Shown one piece after another: positions 1 through 64,000 of a stretch of DNA of 64,000 nucleotides; within the stretch, counting starts at the first letter, position 1; the number at the start of each line of letters is the position of its first letter. The notes beneath the pieces were generated by a model. The model was given only the letters and a program-made list of their open reading frames with translations, had not been told where the DNA came from and did no database searches. The stretch spans positions 1,819,501 to 1,883,500 of the forward strand of contig CM073331.1 of assembly GCA_037043015.1 (NCBI GenBank). The letters run 5' to 3'. This DNA comes from Bryum argenteum. Its lineage: Eukaryota > Streptophyta > Bryopsida > Bryales > Bryaceae. The translations under genes and the position numbers were made by a program.

Positions 1-517
1 AAAGCCGCCATGTCACCCGCCACATAAGTTTTGGGAGAAGTGGGTCGACTCTTAATATAAAGCCCCTTAGGGCCTATTTGGGCAATCTAAGCATTCTCAT
101 TGGTAGATGCCTAGGGTTTGGAAACAGGCCCAAGAAATGGGCCTAATATAAATTGGCCCTAAGCCATGACCTCCTTTTTCCTCAATCCTTCAATCCTTCT
201 TGCTAAACATGCTCCACCAATTTTGGCACCTTCTTGCCTTATGTTTATTTTCACATCTTACCCGTAATATGATTATTTTAATTTTTGCTATAGCATTCTA
301 AATATATTCAGATAGAATTCATACAACCATTCGTCTCATGGGGTTGTGTGATTTTCACCTTTGTATAAGAAAATAAAAGAGAGGTGGATTTTCGTTTGAT
401 TTGTGATTGAAATTTTGAGTTTTTACAATCACTGAATATTAAGAATTAAATCATGTACTTTCAAAATGTAGTGGTATGTAACTACGGAATCAAAGGAAGC
501 TAGATCACATTAACTTG
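1..517. other. Intergenic spacer, no gene seen
   Basis: AT-rich non-coding DNA. I see no open frame with coding character and no RNA gene. It ends at the target-site duplication of the SINE that follows. Confidence 0.5.
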
Positions 518-905
518 TAGTATCATAACAAGGCACCACAAGCCTTGGCTTGGTGGTTAGGGCTTAGGCCCCCAATGAGGAGGTCATGGGTTCTATTCCC
601 CATGCCGGCATGGTGCTCACCACTATAGTCCACCCAACTATTGTGGGGGGTCTTTGGACCTTGTTGTATGGGTACCTCAAAGCCCTTTGGGGGGATACTA
701 TGTCAAGTATCTTCAAGGCAATAGTAACTAGGCTAGAAACTAGCGTAGTTATAGTGTCCACCCTCGAGAGAGGGAAGTAGTATTGTTCCAATTTCCCCTT
801 GTCCGGTGGCCATCGGGATATTAGCATTACGAACGGACACTTCATTCACGCCGGCCCCTTAGAAAGGGACCGGAGTTTCTATCTATCTATCTAGTATCAT
901 AACAA
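518..905 (+). mobile_element. tRNA-derived SINE, full length, with 14-bp target duplication
   Basis: A 360-bp body (532-891) lies between two perfect copies of TAGTATCATAACAA (518-531 and 892-905). Near the 5' end is a Pol III A box (TGGCTTGGTGG, 546-556), and 33 bp later a B box (GGTTCTATTCC, 589-599), which is tRNA spacing. The 3' end is a short (TCTA)n tail. This is the structure expected of a tRNA-derived SINE inserted by a LINE-encoded machinery. Pieces of the same element recur at 20315-20410, 34736-35395, 42842-43035 and 47826-47897. The perfect duplication suggests a young insertion. A 64-codon open frame inside it is incidental. Confidence 0.85.
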
Positions 906-1680
906 AGAACTTATTAACCACCATTCACGCCACCATTGTGATCTCCAATTGATCAAATATCTTGCAAGGATAAGGCATTATCTTATCTTGTTAACAAATG
1001 TTTTCTAATCCCTTTAAGTTTTATATGATATAAAACCATTCAACTTATAATTTCAGATTTTATGTTGAATTCAAACGCTTTCTTGATTATTGGACATGCC
1101 CAAATTTCAATGAATCATGTACAAAAATGACATGCGCATAGAGGAATCCTCACCATAATAGTGTTGACTAAATGTTTAATTTATGGATTTTGGAAATGGG
1201 TGATGACTTGCAGTTACCAATATAACTCTCCTTATTGCTTAGCATCAAATTTCCATCTTATTGTATTTTACCAAACTTAGATAGTTTTTCTTCTATGTTG
1301 CATGAAAATTCATATTATTGTTATTCTAATTATCAAAGTAATTGAAATTTAGCCTTTAAACGTAATCCTTATTTGTTGATAAATTGCTTGTTGCACTACA
1401 ATTACCACAAAGTCAATTCTGGGTGGAGATGAGAGCTAGGCAAATCATTCTAAATTTATTATGAATTTAATTTAGAATTGATTAGGAAGTTGGGGAAACA
1501 ACATTCAGTTTTTGCGTAAATTTTGGATTATTATCATTTTAACTTCTAGAGTTTTGTAAAATCTAAATCAGAGTATGATGCCTTTTTAACCTTAAGTTCA
1601 CCCAAATTTCACCATTATAAGCCTACAATCAAAGAATGATCAATGATGGAGTAAAATTGAAACGTGGGAAGTAAATCGAG

Positions 1681-1913
1681 TAAACCCTTAAAAGTCCCTT
1701 GGGGATAGTATGTACGCTGTCGTATAATTAGGATTTGCTATCAACAAGAAACTCTAAACTGGAATCGTAATAGCTCACTAGAACCGCATTAATTCAAATG
1801 TCAACTTCTTCTTTGAACTCAAACCCATTAAAGGTGTGCATTCACTCCAAATACAACCAAAATACACCGTATTCTATTGGTTGCCACGGCACTCTCAGAC
1901 CTTTAAGGGTTAA
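1681..1913. mobile_element. Degenerate TTAA-type MITE
   Basis: The left end reads TAAA then CCCTTAAAAGTCCC, and the right end reads CTTTAAGGG then TTAA (1910-1913). This matches the pattern of the better preserved TTAA elements in the window, but the left duplication has one mismatch and the ends have diverged. No coding content. Confidence 0.4.
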
Positions 1914-2052
1914 CTTAAACCTCTCAACATGCCAAATGGTGAATTTGTATATTTCAAAACTTAAGAAGTTGTATCTCCTTCATCCATAACTGAATTTCAA
2001 TATTACTTTGGAGGTTGGATCCCGATTAGAGTCTAGTTTCTATGATAATACC

Positions 2053-2377
2053 TTAACCCTTAAACGCCCATGGGGTCTAAAATGGGCAGCCCAAAATTGG
2101 ATCACAACATCTTTTGGACTTGGGCATCATGAATGGACCAATCAATGATGAGCTTGCAACCTCCTACAAGGTTATGTACAACCCCAACCTACCTACCACA
2201 ATCCTTTCAAAGCACAAAATCATTCATACAAATCGTGATTTGAATTGTAAAATTTCACATAAGACGGTGACGAGTTTGACATCAAAATATAAGTGAAAAG
2301 TTGAGTACAATGAGAGCTACAGGGAAGATTCTGTTGGAATCAAGCCCCTCGGGCTTGATTGGGCGTTTAAGGGTTAA
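2053..2377 (+). mobile_element. TTAA-flanked MITE, family A, short version
   Basis: TTAA (2053-2056) is followed by CCCTTAAACGCCC; the other end is GGGCGTTTAAGGG followed by TTAA (2374-2377). The interior matches the 370-bp copies at 19574, 48929 and 49700 but lacks two internal segments, including a partial repeat of the 'cttgggcatcatgaat' block, so it is 325 bp. No transposase is encoded; it must be non-autonomous. The TTAA duplication with CCC termini is the pattern of piggyBac-type elements. Confidence 0.75.
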
Positions 2378-2684
2378 CTTAACTATGAAACTTTGTGACG
2401 TGTGACTTGGCTATCAAAAAAACTTCAAACTAATATTTCGGTTCTACAAGTTCGAGCTCGAAAGTCGCTTCAGTGAAAAGAGGGTGGTTCCGTGTTCACA
2501 CTTGAGAGCTGAGCCGCAGGTAGACGCTGAAAGACGCGGCCCCCGAGGCAGAGGGCGGCCGTAAGGGCGGCTAGGCGATGCACGAGCGAGGGCTAAGAGA
2601 CGAGCTGAATTGAAGAAAGCGCGGGGTTGCAGATTTTCAATTCTCGTGTGCAATTAGGGTTTGATTTCCTCACAATTGGCTGCC

Positions 2685-5600
2685 ATGGCCGCGACATGGC
2701 GAGCTCGGGCGATGGTCCGGGCACTTCTCTATGGATCGCGCACCATCGCATTCCGGTACACTATCCTTTCCACTCCAAAATCATTTTTCGGATGCAGTCG
2801 AATTATACAAGTGGATCCTTGTTGGAGGAATTCGTAGCTGAAAATTGACGATCGGGAGCTTTTTATTTGAATGCCTGGAGTACGGCAATCATTTCAAATT
2901 CTGTTTTCTCGTAGAATGTTCGATTTTACCGTCCTTGATCTTTTCTCAAGAAAAATTCCTTATTCCAACCACGGAAGAGCGTGCTGAAATTCAATTGGCT
3001 TGCTTAGCATCGTTTAGAAATTATCTACTTGCTACTTAAGGTTGCGAGACGAAAGAATTAAGTGTGTTGATGCCACTGATCTGTTCGATAATCAGCATTA
3101 TTGATTTTGTTCCTCTTTACTGCGAACTGTACAAATGTAGTTGTCTTCCGTAGCATTGTCCATCAGATAAAAATCTTTCGCTACTTCGACATTGAGTTAG
3201 CAGGGATTTGATGCGTAATTTCTATGGTCTTGCGTGCATTAATCAGCATTTTTGAGCCTTAGATTCATTGAATTGACGCAGAGCTAGAGAGCGAGAATTC
3301 TCTGGATCGTGACTGTGTTTCTATGTTGTGATCAATCAGAAATGGCTTGGTTTTATCAAGTGAGGAGGTTGCCTATGGCAATGACGTACTCAGGAGGAGC
3401 CTGAGTACCGTGGCTAGGCCGCAGAGAGATGATCTGCAAATCTGCATCGTAGGTAGTGGCCCTGCCGGGTTTTACACTGCTGACAAGGTATTGATTACTG
3501 TTGCTTCATTGTATGATTTTTTAATAGTTTATCACCATTAAGTGTTGGCATTGCACCTGTGGCTCTATTGCAGTTGCTGAAGCGTTTTGAAAGAGCGAAA
3601 GTTGATATTCTGGACAGGCTGCCTTCTCCTTTTGGCTTGGTTCGCTCCGGAGTGGCCCCCGATCATCCGGAGACTAAGGTTTGAGACAGTAGCAGTCACC
3701 ATTTGTTTTCAATATCGCCATGCATACTACTTTTGCACTTTGTGTGAATGATGCGGCAAGATGTGCTTGTTTTCAGTTGTCTGACGAGAGCGAGTGCTAT
3801 GCTGGCGAAGGATCTCACAATTTTCTGTTGACAGATTGTTATCAACAGATTTTCTCAAGTGGCAATGGGCAATCGGTGTTCCTATTTTGGGAATGTTACA
3901 CTTGGATCGGATGTTTCGCTTGAAGAGCTGCGTGAGTTGTATGATGTGGTACGTTTTTCTCCATCCTTGTCACTCTTTTTAAGGTTTCGGTTGGGTTTGA
4001 GTTTACTGCTCAACCGAGCATGTACTTAGTCTACATGTACTCTAAGTCTACTTTTTCTGGCATGAATGATATTTTGACCAAAAATCACAGAAGTAAAACA
4101 CATGTATCATGATTAACTGGACTGAGAGTTCACTGTATATAGTCTGATATTATGAATTATGTTCTATAGACATGTTCGTAACAGTTGAGTTTCCTGTGTG
4201 TGCATAACAGGTTGTTCTCGCGTATGGAGCAGAAAGTGATCGAAGACTAGGTATTGCTGGAGAGGTTAGCATCTATTTACCCTTCTTAACCTCTAGCTTC
4301 ATCTTCTGATGGTCATCCATGATCGTTCAGTCAGTACGTAGAAAATTTTGAGTGATTCGCTGCTCTCAACAGTATTTTGTGTAGCTTTCGGGTCATAAGT
4401 AACATGTGTCAATGGTTTTTGTTGTGCATCCTGCGCTAATGCTGAAAATACAGGATTTGTTAGGCGTACATGCAGCAAGAGAGTTTGTTTGGTGGTATAA
4501 TGGTCATCCGGATCAAGCCAATTTGCAACCAGATCTTCAATCTTCAGACACCGCAGTTATTCTTGGACAGGTGAGCTGCTGATAATCCCTTGATTCAGGT
4601 CTAACTGACAAAATTTAGGAACTCCATGAATCTTGTTCACTCGCCAATCGGTTAGGTGTCTGGAGCAGCTGAATCTCCATGGGTTACATATTCCATGTTT
4701 CTTTATCTGGGTTGGCTGCGGTGAGCTTAGACACATGCGCCCGATTTATACGTGCCAATTAGTTGACGGAATTGAACTCTTTCTCCTGGACTTCTCTCTC
4801 CAGATAATTTACTGAAAATTAGACCACAAGTTGGAAGGAAGACTCAGTATTGGCACTGAACTTAAGCTATCTTGTGGCAGGGGAACGTAGCTCTGGATTG
4901 TGCTCGCATATTGCTGCGCTCCACTGAAGAGCTGGCTACAACGGATATTGCCGAACATGCTCTCGTGCAGCTACGGGAGAGTCGTATCAGGTGCACTTTA
5001 CTAGGTTTAATTCCCTTTGAAATTCCTCCATATAGCTGTGGAAACCTAATTTTTTTTCAACTTGATTTCTTCTTCAAATGTTCTGATTTAGTTCTCTGTA
5101 AGCGTATTATTTGAGAATGTGTACCTTATCGCTTTGGTGTCCTAGCTCTTTACCGGGATTTTTTATTTTCTCAAGTATTGAATGCAGGCCTGGTTTGAGT
5201 GCAGGCGTGTCCTTCTAGTTGGGCGTCGCGGACCTGTTCAGGCTGCTTGCACCGCCAAGGAGTTGCGAGAAATATTGGGTAAGTTACAGAATTCCTGATT
5301 AACGACGTTACCTTCCTACTGTGTTCACCGTACTTGCCAGCGATTCTATTACTGGCCTCTCACAAAGCTTCGAGCTTTACGGAAAAATGTCGTGACCTAC
5401 TGAAATTATATCTTCTCAAGGGAGCAATCAAGATGACTTGTCTTTTAGTTGTGCTCCTAAAGCTTGGCAATTTTACAGGCTACTAGTATATGCTGAGTTA
5501 AGTGGGTGGCCGCAGGTATTAAAGGGCTTTCAGTGAACGTACATTCAAGCGATCTAATTACCTCGCCTGCAGACCTGGTGCGTTCTTATGGCGACACTGG

Positions 5601-6987
5601 GCACACCTGCTGTTTACATATGGCCGCTGTCATACGAAATTCTTCTTTGCAATTCTCTTCTACAGCTTCCTACTGCTTCCTTCACACTTGTGACTTCACA
5701 TTTTTGGATGTAATATTATCTGGCTGCATGCTGCAGCCGGTATGGAATCTTGCAGGACGAAATGAAAGCCAGTCGGAAACAAAAGCGTGTATATGAGCTC
5801 TTCGTAAAAGCTGCTGGAATGCAAACTTCCACCAATGACGGCACAGTACGGGAGCTTCCATTTGTGTTCTTTCGGAATCCCGCTGAAATATCGTCAAATG
5901 ATGGTTCTCGAGTTGCAGGTGTGAAGTTGGAGAAGACCATACTGCAAGGTGGCTTTTCACATCCCAACACATTATGGATGTGGACGAATACATGAAAGCA
6001 AGCTCTCTGTATGTTAATAATTCAAATTGATCAATATTACTTGAATTCTTCTTTTCCATTTCGCACTTAAGCGCCCAAAATTGCATGGTTGGTGATCCCA
6101 GATCGAGTTAAACGGTGGTTCATGTGCAGGGGAGAAGGGAAAGCTTCAGCGAGCAGTTGGTACTGGAGAGTTCGAGGATGTATCGTGCGGGTAAACATTT
6201 CATGCTTTCGTGTTTCTTTGTGATGTTTGTTAATTCTGGAGCGCCTAATTGATTACCGTTACCTTATGCAGATTGATCTTGAAGAGCATCGGTTACAAGT
6301 CAATCCCTGTTCCTGGTTTGGCTTTCGATGAACGCCAAGGTCTGGTCTGTCGAAGTTGGGACTTTCATTCTGAAGTTACTGGGGATAGATGCCGAATTGA
6401 ATCTAATGTGCTTATACAAGATTTTACGGTGACAGTGCATGTTAATCCTCGGAAAACGGTAAAGATGCTTTTGTGTGTATTATAACGTTTGATTGGCTTT
6501 CAGGTGTGGTTTACAACTCAAAGGGACGTGTGATAACCACCGTGGAGCAAGGTTTCAACGTCGAGACAGGCCTGTTTGTTGTTGGCTGGCTGAAAAGGGG
6601 TCCCACTGGGATCATTGGGGACAACCTTAATGATGCTGATGAGACGGTAATAATTTTCTTCTCTCTTTCAACCATTCATGAGGCCTCTTTTATTTTTTGC
6701 GCTCTTCCTTCTAAGCACTCACAATCTGTTTTTGTACTTGGCAGGTTCAATGTATAGACGAAGATTGGACGACTGGAGCCTTAGGTGCGCAGACCAACTC
6801 TTGCCCTTTAGGAGGCCAGGGGCTTAAGGCGTTATTGGAGACAAGGTGCATACCCATCGTCACATTTGCGGATTGGTTGAAGATTCATACTGCTGAGTTA
6901 GAACGAGGCTCAAAGAAGGGAAAACCGCAAGAGAAAATCGTTTCGAAGGATGACATGCTTACGATAGCGAAACAAGTCTCGTCATGA
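2685..6987 (+). CDS. NADPH:adrenodoxin/ferredoxin oxidoreductase, mitochondrial type (14 exons)
   Basis: FAD enzyme that passes electrons from NADPH to a mitochondrial ferredoxin, which in plants serves biotin synthesis and Fe-S chemistry. Exons: 2685-2755, 3340-3487, 3574-3678, 3835-3948, 4211-4264, 4454-4570, 4881-4990, 5205-5278, 5516-5577, 5756-5948, 6130-6190, 6272-6339, 6504-6646, 6745-6987. All introns are GT..AG and the joined frame is open for 520 residues, the usual family length. Visible motifs are the FAD-binding VGSGPAGFYTADK near residue 60, FGLVRSGVAPDH, the NADPH-binding GQGNVALDCARIL, and C-terminal VGWLKRGPTGIIG. The chosen start gives an Arg-rich, acid-free N terminus (MAATWRARAMVRALLYGS) like a mitochondrial presequence. 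The intron 1 junction is inferred from frame and splice signals. The CpG-rich 2500-2680 stretch just upstream may hold the promoter and 5' UTR. Confidence 0.93.
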
Positions 6988-7335
6988 ACGGGGAGGTAGA
7001 GCCCTCATCTAGTGCAGAAGATCTTGGTCAGCTTAGTGGTTTCTTGTGTATTCATAGAACGGCAGGTTTCTCAAAAACCGTGAAATTGTACGCCAGGGTG
7101 GTTTCACAGTAGATTTTATGCAATCAGTTGCGGATTTCATACACGTTTCGATGTTTATGTGTGCTGCTTACATAGTTATGCTGGCAATATGGTAGAAACA
7201 ATTGAGTCTGCTGAAACAACATCAGACTTTGAGTTATGCAAAGCAATATATGATTTCTGTACTTTTCACCATACTAATGAGCTTACTAGCTGCCTTAAAA
7301 TGGTTCGCTCAGAGGAAAAATGTTCTATGAGGACG

Positions 7336-8362
7336 CTAGATCGTTGCTCGAGCGAGAGGTGCATCAGTTATGGGGGGGCAGAAGGTAACTTGGTAGTTGC
7401 TGCCAGTTCTGCAAGTGAACCTGGAAGTTGCATCATCGACAGTGTACGAGTACGCACTTGGGCATGCGTTTTTGAATGCCGTAGTCGAAGCAGTCGGTGT
7501 TGTCTCGTAAGGGCCATCAAGGTTACCGCAACCTTCACCTGGAGGGCCTGTCAACGTGTTTGGCGGTTGGCAGAAAGCGATCACGTTCTTGATGGAGCAG
7601 AGGATACGTTGGCAATGTTGTGGACTGGGCGCATCTCCTGGAGCAATGGTGACACTGATGCTCATTGGAAGATTGTAAGCATTCTGCAAGTATTAATAAA
7701 CTATGCATCGTTAGCATTTCTGACCGAATATGAGCTGGAATGTAATGCAGGTGTTCATATACCCAAATTGACTACAGTATGAGCAGAGAAAATCGTTGTG
7801 TGGTGGGAAGTCCTTTGAATAAGCATTCATTTCTCACCACATTGCTGATGGAGTACGTATCTTCGTTCAATGATCCTCCAATATCGAATTGCGCGACATT
7901 GGCCTGAATCCTGGAAACGATTCCAAGATCTGGATCTCCACTGTCATCTGGAAATCCCCAGATGGCTCCATCCACCCAGTGGTTTTGCACATCCATGGTT
8001 GCGTTGCCCGTGTTATTGTTCAGCACGTAGCAGAAGTTCGTCGAGCTTCCCGAACAACCACAAGCTGTTATTGTGATATTGCAACGGTTCAGAATATCGA
8101 TCATAGCCCCTGCATCGAAACCGGTAACAATTCATCACGTAACAAACGTAGAAATACTTCTATGTAATCTGAGAAAGCCTTCAACTGGTTCACAGCTATA
8201 CATGCAACGGCTTTAGTTGTACAGAATCTGTAGAACTTGAAAGAAACATCGACAAGGCGTGAACCAAGATTGGTGCAAACCATTTGTTGGATTCACCGTC
8301 AAGAGAGTGGCGGCTACTGCAATCAGGAGCATTGAGGTCGTCCACATAGGTTTGATGGCCAT
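7336..8362 (-). CDS. Thaumatin-like protein (PR-5 family), secreted
   Basis: Secreted defence-type protein, 233 residues. Exons on the minus strand: 8362-8281, 8109-7838 and 7683-7336. Exon 1 encodes a signal peptide with a hydrophobic core (MLLIAVAATLL). Exon 2 holds the N-terminal part, including NRCNITITACGC and VAQFDIGG. Exon 3 carries the family core YNLPMSISVTI, then CGNLDGPYETT, NACPSAYSYTVDD and the terminal FTC..GSNYQVTFCP signature. I count 11 cysteines after the signal peptide against 16 in full-size thaumatins, and the central segment is short, as in the small thaumatin-like class, so antifungal or glucan-binding activity should not be assumed. It is transcribed away from the GH17 glucanase. 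A 207-codon frame on the opposite strand is an antisense shadow. Confidence 0.88.
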
Positions 8363-8455
8363 CTCGCTTGCTGATGACGACTGATGACGAATTCCTGATG
8401 ACTCCTGATGATGAATTCAAGCTGCAGTTTATCATGATGCATGAGACGCATGTTA

Positions 8456-8485
8456 TTTTATAGTTTCCATGGCTATTACTTTATA
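8456..8485 (-). promoter_or_regulatory. Two TATAAA boxes upstream of thaumatin-like gene
   Basis: On the minus strand TATAAA occurs at 8485-8480 and again at 8461-8456, within a duplicated 12-bp block. They lie 94-123 bp before the chosen start codon, a reasonable TATA position for a short 5' UTR. Not experimentally supported. Confidence 0.4.
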
Positions 8486-9897
8486 GTTTCCCAAAAGTGA
8501 AACCGATTCCACTTTCTTGGAGCTTACCACAGACTGGGACAGTCAACATGGCAGATTTAATATCCTACGACACGAAGGTGGGGTCGTGTGAGAAGTTGTC
8601 AAAACATGTGATCAGTGCAACACAAAAGCGACTGCGACGTAAAGTTCCCATTTCGTGTGCTTGATGTCGTCCTATTCTTTTACGTCATATACGTGGTAAG
8701 AGCATGTTGTTGACTATAGTGAATTTACTCGAAGCCGAGAGAGCCATCTGTTCATCACTTTGTAAATAATGAAAACTAAAGGGAACGTGATATGCAACAA
8801 TGATCAAAATGTCTCTTTTATTAGCCTGGACGGCAACCTTGGCTCTACGGCCAATTGTCACTACCGTAGTAGATCCGCATTTCCATTGTTCGGAGGCCTA
8901 TGCCACTAGTAACTTGCTTCGCTATTCGCTCAAGATGCATTCTTTTTGCTGACCATCTGAATTTGAGCCGAGGTTCAGGATCTGCACCATTACATCAAGA
9001 ATGCTTTTGGAGCCAGCACAAATCTCATTCCTCAAGAGTCCACCAAGAACAGGTGATGAATTCTTGACATGTGCTGCACAGTTAACAAAAGTCTGAAGTC
9101 GATAGTTGGCCGGTGGGTGGATGTTGAGACCCTGACAAGCTCACTTGTTACGTCTACAGCTCTCGAAAGTGCCATATTGACCAGAGGTATCTGACATTCT
9201 GACCCACGAGTTTCTCGATGAATTTGCTCTGGTGTGGCTATCAAAATTCATTTGCAATGTAATCACGAAGTAATGGCATTCTATAATCATTGATCGAATG
9301 AAAATTCTAGGAACTAATCTTACTTTGGGAAACGGCAATAATCAGTCTAAGAATTCTAACTTTTTCCGACACCCTGAACACGAAGTGAGTTCAAAATTGA
9401 TAGATTGTGCAGAAATTGAAGTTTCAGCTTGGTTCAAGGGGACGTCTGCCCAAACGTAAACGAATTGCAGCTCTAGTTACATTGCACTCAAGGACGGTGA
9501 GTGAACATACCCGGTGAACAACCAACAGTAAGTGCCGAAACGTAAGTTACCGGGATTGACTGGACAGAGTAGAATCCAAGCAGCATGTGATGGAACCATG
9601 AACTACAGTAACCTAGCAAAGGCTGCTTTGGCTATCCTCTTGCTGGTGTCTATTACATCATATCCTCAGATCTGCCAGTAGCAGGCACCAAGGATCTATA
9701 CGCACTTGACGGTTTAAGGGGTGTTCACGGATTTCAGATATGACTATCTGTAGGTCATTGTAGGTCATCCCGCCACCAAGTGCGTACAGACTCTTATTCT
9801 GATAATCAACCGAGGTATTCTTAATTAATACGTTTCCAGACAAAGTTGTCTGTATACCATCGTAGGTTCACGCAAGCTCGTAGCGTCTTCATTCAGA
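8486..9897. other. Spacer between divergent thaumatin-like and glucanase genes
   Basis: No conserved gene is seen. A 27-codon frame at 9598-9681 begins with a signal-peptide-like hydrophobic stretch (LAKAALAILLLVSI) and then stops; it could be a relic first exon, but nothing downstream supports a gene. Confidence 0.4.
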
Positions 9898-9898
9898 T

Positions 9899-9958
9899 CC
9901 ACGTAGTAATATTCTAACGTGACAAAGTACCACGTAGTAATATTCTAACGTGGCAAAG
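9899..9958. repeat. 30-bp tandem duplication upstream of glucanase
   Basis: Two adjacent copies of a 30-bp unit containing CACGTAGTAATATTCTAACG, differing by very few bases, about 130-190 bp before the glucanase start. Each copy contains a CACGT core, the kind of site bound by plant bZIP/bHLH factors, so it might be regulatory. Confidence 0.6.
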
Positions 9959-10021
9959 TGTGAAAAAATGTCTGGAAGTATCTGAATAGATGTCTGAAAG
10001 ATTCTTGTGAAAACGGTTCAG

Positions 10022-10028
10022 TATATAG
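10022..10028 (+). promoter_or_regulatory. TATA box of GH17 glucanase
   Basis: TATATAG lies 60 bp upstream of the ATG at 10088, leaving room for a start site and a short leader. It lies downstream of the alternative in-frame ATG at 10007, which argues for the later start codon. Confidence 0.45.
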
Positions 10029-10087
10029 ACTTAGTAGGAGTCAGTGATTTTCATCCCCTTTGCCGGAAGTGCACTGATTGGTTAGCG

Positions 10088-11894
10088 ATGGCTTTTCTAC
10101 GACGTGGTTTGGTTATGGTGGCATTCATGTTTAGTTTGATGAGATTGGCCACCATTGCAGGAGCTCAAAACTCGATAGGCGTCAACTACGGTCGAGTGGC
10201 GGACAACCTGCCTTCAGCAGCCCAAGTGGTCTCACTCTTACAATCACGATCCGTGAAGCATGTCCGAATCTACGACACTGATGCCACCGTGCTCAACGCG
10301 TTCGGAAACTCTGGCATCGACGTCGGCGTCACCATTCCTAACAAAGAAGTTGCTGGGCTCGCTGACAGGTAATCACTTCTCTTGATTACTTTCCAAATCG
10401 GGCTTGAATGCAATGTGTGATCGTGCTACCATATGGTTCCTATGCAACACTTACAATATGCTGGTTTTAGCTGAGATCAGATAGTTGTATCTTTGTAGTT
10501 GCGTGGTCGCAAAGAGTATTAGATAGTGGTTAAAGTGATACAGGTGTAGTTGCTAATCTTCGAGGTGCCAATAAGCAGGATGCTCATTTTCAGATCGATT
10601 CCTTGAGCGTTTACTATTAGTGTATACCCCGTCTTCACGAGTATCTTGTAGCAGATTGACACTAGAATGTCACTCATGAACAGGGTAATCATCTTTGGAA
10701 CAAAAGCAGAGGCATTGTTATATTGAACGGTTTGCAATTAACGGTCGTAGTTACACTCTGATTTTGGAGGACAAGACAATAGACCACGGGGCAGAATGTC
10801 TTAAAATGATCAATTTAGCACTTTGACACTCTATTTTGAAACCGATTCAAGTGACCCGAGACCTGGAAGTCACTGAAATTTAGCAATATTGGTGATTGAT
10901 AAGTGAGATCTGGTACTGTGCAGTGCGGCAGCGGCTGATCAGTGGGTGGCGAACAACATTATCCGTTATGGATCCACCAATTTCGCCACCATCGCCGTGG
11001 GGAACGAGGTTCTGGACGACCAGAGTTTCGACCGATCGAAGCTGGTGCCCGCCATGCGGAATGTGCAGCAGTCGCTGCAGAACAGAGGCCGCTCCTCCAT
11101 CAAGGTGTCCACGCCGCTCTCCATGAACAACCTGCTCGCTTCTCCTGGCTTCCCTCCCTCCTCCGGCACTTTCCGCCCTGAGGTCACTGATTTGCTCCGC
11201 TCCATACTCGCGTTTCTCTCCCAGGTTATCTCAAGAGCCATTTCCCAGCCATTGTTGCTTGTTTTCAGGTTTGACACCTCTTGTAAATGAAAAGCATACC
11301 TCGGTGAGTGTTGAAGTACCTTACGGTTTGTGTTTTAATTTGCAGACCAACTCTGTGTTCATGATCAATGTATACCCGTACTTTTCATACCGAGACAACC
11401 GTGGTGTGGACATCAAGCTGGACTACGCATTGGGGAATCCGAGCGCGGCGCCGGTGACAGACTCGGGCAATGGCCTAGTGTACCACAACATATTTGATGC
11501 GATGCTGGACACGGTGCTGGCCGCCATGACGAGGGTGGGCTATGGCAATGTGCCCTTTCTCATCACGGAGTCGGGATGGCCGTCGGGTCCCAACAGCGAG
11601 TTCGGGGCGTCGGTGCAGAATGCACAGAGCTACAACACCAACCTGGTGAGGCATGTGCTTGGGAGCTCCGGTACTCCGCGGCGGCCTGGCAGCGGCCGCA
11701 TCCCCACATTCATCTTTGCGCTTTTCAACGAGAATAAGAAGGGTGGGAATCCTATAGAGCAGAACTTTGGTTTGTATTACCCCAATCAGACCCCTGTTTA
11801 CAACGTCCCGCTCACTGTCAGTTCTCATTTATGCCTCTGCATCGACAAGCATGGCTCCACTGTAGAATCCACTGAACGTGTTGCCGCCTTCTAG
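10088..11894 (+). CDS. Glucan endo-1,3-beta-glucosidase, GH17 (PR-2 family), secreted
   Basis: Hydrolyses beta-1,3-glucan (callose or fungal wall). Exons: 10088-10368, 10924-11224, 11346-11894. The start at 10088 gives a signal peptide (LVMVAFMFSLMRLATIAGA) directly before the mature N terminus IGVNYGRVADNLPSA typical of GH17. Catalytic landmarks are the proton donor Glu in IAVGNEVL and the nucleophile Glu in TESGWPSG; FALFNENKKGG is also present. The C terminus is uncertain: reading straight on gives a stop at 11892-11894, whereas splicing a 49-nt GT..AG intron (11817-11865) gives a Pro/Ser-rich end stopping at 11977-11979. No X8 or clear GPI signal is seen. It is divergent from the thaumatin-like gene. 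Confidence 0.9.
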
Positions 11895-11999
11895 CTACAC
11901 GGTGAACCCGGACTGGGGCTTACCACCTTCTAGCTACACGATGCAGGTAAAATTGCCTTGGGACTCTCAGGCAAAATGAATAAGCGTAGAATCTGTACA

Positions 12000-12914
12000 A
12001 ATCACTATGGCAATACCTTCTAATAATGCATGTCGTTGATTTGCATTGACCAACAGTTCGTACGAACTTGTGATTGTTGGTACGAGCTGAGTTTGCAGTT
12101 GTCTAGTGAATCGAATTTTATCTCAACATTTTCTGTAGTGTTAAGCTCGCAGTTCAGTAATGTGACAATGGATGCGTTGGAATGCATTGATTGTTTCAGA
12201 AGCACAGTGTTCGGAAGTACAGAACTTGATATGTACTCAGAAACTCCATAGCTTCAGTGTGATCAATGAATCCATTCTTCAAGTTTTTTCAAGTTTTTTC
12301 TTGCAAAGTTATAATAACGTAGTGACAAGTTCTGTAGAACTCAAGTGCATTTTTTGATGAATACAATTTTAGAAGTACAATAGTGAACGTCAAGTCATCC
12401 AAGTCATCTTTGACTTTCGGAGTCCCAAAAGTTTCAAAAGAAGGTCCTTGCCTACTTTATGTAGGGGTCTCAATCATGACAAAGTATATTGATGAAACTT
12501 TGTATATAGGTAGAGACATTCAACATTTCAACTACACATGTTTAAATTGAATCATCAATGCACCTCCCAAGAGGTGTACTTGGTTACGTGCTAGCATGTA
12601 TGACAATACAAATGAACGTGATAAAGTTCAAGCTTGAATAGATCAACCCAACCAAGCTCTCAACTTGTCACATCTTGACATGAAAAGACATCCTTCCTAA
12701 AAAGACTAAGCTTCACCAAACCAAGTCATTACTAACCTTCAAATAATAGAAAATAATTTGATATCAAATACAATGATAAGTAAACTCAATTGACTTTCAA
12801 AAGACATACAACAAGTTGAGCTAAGTTTAAAACATTTCATTAACATACTTGAGAAACTCAAAATTTATAAGTTTTACATACACTACAACAGGTTCTACAA
12901 GCTTCTTTTATGTG
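12000..12914. other. Intergenic AT-rich spacer, no gene seen
   Basis: Only short random frames and low-complexity AT-rich DNA. I recognise no gene, RNA or intact transposon here. Confidence 0.4.
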
Positions 12915-12917
12915 TTA

Positions 12918-13042
12918 GGTAACTCAAAAAGAGCCCCTGGTTATGGAAAATAACTAGTAGGGCATCCTTCCAAGCCGCTTGAGCGGCGAGGGAGGTGCCA
13001 CACTAAATATTTTCTATAACTAAGGGCTCCTTTTGAGTTCCC
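12918..13042. mobile_element. 125-bp MITE with 35-bp terminal inverted repeats
   Basis: The left arm starts GGTAACTCAAAAAGAG (12918-12952) and the right arm ends CTTTTGAGTTCCC (13008-13042). The arms pair over 35 bp with a few mismatches around a small GC-rich palindrome (CCGCTTGAGCGG). A TA dinucleotide flanks both ends, which fits a TA-duplicating family, though a 3-bp duplication cannot be excluded. Confidence 0.6.
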
Positions 13043-13285
13043 TAGCATAACCACAGTTGAAAACTTTTAAGAAAAAATTGATTTATCCCTCCCCCAGATG
13101 CTAATAGTCGAGGATGTAAGTTATGCTCAAAGTTGGAATAGTGTTATTATGATCAAGATTGAGTTTACAAAACTTGCTTATAGAATACTGATCTCCTAGA
13201 AGTAACTCTAAGTTAATCAAAGTAAATCAAAGTTACTCCCAGAATATGTCGTTTTTCAAACACTGAAACAATGAGTGAATTTGAC

Positions 13286-14216
13286 TTAACCCCTAAAAAT
13301 CCAAGTGTTTCCTCGACCTCCAAACCAAAAACTGCCATTTTTCACCTCCGTTAGGAAATGGGGAAATGGAGAAACTAATTTTTCTGGTTTTAGACTTTGA
13401 ACCGTAAGATCTCGTACCTAACTTGTATACAAAGGACTGGTCAAAATTTCAACCGTTGGATATTTGTCATTTGTGAGGTCAGAACAATTAAAGTTTGTCC
13501 AACACTTTTTTTTGCCGCTGCGTGAGAGGCATTGTCTAAATGGTGCCAAGGGCAACTTGATGATTTTTACTCCAAACATTTTTCGGACATTTTTTTCATG
13601 TAGGTAATCAAGTTGGATACGCTCATGCAAAATTTTAGAGACCAATTCCACTTTTTGACCTTAATGTAAATTATTTTGTGAAAGAAGGTCTAAAAACAAC
13701 AATATAGCAAAACAAGCACCGCATATGATATATTTACTTTGAGAAAAATTTGGACGGTGAGTAGGTGCATTTATGAGAATGTGAATTTTGAAAAAAAAAT
13801 TCTTGGAAAAAATCTCAAATCTCAAATTTTGGCAATTTGAAAGAAAAAATTGTAAAATTACTAGAAATTGAGAAAATTGTTTTTGAAAGTTTTGGAGGCT
13901 GCTCTTGTAAAATTGGTTAACTCTTTGACTTCAGACACTTTGGAATTTGAATAGTAATTTGGTAATGAACATATTTCCAAAAAAGAATACTTCAAAAAAA
14001 ATTATCTTAAAGTGCCCGTTTTGGACTTGAAACCTAAAATTTCTAAATGAAAGTTATAAAATTAGAATTTGGCTTTGCAAATTTTACCACATACACATTA
14101 CTGTATGGGGAGCACCCAGTAAAAATCTTAGGCAAAGATATCAATTCAACTCCTTGAAATGACGTGCCTGAAATCTCAAAAAACCGAATCAGTTTTCCTC
14201 GATTTTTAGGGGTTAA
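13286..14216 (+). mobile_element. TTAA-flanked non-autonomous element, family B (931 bp)
   Basis: TTAA (13286-13289) then CCCCTAAAAATCC; the other end is GATTTTTAGGGG then TTAA (14213-14216). No transposase frame. The DNA on both sides matches the tandem unit found uninterrupted at 14595-15095: the left flank ends ...AATGAGTGAATTTGAC, and the right flank resumes GATTAGTGAC...GTAGACTAAT. It therefore inserted within one repeat unit. Partial antisense relatives lie at 61783-62230 and about 43084-43450. Confidence 0.75.
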
Positions 14217-14594
14217 GATTAGTGACTTGAAACCTTATAAGTAGACTAATGAAGAGTGATATTTAATCAATTATGGACTTATTTCCAACTTATGGACTTT
14301 TTGCAACTAAAGAAGAACCTTGGTTTTATCATCGACCAGCCGATACATCCCCACATCTCCGACTTTTGAAATGTCATAACTCACTCAAATTTTGTCCAAA
14401 TCAAACATATGAGGTGTTTTTTGACATCTAGATTTTTGTAGATATCAAAAGACGCCTCACATGTTTAATTTAGACATAATTTGACTGAGTTATGACCTTT
14501 CAAAGATTATTGATGGAGTCTTAAGGTAATATCAGCAGACAACCAACATTATATCTGGACTATGAATTTGTCCATAATTAGTTAAATATCAGTT

Positions 14595-15095
14595 TGAATT
14601 AGTTACAAACACATCCTTACGATCGGCAAACAAAAACTATGATAGAAGAGGAAATTAGATAAGCACAAAGGATATGCTCTTTTTCATATACTGAAACAAT
14701 GACTCAGTATGACTAAAGATCAATGAGGTGAAATTTGGTAGGTAGACTAATCAATCAATTACAAACACATTCTCATGGTCGGCAAACAAAAACTAGAATT
14801 CAAAATGAATCTTAATAAGCTCAAAAAATATGTTGTTTTTCAAATACTGAAACAATGACTCAATTAGACAAGTAATCAGTAAGGTGAAATTTGGTAGGTA
14901 GACTAATCAATTACAAACACATTCTTACTGCCAAGCAAACAAAAACTATGTTTGAAAATGAACCTACATTAGCACAAAGAATATGCTCTTTTTTAAATAG
15001 TGAAACAATGAATAAATATGACTCAAGATCAATAAGGTGAAATCTCCTAGGTAGACTAATTAATCAATTACAAACAAACTCTTACAGTCGGCAAG
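14595..15095 (+). repeat. Tandem array, about 150-160 bp unit, just over 3 copies
   Basis: Successive units begin near 14600, 14756, 14908 and 15064 with (A/C)A(G/A)TTACAAACACA. They contain GGCAAACAAAAACTA, then CTGAAACAATGA and GTAGACTAAT at matching positions. Copies have diverged. A further unit to the left is split by the element at 13286-14216. No coding potential. Confidence 0.7.
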
Positions 15096-15234
15096 ATGAG
15101 TATTCTCGAAGCGAGTTACTCATCTCCTTGTTCCCGAGGCTCAAAAATTGAAATTCAACCTCCTAAGGTTCCGTCGAGGCTTAAAATAAGCATGACTTTA
15201 TAAATTCATTCACTTCTCTCTCTTATGCTTCGTC

Positions 15235-16180
15235 TTAACCCCTAAACGTCCTTGGGGGTATTTTAGCCAAAAACTCATTTTCAAAAAAAGTGATATAGAT
15301 GAAAATAAAGATAAGCTATTCAAATCTCAACCGTACAACTTGTAATAGACTTGTAAATCATGTGGACCAAAACTTGACTCATGGGACCTTATAGATTGCG
15401 AGATCATAACATATTAGTGCGCAAAACAGGCTACAAAATACCATCATTTCCACTTTGAAGTGAAAATACTACCAACATGAAATTTGCAATCAGAAATTCA
15501 GCAACTAGAAAGTTGTTCATCTTCATCTCAAAGACACTCTTGTACAAAAAAAATACATCAAATAGTAGCCTTGTAGTCGTGAAGCCAAAAATTTTACAAA
15601 GGAAAAATAGTCCAAAACTAGACCCCTCGCACTCAAACCATGCCTTTTCTTCAATATATCCTTGATTGGGTCAAGGTTTCTACCAGTAAAAATAGACTAT
15701 GATTGGAATCCATCCCAAAAAATAAAGTCAAAATCTAACGATGGATGAAGGAGATCTAGCTCTTCAAAAATCATCCATTTTTTCACTTTTTTCATCGTAG
15801 AAACATCATCGCAAAGCCAATACCAAAGTTATCTAGATCAAAAAACTTCCAACTACAAAGTTGTTGGGATGCATCTAAATATCAAACTTATGAAGAAAAA
15901 TTCATGAAAAACTATTTCACATAATTGGCTTGCAATGGTAAAACATGCCAAATGTTTGAAAACCCAAAATCAAAAGCTGCCTTCATTAAAATCCATGCCA
16001 TTTATTCAAACTTTATTGAATGAGTTTGCAATCTTCACAACATAAACTAGACTTGATTTGTGACCTAACCCAAGTGATTTCGTCAAAAACGGAGCTTGGA
16101 TGAAGAAGTTATGGCTCTTCAAAGTTTCTGCCCTTCATCCAAAATGTCGTTTTTCGACACTAGGGACGTTTAGGGGTTAA
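15235..16180 (+). mobile_element. TTAA-flanked non-autonomous element, family C (946 bp)
   Basis: TTAA (15235-15238) then CCCCTAAACGTCC; right end GGACGTTTAGGGG then TTAA (16177-16180). The 13-bp terminal repeats match perfectly. The interior has no transposase and only short frames; one 62-codon frame inside is not considered a gene. Confidence 0.75.
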
Positions 16181-16281
16181 GTTAGAGCATTTAAATCAGT
16201 TTGTGTTTTAAAGCTCTTTCTGCCTTTTGAGTTGTGGAAGGGAGCTTGTTGCTATCATCTTCTCGAGATACCACATTCCCA

Positions 16282-17707
16282 TCCAGGCTACTGGCATGCC
16301 TATATAAGCACCTAGCTAGGTCCACTATTTGATTCACTTCTTTCGTGCTCATACTTCGGATTCAGGTTCTGTAAGGAGAACTAGAGATGAGTTACTCCAT
16401 TTAGCTCTTTGTGTCGCTCTAGTCATGGATGAGAGCTTGCTCTCAGCATCTTAGAAAGCAAAAACAGATCCCAATTGAGTGCTATATGTGCACCGAGCTT
16501 TTAAAAAACCAAGTTGCAACCTAGTGCAGGGTAGAACCCAATTGCAACCTCGTGCAGTCATGTGTTGTGTTTGCCAAAAACCCAACGGCATGCCTCGGTA
16601 GTCCAAATACTTGCAACTTTAACCACAAATTGTCATACACTATCCGCTTGAATGTCGCCTTCGGTTTCGGCTTATACCACCAACCGAGTCGAGACTCCAT
16701 CCGCCATGTCACCGAGCTCCCTTGATCAACCTCCGTTGGCCATGAGCGGGACGCGGGCACGGGCGTGGGTTGCAATGGCCTCGGGCGTGAGGAAATTTGT
16801 ACCCTTCTCAACAGGAGGTGGGAAGGTGAGAGCTTTTATAAGCCAGGGTCTACACCCTCTTTTGTCATTCGGCCGCACGCACTAGTTTTGATTGGCATTT
16901 CCATCGAGCTTGTGTTAGACATTCAATCCTTGCTTTTTGCTTTTTGAGTGTGTTAGGCTAGAATATAGCGCGAGCAATGGAGGCCGTTACAAGCACGGAG
17001 CCGGGCTTGAGCAATAAGAAGGTGCCAAACCATAAGAAATTCAAGATGGTGAGGAAGGTCAGCGCTCCGAAAAGCCACCGCTACTCCGTAAGAAATACGC
17101 ACTATTACATTGGTGGTTTGATGGCTTGAAGAGAAGTAAGAAAACCAACGATTCGTTGGGCCTCGAGCAACCCTTGGTTGCGAAGGCGTAATGTGTAGCC
17201 ACCCATAGTAATCACTAGGTACATTATTCGCGGGCTTTCCTAAGGCCAAGTAGAAGCTCATCTTCAACTATAACTTTTAGCGTTGGGACCAACACATAAT
17301 CATGTTCAATGTCACTCGTTTTTAGCCATATCTGTCCATGAATAAAAAACCGCCAAACGCGTTCAAAATTACCCAAGTTTTAGTATCTCATTGTACACCT
17401 ATTGAGGCATCTATAATAAAACCCTTTGGGAGATAAATAATTCAAACAAATCCATGAGCACTCGTAGCGCCCAAGATTGAGAGCTTCAAAGAATATAGTC
17501 TTAGGTAAGAGGTACTCTCGTGGTTGGATGGTTTCAAGGAGTAAGAAAACCAATGATTTGAACCAACGATTCTTAGGGGCAAAGAATCGGAAAAGAGACC
17601 GAATCACGGAGTTAGCTAAGAAGTTGAATGATTTGCGACAATCTAACTCTGAATTGGTAGACAGACGCAGCCTTGTGAACAGGCGAATTCCACTGTTGCA
17701 ATTGTAA
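16282..17707 (+). pseudogene. Decayed copy of the RING/coiled-coil gene found at 50.3 kb
   Basis: Three blocks match the gene at 50304-51393 in the same order. First, 16282-16430 resembles its promoter and leader, including a TATA-like CTATATAAGC and GTCGCTCTAG. Second, about 16548-16580 (TTGCAACCTCGTG then GTCATGTGTT) matches the stretch encoding the RING segment around SCGHVFC. Third, 17590-17705 encodes RDRITELAKKLNDLRQ followed by VNRRIPLLQL, aligning with the coiled-coil tail (FRIVKLVKEVKHLRED, VNQRIARLHQ). The frames are broken, and a segment resembling the third block is partly duplicated near 17110-17160. I read it as a pseudogene or heavily diverged paralogue; the alignment is by eye. 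Confidence 0.5.
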
Positions 17708-18026
17708 GTCACTGAAGTTGAAGAAGTACGATACTTTTTAAATCCCCCAATATTAATCTTCAATCAACATAGTAACCAGCGGAAAAGTTCAAGATCCATT
17801 CAAATCTAGATTTAACTAAATACGGGATGTCTGTTGCTAGACGTATTATTATAGCTGCCACATAAGAAGCCTAGGCCATGTTATATTGCAAAATTGGCTC
17901 AAGCCTCCACTTAACAAGTTCTCATGCAAGGCAATACAATACATTTGGCAAACGAATGGTCACAGTGTATTTACAATGCGTGGTCTAATGCACATCTGAA
18001 GCGCTAGGAAATGAATGATTGCTTGC

Positions 18027-19087
18027 TCAAGGCAAAAATGGATTTCCAGCAGGTGACTCCTTTTGCTGTTTTCGATACGCTCTGCACCAACAACACAACG
18101 ATAATACTGTCAGCATAACTCTTCAAAATCAAATAAACTGATAAACAACCTCTCGTACAAAGTGATCACAGCAGATATACGCTCATGTGTATGATATATA
18201 GTATCATGACACAATACCAAAGAAGATGAGATGTACCTGGCAGCACGGGAGAAACCCAGAGCTAGTGTGCCAGCAATAAGTAAAGCGAAAGGCAAACTTG
18301 CTGCAAAAGGATTAACTCTACGGCCACTCTTCACCCAAGACGAGCTCCCGCTGTAGTCTGCAGCACGAAACACTCTGGATTGACACCACATACTAGAAAC
18401 TAACGTACTCTGAGAAGAATCGTACTTCATTTCTTTTACAACAAAAACTGTCATGTTGAAGAAGCTTGAGAAGATGAGGGCTTACTTGAGTAATGTGATC
18501 GACCACCTTGACCGTATGTAGCTTGCGGACCTGCTCCACATTTCCACTACAGTAAGTCATCCCGCAATCTCTTCCATTAGTAGGAAATTGTGTTCTATCA
18601 TTAGTCTGCAATAACTGAAGTAGTCATTAACCTTTCTATGATTGATTGAGGATTAGTCATATAATTCAAGTGAAGTCCGCCTAACCCTAATGTTAGAAAA
18701 ATTCTGGAAGAAAAGCAATAAATATGCAACACTCACCGTTCTTGAGGCACATGTAAGCTTCAGAAATCTGCACAGGAGGAGAGGAGCACGGATCAAGTCA
18801 GGAACTGGCATTCAATGGAGATTAATCGAAGTATTACTTACATGCTTGAAGCGAGCCTCCGCTTCGAGTTTAACATGAGGAGGACAGCGGTCGGGGTGAT
18901 TCTCCAACGCCTTCCGCTTATACGCAATCTTCACCTAAAAGAGAATCATTCTCATCTTCAGGGAAACAATCAAACCGGAGAAAATTGCAATTAGAGAATT
19001 AACAGGAGTGTAGGGGGGGAAGCGGACCTGGATTGGAGTGGCGTTGGAGGGCAAGCCGAGCACAGCCAAGGCCTCCTTCATCTGCAT
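18027..19087 (-). CDS. Small J-domain (DnaJ-like) protein with C-terminal membrane segment
   Basis: Predicted Hsp70 co-chaperone, 164 residues. Exons on the minus strand: 19087-19028, 18934-18842, 18767-18737, 18530-18486, 18447-18237, 18081-18027. The J domain is N-terminal: ALAVLGLPSNATPIQV (helix I region), IAYKRKALENHPDR with the essential HPD loop, and ARFKHISEAYMCLKN (helix III). After a short Gly/Ser-rich linker and a poorly conserved stretch comes one hydrophobic segment (FAASLPFALLIAGTLALGF) near the C terminus, then a short basic tail ending NPFLP. The J domain would face the cytosol if it is tail-anchored. The acceptor of exon 4 has alternatives (about 12-18 nt earlier); I chose CAG/G because it keeps the frame and gives a Gly-rich linker. 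An ATG six bases downstream is also possible. Confidence 0.78.
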
Positions 19088-19573
19088 TGAATTTGATTGT
19101 GGGATTGCGCTGCTACATCAGATGAGGTCAGGAATCAAGTGAATCGAGCCAATTGCGAGTGCAATTCCTTCGCCGTCGCAACGCAATTGCGATTCTAGCG
19201 TCAGTTGGGCGATTGGAAGCTCCGAAGTCTCGGGTTCTAGTGACGTGGTTTGAATCTAGCGGTGGGAATCTCTCTTTAGATGACCTTTCTCTCATCATTG
19301 TGTCTTCCTTACAGTTCAACTTTGGGTCATTGTCAAAGGCGAAGTAAGTTTCTTGCTTATGATTAGTGGGAATAGAGTTATAGTCTATTATTAAAGGCAG
19401 GTGGTTTGTTTTGTTTGTTTTGTTTGTATTATTTTGTTTTCGATGTGATATTATCACTTGAGGCAGCTCCGGTTGGATTGGGGCACATGAGGTGTGGTTG
19501 AAAGCAGGTTCTTTTTTCTTAAATTGTGTAAATCTTACGTATCACGAAAAAGGTTGACCTCTTCTAGAGTTGT

Positions 19574-19943
19574 TTAACCCTTAAACGCCCATGGGGTCTA
19601 AAACGGGTAGCCCAAAATTGGATCACAACATCTTTTGGACTTGGGCATCATGAATAGTGCACTTTTTGAACTTGGGCACCATGAATGGACCAATCAATGA
19701 TGAGCTTGCAACCTCCTACAAGGTTATGTACAACCCCAACCTACCTACCACAATCCTTTCAAAACACAAAATCATTCATACAAATTGTGATTTGAATTGT
19801 AAAATTTCACTTTTTGAATGCATCATAAGACGGTGACCAGTTTGACATCAAAATATAAGTGAAAAGTTGATTACAGTGAGAGCTACAGGGAAGATTTTGT
19901 TGGAATCATGCCCCTCGGGCTTGCTTGGGCGTTTAAGGGTTAA
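19574..19943 (+). mobile_element. TTAA-flanked MITE, family A (370 bp)
   Basis: TTAA (19574-19577), CCCTTAAACGCCC ... GGGCGTTTAAGGG, TTAA (19940-19943). Same length and almost the same sequence as the copies at 48929-49298 and 49700-50069. Sequences outside the TTAA are unrelated on the two sides. Non-coding. It lies about 490 bp upstream of the J-protein start codon. Confidence 0.8.
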
Positions 19944-20314
19944 AACAATCATATCACAAACAGGGTCGACCGATCTCGAGATATTGAATTTTGAGGTATT
20001 TATGACCCCAAAAATACTTGAAATTATATATGTGAGTGTGGCAATGTCCCAAAGGACGTACAAGTCAGAATTATAATGTAATATAAGGTGAATACAACAT
20101 TGGAATTATACTCGTCGTTGCAAAATCTACATTTATCTTTGTATCATTCATGATGAAATGAAAATTTTTATTATGATAATAATTTACTCCACTAAATTTC
20201 ACTCAACTTTACATGTACCAAAAGGCTAGTTTACAACTGAATATATGTGATTGAATATATGTGATGGATTATGAATGGTTCAAACTAAGTTTTTATACGG
20301 GAATATGGCCTCCC

Positions 20315-20410
20315 AATTTCCCCTCGTCCGGTGGACATCGGATCATTGGTATAACGAACTTCGTATAATGAACGGATATTTTATTCACGTTGACCCTTCA
20401 GGGACTTGAA
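20315..20410 (+). mobile_element. SINE 3'-part relic
   Basis: AATTTCCCCTCGTCCGGTGG followed by a TAACGAAC...ATTCACG...GACC block matches the 3' third of the SINE at 532-891 with many differences. No target duplication recognised. Confidence 0.5.
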
Positions 20411-20462
20411 TTTTCTTATGGCATTATGGCCTCTTAGGGCCCATTGACATTAAAGATAGAAA

Positions 20463-21560
20463 CCAATTAAGTTCAAAAGAAAAATTTATTTTACTCAAAT
20501 TTAACCAAATTTAGAAGAATTTAAATCATAAAGAAAAGGTATGAAAAATGAATGGCTTATGGTATAAAGAAGTGGAGGGGTCTAAATAAGCGGTCCTTCG
20601 ATAAAACAAAGCTCCATAGATAAAGTAAGGGAGCTAAAGAATCTAGGGTTTAGAAAAAGAAGAAGGTCCATGTAAATACCCTATCAATGGGTGTCTTGAA
20701 TTTATATGTTTTATTTTTTTTGGCAGTTGATCTTGCCAAGCAATACAATAAATTACAAAGCTAAAACCCAACATCTCTTAAAAATATGTTAAACATATTA
20801 AGTTACTTACCATTTACTAATTAATCTTAGAATTCCTTGAGGTTTACAAAACCGTTTCTGAGGCTTGTAGTGAGAAAAAAGTCAAATAACGCAACTTTCA
20901 AATGTAATATTGCTCTTGATCTTGAATGTCATTAATAATAAATAGAGTGAAAACATAACATATAAGATTTTGGAAAATGGTTATCTTTAGGGTATACAAT
21001 TGCAACTTTATCAACATACATGAGAGTATGCTATTGAAGAGGAATAAAGCCTTGAAATTTTTAAACATTCACACTATAAAGGGCATAGTTATTGGAGTAC
21101 AGGGAATATTCCATAATTGTGTCACTTATCATTTACATACATACGTACTCTTGGTACTTCTAATATGTTTCCAATAGTATGCGTATGGGTCTTTATTAAT
21201 AAGTATGTATGTATACATGGTATTGGGCAAAGTACGGAATCAAAATTTGAAAGTACATATATTATCATGTAGTACTGTAATAACCTTGTGAGGAGAGTGT
21301 TTTTATAATTTGATCAAAAGTACATAAATTATCATGTAGTACTCTAATGACCTCGCTAGGAAAGTGTTTATATAATATGATGAAAAGTACATCATTGTTT
21401 TATACATTGAGAGATACAACTCACAACTTGTTTGCTACATTTCATAACTTCATATCCAATAACATGTTCGAAATCCTTCTTGATTATGATCTAACGCAAA
21501 AGGCCATCATTATTAAGACATTCCAAATCTGCAAATCTTGGATCATGTTTCAAAATCCAT
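20463..21560. other. AT-rich spacer, no gene seen
   Basis: Very AT-rich DNA with short random frames only. Near 21245-21375 the phrase AAAGTACAT..ATTATCATGTAGTACT occurs twice about 75 bp apart, a small degenerate duplication. Confidence 0.4.
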
Positions 21561-21564
21561 CGTC

Positions 21565-21924
21565 CTAATCCAATAAAAAATGTTCCAAATAGTCTAATCC
21601 ATCAAGTCGTCTTGATTTTAGTGCACCAACCTTCCTAGTTTGTTCAAATGTTGATTTAACCTTGTCAATAAATTTGGAAAGATGAGCTCCGTCAGATTTT
21701 GGTGTCAAAATTTGCCCCAATTTCCTCAAATCATTAACTAATCCATCTAGGTTTCTTGGTGGTGGTGGGGCTCCTGTATCATCAGAATAATCAATGGACT
21801 CATAGAAATTGATTCCATCAAATTGTGGTGTCACCTTGCAAATAGTGTTTTTTTCTCGAATATTTGCATATTGTTGCTTAAACCACTTTTTAATATTTTC
21901 AACTTCTGTCATTTTGATATCCAA
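21565..21924 (-). CDS. Hypothetical 119-residue open frame
   Basis: Open frame on the minus strand beginning MDIKMTEVENIKKWF and ending DGLDYLEHFLLD. I do not recognise it. Its composition is more protein-like than its surroundings: charged N-terminal helix, a DDTGAPPPPRNLDGL linker, and an amphipathic stretch (LSKFIDKVKSTFEQTRK). It stands alone in AT-rich DNA with no visible neighbouring exon, so it may be a gene fragment or chance. Confidence 0.3.
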   Translation of the reverse strand: MDIKMTEVENIKKWFKQQYANIREKNTICKVTPQFDGINFYESIDYSDDTGAPPPPRNLDGLVNDLRKLGQILTPKSDGAHLSKFIDKVKSTFEQTRKVGALKSRRLDGLDYLEHFLLD

Positions 21925-23400
21925 AGGAAAAAAATGATTTCCTACTTGTCAATCTTGAACGAATGTGTATTACTTCTTAAGTAGCATGTACAAATCAATC
22001 AAATGAATAAAAAAGAATGGTATGTTATGAAAGAAAGATGATTGACTTATATATGATTTGAAGAATCTTAACGTAAAAGTTGTCAAACTTTGTAAAAAGT
22101 AAAAGAAGCCTCATAGTGTACGTTAATCACATCTTTATGTTCTACAGCTCATACACAAGTACCATGGTGTTACTAGTTTGAGAAGAGAATGCTTTAAAGA
22201 GTTCAATTGTACAATACCCTCCAACAAGTGTTGCAAACATTTTGTGAACTCTTGAAATTCTCTAATTCATTTTCAGTATGGGAGGATGTTATCTTATTTA
22301 TTCTTATAAATCTATTGTGTTATTGACTGTGTTCATAAAATGTCAATGTTAAAAAATAGAATCTCTATTATTTGATAAATTATTTTATCTTTTTCACTTA
22401 ATTTTTTAAAAATTAAGTGAGAAATATGTATGATGATTTCTTAAATTTGATTGCACCAATTTAACCAACTCCATATCAATATATACTCTATGAACTTGTA
22501 TTGGTTCAGCCAATCATTCCAATCAGCACAATTGACATCAACCCTTATACATCGTGAGCTGATATTACATTACACGACCATTTGAATTTGGTGGTTGATA
22601 GTAGTGAAGTACCACATGTACATGTAAAGACAATTGCTCCATCCTTTAAAAGCCTAGGTTATTACTTTTATGAGAGTACAATTTGAGACCTTGATACAAC
22701 ATGTCATCTCATGGTTTCTATTAAAAGAAGGATCACGCTATACCTTATGACGTAATGTTTGCTTAAATAATTTGAAATTTATAATAAGTTGTGAACACAA
22801 ATTGAATATATAGGAGCCAGAAAGAATAATTGTACTATGAGAGAACAATCGCTCTTCCTCACTTATCAACGTAGCTCTTGTTAAGAAGGCTTCTACTGCT
22901 TTTTGGTGCTCATTGAGCTCCAATATTTTACTTCAATTTTTAATTGCCCAAGTTCTTCAAAAATCACCACATAGTCCACCACATAGTTCTTCAAAAATCT
23001 TGCTTTACTAATTCATCAACAATTTATTAATGATGATTAGAACATGGATGATGCAATCATTGTGCACCTTACTTGACTCCATAATGCATTAGTAGGAGCA
23101 AATGATTTTTGATGAATCAGAACACTTATTTTGTGCCTCAATTCTTAGAATCATGTTGGCTGCTCTAATCAAGAAACCAAGTTTGTATAGTCAAACCATA
23201 CAAAACAATGTAACAACTCAATCATATCAAACCCTACTATATCGGTGGTAATTGAAGTTGAGCATTTACACATATTCATGTTGTGCCTTCTACTAAAAAA
23301 AACTTGCTCCTTACATCACATGAGATGGACAAATAACATGCATTTGAGGTGGTGCTTCGACCAAGACTTCCGATGTTAATAACTTTTACCCAAATCATAG
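21925..23400. other. AT-rich spacer, no gene seen
   Basis: No recognisable coding, RNA or mobile element sequence. Only short frames. Confidence 0.4.
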
Positions 23401-23795
23401 ACCCATTTATTGAAGCGACTGTAGCAAAGGACCAGAGAAAGTGGCGCTCCCCTGATCAATCACTGCCATTGGAGGAAGGAAGTCATAGAGCCAGTAAAAG
23501 AACTCTTCCTGCCTAACCCCAAGACCCCCTCCCCCTCCCAAGTCTCCGACTTGGAATGCATTATTACAAGAGCAGGAGACTTCAACTTCGCCAGCCCAGC
23601 CAGCCAGCTACTTCCCTTCCTTCTCCTTCCCCGTCAGTGCTAGTCCTCCTTCTTAAAGCCTTGGCTTGTTTGCGGGGCGGACTTTGTTGTTGTCATTTGC
23701 TGCAGATCTCGAAGGACAGACCCTTGCTCGACCCGCTCGCGACTTTCCTCTAGGAGTGTCGGAGGCGCTGCCTCCATCTCCAAACAGCCGTCGCC

Positions 23796-26700
23796 ATGGC
23801 GGCCGCAAGCGCGCCCATCACCATGAAGGAGGCTCTCACGGTCCGGCTCCGATCTTGCCGCTTATTGCTCCATGTCCCTTAGGGTTTGCAGGATCTGTAA
23901 AATGCGGGAGCTCTTGCGATGTGGGGAGTACTTTTTGGTGCTTTTTTCAGGTTTTGGTGTTTGTTGACAGTGTGTTGGTGTGTAATGCAGCTGACGAGCC
24001 TCGGGATAAATCAACAATTTGTCACTTTCACACATGTGACGATGGAATCCGAGAAGTATATTTGCGTGCGGGAAACTTCGCCTCAAAATAGTGTCGTGAT
24101 TATTGACATGTCCACGCCGAATCAGCCCCTGCGTCGCCCGATCACTGCTGACTCCGCCTTGATGAATCCTACCAGCCGTGTCCTCGCGCTTAAAGGTACG
24201 CTCTCTTTTGCCATTTTGCCTGATCGATGGACACAATGACTAGGGCAATAGGCAGGTGATCGCAAAACGGCAGGTCGTGATGGAGATCTATTGCCAGGGA
24301 AACTTTAGTTGCGCATGTTGAGGACAGAACGATCGTTAAATGGACTTGTTGATCAACTTAGATTAGCTGAAAAATAATGGTTAAAACCGCCATTTTAGTC
24401 AAGGTCGGACTAGTTCGAGTGCTCGCGGATTGTTGAGGCGGGAAATGCGTTGCGACGTTTAGTTCGATCTTGTGGAGAAATTTTACTCAGGATTATGGAG
24501 ACATCGTAGCTGCTAGTAGAACCACGAGTTTGTTGCAGATAAGACTTTTATAAAAAAACTGTCATCGTAGGTTCGTATGAACGAGCTTACTTCTGATTGA
24601 CAACGAGTATGTCGGGAAAATGGTAGTTCATTTTTAATTAGATGGTATTGACTTCAGGAGATGTATGGAAGATTCATACTAAAAATAGTAATATAGAGGT
24701 GGTGGTTTCATGTGCCTCTCCATTCATCAGTTTACGTTATTTCGGTTACGCCTCAATCTGAAGCAGAGGCGAAAGTTACTCTTGACCTTTCTGCAGTGGT
24801 TTTGTCCAAATTCACCTACTACATGAAGATGTTGTTAATGATTACATGCTGTGTCTCCTCTTTGTTTCAGCTCAAATACCTGGTAGCACGCAAGATCACC
24901 TCCAAATCTTTAACATTGAATTGAAAGCCAAGATGAAATCTTATCAAATGCCAGAGCAGGTGAGAATGTACCCTTAGTGCTTTAGTCACTGCTGCTCGTA
25001 TAACTATGCATTAATTCGGAAGATGGAACTGACTTCATAAGTTAAGCCAGAGCAAGTTTTCTGCCTCCAAGCCGCTCCTTACCGTGGCATTCTCTATTAG
25101 GTGGTCTTTTGGAAGTGGATTACTCCAAGGTTATTGGGACTTGTGACTCAAACGTCAGTTTATCACTGGACAATAGAAGGTACGCGCTATGTCTGTCATG
25201 TTTGAGGTTTGAGATTGTTGTTTGTGAGGAGGTGCTTAGGTGTATACCAACAACGTCGGACTGAGTGTTCAAGTAGTTATACCACTTGGTGTGGCTTGGA
25301 CGTGGTTCATCCATTTACTTTGTGCATCATATATTGAGGCTCCTATCACCTATGCTTGTCCCAGGGGAATCTGAGCCAGTGAAGATGTTTGAGAGGACTG
25401 CAAACTTGACTGGCAACCAAATCATTAACTATAGATGCGATCCCTCAGAGAAGTGGCTAGTGCTGATTGGCATTGCTCCTGGAGCTCCTGAGGTACGTAC
25501 GATGTTTCGACCATAGCCTCTTTCGTAATGAAGAGCTGAGCGGCGGATCAAGAGAAGCTGATGGTCATTTATTAAGTTGTTTATCTACTGTGTCAAATTT
25601 GTTTTGGCTTAGTACTTGACTCACACTCTTACGTGTCTGTATTCCAGCGCCCCCAACTTGTGAAGGGAAACATGCAGCTATTCTCAGTTGACCAGCAGAG
25701 AAGTCAGGCTCTTGAAGCTCATGCTGCTTCATTTGCCACTTACCAGGTGAACTAGTTTTCATTTGAGGGTTTAGGTGTGATAGCTGTTTAGTAGTCATTG
25801 GTTTTTCCATTCTCATTTGCGGCATTCAATTTTGGAGCTGTGTCATGAGTTCTGCAGGTTCGAGGATCCAATAGTCCTTCCCTTCTCATTTCTTTTGCCA
25901 CAAAGTGTTTCGTCGGAGCTCAACTAGTGTCAAAGTTATATGTCATTGGGCTGGGGGCTTCGCCAGGTTTGTGTCGCTTCTTGGATCTCATGTGAATGGA
26001 AACCTTGTGATCAACCCAGGTGGTCGGAAATGATTCTCCATCTCTACTAATTGCATTCTCAACAAAATCTATCTCAGCTGGACAGCTTACATCCAAGCTG
26101 CATGTGATTGAGCTAGGTGCTCAGCCAGGTTGGTTCGACCTGTCTGATCTGCCTTCAGACCCTATGAATTTTTGCACCATTTGATTGTGCAACTTCTCTT
26201 ACGTATTCATTGAAAAGAGACAGATTGCTCTTTATGATGCTTTTGCCTTTTATCGCCTCTTACTTGTTGTGTTGCTGCTGCTGGTACTGGGTAGAGATAG
26301 ACGTTCTCTGACGTACTATCAGATCTAACCAGCGCGCTATCGGGTACAATCGGCAGTACGCGGATTGTTTTTGATCCTGGTATGCAAACTCACGCAGACT
26401 TCGATGTGTTCTTTTGCAGGAAAACCGGGTTTCTCCAAGAAAGCGGCAGATCTTTTCTTTCCGCCCGATTTTGCTGATGATTTCCCCGTCGCAATGCAGG
26501 TCGAGAAAAATTCCAGTTTTCCTCCTTACCTTGTCATCCAGTATTGTGTTCTTTGACATAGCTCATGAAAATATAGCTATGTTTTGCTGATTACTCGGTT
26601 TCGATTTTGGCCAACAGATTTCAGTGAAGTATGGACTCATTTATGTAATTACAAAGCTTGGCCTTCTATTTGTCTACGACCTGGAAACTGCAACAGCTGT

Positions 26701-29700
26701 GTACAGAAACCGAATTAGTCCAGATCCTATTTTCTTGACAACCGATGCTCCGCAAGTGGGTGGGTTTTATGCTGTTAATCGCCGGGGACAAGTCCTCCTT
26801 GCGACTGTCAACGAGTCTACAATTGTTCCTTTTGTTAGCAACCAGGTATACACAGTCATTTCATCAAAGACCCTAGATTTTCTGTACTTCAACTTGATCT
26901 TGATCTTGTTCTGCATAATTTGACATACGACAATGGATCGCCACACATGAACTCGACAACCAGCTCATTCATACCCTTCCCTAACTTAGAGTGCCAATCT
27001 TTTCTTCAGTTGAATAACTTGGAGCTTGCCGTGAACCTTGCAAGACGAGGAAACTTGCCTGGAGCAGAGGGATTGGTATGTTTCACTACCATCAGTTTAC
27101 CAATACTTCCATATGTTTCGCTTGTCAATCCTGTGATGTAAACCAATGGTTAAGTACAGGTTTTTCTGTTATGACGCTGAGGCTTGTCGATGCAACTTAG
27201 TCCGTTCACCATCGATTATAACTGTTGTTGCCATCTAGTCTTATCATGTACTCTGTTTGTTTGAGAATGTTGCCGGACGTTTTTGTTGAGCGGTTGTTGA
27301 TGGTGAGACAAATGGCCATCTAGACACAGTGAAGTCTCACTTAATAGCATTGGTTAACTTGTTCGCAGGTTGTACAACGCTTTCAAGATTTATTCTCCCA
27401 GATGAAGTACAAGGAAGCAGCAGACCTTGCAGCAGAGTCACCGCAAGGCATTCTCCGAACCCCGGATACAGTCGCAAAGTTTCAAAGTGTTCCAGTGCAG
27501 CCAGGACAAACATCACCCCTATTGCAGTACTTCGGGACCTTATTGACGAAGGGGAAGCTGAATATGTTCGAGTCATTGGAGCTTTCACGACTTGTGGTGA
27601 ATCAGAACAAAAAGAATTTGCTGGAGAATTGGCTGGCAGAGGACAAGCTGGAATGTAGCGAAGAGCTGGGAGATCTTGTTAAGACCGTGGACAATGACAT
27701 GGCACTTAAGATCTACATCAAGGCCAGGGCTACTCCAAAGGTGGTGGCAGCTTTTGCTGAGCGTGGCGAGTTTGACAAGATTTTAATTTACTCGAAGCAG
27801 GTTGGGTACACTCCGGATTACCTTTTCCTGCTGCAGTCAATCCTGCGATCAGACCCTCAGGCTGCTGTAAACTTCGCTCTCATGATGTCCCAACTCGAAG
27901 GTGGTTGCCCAGTTGACTACAATATTATCACAGACTTGTTTCTCCAGCGAAACATGATCCGGGAGGCAACTGCTTTTCTTTTGGATGTTTTGAAGCCCAA
28001 TCTTCCCGAGCAAGCTTTACTCCAGACCAAGGTTCTAGAAATCAATCTCGTCACGTTTCCAAATGTGGCTGACGCAATTTTGGCGAACGGAATGTTCAGC
28101 CATTATGACCGCCCTCGAGTTGCTCAACTTTGTGAGAAAGCTGGTCTTTACATGCGTGCTCTTCAGCATTATACGGAGTTGAATGATATCAAGCGCATTG
28201 TTATCAACACCCATGCTATCGACCCACAGGCTCTCGTTGAGTTTTTCGGCACCCTATCAAAGGAATGGGCCTTGGACTGCATGAAGGAGTTGCTGCAGGT
28301 GAACATGCGTGGAAACCTCCAGATCATAGTACAGGTGGCCAAGGAATACGCAGAGCAGTTGGGTGTTGATGCATGTGTGAAGCTATTTGAGAATTTCAAG
28401 TCTTTCGAGGGTTTGTACTTCTTCCTTGGAGCTTATTTGAGTTCAAGCGAGGATCCCGAAATCCACTACAAGTACATCGAGGCAGCTGCCAAGACCGGTC
28501 AAATCAAAGAAGTTGAGCGTGTTACAAGGGAGTCCAATTTCTATCCTCCCGAGAGGACCAAGAACTTCTTGATGGAATCCAAGCTCCCAGACGCGAGGCC
28601 TCTTATCAATGTCTGTGATCGTCATGGTTTCGTGCCAGACCTTACTCACTACCTTTATGTCAACAACATGCTTCGTTACATCGAAGGTTATGTGCAGAAG
28701 GTTAACCCCCAAAACGCACCCTTGGTGGTGGGACAACTGTTGGACGATGACTGTCCTGAGGACTTCATTAAGGGATTGATTTTATCTGTACGCTCTCTGC
28801 TCCCAGTGGAGCCATTGGTACTTGAGTGTGAGAAGAGGAACCGTCTCAGGCTGCTGACACAGTTCTTGGAGCACCTTGTTAGCGAAGGTAGTCAAGATGT
28901 GCATGTGCACAATGCCCTGGGTAAAATCATCATCGACACCAACAACAACCCTGAACATTTTCTCACTACCAATCCCTACTACGACTCGAAAGTCGTCGGC
29001 AAGTACTGCGAGAAGCGCGATCCTACACTCGCTGTGGTTGCATACAGACGTGGACAATGTGACGATGAGCTTGTTGAGGTTACCAACAAGAATTCCCTCT
29101 TCAAGCTTCAGGCCAGGTAAACGCAATTCCTCATTTTCTTCCCATTACTTTCAGATATTCTATAATGAAGAGTTCTCTAATGACCCGCTCCAAAGTTGAT
29201 CTTGACTGATGTTAAGTATCAAATGATTGGTTTCACTTTCATTCATTTTTGCTGATCAAGCATGTATTTGTGTTTCTCCCAGGTATGTGGTGGAGCGCAT
29301 GGAGCCGGACTTGTGGTTGAAGGTTCTGAGCGAAGAAAACACATGCAGAAGACAGTTGATTGATCAGGTCGTCTCTACTGCTCTTCCGGAGAGCAAGAGC
29401 CCAGAGCAGGTGTCGGCCACGGTCAAGGCTTTCATGACAGCAGATCTGCCGCATGAGCTTATCGAGTTGCTGGAGAAGATTGTTCTCCAGAACTCAGCCT
29501 TCAGTGGCAACCCGAACTTACAGAACTTGCTCATCCTCACAGCAATCAAGGCTGACACTACCCGTGTCATGGATTACATTCACCGTTTGGACAACTTCGA
29601 TGGTCCTGCAGTGGGTGAGATTGCAGTGGGTGCAGAGCTCTTCGAGGAGGCGTTTGCAATTTTCAAGAAGTTCAACCTGAACGTGCAAGCTGTGAATGTC

Positions 29701-32085
29701 CTGCTGGACAACATTCGCAACATCGACCGTGCCGTGGAGTTCGCAGCCCGCGTCGAAGAGGATGAGGTTTGGAGCCAGGTCGGTAAGGCTCAGTTGAGGG
29801 AAGGATTGGTCAGCGATGCCATTGAGTCCTTCATCAAGGCTAATGACGCCACTCAATACAATGAGGTTATCGATGTTGCGTCTGGTGTCCGGGCATACGA
29901 GGATCTCGTCAAGTACTTGAACATGGTCCGCAAGAAGGTTAAGGAGGCGAAGGTCGATTCCGAGTTGATCTTTGCATATGCCAAACTTAACCGATTGGAT
30001 GACATTGAGGAGTTCATTGTCACCCCCAACCTTGCGAACTTGCAAACTGTCGGAGATCGTCTGTTTGATGAAGAGTTGTACGAAGCTGCCAAAATCATCT
30101 TCACGCACATCTCCAACTGGGCTAGACTTGCCAGCACTCTTGTTAAGCTTCACCAGTTCCAAGCTGCTGTGGATGCCGCCAGGAAGGCTAACAGTGCGCG
30201 GACATGGAAGGAAGTCTGCTTCGCTTGCGTGGATGCCGAGGAATTCCGTCTTGCCCAAATCTGCGGTCTCAATGTCATTGTCCAGGTATGGATTATCTCT
30301 TGATGTCTCACTCGTCTATTTGACAACCTGGTTATCCTTTCGTACTTTGCAATGGCTTTCCGTGAACGGCCATACCTTGAGTGTTTCAACATCCATTACC
30401 TTATACAGAACTAACAGGTTGTCGTTGTGTAGCGAAAATATTACTATATTATGCATGTGCCTTTCTATCTGGAAATGTAGGAGCAAGTATCTGACTAGGA
30501 TACCGTTAACTTGTGTGCAGGTTGATGATTTGGAAGAGGTCAGTGAATACTACCAAAACAGGGGTCGGTTCGATGAGCTCATCTCGCTTATGGAGAGTGG
30601 GCTGGGTTTAGAGCGTGCTCACATGGGTATCTTCACAGAGCTGGGCACATTGTACGCCAGATATCGACCAGAGAAGCTCATGGAGCATCTCAAGCTCTTC
30701 GTCACCCGTATCAACATCCCCAAGCTCATTCGTGTATGCGACGAGCAGCAACACTGGAAGGAACTCACTTACTTATACATCGCATATGATGAGTTTGACA
30801 ACGCCGCTGCAACCATGATGAGCCATTCTCCCGAGGCATGGGAGCATATGCAATTCAAGGATGTTGCTGTCAAGGTTGCGAACGTGGAGCTTTACTACAA
30901 GGCTGTGTATTTCTACCTCGAGGAGTATCCCGAGCTCATTAACGACTTGCTCAATGTCTTGGCTGCTCGCGTTGATCACACACGAGTTGTGGATATTATG
31001 CGTAAGGCTGGACACCTCCCACTGGTGAAGCCATATATGGTGGCGGTACAAAGCGCCAACAATGCTGCAGTTAACGAGGCTTTGAACAATCTATACATTG
31101 AAGAGGAGGATTATGAGCGGCTTAGGGAGTCTATTGATATGTACGATAACTTCGACCAGATCACAATGGCACAAAGGGTAATTTTTCTGACCCCGACTTT
31201 CGTATCGAACATTCTTTGTCTTTTCGATATGAGTATTGATAGTCTGTATTCTTCCACAGATCGAGAAGCACGAGCTTTTGGAAATGCGCCGAGTTGGAGC
31301 CTACATTTACAAGAGAGCCGGCAGATGGAAACAATCTGTGGCTTTGTCTAAGAAGGACAACTTATACAAAGATGCTATGGAGACGTGCTCGCAGTCAGGC
31401 GATCGTGAACTTGCTGAGGAACTGCTCACGTTCTTCGTGGACAAGGTCAGTACTGATTTTCTTTCAGCACTTGGACTCTCTTATGTTTGCTTTTGTAACC
31501 TTCTCTAATATCGTTTTGTAATGATGCACAGGGCAAGAAAGAGTGCTTCGCTGCTTGCTTGTACACTTGCTACGACCTCATTCGTGCCGATGTTGCGGTT
31601 GAGTTGGCATGGATGCATGGCATGATGGACTTCGCTGTACCATACTTGCTGCAGGTGCGAAGCCTTTCCAAATCTTATCCTTTCACTTGTTATCATGGTT
31701 GCTGATTCTAACATTCTCTACAATTTGGCTCTGCAGTTCTTGCGTGAGTACTCCACCAAGGTCGATGATTTGGTGAAAGACAAATTAGAAGCAAACGAAG
31801 AGAAGAAGTCGAAGGAGCAAGAGGAGAAGGAAGTAGTCGCTCAGTCGGTAAGATTCTTGCTTCCTAACGTTACTTCGACTAGTTTTCTGCAGTTTTATGA
31901 TTTCTGACACTATTCGTTTTCTGCAGAACATGTACGCTCAGCTGCTGCCTCTAGCGCTACCTGCACCTCCAGTTGCTGGAATGCCAGGTATGGGAGGAGG
32001 TATGCCCGGAATGGGAGGAGGCATGCCAGGATACGGAATGCCACCAATGTCAGGTTATGGCATGCCTGCCATGAGTGGGTTCTAG
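23796..32085 (+). CDS. CHC: Clathrin heavy chain (17 exons, plus one alternative exon)
   Basis: Structural coat protein of clathrin vesicles; three heavy chains form the triskelion acting at plasma membrane, trans-Golgi and cell plate. Exons: 23796-23840, 23991-24195, 24871-24959, 25101-25179, 25365-25492, 25648-25746, alternative 25858-25966 or 26020-26128, 26420-26499, 26618-26845, 27010-27075, 27369-29116, 29283-30285, 30521-31177, 31260-31445, 31532-31654, 31737-31847, 31927-32085. Either choice gives an open frame of 1704 residues, the normal plant length. The N-terminal beta-propeller (from [20 protein letters not shown]) spans the first ten or so exons, followed by the linker and helical repeats of the leg. 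The 3' end encodes a Met/Gly/Pro-rich tail ([14 protein letters not shown]) ending MSGF. The two big exons, 1.75 and 1.0 kb, hold most of the leg. No frame defects were seen. Confidence 0.97.
25858..25966 (+). other. Alternative clathrin exon 7a
   Basis: A 109-nt exon-like segment between a TGCAG acceptor and a G/GTTTGT donor, encoding [16 protein letters not shown]... and ending LGASP. It occupies the same place, phase (0 in, 1 out) and length as exon 7b, and the two are identical at 22 of 36 aligned residues by my count. It departs from the canonical sequence at positions that 7b keeps, for example [16 protein letters not shown] in place of [16 protein letters not shown]. Only 53 nt separate it from 7b. 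Confidence 0.85.
26020..26128 (+). other. Alternative clathrin exon 7b (canonical version)
   Basis: A 109-nt segment with a CCCAG acceptor and a G/GTTGGT donor, encoding [16 protein letters not shown]... ending IELGAQP, the form expected in clathrin heavy chains. It joins in frame both to the upstream exon (..AASFATYQ) and to the downstream one ([14 protein letters not shown]). Using both 7a and 7b would add 218 nt and shift the frame. Confidence 0.9.
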
Positions 32086-32760
32086 AGACATTTGTTGCAT
32101 TTTGATCTTATAATAAGGGTCGTTTGCATCCATCAAATTCTTTTGTTAGTGAGGGAAGCCAACTGTGAGGGGGGCTGCATTGGCATCATGTACATGAGGT
32201 TGTTGGTGGTGCCAGGGGTTTTGTATTGTTTGGCTGATAGGCAAGAGTAGAGTAGGTCATATTCATATCCATGTTCTTAATTTTTGTGTGGATCTTAGAA
32301 CTGCACAAATTTAGATCAGTGAATGTTGCAGCAGTTTCACTTGAAGTAGAGAGGGTAGCCTCCGGAGCATTGGATTCTCTCTGCACTGAAGGTGCTGCAG
32401 TAAAATTTTCTGCACTAGTTTAAAACTGTGTGCCTAGTGATGCATGGATACGACACGATTTATTTTTCATTTGAGTTTATAATCGAGTTTTTTCTTCAAA
32501 TTAACAGCTATTACAAAGGTCTGCTAGCAATATACTCACTTATGATCAAATTTGACAACTTACTAACTTATTATTGTGCTTCATCTCGATTTGATAACAG
32601 AACGAACCAGATAATACATCAATTATGCTTGATTCCAACCTTGAAAAGAAATCATATCAATTCAGATATTATGCTTGACTAAGAAGCTGGATAAAGAAGA
32701 TCGATCCACAGTTATCACTGGAATGTAAATGCTTCACCCAAGTGGTGAGTGAGGTGCGTG
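32086..32760. other. Clathrin 3' UTR and spacer
   Basis: Expected 3' UTR of the clathrin gene (possible AATAA-type signal in TATAATAAGGG near 32111) followed by AT-rich spacer. No gene seen. Confidence 0.4.
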
Positions 32761-32763
32761 CGT

Positions 32764-32990
32764 AAGGTAGGAGTGGCTAAAACCGTCCAGCCCAAAAACT
32801 GTCCGAATTTCAGCTTTGCATACTTGGAATAGTGGTGTAAAATATTAATTATTTTTCGATAGTCTGCAAAGCTAGTGCAAATCCATCCCGAAAAAAAAGA
32901 CATTTTTTGAGTAATCCTATAATTTCCTTTGAATATTTGAACCGTGCTGTGCGGTTTTTGGGGCTGGACGGTTTTAGCCACTCCTACCTT
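32764..32990. mobile_element. MITE with long terminal inverted repeats
   Basis: The left end AAGGTAGGAGTGGCTAAAAC... and the right end ...GTTTTAGCCACTCCTACCTT are inverted repeats of about 35 bp (AACCGTCCAGCCC also pairs). The right end runs straight into a 34-bp tandem duplication, so its exact border and target duplication are unclear. Family not assigned. A 112-codon minus-strand frame across it is incidental. Confidence 0.6.
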
Positions 32991-33046
32991 GAAAGAAGAG
33001 TGTGATGCATGCCACTCCTGCCTTGAAAGAAGAGTGTGATGCATGC
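32979..33046. repeat. 34-bp tandem duplication
   Basis: Two adjacent copies of CCACTCCT(A/G)CCTTGAAAG...GATGCATG, differing at about one base. The first copy overlaps the right terminal repeat of the MITE, so the second carries a piece of the terminus. Confidence 0.65.
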
Positions 33047-33332
33047 TTCGCATAGGACGTGTGAATCAGGTGTATGTCGAAGGGTTAATGTATGTGGCAC
33101 TGTTGGCGTAATAGTACTTTATGTTGATTTTAGTTCAACGTTAACGTTTTGGTATTGATAGTTTGTTTAAGATAAGAGGTAAGGTAAGCAGTACCAAACT
33201 TTTTTAGACTCCAGAAGTAAATTTGAACAGAAGTACAAAAGGAATCCAAATACTGTAAGTGATAAATAGGTGGGCCCATCTTAATAATATACCACAGACT
33301 TGTGATCTCAAATTGTTTCTTGGATCTTCACG

Positions 33333-33925
33333 TTAACCCTTAATCGTCACGGGTGACCAAACTGGTCACCAAGGTCATTGTTTTTGCTTTTGGGGTCCGA
33401 CACAGTGGTAGGGTGCAAATATTGTCCAAAGGCACCCCCATTCTTTTGTTTTTCCGAATCCAATGCTCCTTGCCGATCGCCTTATTGAGGTTTGTGTGAT
33501 CCGCGCGAAATTGTAGGGGCCACGTGATCCCATGGTCAATGCTCTTTGACTTGGCCTTTCTTTTTATTTTTTTGACGATTTTTTTCCAAAATAATAAAAA
33601 GTCTTGATCTTTATCCCTATACCATGCTCTATGATGCCAATTTTCAGAAAAAATGATCCAAAGGGGGAAAAACTAAAAAAGCAATATGATATTTCTCACT
33701 CATGATCAACAACCAAAACATTTTCTTCTCAACGGTGCCATTTTTTTAGTTTTTACCCGATGTGATTGATCTTTTTTGCATTGGTCACATCACCAAGTTA
33801 CCTTGATAACCACCGTTTCCAATTCTCAAAATTGTTTTACCTTTAGTGCAGAAATAAGGCCAGAAGACAATGAGGTTGCATTTCTCTCCAATTTGTGAAA
33901 AACAAGGATGTCAATTAAGGGTTAA
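33333..33925 (+). mobile_element. TTAA-flanked non-autonomous element, family D (593 bp)
   Basis: TTAA (33333-33336) then CCCTTAATCGTCAC; right end GTCAATTAAGGG then TTAA (33922-33925). The terminal repeat is about 8 bp perfect, then imperfect. No coding content. Confidence 0.65.
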
Positions 33926-34446
33926 CCAATGCAAATGATTGCAAGATTGAATAGTTCATGTCCTTGAATTACTTTCCACACGACCAACGTCCAGTAGAAA
34001 GGCAGTCCAATTCAAGAATGGTTGTTGCCACCTTTGTGAGGTAAAGATTCCCTCACTCTATCGATATATCAGAAATACTAGAGCAAAGTTTACACACAAA
34101 AATACCCTCTGACTTGTGTCCAAGTACAACGAAACAAATTAGAAAGTTCGACTACCCATTTCTCACTCCGATCAAATTGCATATACGTATTGCATGCGTG
34201 TGTACGGTCTAGAGAAGATGCTTTCATCGGAATGACGTGAGATGCTGCCATCGATCTCACACAACAAAAATCCTTCACCCTCCAAATCCCGGGAGACTGA
34301 GGTGCTTCCACATGCACAATCAATGCCATCGGCACTTCCACGATCAGCTAGTTTGCATGTTGGAGGACGCCCTTTTCAGTTTTAATATTCTGACAATGAG
34401 CCTGTTTTTGATCGATTGTTGAGAAAAGCTCGAGAGAGTGGTGGCC

Positions 34447-37400
34447 ATGGCGAAGTGTGCGGCGAATTACGGACCTCTGACGCCCATTACATTCCTGGAG
34501 CGCACAGCCGCGCTTTACCCCGAGCGCACTTCGATTATCTACGGCGATCTGCAATGGACGTGGGCGCAGACGTTCGATCGATGCCGCCGTCTTGCTTCCA
34601 AAGTCTCGCAGCTCGTCGACGTCGGCCAGACGGTTAGCTCCCTCTTCTTCTTCTTCCCTTGCTCTCAAATTCTTCAATTAGGGTTCCATTCTAGCAATCA
34701 AATTTCACTCATGTGCAGATTGTTGTAAGCATCTCAAACCGTTTGGAGGAACTAGTACAGTGTTCATCCTGAAAGGAGTTAGTAGTCAAAGGAGTTAGTA
34801 GTCATTTATCAATCATGGCTATCTGACTAGGTAGGAATGAGTATACGCTAGGGAGAGGGGTCGGTAGGGAATGATGATCACAGCTTTCTCTTTTGAGAAA
34901 CCCATTCACAAAAGAGAAGAACACTGACAATGGTGTAAGAATTTCAATTGAGGTTGGCATGTCTGATAGTGTTTTGCCTCGAGAGGGATTGGCAGTCAAT
35001 GGCGATCAAAATTCACTCTCATGTACAAAAATTCACTCATGTACTCACAGACATTGTTGTAGGAATGTTTGCTATCTCTTACGTACTATTGACTAAGTAA
35101 GAACTATTATGTTGTTCACTTTAATAGTTCTTCATCATAGAGTAGGTCTAATCGTCAAGGATAGGTTGAAAAAGACGGTATCCATACCGACCTTGCAGTT
35201 TAAAAAAGTATTAGCAATCAAATCTCACTCCTTTGCGGAACCCATTTGAAATTGAAATTGAAATGTTTCCAGTCGCTAGCATAATGTTCAAGGTTGGTAG
35301 TCCTACACTATCAGTATTCTGATATGATGCACATCCAAGGATAGGTTGGAAAAGTACACTATTCTTGCAAGCTTGGAGTTCTTCTTCTCCTTTATCACTG
35401 TTATGGCGCTTTGCAGGTATCAGTGCTCTCCCCGAACTCACCAGCAGTATACGAGCTCAACTTCGGCGTGCCAATGGCAGGAGCAGTGCTCAACTCGATC
35501 AACTCCCGTCTCGACGCACGAACAATCTCCGTTCTCCTGGCCCACAGCGAAACCAAACTCCTGTTCGTGGACTCGCAGTACATGCAGGTGGTGCAGGAGG
35601 CGCTCACCATGTGGTTAGGAGGATCGACTGGTTGGAAGCCGCACATCGTGGTGATCGAGGATCGAGTCGATGCTGGGAAGATTAGTTTCAAGACTTTCTT
35701 GCCTGGATGGGGCGTGCTGGTTGAGTACGAGGAGGTGATTCAGAGTGGGGAACCGGGGTTTGCGATACGGTGGCCGAACGATGATTGGGATACTATTGCT
35801 TTGAATTATACGAGTGGGACTACTTCGAGACCGAAAGGCGTGCTTTATCACCACAGGTACCTGCCCATCCTTTGTTCGAACCTTCATAGTCGACAGCGTT
35901 GCAGTCACATTGTGTGGATTGTATTGTAGTACGACTGTTTGGGTCATTCCGTACAGATCCTATTGTATTCAAAAGTTTTTCTTCTAGTGTCTCAAGCCAG
36001 ATTGTGAGGATAGCTTGGTGACATTTCCTAGACTGTGATGTTTTTGGTGGTGCTTGAATCATTGTGGACAAGTAGTACCGGATAAGTTTTCTTCTGATGT
36101 CTGCAGCGGGTGTGGATTGTCCAGACATTGATGATGCATGGATGTTTCTAGTGGTGCTTGAATTTGATTTGATGGTTTTTCTTCTGGAGTCTAATGCCAA
36201 ATTGTGAGGACAGCTTGGTGTGATTGCTTGGGCATTGATGATGCTCTGGTGGTGCTTGAGTCATTGCGGACAAGTCATACCAGGCAGTCTTTCTCATAGT
36301 GTGTATAGCCAGATTGTGAGAAATCTGGTGTGATTGCTCGGACATTGATGCATGGATGTTGTCCTTCAATATAATGTTGTTATAGTCATTGTTTACAAGT
36401 AGCACCGGAAGGTCTTTTCTTCTAGTGTCTACAGTCAGATTATGTGAGTACCCGGGTGTAATTAATCCGATGGATGTTTGCTGCTGCTGCAGGGGAGCAT
36501 ACCTGTGCCCACTAATAGCAGTCCAATGGTGGAACATGCTCCCTCACTCCGTCTACCTGTGGACACTCCCCATGTTCCACTGCAACGGCTGGTGCTTCAC
36601 CTGGGGAATCGCCGCCATCTCCGGCACAAACGTCATTATCCGCGCAGTCGAGCCCAAAGCGATCTTCGACGCCATCTCCCGTCACAAAGTCACCCATCTC
36701 TGCGGGGCGCCAGTCGTCCTCAACACCATCGCCAACGCTCCACACTCCCTCCCCAACAATCACAAAGTCGCCGTCATCACAGGAGGGGCGCCTCCTCCAC
36801 CCTCAGTCCTGTCCAGTATGGAGGAGAAGGGCTTCGATGTTACCCACTCGTATGGCTTAACGGAGACTTACGGCCCTGCTCTTGTATGCACTTGGAAACC
36901 GGAGTTTGAGAAGTTTCCGCTTGAGGAGCGGGCGAAGATTAAAGCGAGACAAGGGTTGGCGCATGTGGGACTTCAGGAAGTTGATGTTTTGGATTCGAGG
37001 ATGAATCCTGTTGCAAGAGATGGGAAGCAGATTGGGGAGATTATGGTTCGGGGAAGTACTGTTATGAAGGGATACTTTCGTGATGAGGAGGCTACCAGGT
37101 ATGTGGTGTTTTTTTCAACTGACAGAAAAGACTCTCACCATTTTGCGACAGAAGCTCCAAGATTATCTGAACATAAGAGTAAACGAAATCAATGCTTGCC
37201 GAAACTATCAATGAATGCTTACAATGTCTATTTTGACTGCACTTTTGCAGGCAAGCCTTCGAGGGAGGCTGGTTCCACACAGGCGACCTCGGAGTAGTCC
37301 ACCCGGACAACTACATCGAAGTGAAAGACCGCTCCAAGGACATAATCATCTCCGGAGGCGAAAACATCAGCTCAATCGAGATCGAATCCATCCTCTTCAA

Positions 37401-37671
37401 GCATCCAAGCATAATGGAAGCAGCAGTCGTAGCCCGTCCCGACCCCCAATGGGGCGAATCTCCCTGCGCATTCGTCTCTCTCCGAGAGTCCTCAGCCGGG
37501 AAGGTCACCTCCGAGGAGATTATTGCCTATTGCCGGAAGAATCTCCCCAAGTACTACGTGCCGAAAACGATCGTGTTCTGTGAGTTGCCGAAAACCTCTA
37601 CGGGGAAAGTGCAGAAGTTCAAGCTTCGGGAGCAGGCGAAATCTTTGGGGCATCAGTCTTCGAAGCTCTAG
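34447..37671 (+). CDS. Peroxisomal acyl-activating enzyme (acyl-CoA synthetase)
   Basis: ATP-dependent enzyme activating a short or medium carboxylic acid (acetate, butyrate and aromatic acids are typical for this plant clade) to its CoA thioester through an acyl-AMP. Exons: 34447-34632, 35417-35856, 36493-37098, 37251-37671; 550 residues, the usual length. Landmarks are YTSGTTSRPKGV (AMP-binding loop), SYGLTETYGP, GWFHTGDLG, DRSKDIIISGGENISS and, near the C terminus, PKTSTGKVQKFKLR with the catalytic Lys. The last residues are SSKL, a type-1 peroxisomal targeting signal, so a peroxisomal site is inferred. The third exon's LYHHR/GAYLC junction is split by an intron full of tandem repeats. The exact substrate cannot be read from sequence. 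Confidence 0.93.
34736..35395 (+). mobile_element. SINE-derived fragments in first intron of acyl-activating gene
   Basis: 34744-34795 (ACAGTGTTCATCCTGAAAGG) and 35330-35395 (CCAAGGATAGGTTGGAAAAG ... TTCTTCTTCTCC) match, in order, the degraded SINE copy at 42842-43060. A third trace is near 35100-35200. The intron is 784 bp, longer than most in the window, probably because of these insertions. Confidence 0.4.
35975..36447 (+). repeat. Minisatellite in intron 2 of acyl-activating gene
   Basis: About four imperfect units of 90-125 bp. Each has a TTTCTTCT(A/G)(G/A)TGTCT start, GCCA(G/A)ATTGTGAGGA, GACATTGATGATGCATGG and GTGGTGCTTGA(A/G)TCATTG. It fills most of the 636-bp intron (35857-36492). 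Confidence 0.65.
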
Positions 37672-37729
37672 CACTGGACTCTTCTTCTCCTTGTCCATAA
37701 GAGTGTACATACCCAGTATTCCAGTATAC

Positions 37730-38320
37730 ACTGTTGAAGATTTCTTTTGTGTATAAGACGACATTGAAATGAAGAAACCAAGCTTTGAACTGGGAAACAG
37801 GTCTCATAGACAAGAGATCAATCAGATGATGTCGAGTACATTTCGTTATATCATTGCAGCAACCTTGCATTGTGTGTGGGAGTATCTGAGTGAATTTAGG
37901 CATTGAGAATGTAAAGTGTTTTTTAAGCAGTGTGGATACTTTTCAGTAGAGAAGTGGAACCATCAGAGAAATTGGACATAGATCCATCTCTGAAAGCTTT
38001 TTGAGAGTTTCTTTTGTGTAGAAGATCAGATTGTATTGAGGAAACCAAGGCTTGAAATATATATTAATTGGGGAACAGGTTTCTTAGACAAGAGAGTCAG
38101 AGTGCATTTCGTTGTAGAAATTTCGCATTTTGTGGGGGAGTATTATGGGTGGATTCAGCAATGAGATGGAGGTTAGAGTGTGATCGTTATGTTCTTATGT
38201 TGGTGTTGGAGATTGAGAATGTGGAGTGTTTATGAACAATAAGTTGGTAAACATTATCTTCCATTTCCGGAAGCTTTAAGAGAGTTTCTTTTGTGCACAC
38301 GAGGAGCAATCTTCTGTGAG
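37730..38320 (+). repeat. Imperfect tandem duplication downstream of acyl-activating gene
   Basis: The block TTTCTTTTGTGTA...GAAACCAAG...TGAA recurs at about 37740, 38008 and (partly) 38285. It is followed each time by AGACAAGAGA..., CATTTCGTT and GATTGAGAATGT..AGTGTTT segments, giving a unit near 275 bp. It starts in what is probably the 3' UTR of the upstream gene. Non-coding. Confidence 0.55.
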
Positions 38321-38957
38321 AGGCAACCAAATGCAAAACTGAAGTAACTTTACAGATAACTCATTTTCATCGAAGAAGCCAAGTTCTGAAATGAGAATCC
38401 ATTTTCCTCATTTTACTGTAGAGAGCTCGCAGTTCGTGCAGAATTATCAAGTGAGTAATTGAGATTTCAGATCGATTTTTGATCCCATAAGGATGGGAGG
38501 CAGAAAACTGGGCTGGGCAGTACATAGAGGCAATGGAGAGATTTGTCTCTGAATCATCCCGAACCAACCGTGGCAATTGGCACCTAGTTCGTCCAAATGT
38601 GCGGTTCAATCTGGTTACCTGCTGTTCGTCCTCGCACACATCAACTCGTTTTGTTTGTGCGCGAGTCCGAGTAGCAAGGTAACCAAATAGACCCGCACTT
38701 TTATCTTAAACCCCTTTTCCTACTGCAAAACCCACACTATCCTAAGTTAACTGTGCCAATTGTATATCCGATCCAAGTGATTCTACTGGATTGTAGTGAA
38801 ATTTCTACTGGATAGAAGCAGTCCCCAGCATTTAGTTTATCACAGATAAGATAAAAGTCATACTTGACAAACTCTTTCAGAGTTTGATATCAAAAGACTG
38901 GGTATGTTGCCCTAAACTTTGCTCACTTATGTAACATGAAATTATGCAAGTACCACC

Positions 38958-40344
38958 TTATTTCTTCTTCTGTACCGCAGCTTTCTTGTTCTGCACCACA
39001 GATTTCTTGCCCTGCACCACAGATTTCTTGCCCTTGATTGTAGATTTGCGACCTGGTTTTTCCTTGGGCGGCTTCCGTTCTTCACCCCAGAAGAGCTCCC
39101 CGCCTGCCGGACCCCACGCCGTTTCCCAGTACGTTCCTGTGCAATCAGCACAGTCCTTCACTAATCGACTACATTGTGCTGAACGTATCTCCTTTGTCTT
39201 TCCACTGCCATCGTCAATCGGAGGGAACAGTAACGACCTCAAAAATTTCTGTTGTCAGCAGATAGTAAAATTCACACATGAGAATTTGTCATATGATACA
39301 ATGCCTTTGTTGTTATTGGAATGGAGATATGTGGTGCTGAGAACATGTTTTTGAGATGAGGTAAGTACCTCGAGCGTTTTTGGAGAAGTAGTAGGAGTGA
39401 AGCGCTCGATTATTACACCATCTCTGCCAATTACAAACTTGGCAAAGTTCCACTTGATCTCGTCTCGGTAGAATCCTCGGATTCCTCCCCTTGTAGCCTT
39501 GAGGAACTTGAACAAAGGGTGTTGGTCTGGCCCATTCACGTCAATCTACAGCTGACAAGAGTGAGCAACTGGAAAGCAATCAATCTCAGTCCACATAATG
39601 CCATGTCAAAATTACACATACGATATTACTAAATGCAGGTTACTTTCTGCCGACATACCTTCTCGAAAAGAGGAAAGGTTCCACCATATTTATCCTGAAC
39701 AAACTCCTTGATCTGAGCATTTGTACCAGGCTCCATTTCTGCAAACTGATTGCAAGGAAATGCCAAAACCTCCAGCCCTGCAGCACCACACAAACTCAGA
39801 ACCCAACTCACACTTCTCTAAACAAAAAAGCATCACAGTAAATATCATACCATCGCAGAATCCAACTCACATTTCTCTACACAACAAAGCTAACATACCA
39901 TCTCAGAATCCAACTCATATTTCTGTATACAAAAAAACAAAGCATCGTAGTAAACATCATACCATCTTTCCCGAGAACCTCGTACAGCGTCTGTAGCTCG
40001 GTGTAGTTCCTGTGAGTGAGCCCACTGCATCATAAACAACCAGAGCTCCTGAGTACCAATTACAAAGCAAACTCTGCCTCACTAGAATTCGAAAAGAGAG
40101 AGAGAGGATTTGTTACCATTTCGAAGCGACATTCAGGAGAAGAATTATCTTGTTCGCATACTTGCTCAACTTTGTATCACGTCCATCGATGTTCTACAGC
40201 CAAAACTTATTATATCAGCTAATGTTACAATGAGGAGGATATATACAAATCTCAAAAAACGAGCTGTTGTTTGAGCGTACTAACTTTGAGTGTGAATTCA
40301 AAGATGCTCTTCTGCGGCACCAAATGTGCTTCCGACTTGTACAT
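38958..40344 (-). CDS. Glutathione peroxidase-like (thioredoxin-dependent) with basic C-terminal extension
   Basis: Reduces hydrogen and lipid peroxides; plant Cys-type enzymes use thioredoxin. Exons on the minus strand: 40344-40285, 40193-40117, 40024-39963, 39777-39659, 39545-39369, 39248-38958; 261 residues. The peroxidatic Cys is in NVASKCGLT, its codon split by an intron. Also present are LEVLAFPCNQF (second conserved Cys), GTFPLFEKIDVNG and IKWNFAKFVIGRDG with the conserved Trp and Asn. After the usual family end (SPKTLEKFLRSLL) there are about 85 extra residues with two CxxC-like cysteines (KDCADCTG), a Trp-rich patch and a Lys-rich repeat (KKSVVQGKKSVVQNKK). No N-terminal targeting peptide is obvious from the chosen ATG, but an upstream exon cannot be excluded. 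Confidence 0.88.
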
Positions 40345-40676
40345 TCTGGTACATTGGTGAAGGAGAATATCCCTTCACATCGCAGCTTCCAATCTGAATG
40401 ATATGAAAGGTCAATGGCGAAGGGTCATTGGTAATTCCTGATCATAAGGGAATATGTGCACTTATCATTGGGGTCTCAATGGACTTTGGGTGATCCATGG
40501 TTCGGGAACCCTACCATCTCCTTGTAAAAGGGAATACCCCTAACCTGGTTTTCTGTATCCCGAGCAATATATGAACTTTGAAGGTCATATACGATACGAA
40601 AATGTGGGTATAGATAATATAAAAACAGAGGCTCGAACAGAAATCTGGGAGCAGCATCGATTAGCATTCTACATCC

Positions 40677-40760
40677 GTCAGCATGGCCGAGTGGTCTAAG
40701 GCGCCAGACTCAAGTTCTGGTCTTCGTAAGGGGGCGTGGGTTCGAACCCCACTGCTGACA
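40677..40760 (+). tRNA. trnL-CAA: tRNA-Leu (CAA)
   Basis: Nuclear class II tRNA of 84 nt. The acceptor stem GTCAGCA pairs with TGCTGAC, the anticodon stem CCAGA/TCTGG encloses loop CTCAAGT (anticodon CAA), there is a long variable arm (CTTCGTAAGGGG region), and the T arm contains GGTTCGAACCC. No intron. A run of seven T about 17 bp after the gene is a Pol III terminator. Internal A (TGGCCGAGTGG) and B boxes are intact. Confidence 0.96.
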
Positions 40761-40777
40761 ACATCAAGATGCATACC

Positions 40778-40784
40778 TTTTTTT
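40778..40784 (+). terminator. Pol III terminator of tRNA-Leu
   Basis: A T-run directly downstream of the tRNA, as expected for RNA polymerase III. Confidence 0.7.
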
Positions 40785-40789
40785 CATCG

Positions 40790-42130
40790 GTATGTTTTTG
40801 CTTACATTTAACTTCCAAAGAGTAGGTTTAGAAGTTAAATGTAAGCAAATCGTTTAAGTGGGTAGAACAACAACCCTTGAGGATTGACAATATATACAAT
40901 TTAACACACTAATACACCCCCTCGACAACAATTTGCCGTGGTATTTTTCAATCCTTGAATACATTGTTTGGTTCAAACAAAAAAATTTAAAAACTTCAAT
41001 TCATTTCAATGTAGCCTAGGATAGGTATCATCAATTTCCAAGTACACAACTAAGGGAGAAAGCTCAAAATTGGAACATTATCAAACTACCAATAATGGAG
41101 CACTAGGCTTCTTAACCCATAGGTACATATTAGTTTCACACATCAACAGTGCCATGTACTCATTCCAAACATTATAGGGTGTCAAATTAGGGCACCATTT
41201 TAGAAACACCTAGGAGTACACCTTCAAAAATTCATAACATATTGTAGTAAAAGAGTCCAAAAATGATGAATCCACTTTGACTATCATCCCACTTACTTTC
41301 CCCACACACAGAAATTAATTACACTGTTTACTTCACTACAGATTAGGAAATTTGAAATTTAAGTCATTATTGAGCACTCTTTCTTCCATGACTAATCAAA
41401 TCATACCAACCCCATTAATTTGTACCGGCCCGACTTTCTATTATAAAACATTCGCCTTTGCTCAAAAGTCGTCACCTAGAAACAGAGGTTGTATCTCCCA
41501 CTACACTGAACATTTTGAAGTGTTCCACGTACCCCACCCAAAAATCAACCACAATGGCATTCTTCCTTGATGAAAACGATGGGTACATGGATACCCTCTA
41601 AAGTCGAAATTAACCACATTGTGGTCCATTTGCCTGAAAAAGATATGTTGTTTTTACAAAAACTCAAGCTTTGACTGAATATAACTCAAGATTTGTATGT
41701 TAAAAGTCGATGAAAATTGGTGGTTAGATTAATTATACAGTTATAAACAAGATCCTACTGTTGGACTTCTCAGAATGTTTTGTTCACGAATTTCAAATAT
41801 GACCATCTGGGAGGTCACTTTTGGGAATAAAGATCATGCTTCTGATGAATGATCAACAACCATCGTTTTCTTAGTACAATCAATGAAATGTACGTGAAGT
41901 TGACTTGAATGCGATGATCACAAAGCAACTGCCCTCGCTGGGACCATTTTGAGTGAAGCCCAAGCCGGACTTGTACAATAACATTCAAGGTAGTCATAGA
42001 TTCAAAGGACCGTGTTAATTGGTAATTTCTAGTCAAACTTGAGGTTGTACAAGCAACAACAGATCATAGTTACAAAGTCATCACTGAAAAGAAAGAATGT
42101 TGCATCAAGAATATACAAAAGAATAATGTG
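40790..42130. other. Repeat-rich spacer, no gene seen
   Basis: AT-rich DNA. An inverted pair, GTTTTTGCTTACATTTAACTTC with its reverse complement (40795-40850), follows the tRNA. 41640-41760 resembles a diverged unit of the 14.6-kb tandem array. No gene recognised. Confidence 0.35.
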
Positions 42131-42138
42131 CAATGGAA

Positions 42139-42401
42139 TTAACCCCAATTCCGTTAAAATGGCATTATTCCCGTAAAATGGCACACCTCAACTTTCTGAA
42201 CTGTAGTTCAAAAACCATGTGATATAACAGAATGTCAAGGTGATATTAATAGGGAAAATGAGTGACAATGTATATAAAGAAGTGATATTACAAAAAATTG
42301 TGATATTACAGAATATACCATATTATGTGAGCACAAATGTAAGATCTAGTGTGACAATATGGCACATGGCATAGTGCCATTTTGAACGGAATTGGGGTTA
42401 A
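42139..42401 (+). mobile_element. TTAA-flanked MITE, family F (CCCCAATTCCG ends)
   Basis: TTAA (42139-42142) then CCCCAATTCCGTTAAAATGG; right end CGGAATTGGGG then TTAA (42398-42401). The flanks outside the TTAA are also palindromic (GGAATTAA / TTAATTCC). The right-hand subterminal palindrome reads ATGGCACATGGCATAGTGCCAT. Related copies are at 47934-48176 and 49371-49622. Non-coding. Confidence 0.7.
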
Positions 42402-42841
42402 TTCCAGTTGTGTGAAAAGGGTTAAAAAGCAGAATTGAGCATCGGTTTAATAAATATTACCGTGACGGACAAGGTCGAGAAATCAAAGTTGGTGAGGCTT
42501 AGACTTCTCGTCACATCTGCAGGAACATCAGAATCGAGTGATGATCAAGGCAGTAAAAAGACTGAGGACCTTGAAATTATCTAGATTTCAAGTTAGCAAG
42601 TTCTCGTTGTGGAGTGGTTAGGTCAACGATTTTAGAAAAATCAGTAGGGACAAGGTTAAAAATAAGAGAATCAAAGTTGTTGTGGCCATTTTTTTCTTAA
42701 ATGCAAAGGTACATCAGAGTTGAGTGATGATTAAGGCAATAAAAAGAATAACAAACTGAATTCTTCCCATGTAGAAGGTGCATGACCTTGAAACCATCTA
42801 GATTTCAAGTTTCATAAGAATTTCATGCAAGTCGTTGTATC

Positions 42842-43035
42842 TAGAGGTACTTCAAAGCATTTTGGGATACTATGTCGGTATCTCTAAAGCACTAGTGGTT
42901 AGGTAGGAATTAATATAGTGTTCACTCCGAGAGGAGGTAGTAGTCCCGCCATTGATATTACGACCTCAAGGCATGCATTCCAGGATAGGTGGAATAGACA
43001 TTCTATTCACATTGGCCTCAAATAGGGTAGTTCTT
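42842..43035 (+). mobile_element. Degraded SINE copy
   Basis: GGTACTTCAAAGCATTTTGG..ATACTATGTC and the following GTGTTCACTCCGAGAGGAGG..AGTAGT block match the middle of the SINE at 532-891 (GGTACCTCAAAGCCCTTTGG). Pol III boxes are lost. Confidence 0.5.
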
Positions 43036-43083
43036 CTTCTTCTTTGAGCAAACTCCATTGCGGAGTGGTCACGTCAATTGATC

Positions 43084-43450
43084 TTAACCCCTTACTATTC
43101 TTAAAAGCCAAATCTGCTTTTTGTTGTTTTGTGCAGGTTAGATGAAGGTGTTAAAATCAATATTTTTGCTTGAGATTGTTACTGAGTGTTCCATGTACTA
43201 GAAGGTGTGTGTGCAAAAAATTTCAAAATTTTAAAGATTTTTTAATGCAAATTTTAGTTTTCATACCCTTGGCGAAAAGATAAAAACATTTAATTTTTTA
43301 ATTTTTTTAAAAATTTTCTTTCTAGAATATCTTCATAATCAAAATCACTATTTGAGTTTAATTTAAAGAACCCTTACTCAAAATATAAACCAATTCTACA
43401 AGGGCAGCCTTCAAACTTTATAAGAGCAAGCTTCAAAGGTGCACAAACTT
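43084..43450 (-). mobile_element. Partial family B element, reverse orientation
   Basis: Begins TTAACCCCTTACTATTC. Inside, CCAATTCTACAAGGGCAGCC is the reverse complement of a stretch of the element at 13286-14216 (near 13895-13915). The other end is not identifiable. Confidence 0.35.
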
Positions 43451-43918
43451 TGGATGTTATGATCTTGCAAATGATAAACATACAACAATCAATCCGTGAA
43501 CCAATGACTAAAACTAGGCTTATTGATTAGATCGTATGGAGCCCTAGAGGTCTAAAAAGAATTTGAATATTTGATTCACACTCTCGGGAGTACATAGATA
43601 TAGAAAATGGCACTTATAAGGTTTCAAGCTCCAAAAACACACAAGGCAATACAGGGGTAAAAATAATGTGCAAAGATGGATAAGTTCATCAAAATGACAT
43701 CAATTCCAAGCGCCAGTTGTTATATTAAAAATTGCAACAGAAAATAACTACATTAAACAGGTAGATTAGTGTTAGATACACTAATTATATAAACATGTTA
43801 TAAATTTTTACTGTTAGTATATATTTTTACCCTCGACATTGGTCAAGATGGGGATCCTTCCATAGTATTGTAATCAATACCCTTGGTATTTTATTTTTTT
43901 ACCAAAAGTAAAAACTTG

Positions 43919-44024
43919 TACTCCCTCCGTCCCATTCTTATTGTCCAATAGGTTCTCTCAAATCTACCTTGAGAGGTACATTTGAAAGAACCTACTGGAC
44001 AATAAGAATGGGACAGAGGGAGTA
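43919..44024. mobile_element. Stowaway MITE
   Basis: A 102-bp element (43921-44022) bounded by TA dinucleotides. It begins CTCCCTCCGTCCC and ends GGGACAGAGGGAG, the classic Stowaway terminal repeat. Nearly the whole element is one hairpin (ATTCTTATTGTCCA pairs with TGGACAATAAGAAT). Mobilised in trans by Tc1/mariner transposases in other plants. Confidence 0.9.
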
Positions 44025-44029
44025 ACATT

Positions 44030-44640
44030 TTCAAATCTTATAAAAATCTAACACTAATCTACCTATTTAGTGTAGTCCTAATGGATTATTATTACCTTCT
44101 CGATATACCACCAAGATGCTATTTATGATATCTTCACCTTATAGGAAAACTATCCCAAAAGGTTGTTGTTTTTGGCTATAACTACCTATATTCACTATTT
44201 AACACCTCAACCATACCAATATTAATAAAAGTGAGGTGTCCATCTTCCCTAAATTTCTCAATATGCTCATGATTAACGCGATGATGCATGGGTTGCCTTG
44301 GCAATCACTCTTGTTCAAGGATCCACTCGAGCAATTACAACAACAGGAAGGGACTCATTCGTCATAGTCAACAATTGCATAGTCACACCTTACCATTCAC
44401 GTTAACAAGTAGGTGCATGCAACTTTCCTATTTCCATAAAATTCAAAGAGTGAAGCTCTCACCCTTCCACTTTATAAGCATCAGGCCATGGCTCCATCAT
44501 GCACAGAACTGAAACTTCTCCATCAGAACTTTCCGCTTTAAGTTGGAGTCCTACACGTAAGCTCATTGTGCACGGATCGATACATGCATGTGCACTTGCT
44601 ACTACTGCACAATCCTCGTTATACTGACTGCTATATAAAT
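44030..44640. other. Spacer upstream of CAD gene
   Basis: No gene recognised; presumably contains the CAD promoter. A TATATAAA at 44632-44639 is only 16 bp before the chosen ATG. Confidence 0.35.
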
Positions 44641-44654
44641 TGCAGCTAGGATCG

Positions 44655-47321
44655 ATGGAGGTCGCGGGCTATGGTGTCACCGACTCGTCCGGACATCTTA
44701 CACCCCTGAAGTTTACGCGCAGGTACTGCACAAATCCATCAATCAAGTGCTTAATTTCTGATCAAGTTCCGGGGTAGTATTAACATCACCGGGTGACCCA
44801 CGGACGGAGCCGAGGATGGAGCAGCTCTGAGGTTGTGTTTCTTACGGTCAGTGGTGGCGGTCGCTAGTTCTGCAAGTGTGCCTAGTTCCGGTACTGATGG
44901 ATCATGGGGGCTACATGCAGGGTAGCAGGTCCGGAGGATGTAACACTGAGGATACTCTACTGCGGAGTCTGTGCGACGGACTTGCACCATATCAAGAACG
45001 ATTACGAGACATGGATGACGTTTGCCAAGCAGCAGAGTCTGAAGTTCGACTGGGCGACGGTGAAGTACCCCATGGTGCCGGGGCATGAGATTATCGGAAC
45101 TGTGACGGGAGTTGGGGAGCAAGTGAGCGGGTTCGTTGTGGGCGACACGGTCGGTGTGGGATGTTTGCTTGGATCGTGTCGAGAGTGTGATTCATGTGAG
45201 AAAGGAGTGGAGCAGTATTGTCCTGCGACTGTATTGACTTACAATGATCTGTATCCTGATGGATCGCGCACTCAGGGCGGCTTCTCGTCTGTGATGATCT
45301 GCGACCATAAGTACGTTGGGGTCGTTACTTACCTTGCATACATGTGTTGGCAACGAGGTTTCAGCTTTTCTCTTTGTTACACCTCGATTTAGCACTAGAA
45401 AAGAGGGGGTTTGCAACGTTACAAACTTTGCATTTGTGTAACCATCAATTGCTCAAGTTTAGCAACGTTTAATTTGGAGCTTATTTAAGCAATGTTATGA
45501 AGAAAATAAGCAAGGTTTTCAACTAAAATATAGATATCATTGCTTATTTTCTTGAGAAAGTTGCTCAATCAAATTCTAAAATTTCAAGCAAATTCCAAAA
45601 CTTTACTAAACTTGAACAACGTTTGAGAAGAAAATGTTGCAAACCCCATCAAATTAGGGATAACCCTGGTAGTGATTTACTAGGTTGGGTGAGTAAATGG
45701 TTTTGTCATCTGTACCCTATGGATCTCCAGGATTATGAAATTGAGGTCCCTCATTCTACAGACCACCCTACAGTCAAGGTTACCAAAATCAATGTTCATG
45801 TTTCGATAATGGTATTGCCTTTGATTTCCCACTTGGAAGAAGGTTTTGTCACCCGTCCGCATTGGACTTAATTTTTCCTATGAAATACGAACGACTACAA
45901 GCATGAACCTCGTCAACTCTTGAGTCTTTCGGGGGTAACTCTGTTCTAATTTCTCGTAACCTAACCTAAAGTATCTTTCCTAGCCGAAAAATACAGAGTC
46001 CAAACAACATAGCTCACAGTACTAGCTTACTTTCTACTTTCTAAAATAGGCTATGCTTTCATCCTTTTGCTATGCCGATTCAACGAAATCGGGATTCATG
46101 AAATTTTCTGACATACAGATTGACGTATCTGCTTAAACACAGCACCGGATATTTGTCGGTGACGGAGATATACCAAACTGGCAGGGAACGGGTTGCAATT
46201 ATAGATGCTTGCTCTTGATCGATCGTTCTGGTGGAGGTGGAGATTTGTGACCGATCAGATTGGTGACAACGGAAGCCTGTTGATCGATGTGCTAGGATGG
46301 TTCTGGTGTGCATCGAACGAATCTAAACTTGAATGCGTGTGCAGGTACCTGGTGAAGGTGCCAGAGAATTTAGCAAAGGATGCAGCTGCGCCCCTCCTAT
46401 GCGCAGGAATCACAGTATGGAGTCCGATGCAATACTTCGGGATGAACGTCAAGGGAGCTCACTTCGGCGTGGTGGGGTTAGGAGGACTGGGCCATGTAGC
46501 GGCCAAACTCGCCAAAGCCTTCGGCATGCACGTGACCATCTTCAGCACGTCGCCGAGCAAGGAGAAGGAGGCCCGCTTGCTCTTGGGTGCTGATGATTTC
46601 GTCATCACCAAAGATGCCAGTGCCATGCAGGTAATTCACTCATTGTCTTCGAATTTTGATTCTGTTAGTTACTGCTTTCTAGATGGGTCAGTAGTTTCAT
46701 TGAGCCATGTGATTTGATTGCCACGGTTTTGTACTTCTGTAAAAAACTGATTTTGCTACTGAATGAGTCTCACAAACCATCAATGGAATTTGCAGGCGAA
46801 AGCACAGTCGATCGACTTCATCATTGATACAGTGGCTGTGAAACACCCTCTGGATCCGTATCTGGCCACACTTAAAACGAATGGAAAGTTGTGTATGGTG
46901 GGCGTTCCCCTTGTTCCCCATGAATTCACGCCCTATCTACTCAATGCGGGTAAGCTCTCAGTGAACCGAATCGTCACTCCGGTCTATTTCGATTTGTTCC
47001 ACACTCAGTAACTTTTTCTTAAATCGATGGGATCTGTATACAAAGACAGAGCCAATAAATTGCATCTGGGGTAAGTGTGTACCTGTGCAGGCCATGAGAC
47101 ATGATTGTTGCATGCTTTGGATGGCAGGGCGAAAAGTGGTAGCCGGGAGCATGATAGGAGGAATCCAAGAGACGAAGGACATGCTGGAGTTTTGCGGCAA
47201 AAACAACCTCACGTGCCTGGTGGAGACACTTCCAGTGTCGCAATGCAATGAGGCCATGGATCGACTGGAGAAGAACGATGTCAAGTACCGCTTTGTCTTG
47301 GACATGACGGAACTTCATTGA
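44655..47321 (+). CDS. Cinnamyl/sinapyl alcohol dehydrogenase family (zinc MDR)
   Basis: NADPH-dependent zinc alcohol dehydrogenase of the plant CAD class, which reduces phenylpropenyl aldehydes to monolignol-type alcohols. Exons: 44655-44722, 44921-45310, 46345-46630, 46796-46949, 47128-47321; 363 residues, the usual length. Motifs are YCGVCATDLHH (catalytic Zn Cys), YPMVPGHEIIGTV (GHE motif), GSCRECDSCEKGVEQYC (four structural-zinc Cys), and the cofactor-binding GVVGLGGLGHVAAK. The C-terminal NDVKYRFVLDM is family-typical. Intron 3 (45311-46344) is about 1 kb and repeat-like. In a non-seed plant the product may feed phenolics rather than true lignin; substrate specificity cannot be read here. 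Confidence 0.93.
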
Positions 47322-47825
47322 TCATTGAAGATGATACTAGTACCCAGGATATAGAAATTGAGAGCCTATGTGGACAATTGCGTTCTGATCATGAATGTCA
47401 TTGTGAGCCATGGATACCAGCAACTATGCTCGCAATTATAGACCAGTTGAGAGTTGCTCGATGCTGATTTTCCTGTTCTTAGGAGGTTTTGTTTTCTTTT
47501 TCCCTCTTACTTGCACACCCTCTCACTTGTAGTAGTGAAAATCAATATTCTTATTTCCATATAGTTCTTAGAATTCCAAGAATAGCTATGGCAAATTGTT
47601 CCGAAACACCAGAGGAAAAATATCTAAAAAGCTAGAAACATTTAACTTCAAAACAATCACAACATGTGATATCAAAGATTTGATATTGTGATATTATAAA
47701 GATAGAGTAATATCACAAAATGAAAGTGATATTATAGAGTCCAATTTTTTTGTTCAAAAGACGCACCATCTAAGACGCTTAATTGTAGAATACTTTTTTT
47801 TTCTAGTTGGTAAAAGACTAGCCAT

Positions 47826-47897
47826 GAGGATATTAGCATTACGAACGGAAACTTCATTCACGCCGGCCCCTTAGAAAGGACCGGAGTTTCTATCTGG
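47826..47897 (+). mobile_element. SINE 3'-end fragment
   Basis: AGGATATTAGCATTACGAAC...CGCCGGCCCCTTAGAAAG is nearly identical to the last 75 bp of the SINE at 532-891, ending just before its (TCTA)n tail. 5'-truncated. Confidence 0.7.
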
Positions 47898-47933
47898 TAA
47901 AAGACATGGGGAACTAATTGAATCCCCAATTCC

Positions 47934-48176
47934 GTTAAAATGGCATTATTCTGGTAAAATGGCACACTTCAACTTTCTGAACTGCAATTCAAAAACCATG
48001 CGATATAAAAGAATTTTAAGGTGATATTAGGGAAAATGAATGACAATGTATGTAAACAAGTGATATTACAAAAAAAATTGTGATATTACAAAATACACCA
48101 TTTTGTATGAGTACAAATGTAAGATCTAGTGTGACAAAATGGCACATGGCATAGTGCCATTTTAATGGAATTGGGG
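47934..48176 (+). mobile_element. MITE, family F, second copy
   Basis: Starts CCCCAATTCCGTTAAAATGG and ends ATGGAATTGGGG with the same interior as 42143-42397. The flanks (GAAT / TTTT) do not form a TTAA duplication, so borders have mutated or it moved by another route. Confidence 0.6.
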
Positions 48177-48184
48177 TTTTGAAC

Positions 48185-48790
48185 ATAAATTCCTCAAAGT
48201 AAGCCTTTATAATTTTTAAAATATAGTAAAAGAAGAGACAGAGATTACTTATCAAATCATAAATTTGTGTGTACAACTTCAAGTGTATATAAGGCCAATC
48301 TTGTGAATAAACGAACTTCATGCTAACTTGATATGATTCTTCTAAAATGTGTCCCTTACTGACAAAGACCATTCACATATATTAAAGAAACAAGTAAAAA
48401 TCTGTTCTCCAGACATGGCACTCTTTATTTGATATCATTTTTAAAACAAGTAAGCCTTTATACTTTTTGAAGTGTAGTCGAAGAGAAGAGAACTCAAGCT
48501 CAATTATAATATACAAGCTAACTTAGTTGTAAAAGGGGAACATGCAAGCAAGAGGAATCATATAATTATCTTGGAGTGTCGCGTCAACACGAAAGATATG
48601 CACATAAAAGAGAAGGGTAAAAGTGCAAGCAGAAGCAAGAATTCACAAGTTTGAAAACACACACATGTATTGCCTTTCTTCCAAAAAATGTTCAAGAGCA
48701 AATTTGGCCCATCACCGCCTTTCTTCAAAAAATGGTCAATAGCAAATTTGGCTTGCCCATTATTATGTATGAATAAACTTGTGGTTTAAA
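48185..48790. other. Spacer, no gene seen
   Basis: AT-rich DNA. Two copies of a CAAATTTGGC(C/T)(C/T)..TTTCTTC(C/A)AAAAAATG segment lie near 48675-48755. No gene recognised. Confidence 0.35.
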
Positions 48791-48794
48791 AGGA

Positions 48795-48846
48795 TTGTGG
48801 CAGGTAAGTTAGGGTGGTATATAACCTTGTAGGAGGTTGCAAGCAC
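48795..48846 (-). mobile_element. Truncated family A MITE fragment
   Basis: AGGATTGTGGCAGGTAAGTT..ACCTTGTAGGAGGTTGCAAG is the reverse complement of the middle of the 370-bp family A element. No termini. Confidence 0.55.
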
Positions 48847-48928
48847 CTACCGACTAAGGTCTTCATGTGCACTTCGTATCAATACGGATGTATTCCAACT
48901 GTTCACGACATAAAAAGTTAACCAGTCT

Positions 48929-49298
48929 TTAACCCTTAAACGCCCATGGGGTCTAAAACGGGCAGCCCAAAATTGGATCGCAACATCTTTTGGACTTGGG
49001 CATCATGGATAGTGCACTTTTTGAACTTGGGCACCATGAATGAACCAATCAATGATGAGCTTGCAACCTCCTACAAGGTTATGTACCACCCCAACCTACC
49101 TACCACAATCCTTTCAAAGCACAAAATCCTTCATACAAATTGTGATTTGAATTGTAAAATTTCACTTTTTGAATGCATCATAAGATGGTGACCAGTTCGA
49201 GATCAAAATATAGGTGAAAAGTTGATTACAGTGAGAGCTACAAAGAAGATTATGTTGGAATCAAGCCCCTCCGGCTTGCTTGGGCGTTTAAGGGTTAA
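48929..49298 (+). mobile_element. TTAA-flanked MITE, family A (370 bp)
   Basis: TTAA (48929-48932), CCCTTAAACGCCC ... GGGCGTTTAAGGG, TTAA (49295-49298). Faces the copy at 49700-50069, with a family F element between them. Non-coding; an 81-codon frame inside is incidental. Confidence 0.8.
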
Positions 49299-49370
49299 TT
49301 TTCACAAAGTCATAAATGTTGGGAGGAGCCGAGAGTGAGAGAGAAAAGAGTGAGCCAGAAAAGGGCCGAA

Positions 49371-49622
49371 CCCCAATTCCGTTAAAATGGCACTATGCCA
49401 TGTGCCATTATGTCACACTAGATCTTACATTTGTGCTCATATAAAATGGTATATTCTGTAATATCACAACTTTTTGGTAATATCACTTCTTTATATACAT
49501 TATCACTCATTTTCCCTAATATCACCTTAAAATTCTGTTATATCACATGGTTTTTGAACTACAGTTCATAAAGTTGAGTTGTGCCATTTTACCGGCATAA
49601 TGCCATTTTAACGGAATTGGGG
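49371..49622 (-). mobile_element. MITE, family F, third copy
   Basis: Starts CCCCAATTCCGTTAAAATGG and ends TTTTAACGGAATTGGGG; the ATGGCACTATGCCATGTGCC block lies at the left, so it is inverted relative to 42143-42397. Flanks GCCGAA / TTGCCG do not show a TTAA duplication. Confidence 0.65.
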
Positions 49623-49699
49623 TTGCCGGCTCTATGTTTATATAGTCGGAGGGGCTTGATTCCAAGGGCTTGCTTGGGCTTGCTTGACCTTCCTTTAGA

Positions 49700-50069
49700 T
49701 TAACCCTTAAACGCCCAAGCAAGCCCGAGGGGCTTGATTCCAACAGAATCTTCCCTGTAGCTCTCACTGTACTCAACTTTTCACTTATATTTTGATGTCA
49801 AACTGGTCACCATCTTATGATGTATTCAAAAAGTGAATTTTTACAATTCAAATCACAATTTGTATGAAGGATTTTGTGCTTTGAAAGGATTGTGGTAGGT
49901 AGGTTGGGGTGGTACATAACCTTGTAGGAGGTTGCAAGCTCATCATTGATTGGTCCATTCATGATGCCCAAGTTCAGAAAGTGCACTATTCATGATGCCC
50001 AAATCCAAAAGATGCTGTGATCCAATTTTGGGTTGCCCGTTTTAGACCCCAAGGGCGTTTAAGGGTTAA
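49700..50069 (-). mobile_element. TTAA-flanked MITE, family A (370 bp), inverted
   Basis: TTAA (49700-49703), CCCTTAAACGCCC ... GGGCGTTTAAGGG, TTAA (50066-50069), followed by a second GGGTTAA. Reverse orientation to the neighbouring copy. It ends about 110 bp before the TATA box of the RING gene. Confidence 0.8.
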
Positions 50070-50178
50070 GGGTTAAGACTTGAATCGAATTCTTATCCTC
50101 CTCCTGAGGCTGCTAGTGAACCCGACCGAGTCCTCAACGTACGTTCCACATAACCACCACCGAGGCTTCTGGCACGCT

Positions 50179-50186
50179 TATATATA
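50179..50186 (+). promoter_or_regulatory. TATA box of RING gene
   Basis: TATATATA 118 bp upstream of the ATG at 50304. The same arrangement (GGCT.CTGGCA.GC.TATATA) is conserved at the relic copy near 16290, which supports it. Confidence 0.5.
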
Positions 50187-50794
50187 GCACACAAACATCC
50201 ATGGATTTTTTCACTTATGCTTTGGATACAGCTTTCATAAGAGCAATAACATCAGTTCTTTCTCAGTTACTCCAGTTGGCTTTTCGTGCCGCTCTAGACA
50301 GTCATGGTTCAAAGGAGTTTGTTGCCATCTTCTTCGGAAGGGAGTTCGTCCACATGTTCTTCGGAAGAATGTTACTGGGAATCATGTTCCTCGGAATCAT
50401 GTATTTCTGAAGCATGTTCTTCGGAAGCATGTTCCTCGGAAGCATATTCCTCGGAATCATGTTTTCCTGAAGCATGTTCTTCGGAAGCATGTCCTTCGGA
50501 AGCAAGGGATGAGATCCCACATTCGTTTGAGTGCCCGATCTGCACGGAGATCCCAACGAACTCAGTTGCAACCTCGTGTGGTCATGTGTTCTGCTGGAGC
50601 TGCATGTACCAGTGGATCCAAAACGGACCCAAATCATGCCCAGCATGCAGAAAGATTGGCTTCAAGATTCTTCCTCTCGGTAAAGCAACTGATAGCGACA
50701 ATAGTATTCCAAGGCGTCCGTCTAAACGTCCGGCGATATTCTTTCCCGGCAAGAAGCGAGCTCGAGATGAACGTGAGGACACTCGATATTGTAA

Positions 50795-51191
50795 GGGCGC
50801 ACTCACATGTGAGACCCGACCCCATAATTTCACTGCAGCTACCCATATTTTTTGAAGGGTCACTTTTCAGGGTGAACATTACGGGTCACTTCCATGTTCA
50901 TTCATGATGTTATAAATTAGTGTGTTCTTTTGTGGCTTATTCCCTGACAATGTAAACTTAGCTAAGTTCCATGCTAAGTTTACATTGTCAGGGAATAAGC
51001 CACAAAAGAACACACTAATTTATAAATCGGGTTCTATATTAATTTCAAGGGCTTGCCACCTTCCCTTGGCAAGCCCGAATAATAATACGGGAGCCCGTGA
51101 TTATCATGTTGGGTTGGGGAGCATGTGAGTGGCTTACTTTTCTGAGACCCGATCCATTTTACGGGGTCGGGTCTCACATGTGACTGTGCCC
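50795..51191. mobile_element. PIF/Harbinger-like MITE inside RING gene (397 bp)
   Basis: Flanked by TAA on both sides (50792-50794, 51192-51194). Terminal inverted repeats of 29 bp or more start GGGC(G/A)CA(C/G)TCACATGTG and continue AGACCCGACCCC. A 3-bp TAA duplication with GGGC ends fits PIF/Harbinger. The centre holds a perfect 52-bp palindrome. No coding capacity. Confidence 0.72.
50911..51024. repeat. Perfect 52-bp inverted repeat with 10-bp spacer
   Basis: Arm 50911-50962 (starts TATAAATTAGTGTG) and arm 50973-51024 are exact reverse complements, separated by TAAGTTCCAT. It lies in the centre of the 397-bp element and could be a second, nested foldback element or the element's own core. 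Transcripts would form a long hairpin. Confidence 0.9.
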
Positions 51192-51393
51192 TAAGAAGGT
51201 CAAGTCTAGTTTAGAAAAGCTCACGGATAAATTCCGGATAGTAAAGTTGGTAAAAGAGGTGAAGCATCTTCGAGAAGACAAGTCTCATGTGATCCAGAAA
51301 ACAAACGAGGTGAATCAACGTATTGCACGGTTGCATCAGATGTTGGATGAGGAAGAAGAATGTGACCCTCTATTTATAAATAAAATACATTGA

Positions 51394-51710
51394 ACTACAC
51401 GTGATGCTTGCTTTCCCGAATCGTTATTTTTATACCTCCTTCTGGAAATATTTTTTTTACATGAAGGTTCAAAAAGGGAAATGATTCCCTAGTCCCCTTT
51501 TGCTTTTGGGGTACAGTTTGCTTACTAATTCTGGCCGCAGTGCAGGACAGTGGAAAAACTGGGAAACTTTAAAATGCAATAACTTGCTCAAAAATTGTCC
51601 GATTTTGAAATTTCAAATTGCGTTGGAATGCTAGTGAAGTCTAATTTGAGGTTACAAAAAGTATATACATAAATATTTGAAAAATGAATAAGCCTTTGTA
51701 TTTTCCTTCT
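51394..51710. other. Spacer between RING gene and transposase relic
   Basis: No gene seen; presumably RING-gene 3' UTR and the flank of the Tc1-type element, whose terminal repeats I could not find. Confidence 0.35.
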
Positions 51711-51717
51711 ACACTAT

Positions 51718-52777
51718 CTACCACCTAGTGCTTCCACCTCTAGCTGAGATCACTGCTTTAATACGATCGGGCATAGTTGAAATGAGGCATTTCAATTGCT
51801 CTAAGGGAACCTCATCCCATACTTTACGAATGCATTCTATCAATTCTAGCTTATTTTGTAGCATGCTATGGTAACAAAGCCAATCTTTGAGTATCTTCCA
51901 AATGTTCTCAATTGGATTTAGATCAGGTGAGTTTGAAGGCCACTTCAACTTCTTCATGCCATATTAAGCTAGTCTCCAATTCTCTGCCATCTTACTTCAA
52001 TGCACAAGAGCTCCATCTTCCATGAGAGAGGTCAATCATGAGGATTATTGTGCATGAAATAAAACCCGCTCAAAGTGCTTTCATACACATTCTTCACAAA
52101 ATGTGCACCAGTTCTTTCTCCTTGAGGCATCATGACTAATGGACATTTGTCAAAACCTGTAAACGCACCCTACACCATCACAGATGTCCTTCCAGATTTG
52201 AAGGTAGGCGCCAAACATTATGACATATACTTTTCGTAAGGTTTGCGCCATACTCGAATTTGACGAGAATTCTTTCCAAGTCCAATGACGATTCATCTGT
52301 CCAAATGACTTTGTACCAATCTTGTTTTTTCCAATGCTTATATTTGTAAGCAAATGCTAACCTAGTTGCTCTATGCACTAGATTGAGCTATGGCTTCTTT
52401 ACAGCAATACGATTTCCAAAGCCTAGATTTTGAATATATATTTGCATGGTATTGACATGCACCTGATATTTTGCAGTAAGACTAGGGAGATGTTGGCGTT
52501 GATCTTGTTGAATGTCTTGAGCTAAGTTGCGTAGCGCACGATCTGATATTTTGCAAGAGTTGTGTCCTCCACTTTGAGTTGTCATGCAACCAGATTTCTT
52601 CCATTTAGTGATAACCGTTGAAACAGTGGAGCGAGGCATGCTCAAATGATTTGCAATATCAGATGGTCTCATGCCACCTCGACGGAGTCCAATAATAAGT
52701 GTCTGCTCCTCATTTGAAAGTGGGCGTATCCGCATCACACTTTGATAGAAATGTTGCTCAATACAACTCAAGTTCAA
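51718..52777 (-). pseudogene. Tc1/mariner (DD34E-type) transposase, broken
   Basis: Three minus-strand pieces in order. 52777-52388 carries a paired helix-turn-helix (LSNEEQTLIIGLRRGGMRPS, MPRSTVSTVITKWKKSG). 52378-52150 carries the first catalytic Asp (VIWTDESSLDLE). Near 52010-52025 degraded coding for MEDGALVH contains the second Asp. 51957-51718 carries WPSNSPDLNPIENIW with the catalytic Glu, then a C-terminal part. Frames are interrupted by stops and shifts, so it is inactive. The SPDLNPIE motif is that of Tc1-like rather than the DD39D mariner elements usual in plants. Confidence 0.85.
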
Positions 52778-52882
52778 GACTTAGCTTCAGCCAACAAATC
52801 AACAAAAACCTGATACAAAAACTCGAGCATCACATCAACAGATCCAATTGAACCCGACCTTCTATGAAACTTCCTACACTAA

Positions 52883-53044
52883 CACTACTAGGATTTGGCT
52901 CCTTTGCTACGTTTCTATTTCCATAAAAACTACGTTGGGGTGTAGCTCAAGCTACAAATTTAGCAAATACGTAGCTTAAGCTACACCCCAACGTGGCTTT
53001 TATGGAAATAAAAACGTAGCAAAGGGGGTCAAATCCTAGTAGTG
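52883..53044. mobile_element. Foldback mini-element with CACTA ends (162 bp)
   Basis: Begins CACTACTAGGATTTG, ends CAAATCCTAGTAGTG, and is flanked by TAA (52880-52882 and 53045-53047). Almost the entire element is an inverted repeat of about 73 bp per arm (CCTTTGCTACGTTT, GTTGGGGTGTAGCT) around a short AT-rich loop. CACTA termini and a 3-bp duplication fit the CACTA (EnSpm) superfamily. Confidence 0.78.
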
Positions 53045-53047
53045 TAA

Positions 53048-53860
53048 GTATTTCTTGAGTAAAATACACATGAGGAAACAGAAGCTAACCGGCTGCACAC
53101 CAACTTTCTGAATAGGAACACCAATTGCAATCACATTGTAATGAACCTGCTTGTAAGTGCGCCATACATACTTCCCTGCCTCTGCAATTCATGGAGGATA
53201 AATCACAATCATGAGACTTCCATGCTACACAGATACGTTTTCCATAAACAAGTAAATGAACAAGAAGACATTACTTACCACACCATTGATCTTCTCACGA
53301 TGTCCAAGCATTATTTTGTTCCATGATTCTTCACCAAGGTTCTCCTTGACAGCACAAAAAAATTTCAGTCACAATTGGAATCGTCGTAGAAATTTAGTGG
53401 AATTAACAAAAACTCACATAGCCACCAGACATCAAGTTTCAAAGAAGTATGTTCTAGTGCAAGCTATAAATCATTCCAAGAGTGATGAATACTAAAATTT
53501 GGAAAGTGTCCCATCTACCTGGAAACTGTCCTACCGATGAGTTAGTGTCATGCAAGAGATTAAGTTCCTGGATAGTCTTTAAGAAGAATTGGCAAATGGA
53601 GAATCGTGTAAATTAGCAGGGCAATGGTAAGCTTGGGGTATCACTTTTTGGACACACTAACTAGGTTATTATTATTGAAAGCCTCCAAAGCTTGTCTAAT
53701 TTGTTCATTTTAATCAAGTAAAAAGACCCTAAAATGGAAATAAAATATCATGCACCTCAATGAAATCAAAGTATATATGCTTATAGAGTTTCTCTTAGAT
53801 TTTTTATTTTTTTGGATCCATTCATAGATGAGGGAAAAAATGGCAGGGATGTCAATCCGG
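53048..53860. other. Spacer, no gene seen
   Basis: AT-rich DNA without recognisable genes; the flank of the GC-rich region that follows. Confidence 0.4.
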
Positions 53861-53875
53861 ACGTCTTTTGGGTTC

Positions 53876-53966
53876 TTTTGGACGGACGGACGTCCGTCCG
53901 TCCGGACGTCCGTCCAGGACCGTCCGGACGTCCGTCCAGGACCGTCCGGACGTCCGTCCGGGGGGT
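53876..53966. repeat. GGACGTCCGTCC tandem/palindromic array
   Basis: Tandem copies of GGAC(C)GTCC-type units (GGACGTCCGTCC, CCAGGACCGTCC), each nearly self-complementary, making a cluster of AatII-like GACGTC palindromes about 90 bp long. Non-coding. Confidence 0.8.
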
Positions 53967-54077
53967 AAATCGGAATTACTATGCATGTAGTAAATTTTTT
54001 AACCGTCAGATCGTATTGAAAATCGTATCGTAGCCGTTCAAATAGTGTTGTGAGGGTAGGTGATTATCGTTGGATTG

Positions 54078-54560
54078 AATCGGGCGGCCTTGGACCGTCC
54101 GATTGGCCTTGCCGACCGACCGGTCGACGCCGTCGGATCGGTCGCTTGATCGGCCGCCGGCCGTCCGATCGGTCGCGGGTTCGGTCGGCCGTCGGATGGG
54201 CCCCGGTCGGCGTCGGCCGTCCGATCGGTCGCGGTCGGCGTCGGCCGACCGATCGGTCGCGCTCTCCGTCGGCCGGTCGATCGGCCGCGACCGCCGGCCG
54301 GTCAGCGATGCCCGTCCGTCGGTCGGGTCGGCCGCGTGACGGTCGTGTCGGCCGGGCCATCGGTCGGGTCGGCCGCCGGTGATCGGTCGTGTCGGCGGGC
54401 CATCGGTCGGGCGTCGGCGCCGCCGTCCGATCGGTCGGTCGGTCGCGGTTGCGATCGCGATCGCCCGATCGGTGGCCGTCCGACCGTCGGTCGTCCGCTG
54501 GCCGATCGGTCGGTCGGGCCGGTCGGCCATCGGCCGTCCGATTTAGGTTGCCGGTCGGCC
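54078..54560. repeat. GC-rich CGGTCGGC array upstream of kinase-like gene
   Basis: About 480 bp built almost only from CGGTCGGCCG, CGATCGGTCG and CCGTCCGATC words, very CpG-rich in an otherwise AT-rich spacer. Many open frames on both strands here are Arg/Pro/Gly-rich artefacts of composition. It ends directly at a TATA box. Confidence 0.8.
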
Positions 54561-54574
54561 ATGCGACCGCGGCC

Positions 54575-54582
54575 TATATAAG
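54575..54582 (+). promoter_or_regulatory. TATA box after GC-rich array
   Basis: TATATAAG sits at the edge of the array, about 165 bp before the kinase-like start. The sequence after it (CCTCCACTCTCCTCACTTC) is matched at 63340-63375 before the third unit (CCTCATTTCCCCTCACTTC), indicating a shared promoter/leader. Confidence 0.55.
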
Positions 54583-54746
54583 GCCGACCGGCCTCCACTC
54601 TCCTCACTTCTTTCCTTCGTTATCAGGGTGCGGAGTAGCTGTAGGTTGGAAATTTTTTTAATTTTCATCCACTGGCTCCTTATCCTGCGGAGGAAAGAAG
54701 TCTTTTCGTTTGTAAGGGGGGAGATTTTGCTTTTTTTTTCACAAAG

Positions 54747-56241
54747 ATGCCCAAACATGGGGCTGGGGGTAGTGGGGGGAATCGAGGCCGGAGACCAAGG
54801 GTTCATAGACATTTGGAGAAGTGGGAGCACCCATCCAATAAGTGCAAGAACTTTCTTCGGGAGAATGTAATCATGCGATTTTATGAGGCTAACAGTCTTC
54901 CACGTTTGTTTAGCAAATACGTGAGATACAAAGAGGAAGCTGTGGCCAAATTCAAGGACGACATGATGGACCTCATGATGGAAGCGCTCCAAGATCCGGT
55001 GTGGAGAACGGAGACTGATAAGCGTGGTTTTACAATTTGGATGGAGGATAGATTAATTGATGCTATACGGAATCTTGTCGCCATATTGAAGAGGTATGAG
55101 AGAACCACTCGAGCGGGTGATGAGGAGTTCAGGGATGTGGTATTGAGGGCGGAGGCTTTTCAAGAAGCGATGAGGCCGTATTCCAATTATGCAAACCGGG
55201 TTGGTTCCATAGGATGGTGGCGCACGGAACAAGGAAGGTTAATGGAGTTGGTTCGCACGAATAATTTGGTGGTAATTCCTATGACGGCCCGTATCATCGA
55301 GCTTGAGAAGAGGACTCTAAGGGGAGGAGGATACGGCGCAATTTCCAAAGTTCACATAAGAGGGTTGCGGGTATTGAAGAGTTTTGGGAATTTCTTCGCA
55401 AAGACTCCCATCCATCCATCTTTGTGACACGACCGGACTTGGCCAAGATGGAGCATCGAGAATGAGGCGCTTCTTTGTGAGGATACAACATCCCGGTGTT
55501 ATTCGTTTTATAGCCATTCATGCAAATAAATTCCAAGGCTATACGTATTGGTGGAATGGCGGCACGATTCGATCGATGTTGGCTCTTGATGCAAGATATG
55601 GAGATGATGTTCATGGAGAGATCGGACTCTCACCTCATTCGATGATGACCTTATTCGAGCTTGGCGGTTTGGTCCGGTTCCAAAAAAACGAACGAGAGCT
55701 TGCTTGGGCTTTAGTGCATATCATGTGTGAAGTCCACGGTTGAACTACCTCCACAACGATGTGTCTCCGGAGAACATACTTCTTCACTTTCCTCAAGATG
55801 AATCACGGGTGTATATTGGAGTATGTGATTGGGGGCTAAAGACGAGCATGGATGATAAAATGAGGTCCTTGTATACGTTTACAAAACCCCAAGAGCGAAT
55901 TGATACTCTACAAGCACGATATTGGGTAGATCCTCGGGTGGCGACTTGTACAAACGGAGTGATGACATTCACATTATTCCCGTTCTTGATTGCGCCGGAG
56001 GAGTTTGCTACGGCACGAATAGCACAACGCATCCTCAAGAAGAGCATGTCGAAGGCCTACGAGAATTGCCAAAGTACAACGGGCCCGACGGTGGTGCAAT
56101 CAAGACTTGGCAAATGCTTTTGACCAATACTTGGAGATGGTGGGTCGATGCAAAGTATACGTTGACCCACGTTGTCAACCGCTTCATGGAATCATTCCAT
56201 TGGCGGTGCCAAATGATCATTATCGCACCAAGTATGATTAG
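54747..56241 (+). pseudogene. Kinase-like gene (HND/DWG motifs), frame-broken
   Basis: Encodes an N-terminal domain unknown to me (MPKHGAGGSGGNRGRRP then KWEHPSNKCKNFLREN) up to about residue 190. A protein-kinase fold follows: a Gly-rich loop RGGGYGAISKVHIRG, QHPGVIRFIAIH, GYTYWWNGGTIRSML, LHNDVSPENILLHF (catalytic loop with HND for HRD) and IGVCDWGLKTS (DWG for DFG). The C-terminal lobe continues to YRTKYD before the TAG at 56239-56241. The frame shifts near 55400-55470, 55742, and again around 56050-56110, so it is either a pseudogene or contains unrecognised short introns; I saw no good splice sites at the breaks. Confidence 0.6.
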
Positions 56242-56269
56242 CAAATTAGTTATGCGCATTTCTTTTAGT

Positions 56270-56940
56270 TCTTCCGGCTTTATTAGATTTTTAGATTCTT
56301 CATTGAAGTTTCGATGTAGATGTAGGCAAATTTTTGTAGTAAAGTGTATTACATGCCTTCTATATGTATCGGCTTCAAGTACATTCTTGTTTATATATAC
56401 CTTGCACCAATGACTTCTTCTCCATTGTTTGTTATTTTAATTTATTACTTCTTACCTTCAATAGAAATATCTCCAAATCTTCATGAACAATATTTGAGAA
56501 TGTATAATGAATTGTGGAACTTCTTCATTACATCAACCTTGCGTAGTTGCGATATTAATGGTTTGTCGAAGTCACTCAAGCATAATATGACTTTTCTTAC
56601 ATATATTTTTTTTTTTGAATGAATTGATGAACATATTATATGTTAGGTGAGAGTGTGAGATCGTGAAAAAGGCTTAAAGCCAAACAGAAGAAATTATTAC
56701 CACCAAGTGAACTTATAGTATAAAATACAAAGAAATTGCCATAAAATCCTTGAAATAACAAATTACATAGTATATTAATATAGAACGATATAGTCCGATA
56801 TTGGATAATCCATTCATAAACAAAATATGGATTTTCGTATCCTCAAAATTGGCCCCTAGCAAGGCGAGAATGGTGTAGACATTATCCGCCGCCAAAAACT
56901 ACATAACCTTCACTACAATGACACTATGTATAATGATTTG
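56270..56940. other. AT-rich stretch between two convergent decayed genes
   Basis: Probable 3' flanks of the kinase-like gene (+) and the CKKYVKMYHI gene (-). No further gene seen. Confidence 0.4.
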
Positions 56941-56946
56941 TCATTC

Positions 56947-58170
56947 TTAATCCGATTCTTCTTCATCATCGTCTTTACGACTTTGGCGGCGTAAGTAAGA
57001 AGGTGGTCCTCGAGAAGATTCTCCAAACAAGTACGTTTGCCTAAAGTTTCTTTCGGCCTCGATTACATTCAATGTATTCCCGCCGACTTAGAAGTGTGGC
57101 TTGTTGCGGATCTTGTTGGTACCTCGCCTCTTCGTCCTCTCGGGAGATAGATAAGGTCTTTGAAGGCGGTCGTTACTTCCGTATGCATTCGACCATATCC
57201 ATAATTTGTGTAGCCAACAATGTCCGATCTTCTATCATATTGACCTCCATACTCGTATGTTTCCTTTGGGTGTGATGGCCTACGGTACTCGGGACTTCGA
57301 ATGTTGTACCGTATTGGTTCCCACGATTGTATGGGTTTATAGGATGAGTTGGGCTTGAGTTGCATTGAGCATTGGATCCGCTACCCTGCTCACCTCCTAA
57401 ACCATGTGTACCTCCTGTATACATTGGAGATGGGTAGTTTGAACTAGATCCACCTCTACCGTACTCGCGTTCGGCTCCGTACGTATTTTGCTGATGAGGT
57501 GGCATATAACTCACCGGAGTACCGAATTGGTGGTTTCCATGGTAATACCCCTCACTTCCTGTGCCAAAGGATACTGGTGCTTGACGATCGTCATGGTTTG
57601 AGTCTTGCTGAGTGCCCCCATATGCCCTTGGAGTTCCATGTTGTTGAAGTTGGGCATCCATATCAGCTGAACGTTCTGAATACGTAGTATAACAATCGCT
57701 TGGTCCCATCCAATTTGTGGGAATGAATCGGTTGCTGCGATCCAATAAATGCACGTTCAAACCTATCACAGTGGTCCAGTCAATGTCCTTGTGCAGGACT
57801 ATTTCAGCCCACACCATGGCCATGGTAGAATACAACATCAATTCTGGCCTTGTGTTCTTGATTCCAACTGCAATTGTGACTTCGTGATATCTGTGCGCAA
57901 AATGGTCGCTCTTGCAACTCTTCACTGGGCCTTCACGACGAGGACCATATTTCTCGCTTCGTGCCATGACCATAACTTCATGATGTGGTACATCTTCACG
58001 TACTTCTTGCACATGGTGCAATTCCAAATGTCCGCCCTCTCTCTCTCACGCCAACCCGGCTCGCAAACACGATTTGGGTCACTCCATGCTTCCCAATCCA
58101 TTTTTGGAGGGTCGCCCTTTGGTCGTGGAGACTTGGCCTCGCCCCTCGAACGTGAAAACTTCGGCGCCAT
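56947..58170 (-). pseudogene. CKKYVKMYHI-family protein gene, copy 1, frame-broken
   Basis: Unknown family. Starts MAPKFSRSRGEAKSP at 58170. A Cys/His segment, IWNCTMCKKYVKMYHIMKLW..H, is followed after one frameshift by CKSDHFAHRYHE. Then comes a hydrophobic stretch (ELMLYSTMAMVWAEIVLHKD), a WTTVIGLNVHLLDRS segment, and a long Gly/Ser/Tyr/Gln-rich low-complexity region (GGTHGLGGEQGSGS). The frame hits a TAA at 57173; in-frame and shifted continuations reach an acidic end (SRKDDDEEESD) with stop at 56949-56947. Compared with the related copy at 63.5 kb, the distance from KLW to CK.DHF is 53 nt instead of 54, a one-base deletion. It is probably dead. The Cys/His spacing suggests metal binding, which is inference. 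Confidence 0.55.
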
Positions 58171-58305
58171 TTCAAGGCGACAAGTATGCGCGGTGAGGCG
58201 TGGGGTGACCCACGCAGACTACGAAGACGCATGATCGATGCGGCTTTAAAAAAAGCCGCAACGCACGGCTCGTTCACCAGAGTGGGGACAATGAGCCCCT
58301 CCCTT

Positions 58306-58313
58306 CTATTTAT
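58306..58313 (-). promoter_or_regulatory. TATA-like box of copy 1, beside GC-rich array
   Basis: On the minus strand CATAAATAG lies at the boundary of the GC-rich array, about 136 bp before the start codon at 58170. Same arrangement as at 54575. Confidence 0.45.
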
Positions 58314-58315
58314 GC

Positions 58316-58650
58316 CGACCGGGATCGGACGCCATTGGCCGTCCGATCCCGGTCGGTCGGCTCACAATCGGCGATCCGGCCGGCGGCGGCCGGCCGTACG
58401 TACGACCGATCGGGTCGCACTTCCGATCGGTCGACGGCCGTCGTCGATGGCGCGCGCCCGTCGGTCGATCGGGCCGCCGATCCCGCCCGACCGATCCCGC
58501 CCGACCGGCGATCGGTCGGTCGTCGACCGTCTGGCGACCGGCATCCGCCACCCGACCGGGCCGGCGGCCGGCGATCGGGCCGAGACCGGCGATCAAGACC
58601 GGGCGGCGGCGACCCGACCCCGACTCCCCGGCGACCGGGTCGGTCGATCC
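58316..58650. repeat. GC-rich CGGTCGGC array
   Basis: About 335 bp of CGGTCGG, CGATCGGG and CCGGCGATC words. It is upstream of copy 1 (-) on its left and followed on its right by a C/T-rich segment (CCTTCCCCCCTCCTCC) that recurs after the 61.1-kb array. Confidence 0.8.
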
Positions 58651-61040
58651 TTCCGTCTCCCTTCCCCCCTCCTCCTCTTCCTCACCCAAAAACTCCTTGT
58701 TTGCACAACTTCGAACACTTCCTCGCCTTGCATGCCTGCATTTTCAAAAGTTCCATATTTAGCCTCTTTGGTCCACGTGGCGTCTAAATAAGGACAGGGA
58801 ATGTTCTGACAAGGGAATGTCGGGAATGTTTTTTAGTCATAAACGGGAATGTTTTATGACAAAGATACTATCGGCTTTAAATAAACCTATAATAAGGGAC
58901 TCTTTGCAAGAGGAGGGAAGGCCAACAAATCTCCAAGCCAATTCACGCACTTTTTGAGTTATGTTGTCCAATTAGCTTTAATTGAACAACCAATTTAGTG
59001 TGGCCAATTTTCCGAGTCATGAAGTCCTTTGGAGTTGAAGCCCATGTCTAGAAGGGTAGCCAAGGCCATGGGGCCAATTCTTATTATTAACTAAAGTCCA
59101 TGTTTTTTTTTGGTACACATTTATTTTTTATTTTTTGTTTTCTGGAATTATTCTTCCCTAACACCTTCACAATCATGGCCACCATTTCGTCTTTTATCGT
59201 CACGGCCAAAAAATGTTTCATATTCAATTTCAAATGTAATGATCTCGCATGTAGTGATGATCCAACGGTTGAAGATTTCACACTACTACATATGGTAGTT
59301 TACTCAAGATCCTATGGTTGAAATTATAAAGTATATCCAAAAATATTGGACATAGCCCCTTTGTAGTGAAACCACCTATTCTCGTACACTTAAGGAAAAT
59401 TGAGGGAATCTATATACTTGGTGTGAGAAAGGAGTGGGTTACTATTTTTCACGGATAGGAAATAGAAAAATTTATCCATTCTCACTAGGAGATTTTGTCA
59501 TTTCTTGGCCCCCATTCATGACTTGCCCCGTACTGTGTACCCTGAGGTGGCCCTAAATCCCCTCTAATTACATTCCAAAAACTTTACCTAGTCCTTGGTG
59601 AGAATATATTGATGTCTCACATTGGAGAGATCCAAGTATATATGAAATGTAGGTGATCATGTGTGAGCATTTACTTTTCATAACTTTGGTCTTACTGAGT
59701 TTGTCAATATTTAGACTTTCTATTTGGGCCTTAACATTTCCACAATGTATGGTCTATATTAATTGATGGGTATTTGGAAATTATTCCGTCGTTGTGTATT
59801 CTAATTAGTAATACTTATTATAAAAATATGGTACATAAACAATTAATTCTATTATTCGCTATTTTTGTTTGACAACCTTCAACTAACCTAGGAGAATATA
59901 TATAATCTAGTACATATGATTAATTGTAGCATTATTCTTATTGTATGGATTTGAATAGTTACTTATTTCCCTCTTACCAAGGTAATTGAAATAAGTTTTC
60001 ATTGTTACTATTTTTGCAATCATAAAATAAGAGAAATAAATAGGGAGACCAATAAATTTTAAAAATATCCCACCCTCTAAGTGTTTAACATATGGCAATA
60101 ATGGCATCAACTCCTAAATTTTTAAGCATATTTGATATTGTACAAGTATAGTACATTAGTACTAGGATTAGATGTTATATCAAATTGATTATTCGTATAC
60201 TATGATTGATTGATTTAGGAATAGAATATTTTGAAGAGCCATCACTTCTTCATTTCTTGTATGTAATGGATACATTCTCTTGAGGATAAACTTTAAGTTC
60301 TTGGTTAAAGATGTATGAATTACTATGTAGGCCTCTAGGGTATAGGGTTTAGGGTATAGGGTTTAGGGTTTAGGGTTTAGGTTTTTGGTCTTGAGGATTT
60401 GGGGTACATTTCATTTTAATCCTAGTTTTTGTGTTTTGCAAAGCTTTGCAAACACAATTGTGTGTGGATGTAAAATAATGGATTATTGTATGTATGGTGT
60501 AGTTCTCAATTATATTTTACATGGATACAAGTTGCACTTCTCTACATCGCATAGTTAATGTGTGCAAAATAATCTATTTTGTATTTATCATTTTTGATTG
60601 AAGATGTTATTGACATGGAATAAATCACAAATTTATTGCAAAGAATATATAGGTACTATATTAAACATCAACATACGAATTATGATTCCAGAGTCTTCAA
60701 TCTCATAGCCTATTTTAAACCAAAATTGGAATAGAGTTACTATTGTAGGTCATGTGGCTTAGAGTTTAATTCATACGACCTCATAGATCATAACGTATGA
60801 GATCAAGTAGTGTTTGTACGAAACATTTTTGAATTCGTGAAGATCTATACTTTTATGGAGCTCACTCGAAATGGTTATGAACTTAAAATTTAAAGTTCAA
60901 ATGTATCCGTGAAAAAAGAATACTTAGCATTTCGGAAATCAACATAGGATTCCTTTTTCATTGTGTAGTAATTATCGAAAATCGAGTAATGTAAATCTTT
61001 GAGAAATAAAAAAGGATCCTATGCAATTTTATATTTTTTA
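58651..61040. repeat. AT-rich duplicated block, unit 1
   Basis: Non-coding block whose segments recur in order at 61276-63080. Shared pieces include GTTTGCACAACTTCGA..CACTTCCTCGCCTTGCAT, CCACGTGGCGTCTAAATA, GAATGTTTTATGACAAAGAT, CACTTTTTGAGTT, GATGATCCAACGGTT, GTAGGTCATGTGG and AAAAAGGATCCTATGC. A decayed relative of the MITE at 62575 lies near 59190-59380. Confidence 0.6.
60334..60387 (+). repeat. Interstitial telomere-type repeat (TTTAGGG)n
   Basis: Six or seven units of TAGGGTT / TATAGGGTTTAGGG, partly degenerate (TATAGGG variants), inside AT-rich DNA. TTTAGGG is the common plant telomere motif. Confidence 0.8.
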
Positions 61041-61104
61041 GTTATGTATTTAAGGAATTAAAAAAAAAAAAATGAAAAAAAAACGTACTTTGCCCCATTT
61101 CGAT

Positions 61105-61275
61105 TTGGCCGCCATCGGCGGGCGCACCGGCGCGGCCGGCCCGGCGCCGACGGCCCGGCGACCGGCCCGGCAAGCGTCCGGCGACCCGGCGGGCGATCGC
61201 CCGACGACCGGCCCGACGACCGACGACCGCCCGGCGTGGGGACCGACCACGCCCCCCGGCGGCCGGTCGGTGGGT
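61105..61275. repeat. GC-rich CCGGCGACCGGC array
   Basis: About 170 bp of CCCGGCG, CGACCGGCCC and GGCCGGCCC words; shorter and more GCC-rich than the others. No gene start with coding character follows it, so this unit may have lost its gene. Confidence 0.75.
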
Positions 61276-61782
61276 CCTTCGCGTCCCCCTTCCCCTCCTC
61301 CTCTTGCCTCTCCCCAAACTCCCGTTTGCACAACTTCGATCACTTCCTCGCCTTGCATACCGCATTTTCAAAACTACTATATTTAGTCTTTATGCTCCAC
61401 GTGGCGTCTAAATATGGATGGGAATTTTCTCGACAAGAGAATGTCGGGAATATCTTTTTGTCCCACGCGAGAATGTTTTATGACAAAGATACTCTTGGCT
61501 TTAAATATATCCATAGTAATGGACTTTCTTGAAGGGGAGTTAAGGCGAGCAAATCTTCACGCCAATACACTCACTTTTTGAGTTGTTGTGCCCAATTGGC
61601 TCGAATCAAGTAAACATTTAATAATCAATATAGTGTGGTCAATTTTCTCATTTGTGAAGGCATTGAGAGTTCATGCCCTTGTTTTTAAGGAAAGCAAAGG
61701 CAAAGGGGTCAATTCTTATTATTAGTTAAAGACCATGCTTTTGATTGTACACCTTAATTTATTTTTGTTAAAATATTCCTTC

Positions 61783-62230
61783 TTAACCCCTAAAGATCCA
61801 TGGACACCAAAGTGGAGGTTTCCTATTTCGGGCAGCTTATATGAAGAGGTCAAAAGTAATAATTTTTATTAAATTTTGACTAGGTGGTCCTTACACCGCA
61901 AAGTGCATGTGGTAAAATTTGCATATCCAAATTCCAAATTTACAACGTACATCTATAATTTTTACGTTTGAAGTCCATTAAGGGCAGTTAAATTTAGTCT
62001 TTGTTTGAAATTCTTTTTTGGAAATATGTTCATGAACAATTTACTACTTCAGTTCCAAAGTGACCCAAGTCAAAATGTTTGTCTATTTCACAAGGGTACT
62101 GTTGAAAGATTACAAAAATAATCTTCACAATTTCTAGTAATTCCCGATATAAGTCATATAACTCTTTCTTCGATTGATTGTTTTGAAAATATAAAATTTT
62201 AAATAGGCATCTCTTCTTCATTTAGAGTAT
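61783..62230 (-). mobile_element. Partial family B element, reverse orientation
   Basis: Starts TTAACCCCTAAAGATCC (61783). The interior (TGTGGTAAAATTTGC, TTCTTTTTTGGAAATATGTT, CAATTTCTAGTAATT) matches the reverse complement of 13286-14216 in the same order. The distal terminus is not found. Confidence 0.55.
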
Positions 62231-62574
62231 CTAGTGGATAAAATCACTCGTGGATAGGATTTGTGGTTTATGGTTTAGGATGTATGAATAACTCTTTAGG
62301 ATGAGTTCCAAAATAAGTGTCCTACATTAAGATTAGGATACTCCAATTGACATTCTCAACCATGCAATATTGGAATAGAGTTCTTGTTGTAGGTCATGTG
62401 GTTAAAAGTTTGATTCATGAAGCCAATGGTCAATTAAATTACAAAAGGAAAATAAAGAAGAAAGATATTGATTGAAACCAAATGAATGCCTTATGTTTGA
62501 AACATCTATTAATTTGTGAAGATTTACACTTTAAAGAGTCCACTTGAAAATGGTTATGAACTTAAAATTTAGAG

Positions 62575-62840
62575 TTAACCCCTAAACGACCACGGCCACC
62601 GATTCGGCGTTTACGGTGAAGGAAAAAAATTTCAAATCAACTTTAAACGTTATGATCTCACATCTAGTGATGATCCAACGGTTAAAAATAATCACGGTAC
62701 TATCAATGGTAGTCTACTTCAAGATCCTACGGATGAAATTATCAATAATTTCCAAAAATATTGGACGTACCCCAAATAGTACATAGTGGTCGGTGTTGGG
62801 ATTTCAAGCTCCCGAAACATTGTGGATTTTTAAGGGTTAA
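62575..62840 (+). mobile_element. TTAA-flanked MITE, family E (266 bp)
   Basis: TTAA (62575-62578), CCCCTAAACGACCACGG ... GTGGATTTTTAAGGG, TTAA (62837-62840). The flanks CTTAAAATTTAGAG and GATGTATCCG are adjacent in the unoccupied duplicate at about 60883-60912 (CTTAAAATTTAAAGTTCAA then ATGTATCCG), so the insertion is directly visible. Confidence 0.75.
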
Positions 62841-63086
62841 GATGTATCCGAGAGAAATAATATATTGCATTTCAGAAATCAACATAGGATTCCTTATTTC
62901 AAAGTGTGTAATAATCATCGAGAATCAAATAACAAAACTTTGCGAAATAAAAAAGGATCCTATGCTATGTAAGATCTCGAATTTTAAATAAATAAATAAA
63001 ATATATATATATATATATAATTTCCTAATTTTTATTTTAAAAAAATTGAAAAAAATTTTAAAAAATTGAAAAAATTTAAAAAAAAA

Positions 63087-63315
63087 AAATGCCGCCGCCA
63101 CATCGGTCGGCCGCGTTGGTCGACCGGCATTGGTCGGCCGGCATCGGTCGGCCGGCATCGAGCGGCCACGATCGGCCGGCCACATCGGTCGGGCCCCGGT
63201 CGTCGGCGGCCGACCGCCCGCCCAACGACCGCCGTTTATCGGCCGGCCGACCGGCCGGCCAAGACGGCCATGGCCGTGATTGGCCGAGCGACCGGTCCGG
63301 GCGGCCGGTCTCTAG
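63087..63315. repeat. GC-rich CGGTCGGCCG array upstream of copy 2
   Basis: About 230 bp of CATCGGTCGGCCGG and CGACCGGCC words. A TATA-like GGATAAGAGGCC follows at the position corresponding to TATATAAGGCC at 54575. Confidence 0.8.
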
Positions 63316-63534
63316 GGTTGGGAGGGAGGGGGGATAAGAGGCCTTTGGGGCCTCATTTCCCCTCACTTCTCCTTGTATTCATCCATCTCAACTGAGCTGC
63401 AACCGTGGGCATTAGCTTCTCGTGTCATCGCATTTGTGGTGGCGGGGAAGTCGTGATGATACTTATGGGTCGCCGTGATCGAATTTTTGCATACTTGGGA
63501 TATTTTGGGGTATTTTAAATACTCCCTACTCTTC

Positions 63535-64000
63535 ATGGCGACGGATATTGATAACACGAACATGGAGGCCGGTGATCGAACAAACCTTGAGGTCACTGCG
63601 GCGTAAAACCACAAACGCAGGATTGGTGGGGACTGAGTTGGTTTTACATGAGACACCGTCAAAGAGAGTGAAACCAAAAGGAGCGAGACATGAGTTGCAC
63701 TACGATATCTTGGATAATGAGGCCATCAAAGCTGAGAGCGGTTGGGCCAATGAACCGGAGGAATCTTGGAGAATGGCGACGTGCAAGAAATATGTGAAGA
63801 TGTATCACATTGGGAAACTTTGGCCTCGAGAATGTCACAAAGTTAATACCAATAATTTTACTTGCAACCCTCAAACATGCAAGGATGATCACTTCCTTCA
63901 TCGTCGCACAAGAAGTTTGGGTGGCATTGTTTGGAACTCGTCCCAAGAGCAAGGGTTATTTTTCATATACGCTCTTGAGCATGGTGTAAACTGAGCTCAT
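63535..64000 (+). pseudogene. CKKYVKMYHI-family protein gene, copy 2, partial and frame-broken
   Basis: Begins MATDIDNTNMEAGDRTN (63535) and meets a stop after 23 codons; the next frame carries KPKGARHELHYD, then SWRMATCKKYVKMYHIGKLW..ECH and QTCKDDHFLHRR. These align with copy 1 (MCKKYVKMYHIMKLW, CKSDHFAHR). After this the matching sequence (GTRPKSKGY.SYTLLSMV aligning with NTRPELMLYSTMAMV) lies in a different frame and contains a stop, so this copy is also damaged. The window ends within it. Function unknown. Confidence 0.5.

Follow-up and report, generated by a model that had tools for sequence, protein, structure and literature searches.

A clathrin heavy chain gene with two neighbouring 109-nt exons

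The window, that is the whole 64,000-nt stretch of Bryum argenteum DNA analysed here, contains on its forward strand a clathrin heavy chain gene (23796..32085), which we refer to as W. The gene has 18 exons when exons 7a and 7b are both counted, its introns are GT-AG, its frame is open and its product is 1704 aa long with either of the two exons. The protein displays the N-terminal propeller and a full-length leg, with the frame intact throughout, and its N-terminal part matches a solved animal clathrin heavy chain over residues 5-374 (PDB match, E 1.5e-113). A comparison over 1702 codons with gene P, a paralog in the same genome, gave a dS of about 1.48, a dN of 0.038 and a dN/dS of about 0.026; W and P are both intact and are jointly under strong constraint. 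The possibility that W is a pseudogene was ruled out by the intact 1704-aa frame and by this low dN/dS.

The two genes differ in their introns, since 12 introns of P are absent from W. Eleven of these are consecutive and their loss leaves a single 1748-nt exon in W (27369-29116), the twelfth missing intron falling within a 657-nt exon (30521-31177). Gene C, a third heavy chain gene of this moss, has introns at 12/12 of the positions where W has none. The contiguous intron loss in W looks as if a cDNA copy had replaced the central part of the gene, and the exon pair described below lies outside the affected stretch. Elsewhere the window holds a piece of a glycosyl hydrolase family 17 gene (11259-11891), an AMP-binding enzyme in two ORFs (within 35411-37294), an 84-base tRNA-Leu gene with anticodon CAA (40677-40760) and a RING finger piece (50304-50852). 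It also holds an ORF on the reverse strand (57173-58027) that has no Pfam match and belongs to a family with at least 144 matching rows in the genome, about 100 of them, by hand count, on contig C1; we can only guess that this contig may be a repeat-rich or a sex chromosome.

Exons 7a (25858..25966) and 7b (26020..26128) of W lie on the forward strand between the constitutive exon 6 (25648..25746) and the constitutive exon that is number 9 in the gene model (26420..26499), and they are separated by a spacer of 53 nt (25967..26019). Each is 109 nt long, encodes 36 residues, is entered in phase 0 and left in phase 1; both are open between an AG and a GT, and 7b is of the type found in the Physcomitrium protein. 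The two are identical at 22/36 residues and 64/108 nt. The initial annotation had described two neighbouring 109-nt exons with AG/GT borders, matching phases, open frames and 22 of 36 residues in common, and all of this, coordinates included, was borne out. When we collected every open segment of the form AG-109 nt-GT from both strands of the window (n=76), the best non-self match of 7b was 7a (22/36) and the runner-up reached only 6/36, which rules out a duplicate by chance. The annotation had further taken the similar starts of the introns behind 7a and 7b as a sign that the flank was duplicated together with the exon. This part did not hold: the starts match at 6/11 bases, two of which are the obligatory GT, and those of the paralog pair match at 5/11.

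The pair in a second gene and its age

When 401 bases that include the pair were searched against the moss's own genome (25 contigs, 258.8 Mb in total), one further locus came up, on contig C2, and it spans both exons. This is gene P, which is complete, with 30 exons counting both copies and a product of 1706 residues. Its counterparts of 7a and 7b (L003:4413-4521 and L003:4587-4695) are both 109 nt long and both open. In W as in P the two exons are adjacent, homologous, equal in length and phase and equipped with usable splice sites, as is characteristic of tandem-duplicated exons. The annotation had proposed to look for a conserved second exon in related species; within this genome, an ancient paralog (dS about 1.5) has the same tandem pair.

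In a tree built from the exon DNA, the 7b copies of W and P form a cluster with a bootstrap of 99%, and the two 7a copies lie on the far side of a 68% branch. As 7b groups with 7b at 99%, the tandem exon duplication most likely preceded that of the gene, and the pair was then kept in both genes. The 7a copies of the two genes differ at 14/36 residues. Separate and recent exon duplications in W and P would be compatible with the tree drawn from the 36 amino acids alone, which does not formally reject such convergence (p-AU 0.106), but the DNA tree speaks against them on the 7b side (with the 68% branch on the 7a side), as does the identity of W7b and P7b at 88/108 nt vs only 64/108 for W7a and W7b, and we regard convergence as highly improbable.

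The heavy-chain tree computed without exon 7 places W with Physcomitrium at 100%, Sphagnum next at 100%, which makes the plant a moss closer to Physcomitrium than to Sphagnum, and supports W and P as mutual closest relatives at 69%. The Physcomitrium protein carries a 7b-type segment that shares 33/36 residues with P7b. The best-fitting trees put this segment inside the 7b group, but the alternative, only 4.3 log units worse, is not rejected (p-AU 0.166); if it is the ortholog of 7b, the exon duplication would have occurred before the Physcomitrium split. Three flanking ORFs were tested for a duplicated block around W and P and 0/3 had a match beside the gene on C2, and a genome search with the stretch upstream of W returned the self-match only.

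Gene C (G000:C4:20811800-20822500; L013, L014) is the third heavy chain gene, with 31 modelled exons that are all open, in a model whose last exon was not fetched to its end. It sits on a long branch (0.27) that splits before Sphagnum (86%); it is fast-evolving and divergent, and is a candidate for a specialised moss clathrin. Its exon 7 resembles that of W and P in position, length (109 nt) and phases, but is present as one exon only, and the donor of this exon, GTAAGT, has the top score of the 72 reference donors. We found no clear remnant of a second exon copy in the flanking introns of gene C. In intron 6 the best DNA score was 25, a value reached in 11/500 shuffles, and the best score at the protein level was 32, over a 12-residue stretch, reached in 38/500, so that gene C might hold a very decayed remnant there.

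Spacer, frames and splice sites

The spacer between 7a and 7b measures 53 nt in W and 65 nt in P. The other 72 introns of W, P and C, which are the 76 introns of the three genes minus the four that follow 7a and 7b, all have at least 77 nt, and this bears out the earlier remark that the 53-nt gap is very short. Plant introns below about 70 nt splice poorly; short introns do occasionally get spliced, which counts against exclusive use of the exons. In W the spacer contains a single YTNAY site, whose A (25990) lies 24 nt from the donor of 7a; the predicted sites of P lie 15, 21 and 26 nt from its own 7a donor. On these predictions the distance from the 7a donor to the 7b branch point is below 50 nt in both genes, which is taken as a sign of steric interference in a human exon-pair survey (PMC5740500). 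The spacer of W is 53 nt in all, and the 65-nt spacer of P may contain a non-consensus branch point further from the donor.

The initial annotation had also noted that the exon length of 109 nt is not divisible by three and that inclusion of both exons would therefore shift the frame. Indeed, the joining of 7a to 7b leads in both genes to a stop at residue 256. When both exons are skipped the stop falls at residue 245 in W and 252 in P, and retention of the spacer to a stop at residue 261 in W and 254 in P. In every case 8-22 junctions lie downstream of the early stop, and nonsense-mediated decay of such transcripts is therefore expected. By the sequence alone, joint inclusion would be prevented or unproductive in both genes. 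The pair itself, the incompatible frames and the too-short spacer, which the annotation had read as marks of mutually exclusive splicing, are all retained in the ancient paralog as well.

Two other known routes to exclusivity were considered. An incompatibility of U2 and U12 sites was discarded, as none of the donors of the 7a and 7b exons of the two genes (GTTTGT, GTTGGT, GTCTGT, GTTGGT) resembles the U12 donor. In the docking-selector RNA subtype, exemplified by Dscam, long-range intron pairings compete; our RNA folding covered the surroundings of the donors.

The acceptor of 7b in W (26005..26019, forward strand) is weak, with only 7/72 reference acceptors scoring as low, and so is that of P (8/72). 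The 7a acceptors score well, ranking 68 (W) and 49 (P) of 72, a set to which they themselves belong. All four donors are ordinary, with ranks of 36 (W) and 45 (P) for 7a and of 28 and 28 for 7b. The scores suggest that 7a may be the default exon and that 7b would need help. Yet it is 7b, and not this implied default, that changes more slowly and looks more canonical.

The donor of 7b is buried in a predicted hairpin (26121..26147, forward strand; core 26126-26142, CAGGUUG-GUU-CGACCUG), which also forms in P. When the 77 donors of W, P and C were folded in a fixed 34-base frame, the two 7b donors had the lowest minimum free energies, with -13.4 kcal/mol in W and -11.3 kcal/mol in P, the third being the donor of P exon 22 at -10.9 kcal/mol; across five frame sizes the 7b donors kept ranks 1-3. 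Against the hairpin, the mean pairing over the nine bases of the 7b donor is only third (W) and ninth (P) among the 77, and when a longer context is folded the 7a donors are nearly as paired as those of 7b (0.73-0.76 vs 0.74-0.89). At its start, the intron that follows 7b is identical between W and P at 13 of 15 bases, the highest value of the 17 shared introns (next 11).

The weak 7b acceptor and the donor hairpin, both of them present in the two genes, would also suit an expression switch, in which competition between 7a and 7b renders a share of the transcripts unproductive and has them destroyed, thereby tuning the level of clathrin, and the early stops that all three non-exclusive outcomes produce in both genes point the same way. 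Such a switch would leave nothing to keep 7a a proper propeller strand over a dS of about 1.5, and the absence of unusual residues from P7a speaks against it; we hold this explanation to be quite unlikely.

The best reading of the moss clathrin pair, and in our judgement a likely one, is that of mutually exclusive exons that arose by tandem exon duplication, which is unusual for clathrin. We propose that, in an ancestral clathrin heavy chain gene of a moss, a tandem duplication first doubled a 109-nt exon and that the whole gene was duplicated afterwards. Both exon copies would have been retained as mutually exclusive exons, each gene giving two full-length chains that differ in 36 propeller residues. 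Exclusivity would have two layers. The short spacer, with branch-point-like sites 15-26 nt from the 7a donor, would impose steric exclusion, and transcripts that contain 7a together with 7b, neither exon or a retained spacer would meet early stops and undergo nonsense-mediated decay. The choice between the exons would probably be regulated at 7b, through its weak acceptor and the conserved hairpin that holds its donor. We consider this explanation probable as a whole; from the sequence, the conservation in two genes, the frames, the lengths and the predicted hairpin we infer the splicing outcome, the decay, the regulation and the function of the protein.

The two propeller segments

The annotation had placed the encoded segment in the N-terminal propeller, and the comparison with solved animal clathrin upheld this, exon 7 corresponding to animal residues 206-237 (1utc_A numbering). 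The arrestin box is a pocket between blades 4 and 5 that is lined (PMC5182127) by W164, L183, S185, R188, V190, I194, F216, I231 and V233. F216, I231 and V233 fall within exon 7. At these three pocket positions all five moss copies have I, I and L, with no difference between 7a and 7b. The suggested consequence for adaptor binding is thus upheld in so far as the exon contributes to the arrestin box, and weakened in that either version supplies identical residues at the three pocket positions. Across both genes, 7a and 7b are consistently distinguished at two positions only (A/S and V/T), and the 7a combination at these positions occurs in 9/169 other proteins, so that the difference is an ordinary and mild one. 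The striking changes are confined to W7a and lie beside the arrestin-box pocket. A functional difference between the 7a and 7b forms is a plausible possibility.

In order to describe ordinary variation we used 169 listed proteins with 105 distinct exon 7 segments, mostly from land plants with the addition of Closterium and some unnamed transcripts. They are among the matches listed by two largely overlapping searches, one with 1721 matches and one, with residues 190-290, with 388 matches of which 120 were listed. W7b, P7a and P7b have no residue that is unseen at its column in the 105 segments. In W7a, 7/36 residues are unseen, including changes from H to Y and from E to G at invariant columns, while a leave-one-out count for 81 segments gave at most 2 unseen residues each. 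No 7a product beyond ordinary variation was present among the 169 listed proteins, the best reaching 29/36 to P7a and 23/36 to W7a; a 7a isoform would be hidden here because the protein database keeps one sequence per 90% cluster. An earlier protein search with residues 215-256 only gave 4 candidates, 0 of them significant, which reflects a failure of sensitivity and not an absence, since the later search found many land-plant clathrins.

Between W and P, pN is 0.261 and pS 0.494 over 7a, and 0.111 and 0.384 over 7b. For 7a this corresponds to about 20.5 replacement changes over 78.7 sites vs 14.5 silent changes over 29.3, a difference with a Fisher p of 0.012-0.039, depending on how halves are rounded. 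With regard to the dN/dS check that the annotation had proposed for 7a, this points, modestly, to a constrained exon, with fewer replacement than silent changes per site. Among 1493 windows of 36 codons that were drawn from the first 1600 codons and do not touch exon 7, none has a pN as high as that of 7a or of 7b; with the variable C-terminal tail included, 0.7% (7a) and 3.7% (7b) of 1601 windows do. Silent changes in 7b are scarce, with 2.5% of the 1493 overlapping windows and 0/42 non-overlapping ones as low, which is what additional splicing signals within the exon would lead one to expect.

In another reading, W7a could be a dying duplicate that drifts towards a pseudo-exon, with 7b used in practice and both P copies perhaps still working. 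Its 14/36 differences from P7a fit this, as do the 7 unseen residues, two of them at invariant columns, and the exon tree, in which almost all change falls on the W7a branch (0.575 vs about 0). In a simulation of neutral drift without indels, the open frame and the splice dinucleotides survived in 16% of runs at 0.3 substitutions per site, in 10.4% at 0.39, in 4.8% at 0.575 and in 2.5% at 0.75, and the 35 observed differences fall between 0.39 and 0.575, so that drift alone would preserve both in 4.8% to 10.4% of cases. A dying exon is harder to reconcile with the lack of any stop or indel, with a strong acceptor (68/72) and an average donor (36/72) or with the excess, per site, of silent over replacement changes reported above, and it leaves the pair of the paralog unexplained. 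We think it unlikely, although less so than an expression switch. W7a may be adapting or decaying, and the evidence for constraint on W7a alone is modest.

A fuller version of the preferred reading, which we put forward as a tentative possibility, is that of an ancient and regulated moss isoform switch, older than the Physcomitrium split and present in two genes, under the control of a hairpin over the 7b donor and with W7a diverging towards a clathrin whose adaptor-facing blade is altered beside the arrestin box.

Mutually exclusive exons in animals and plants

Mutually exclusive exon pairs are, to our knowledge, rare in plants. Tropomyosin is an animal example in which steric and frame incompatibility keep the exons exclusive. 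The moss pair shares with human mutually exclusive exons tandem homology, phase, a predicted donor-to-branch-point distance below 50 nt and a length that is not divisible by three (PMC5740500). The same study reports that more than 82% of the human clusters are conserved in mammals (PMC5740500). Unlike the animal cases, the moss pair lies in a plant gene, it concerns the clathrin heavy chain and its exclusivity is predicted from DNA sequence. Exons Ab and 3 of U2AF1 are likewise duplicated exons of unequal splice-site strength, and there it is the less favourable exon that gives the more abundant isoform (PMC5224494); U2AF1 differs in being a vertebrate gene in which repression was mapped experimentally to branch points (PMC5224494).

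The plant precedent found in the literature examined is FLM/MAF1 of Arabidopsis, where, as is proposed for the moss pair, mutually exclusive exons swap a segment involved in protein interaction (PMC3266260). FLM/MAF1 differs in that it is a MADS-box factor whose exons encode 19 and 15 residues and whose arrangement is called recent, remnants being confined to MAF2 and MAF3, in contrast with the old, equal-length pair of a housekeeping gene described here (PMC3266260). Among the open-literature titles and abstract openings listed, we found no description of a plant clathrin heavy chain with mutually exclusive exons, and the open literature returned no match for clathrin heavy chain combined with Physcomitri- and alternative splicing. 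A review of plant clathrin from 2026 has, on a term search of its text, a single mention of splice variants, which concerns the light chains of Chara, and calls it unclear what follows from the presence of several clathrin isoforms in one plant cell (PMC13176895).

Judging from the gene itself, the plant is probably able to make two forms of the clathrin heavy chain. Old and conserved mutually exclusive pairs are well known in animals, and an equally old pair in a protein central to trafficking would show that plants use this strategy too. With gene targeting being easy in mosses, the pair would then be a tractable case for asking whether clathrin itself, beyond its adaptors, is varied.
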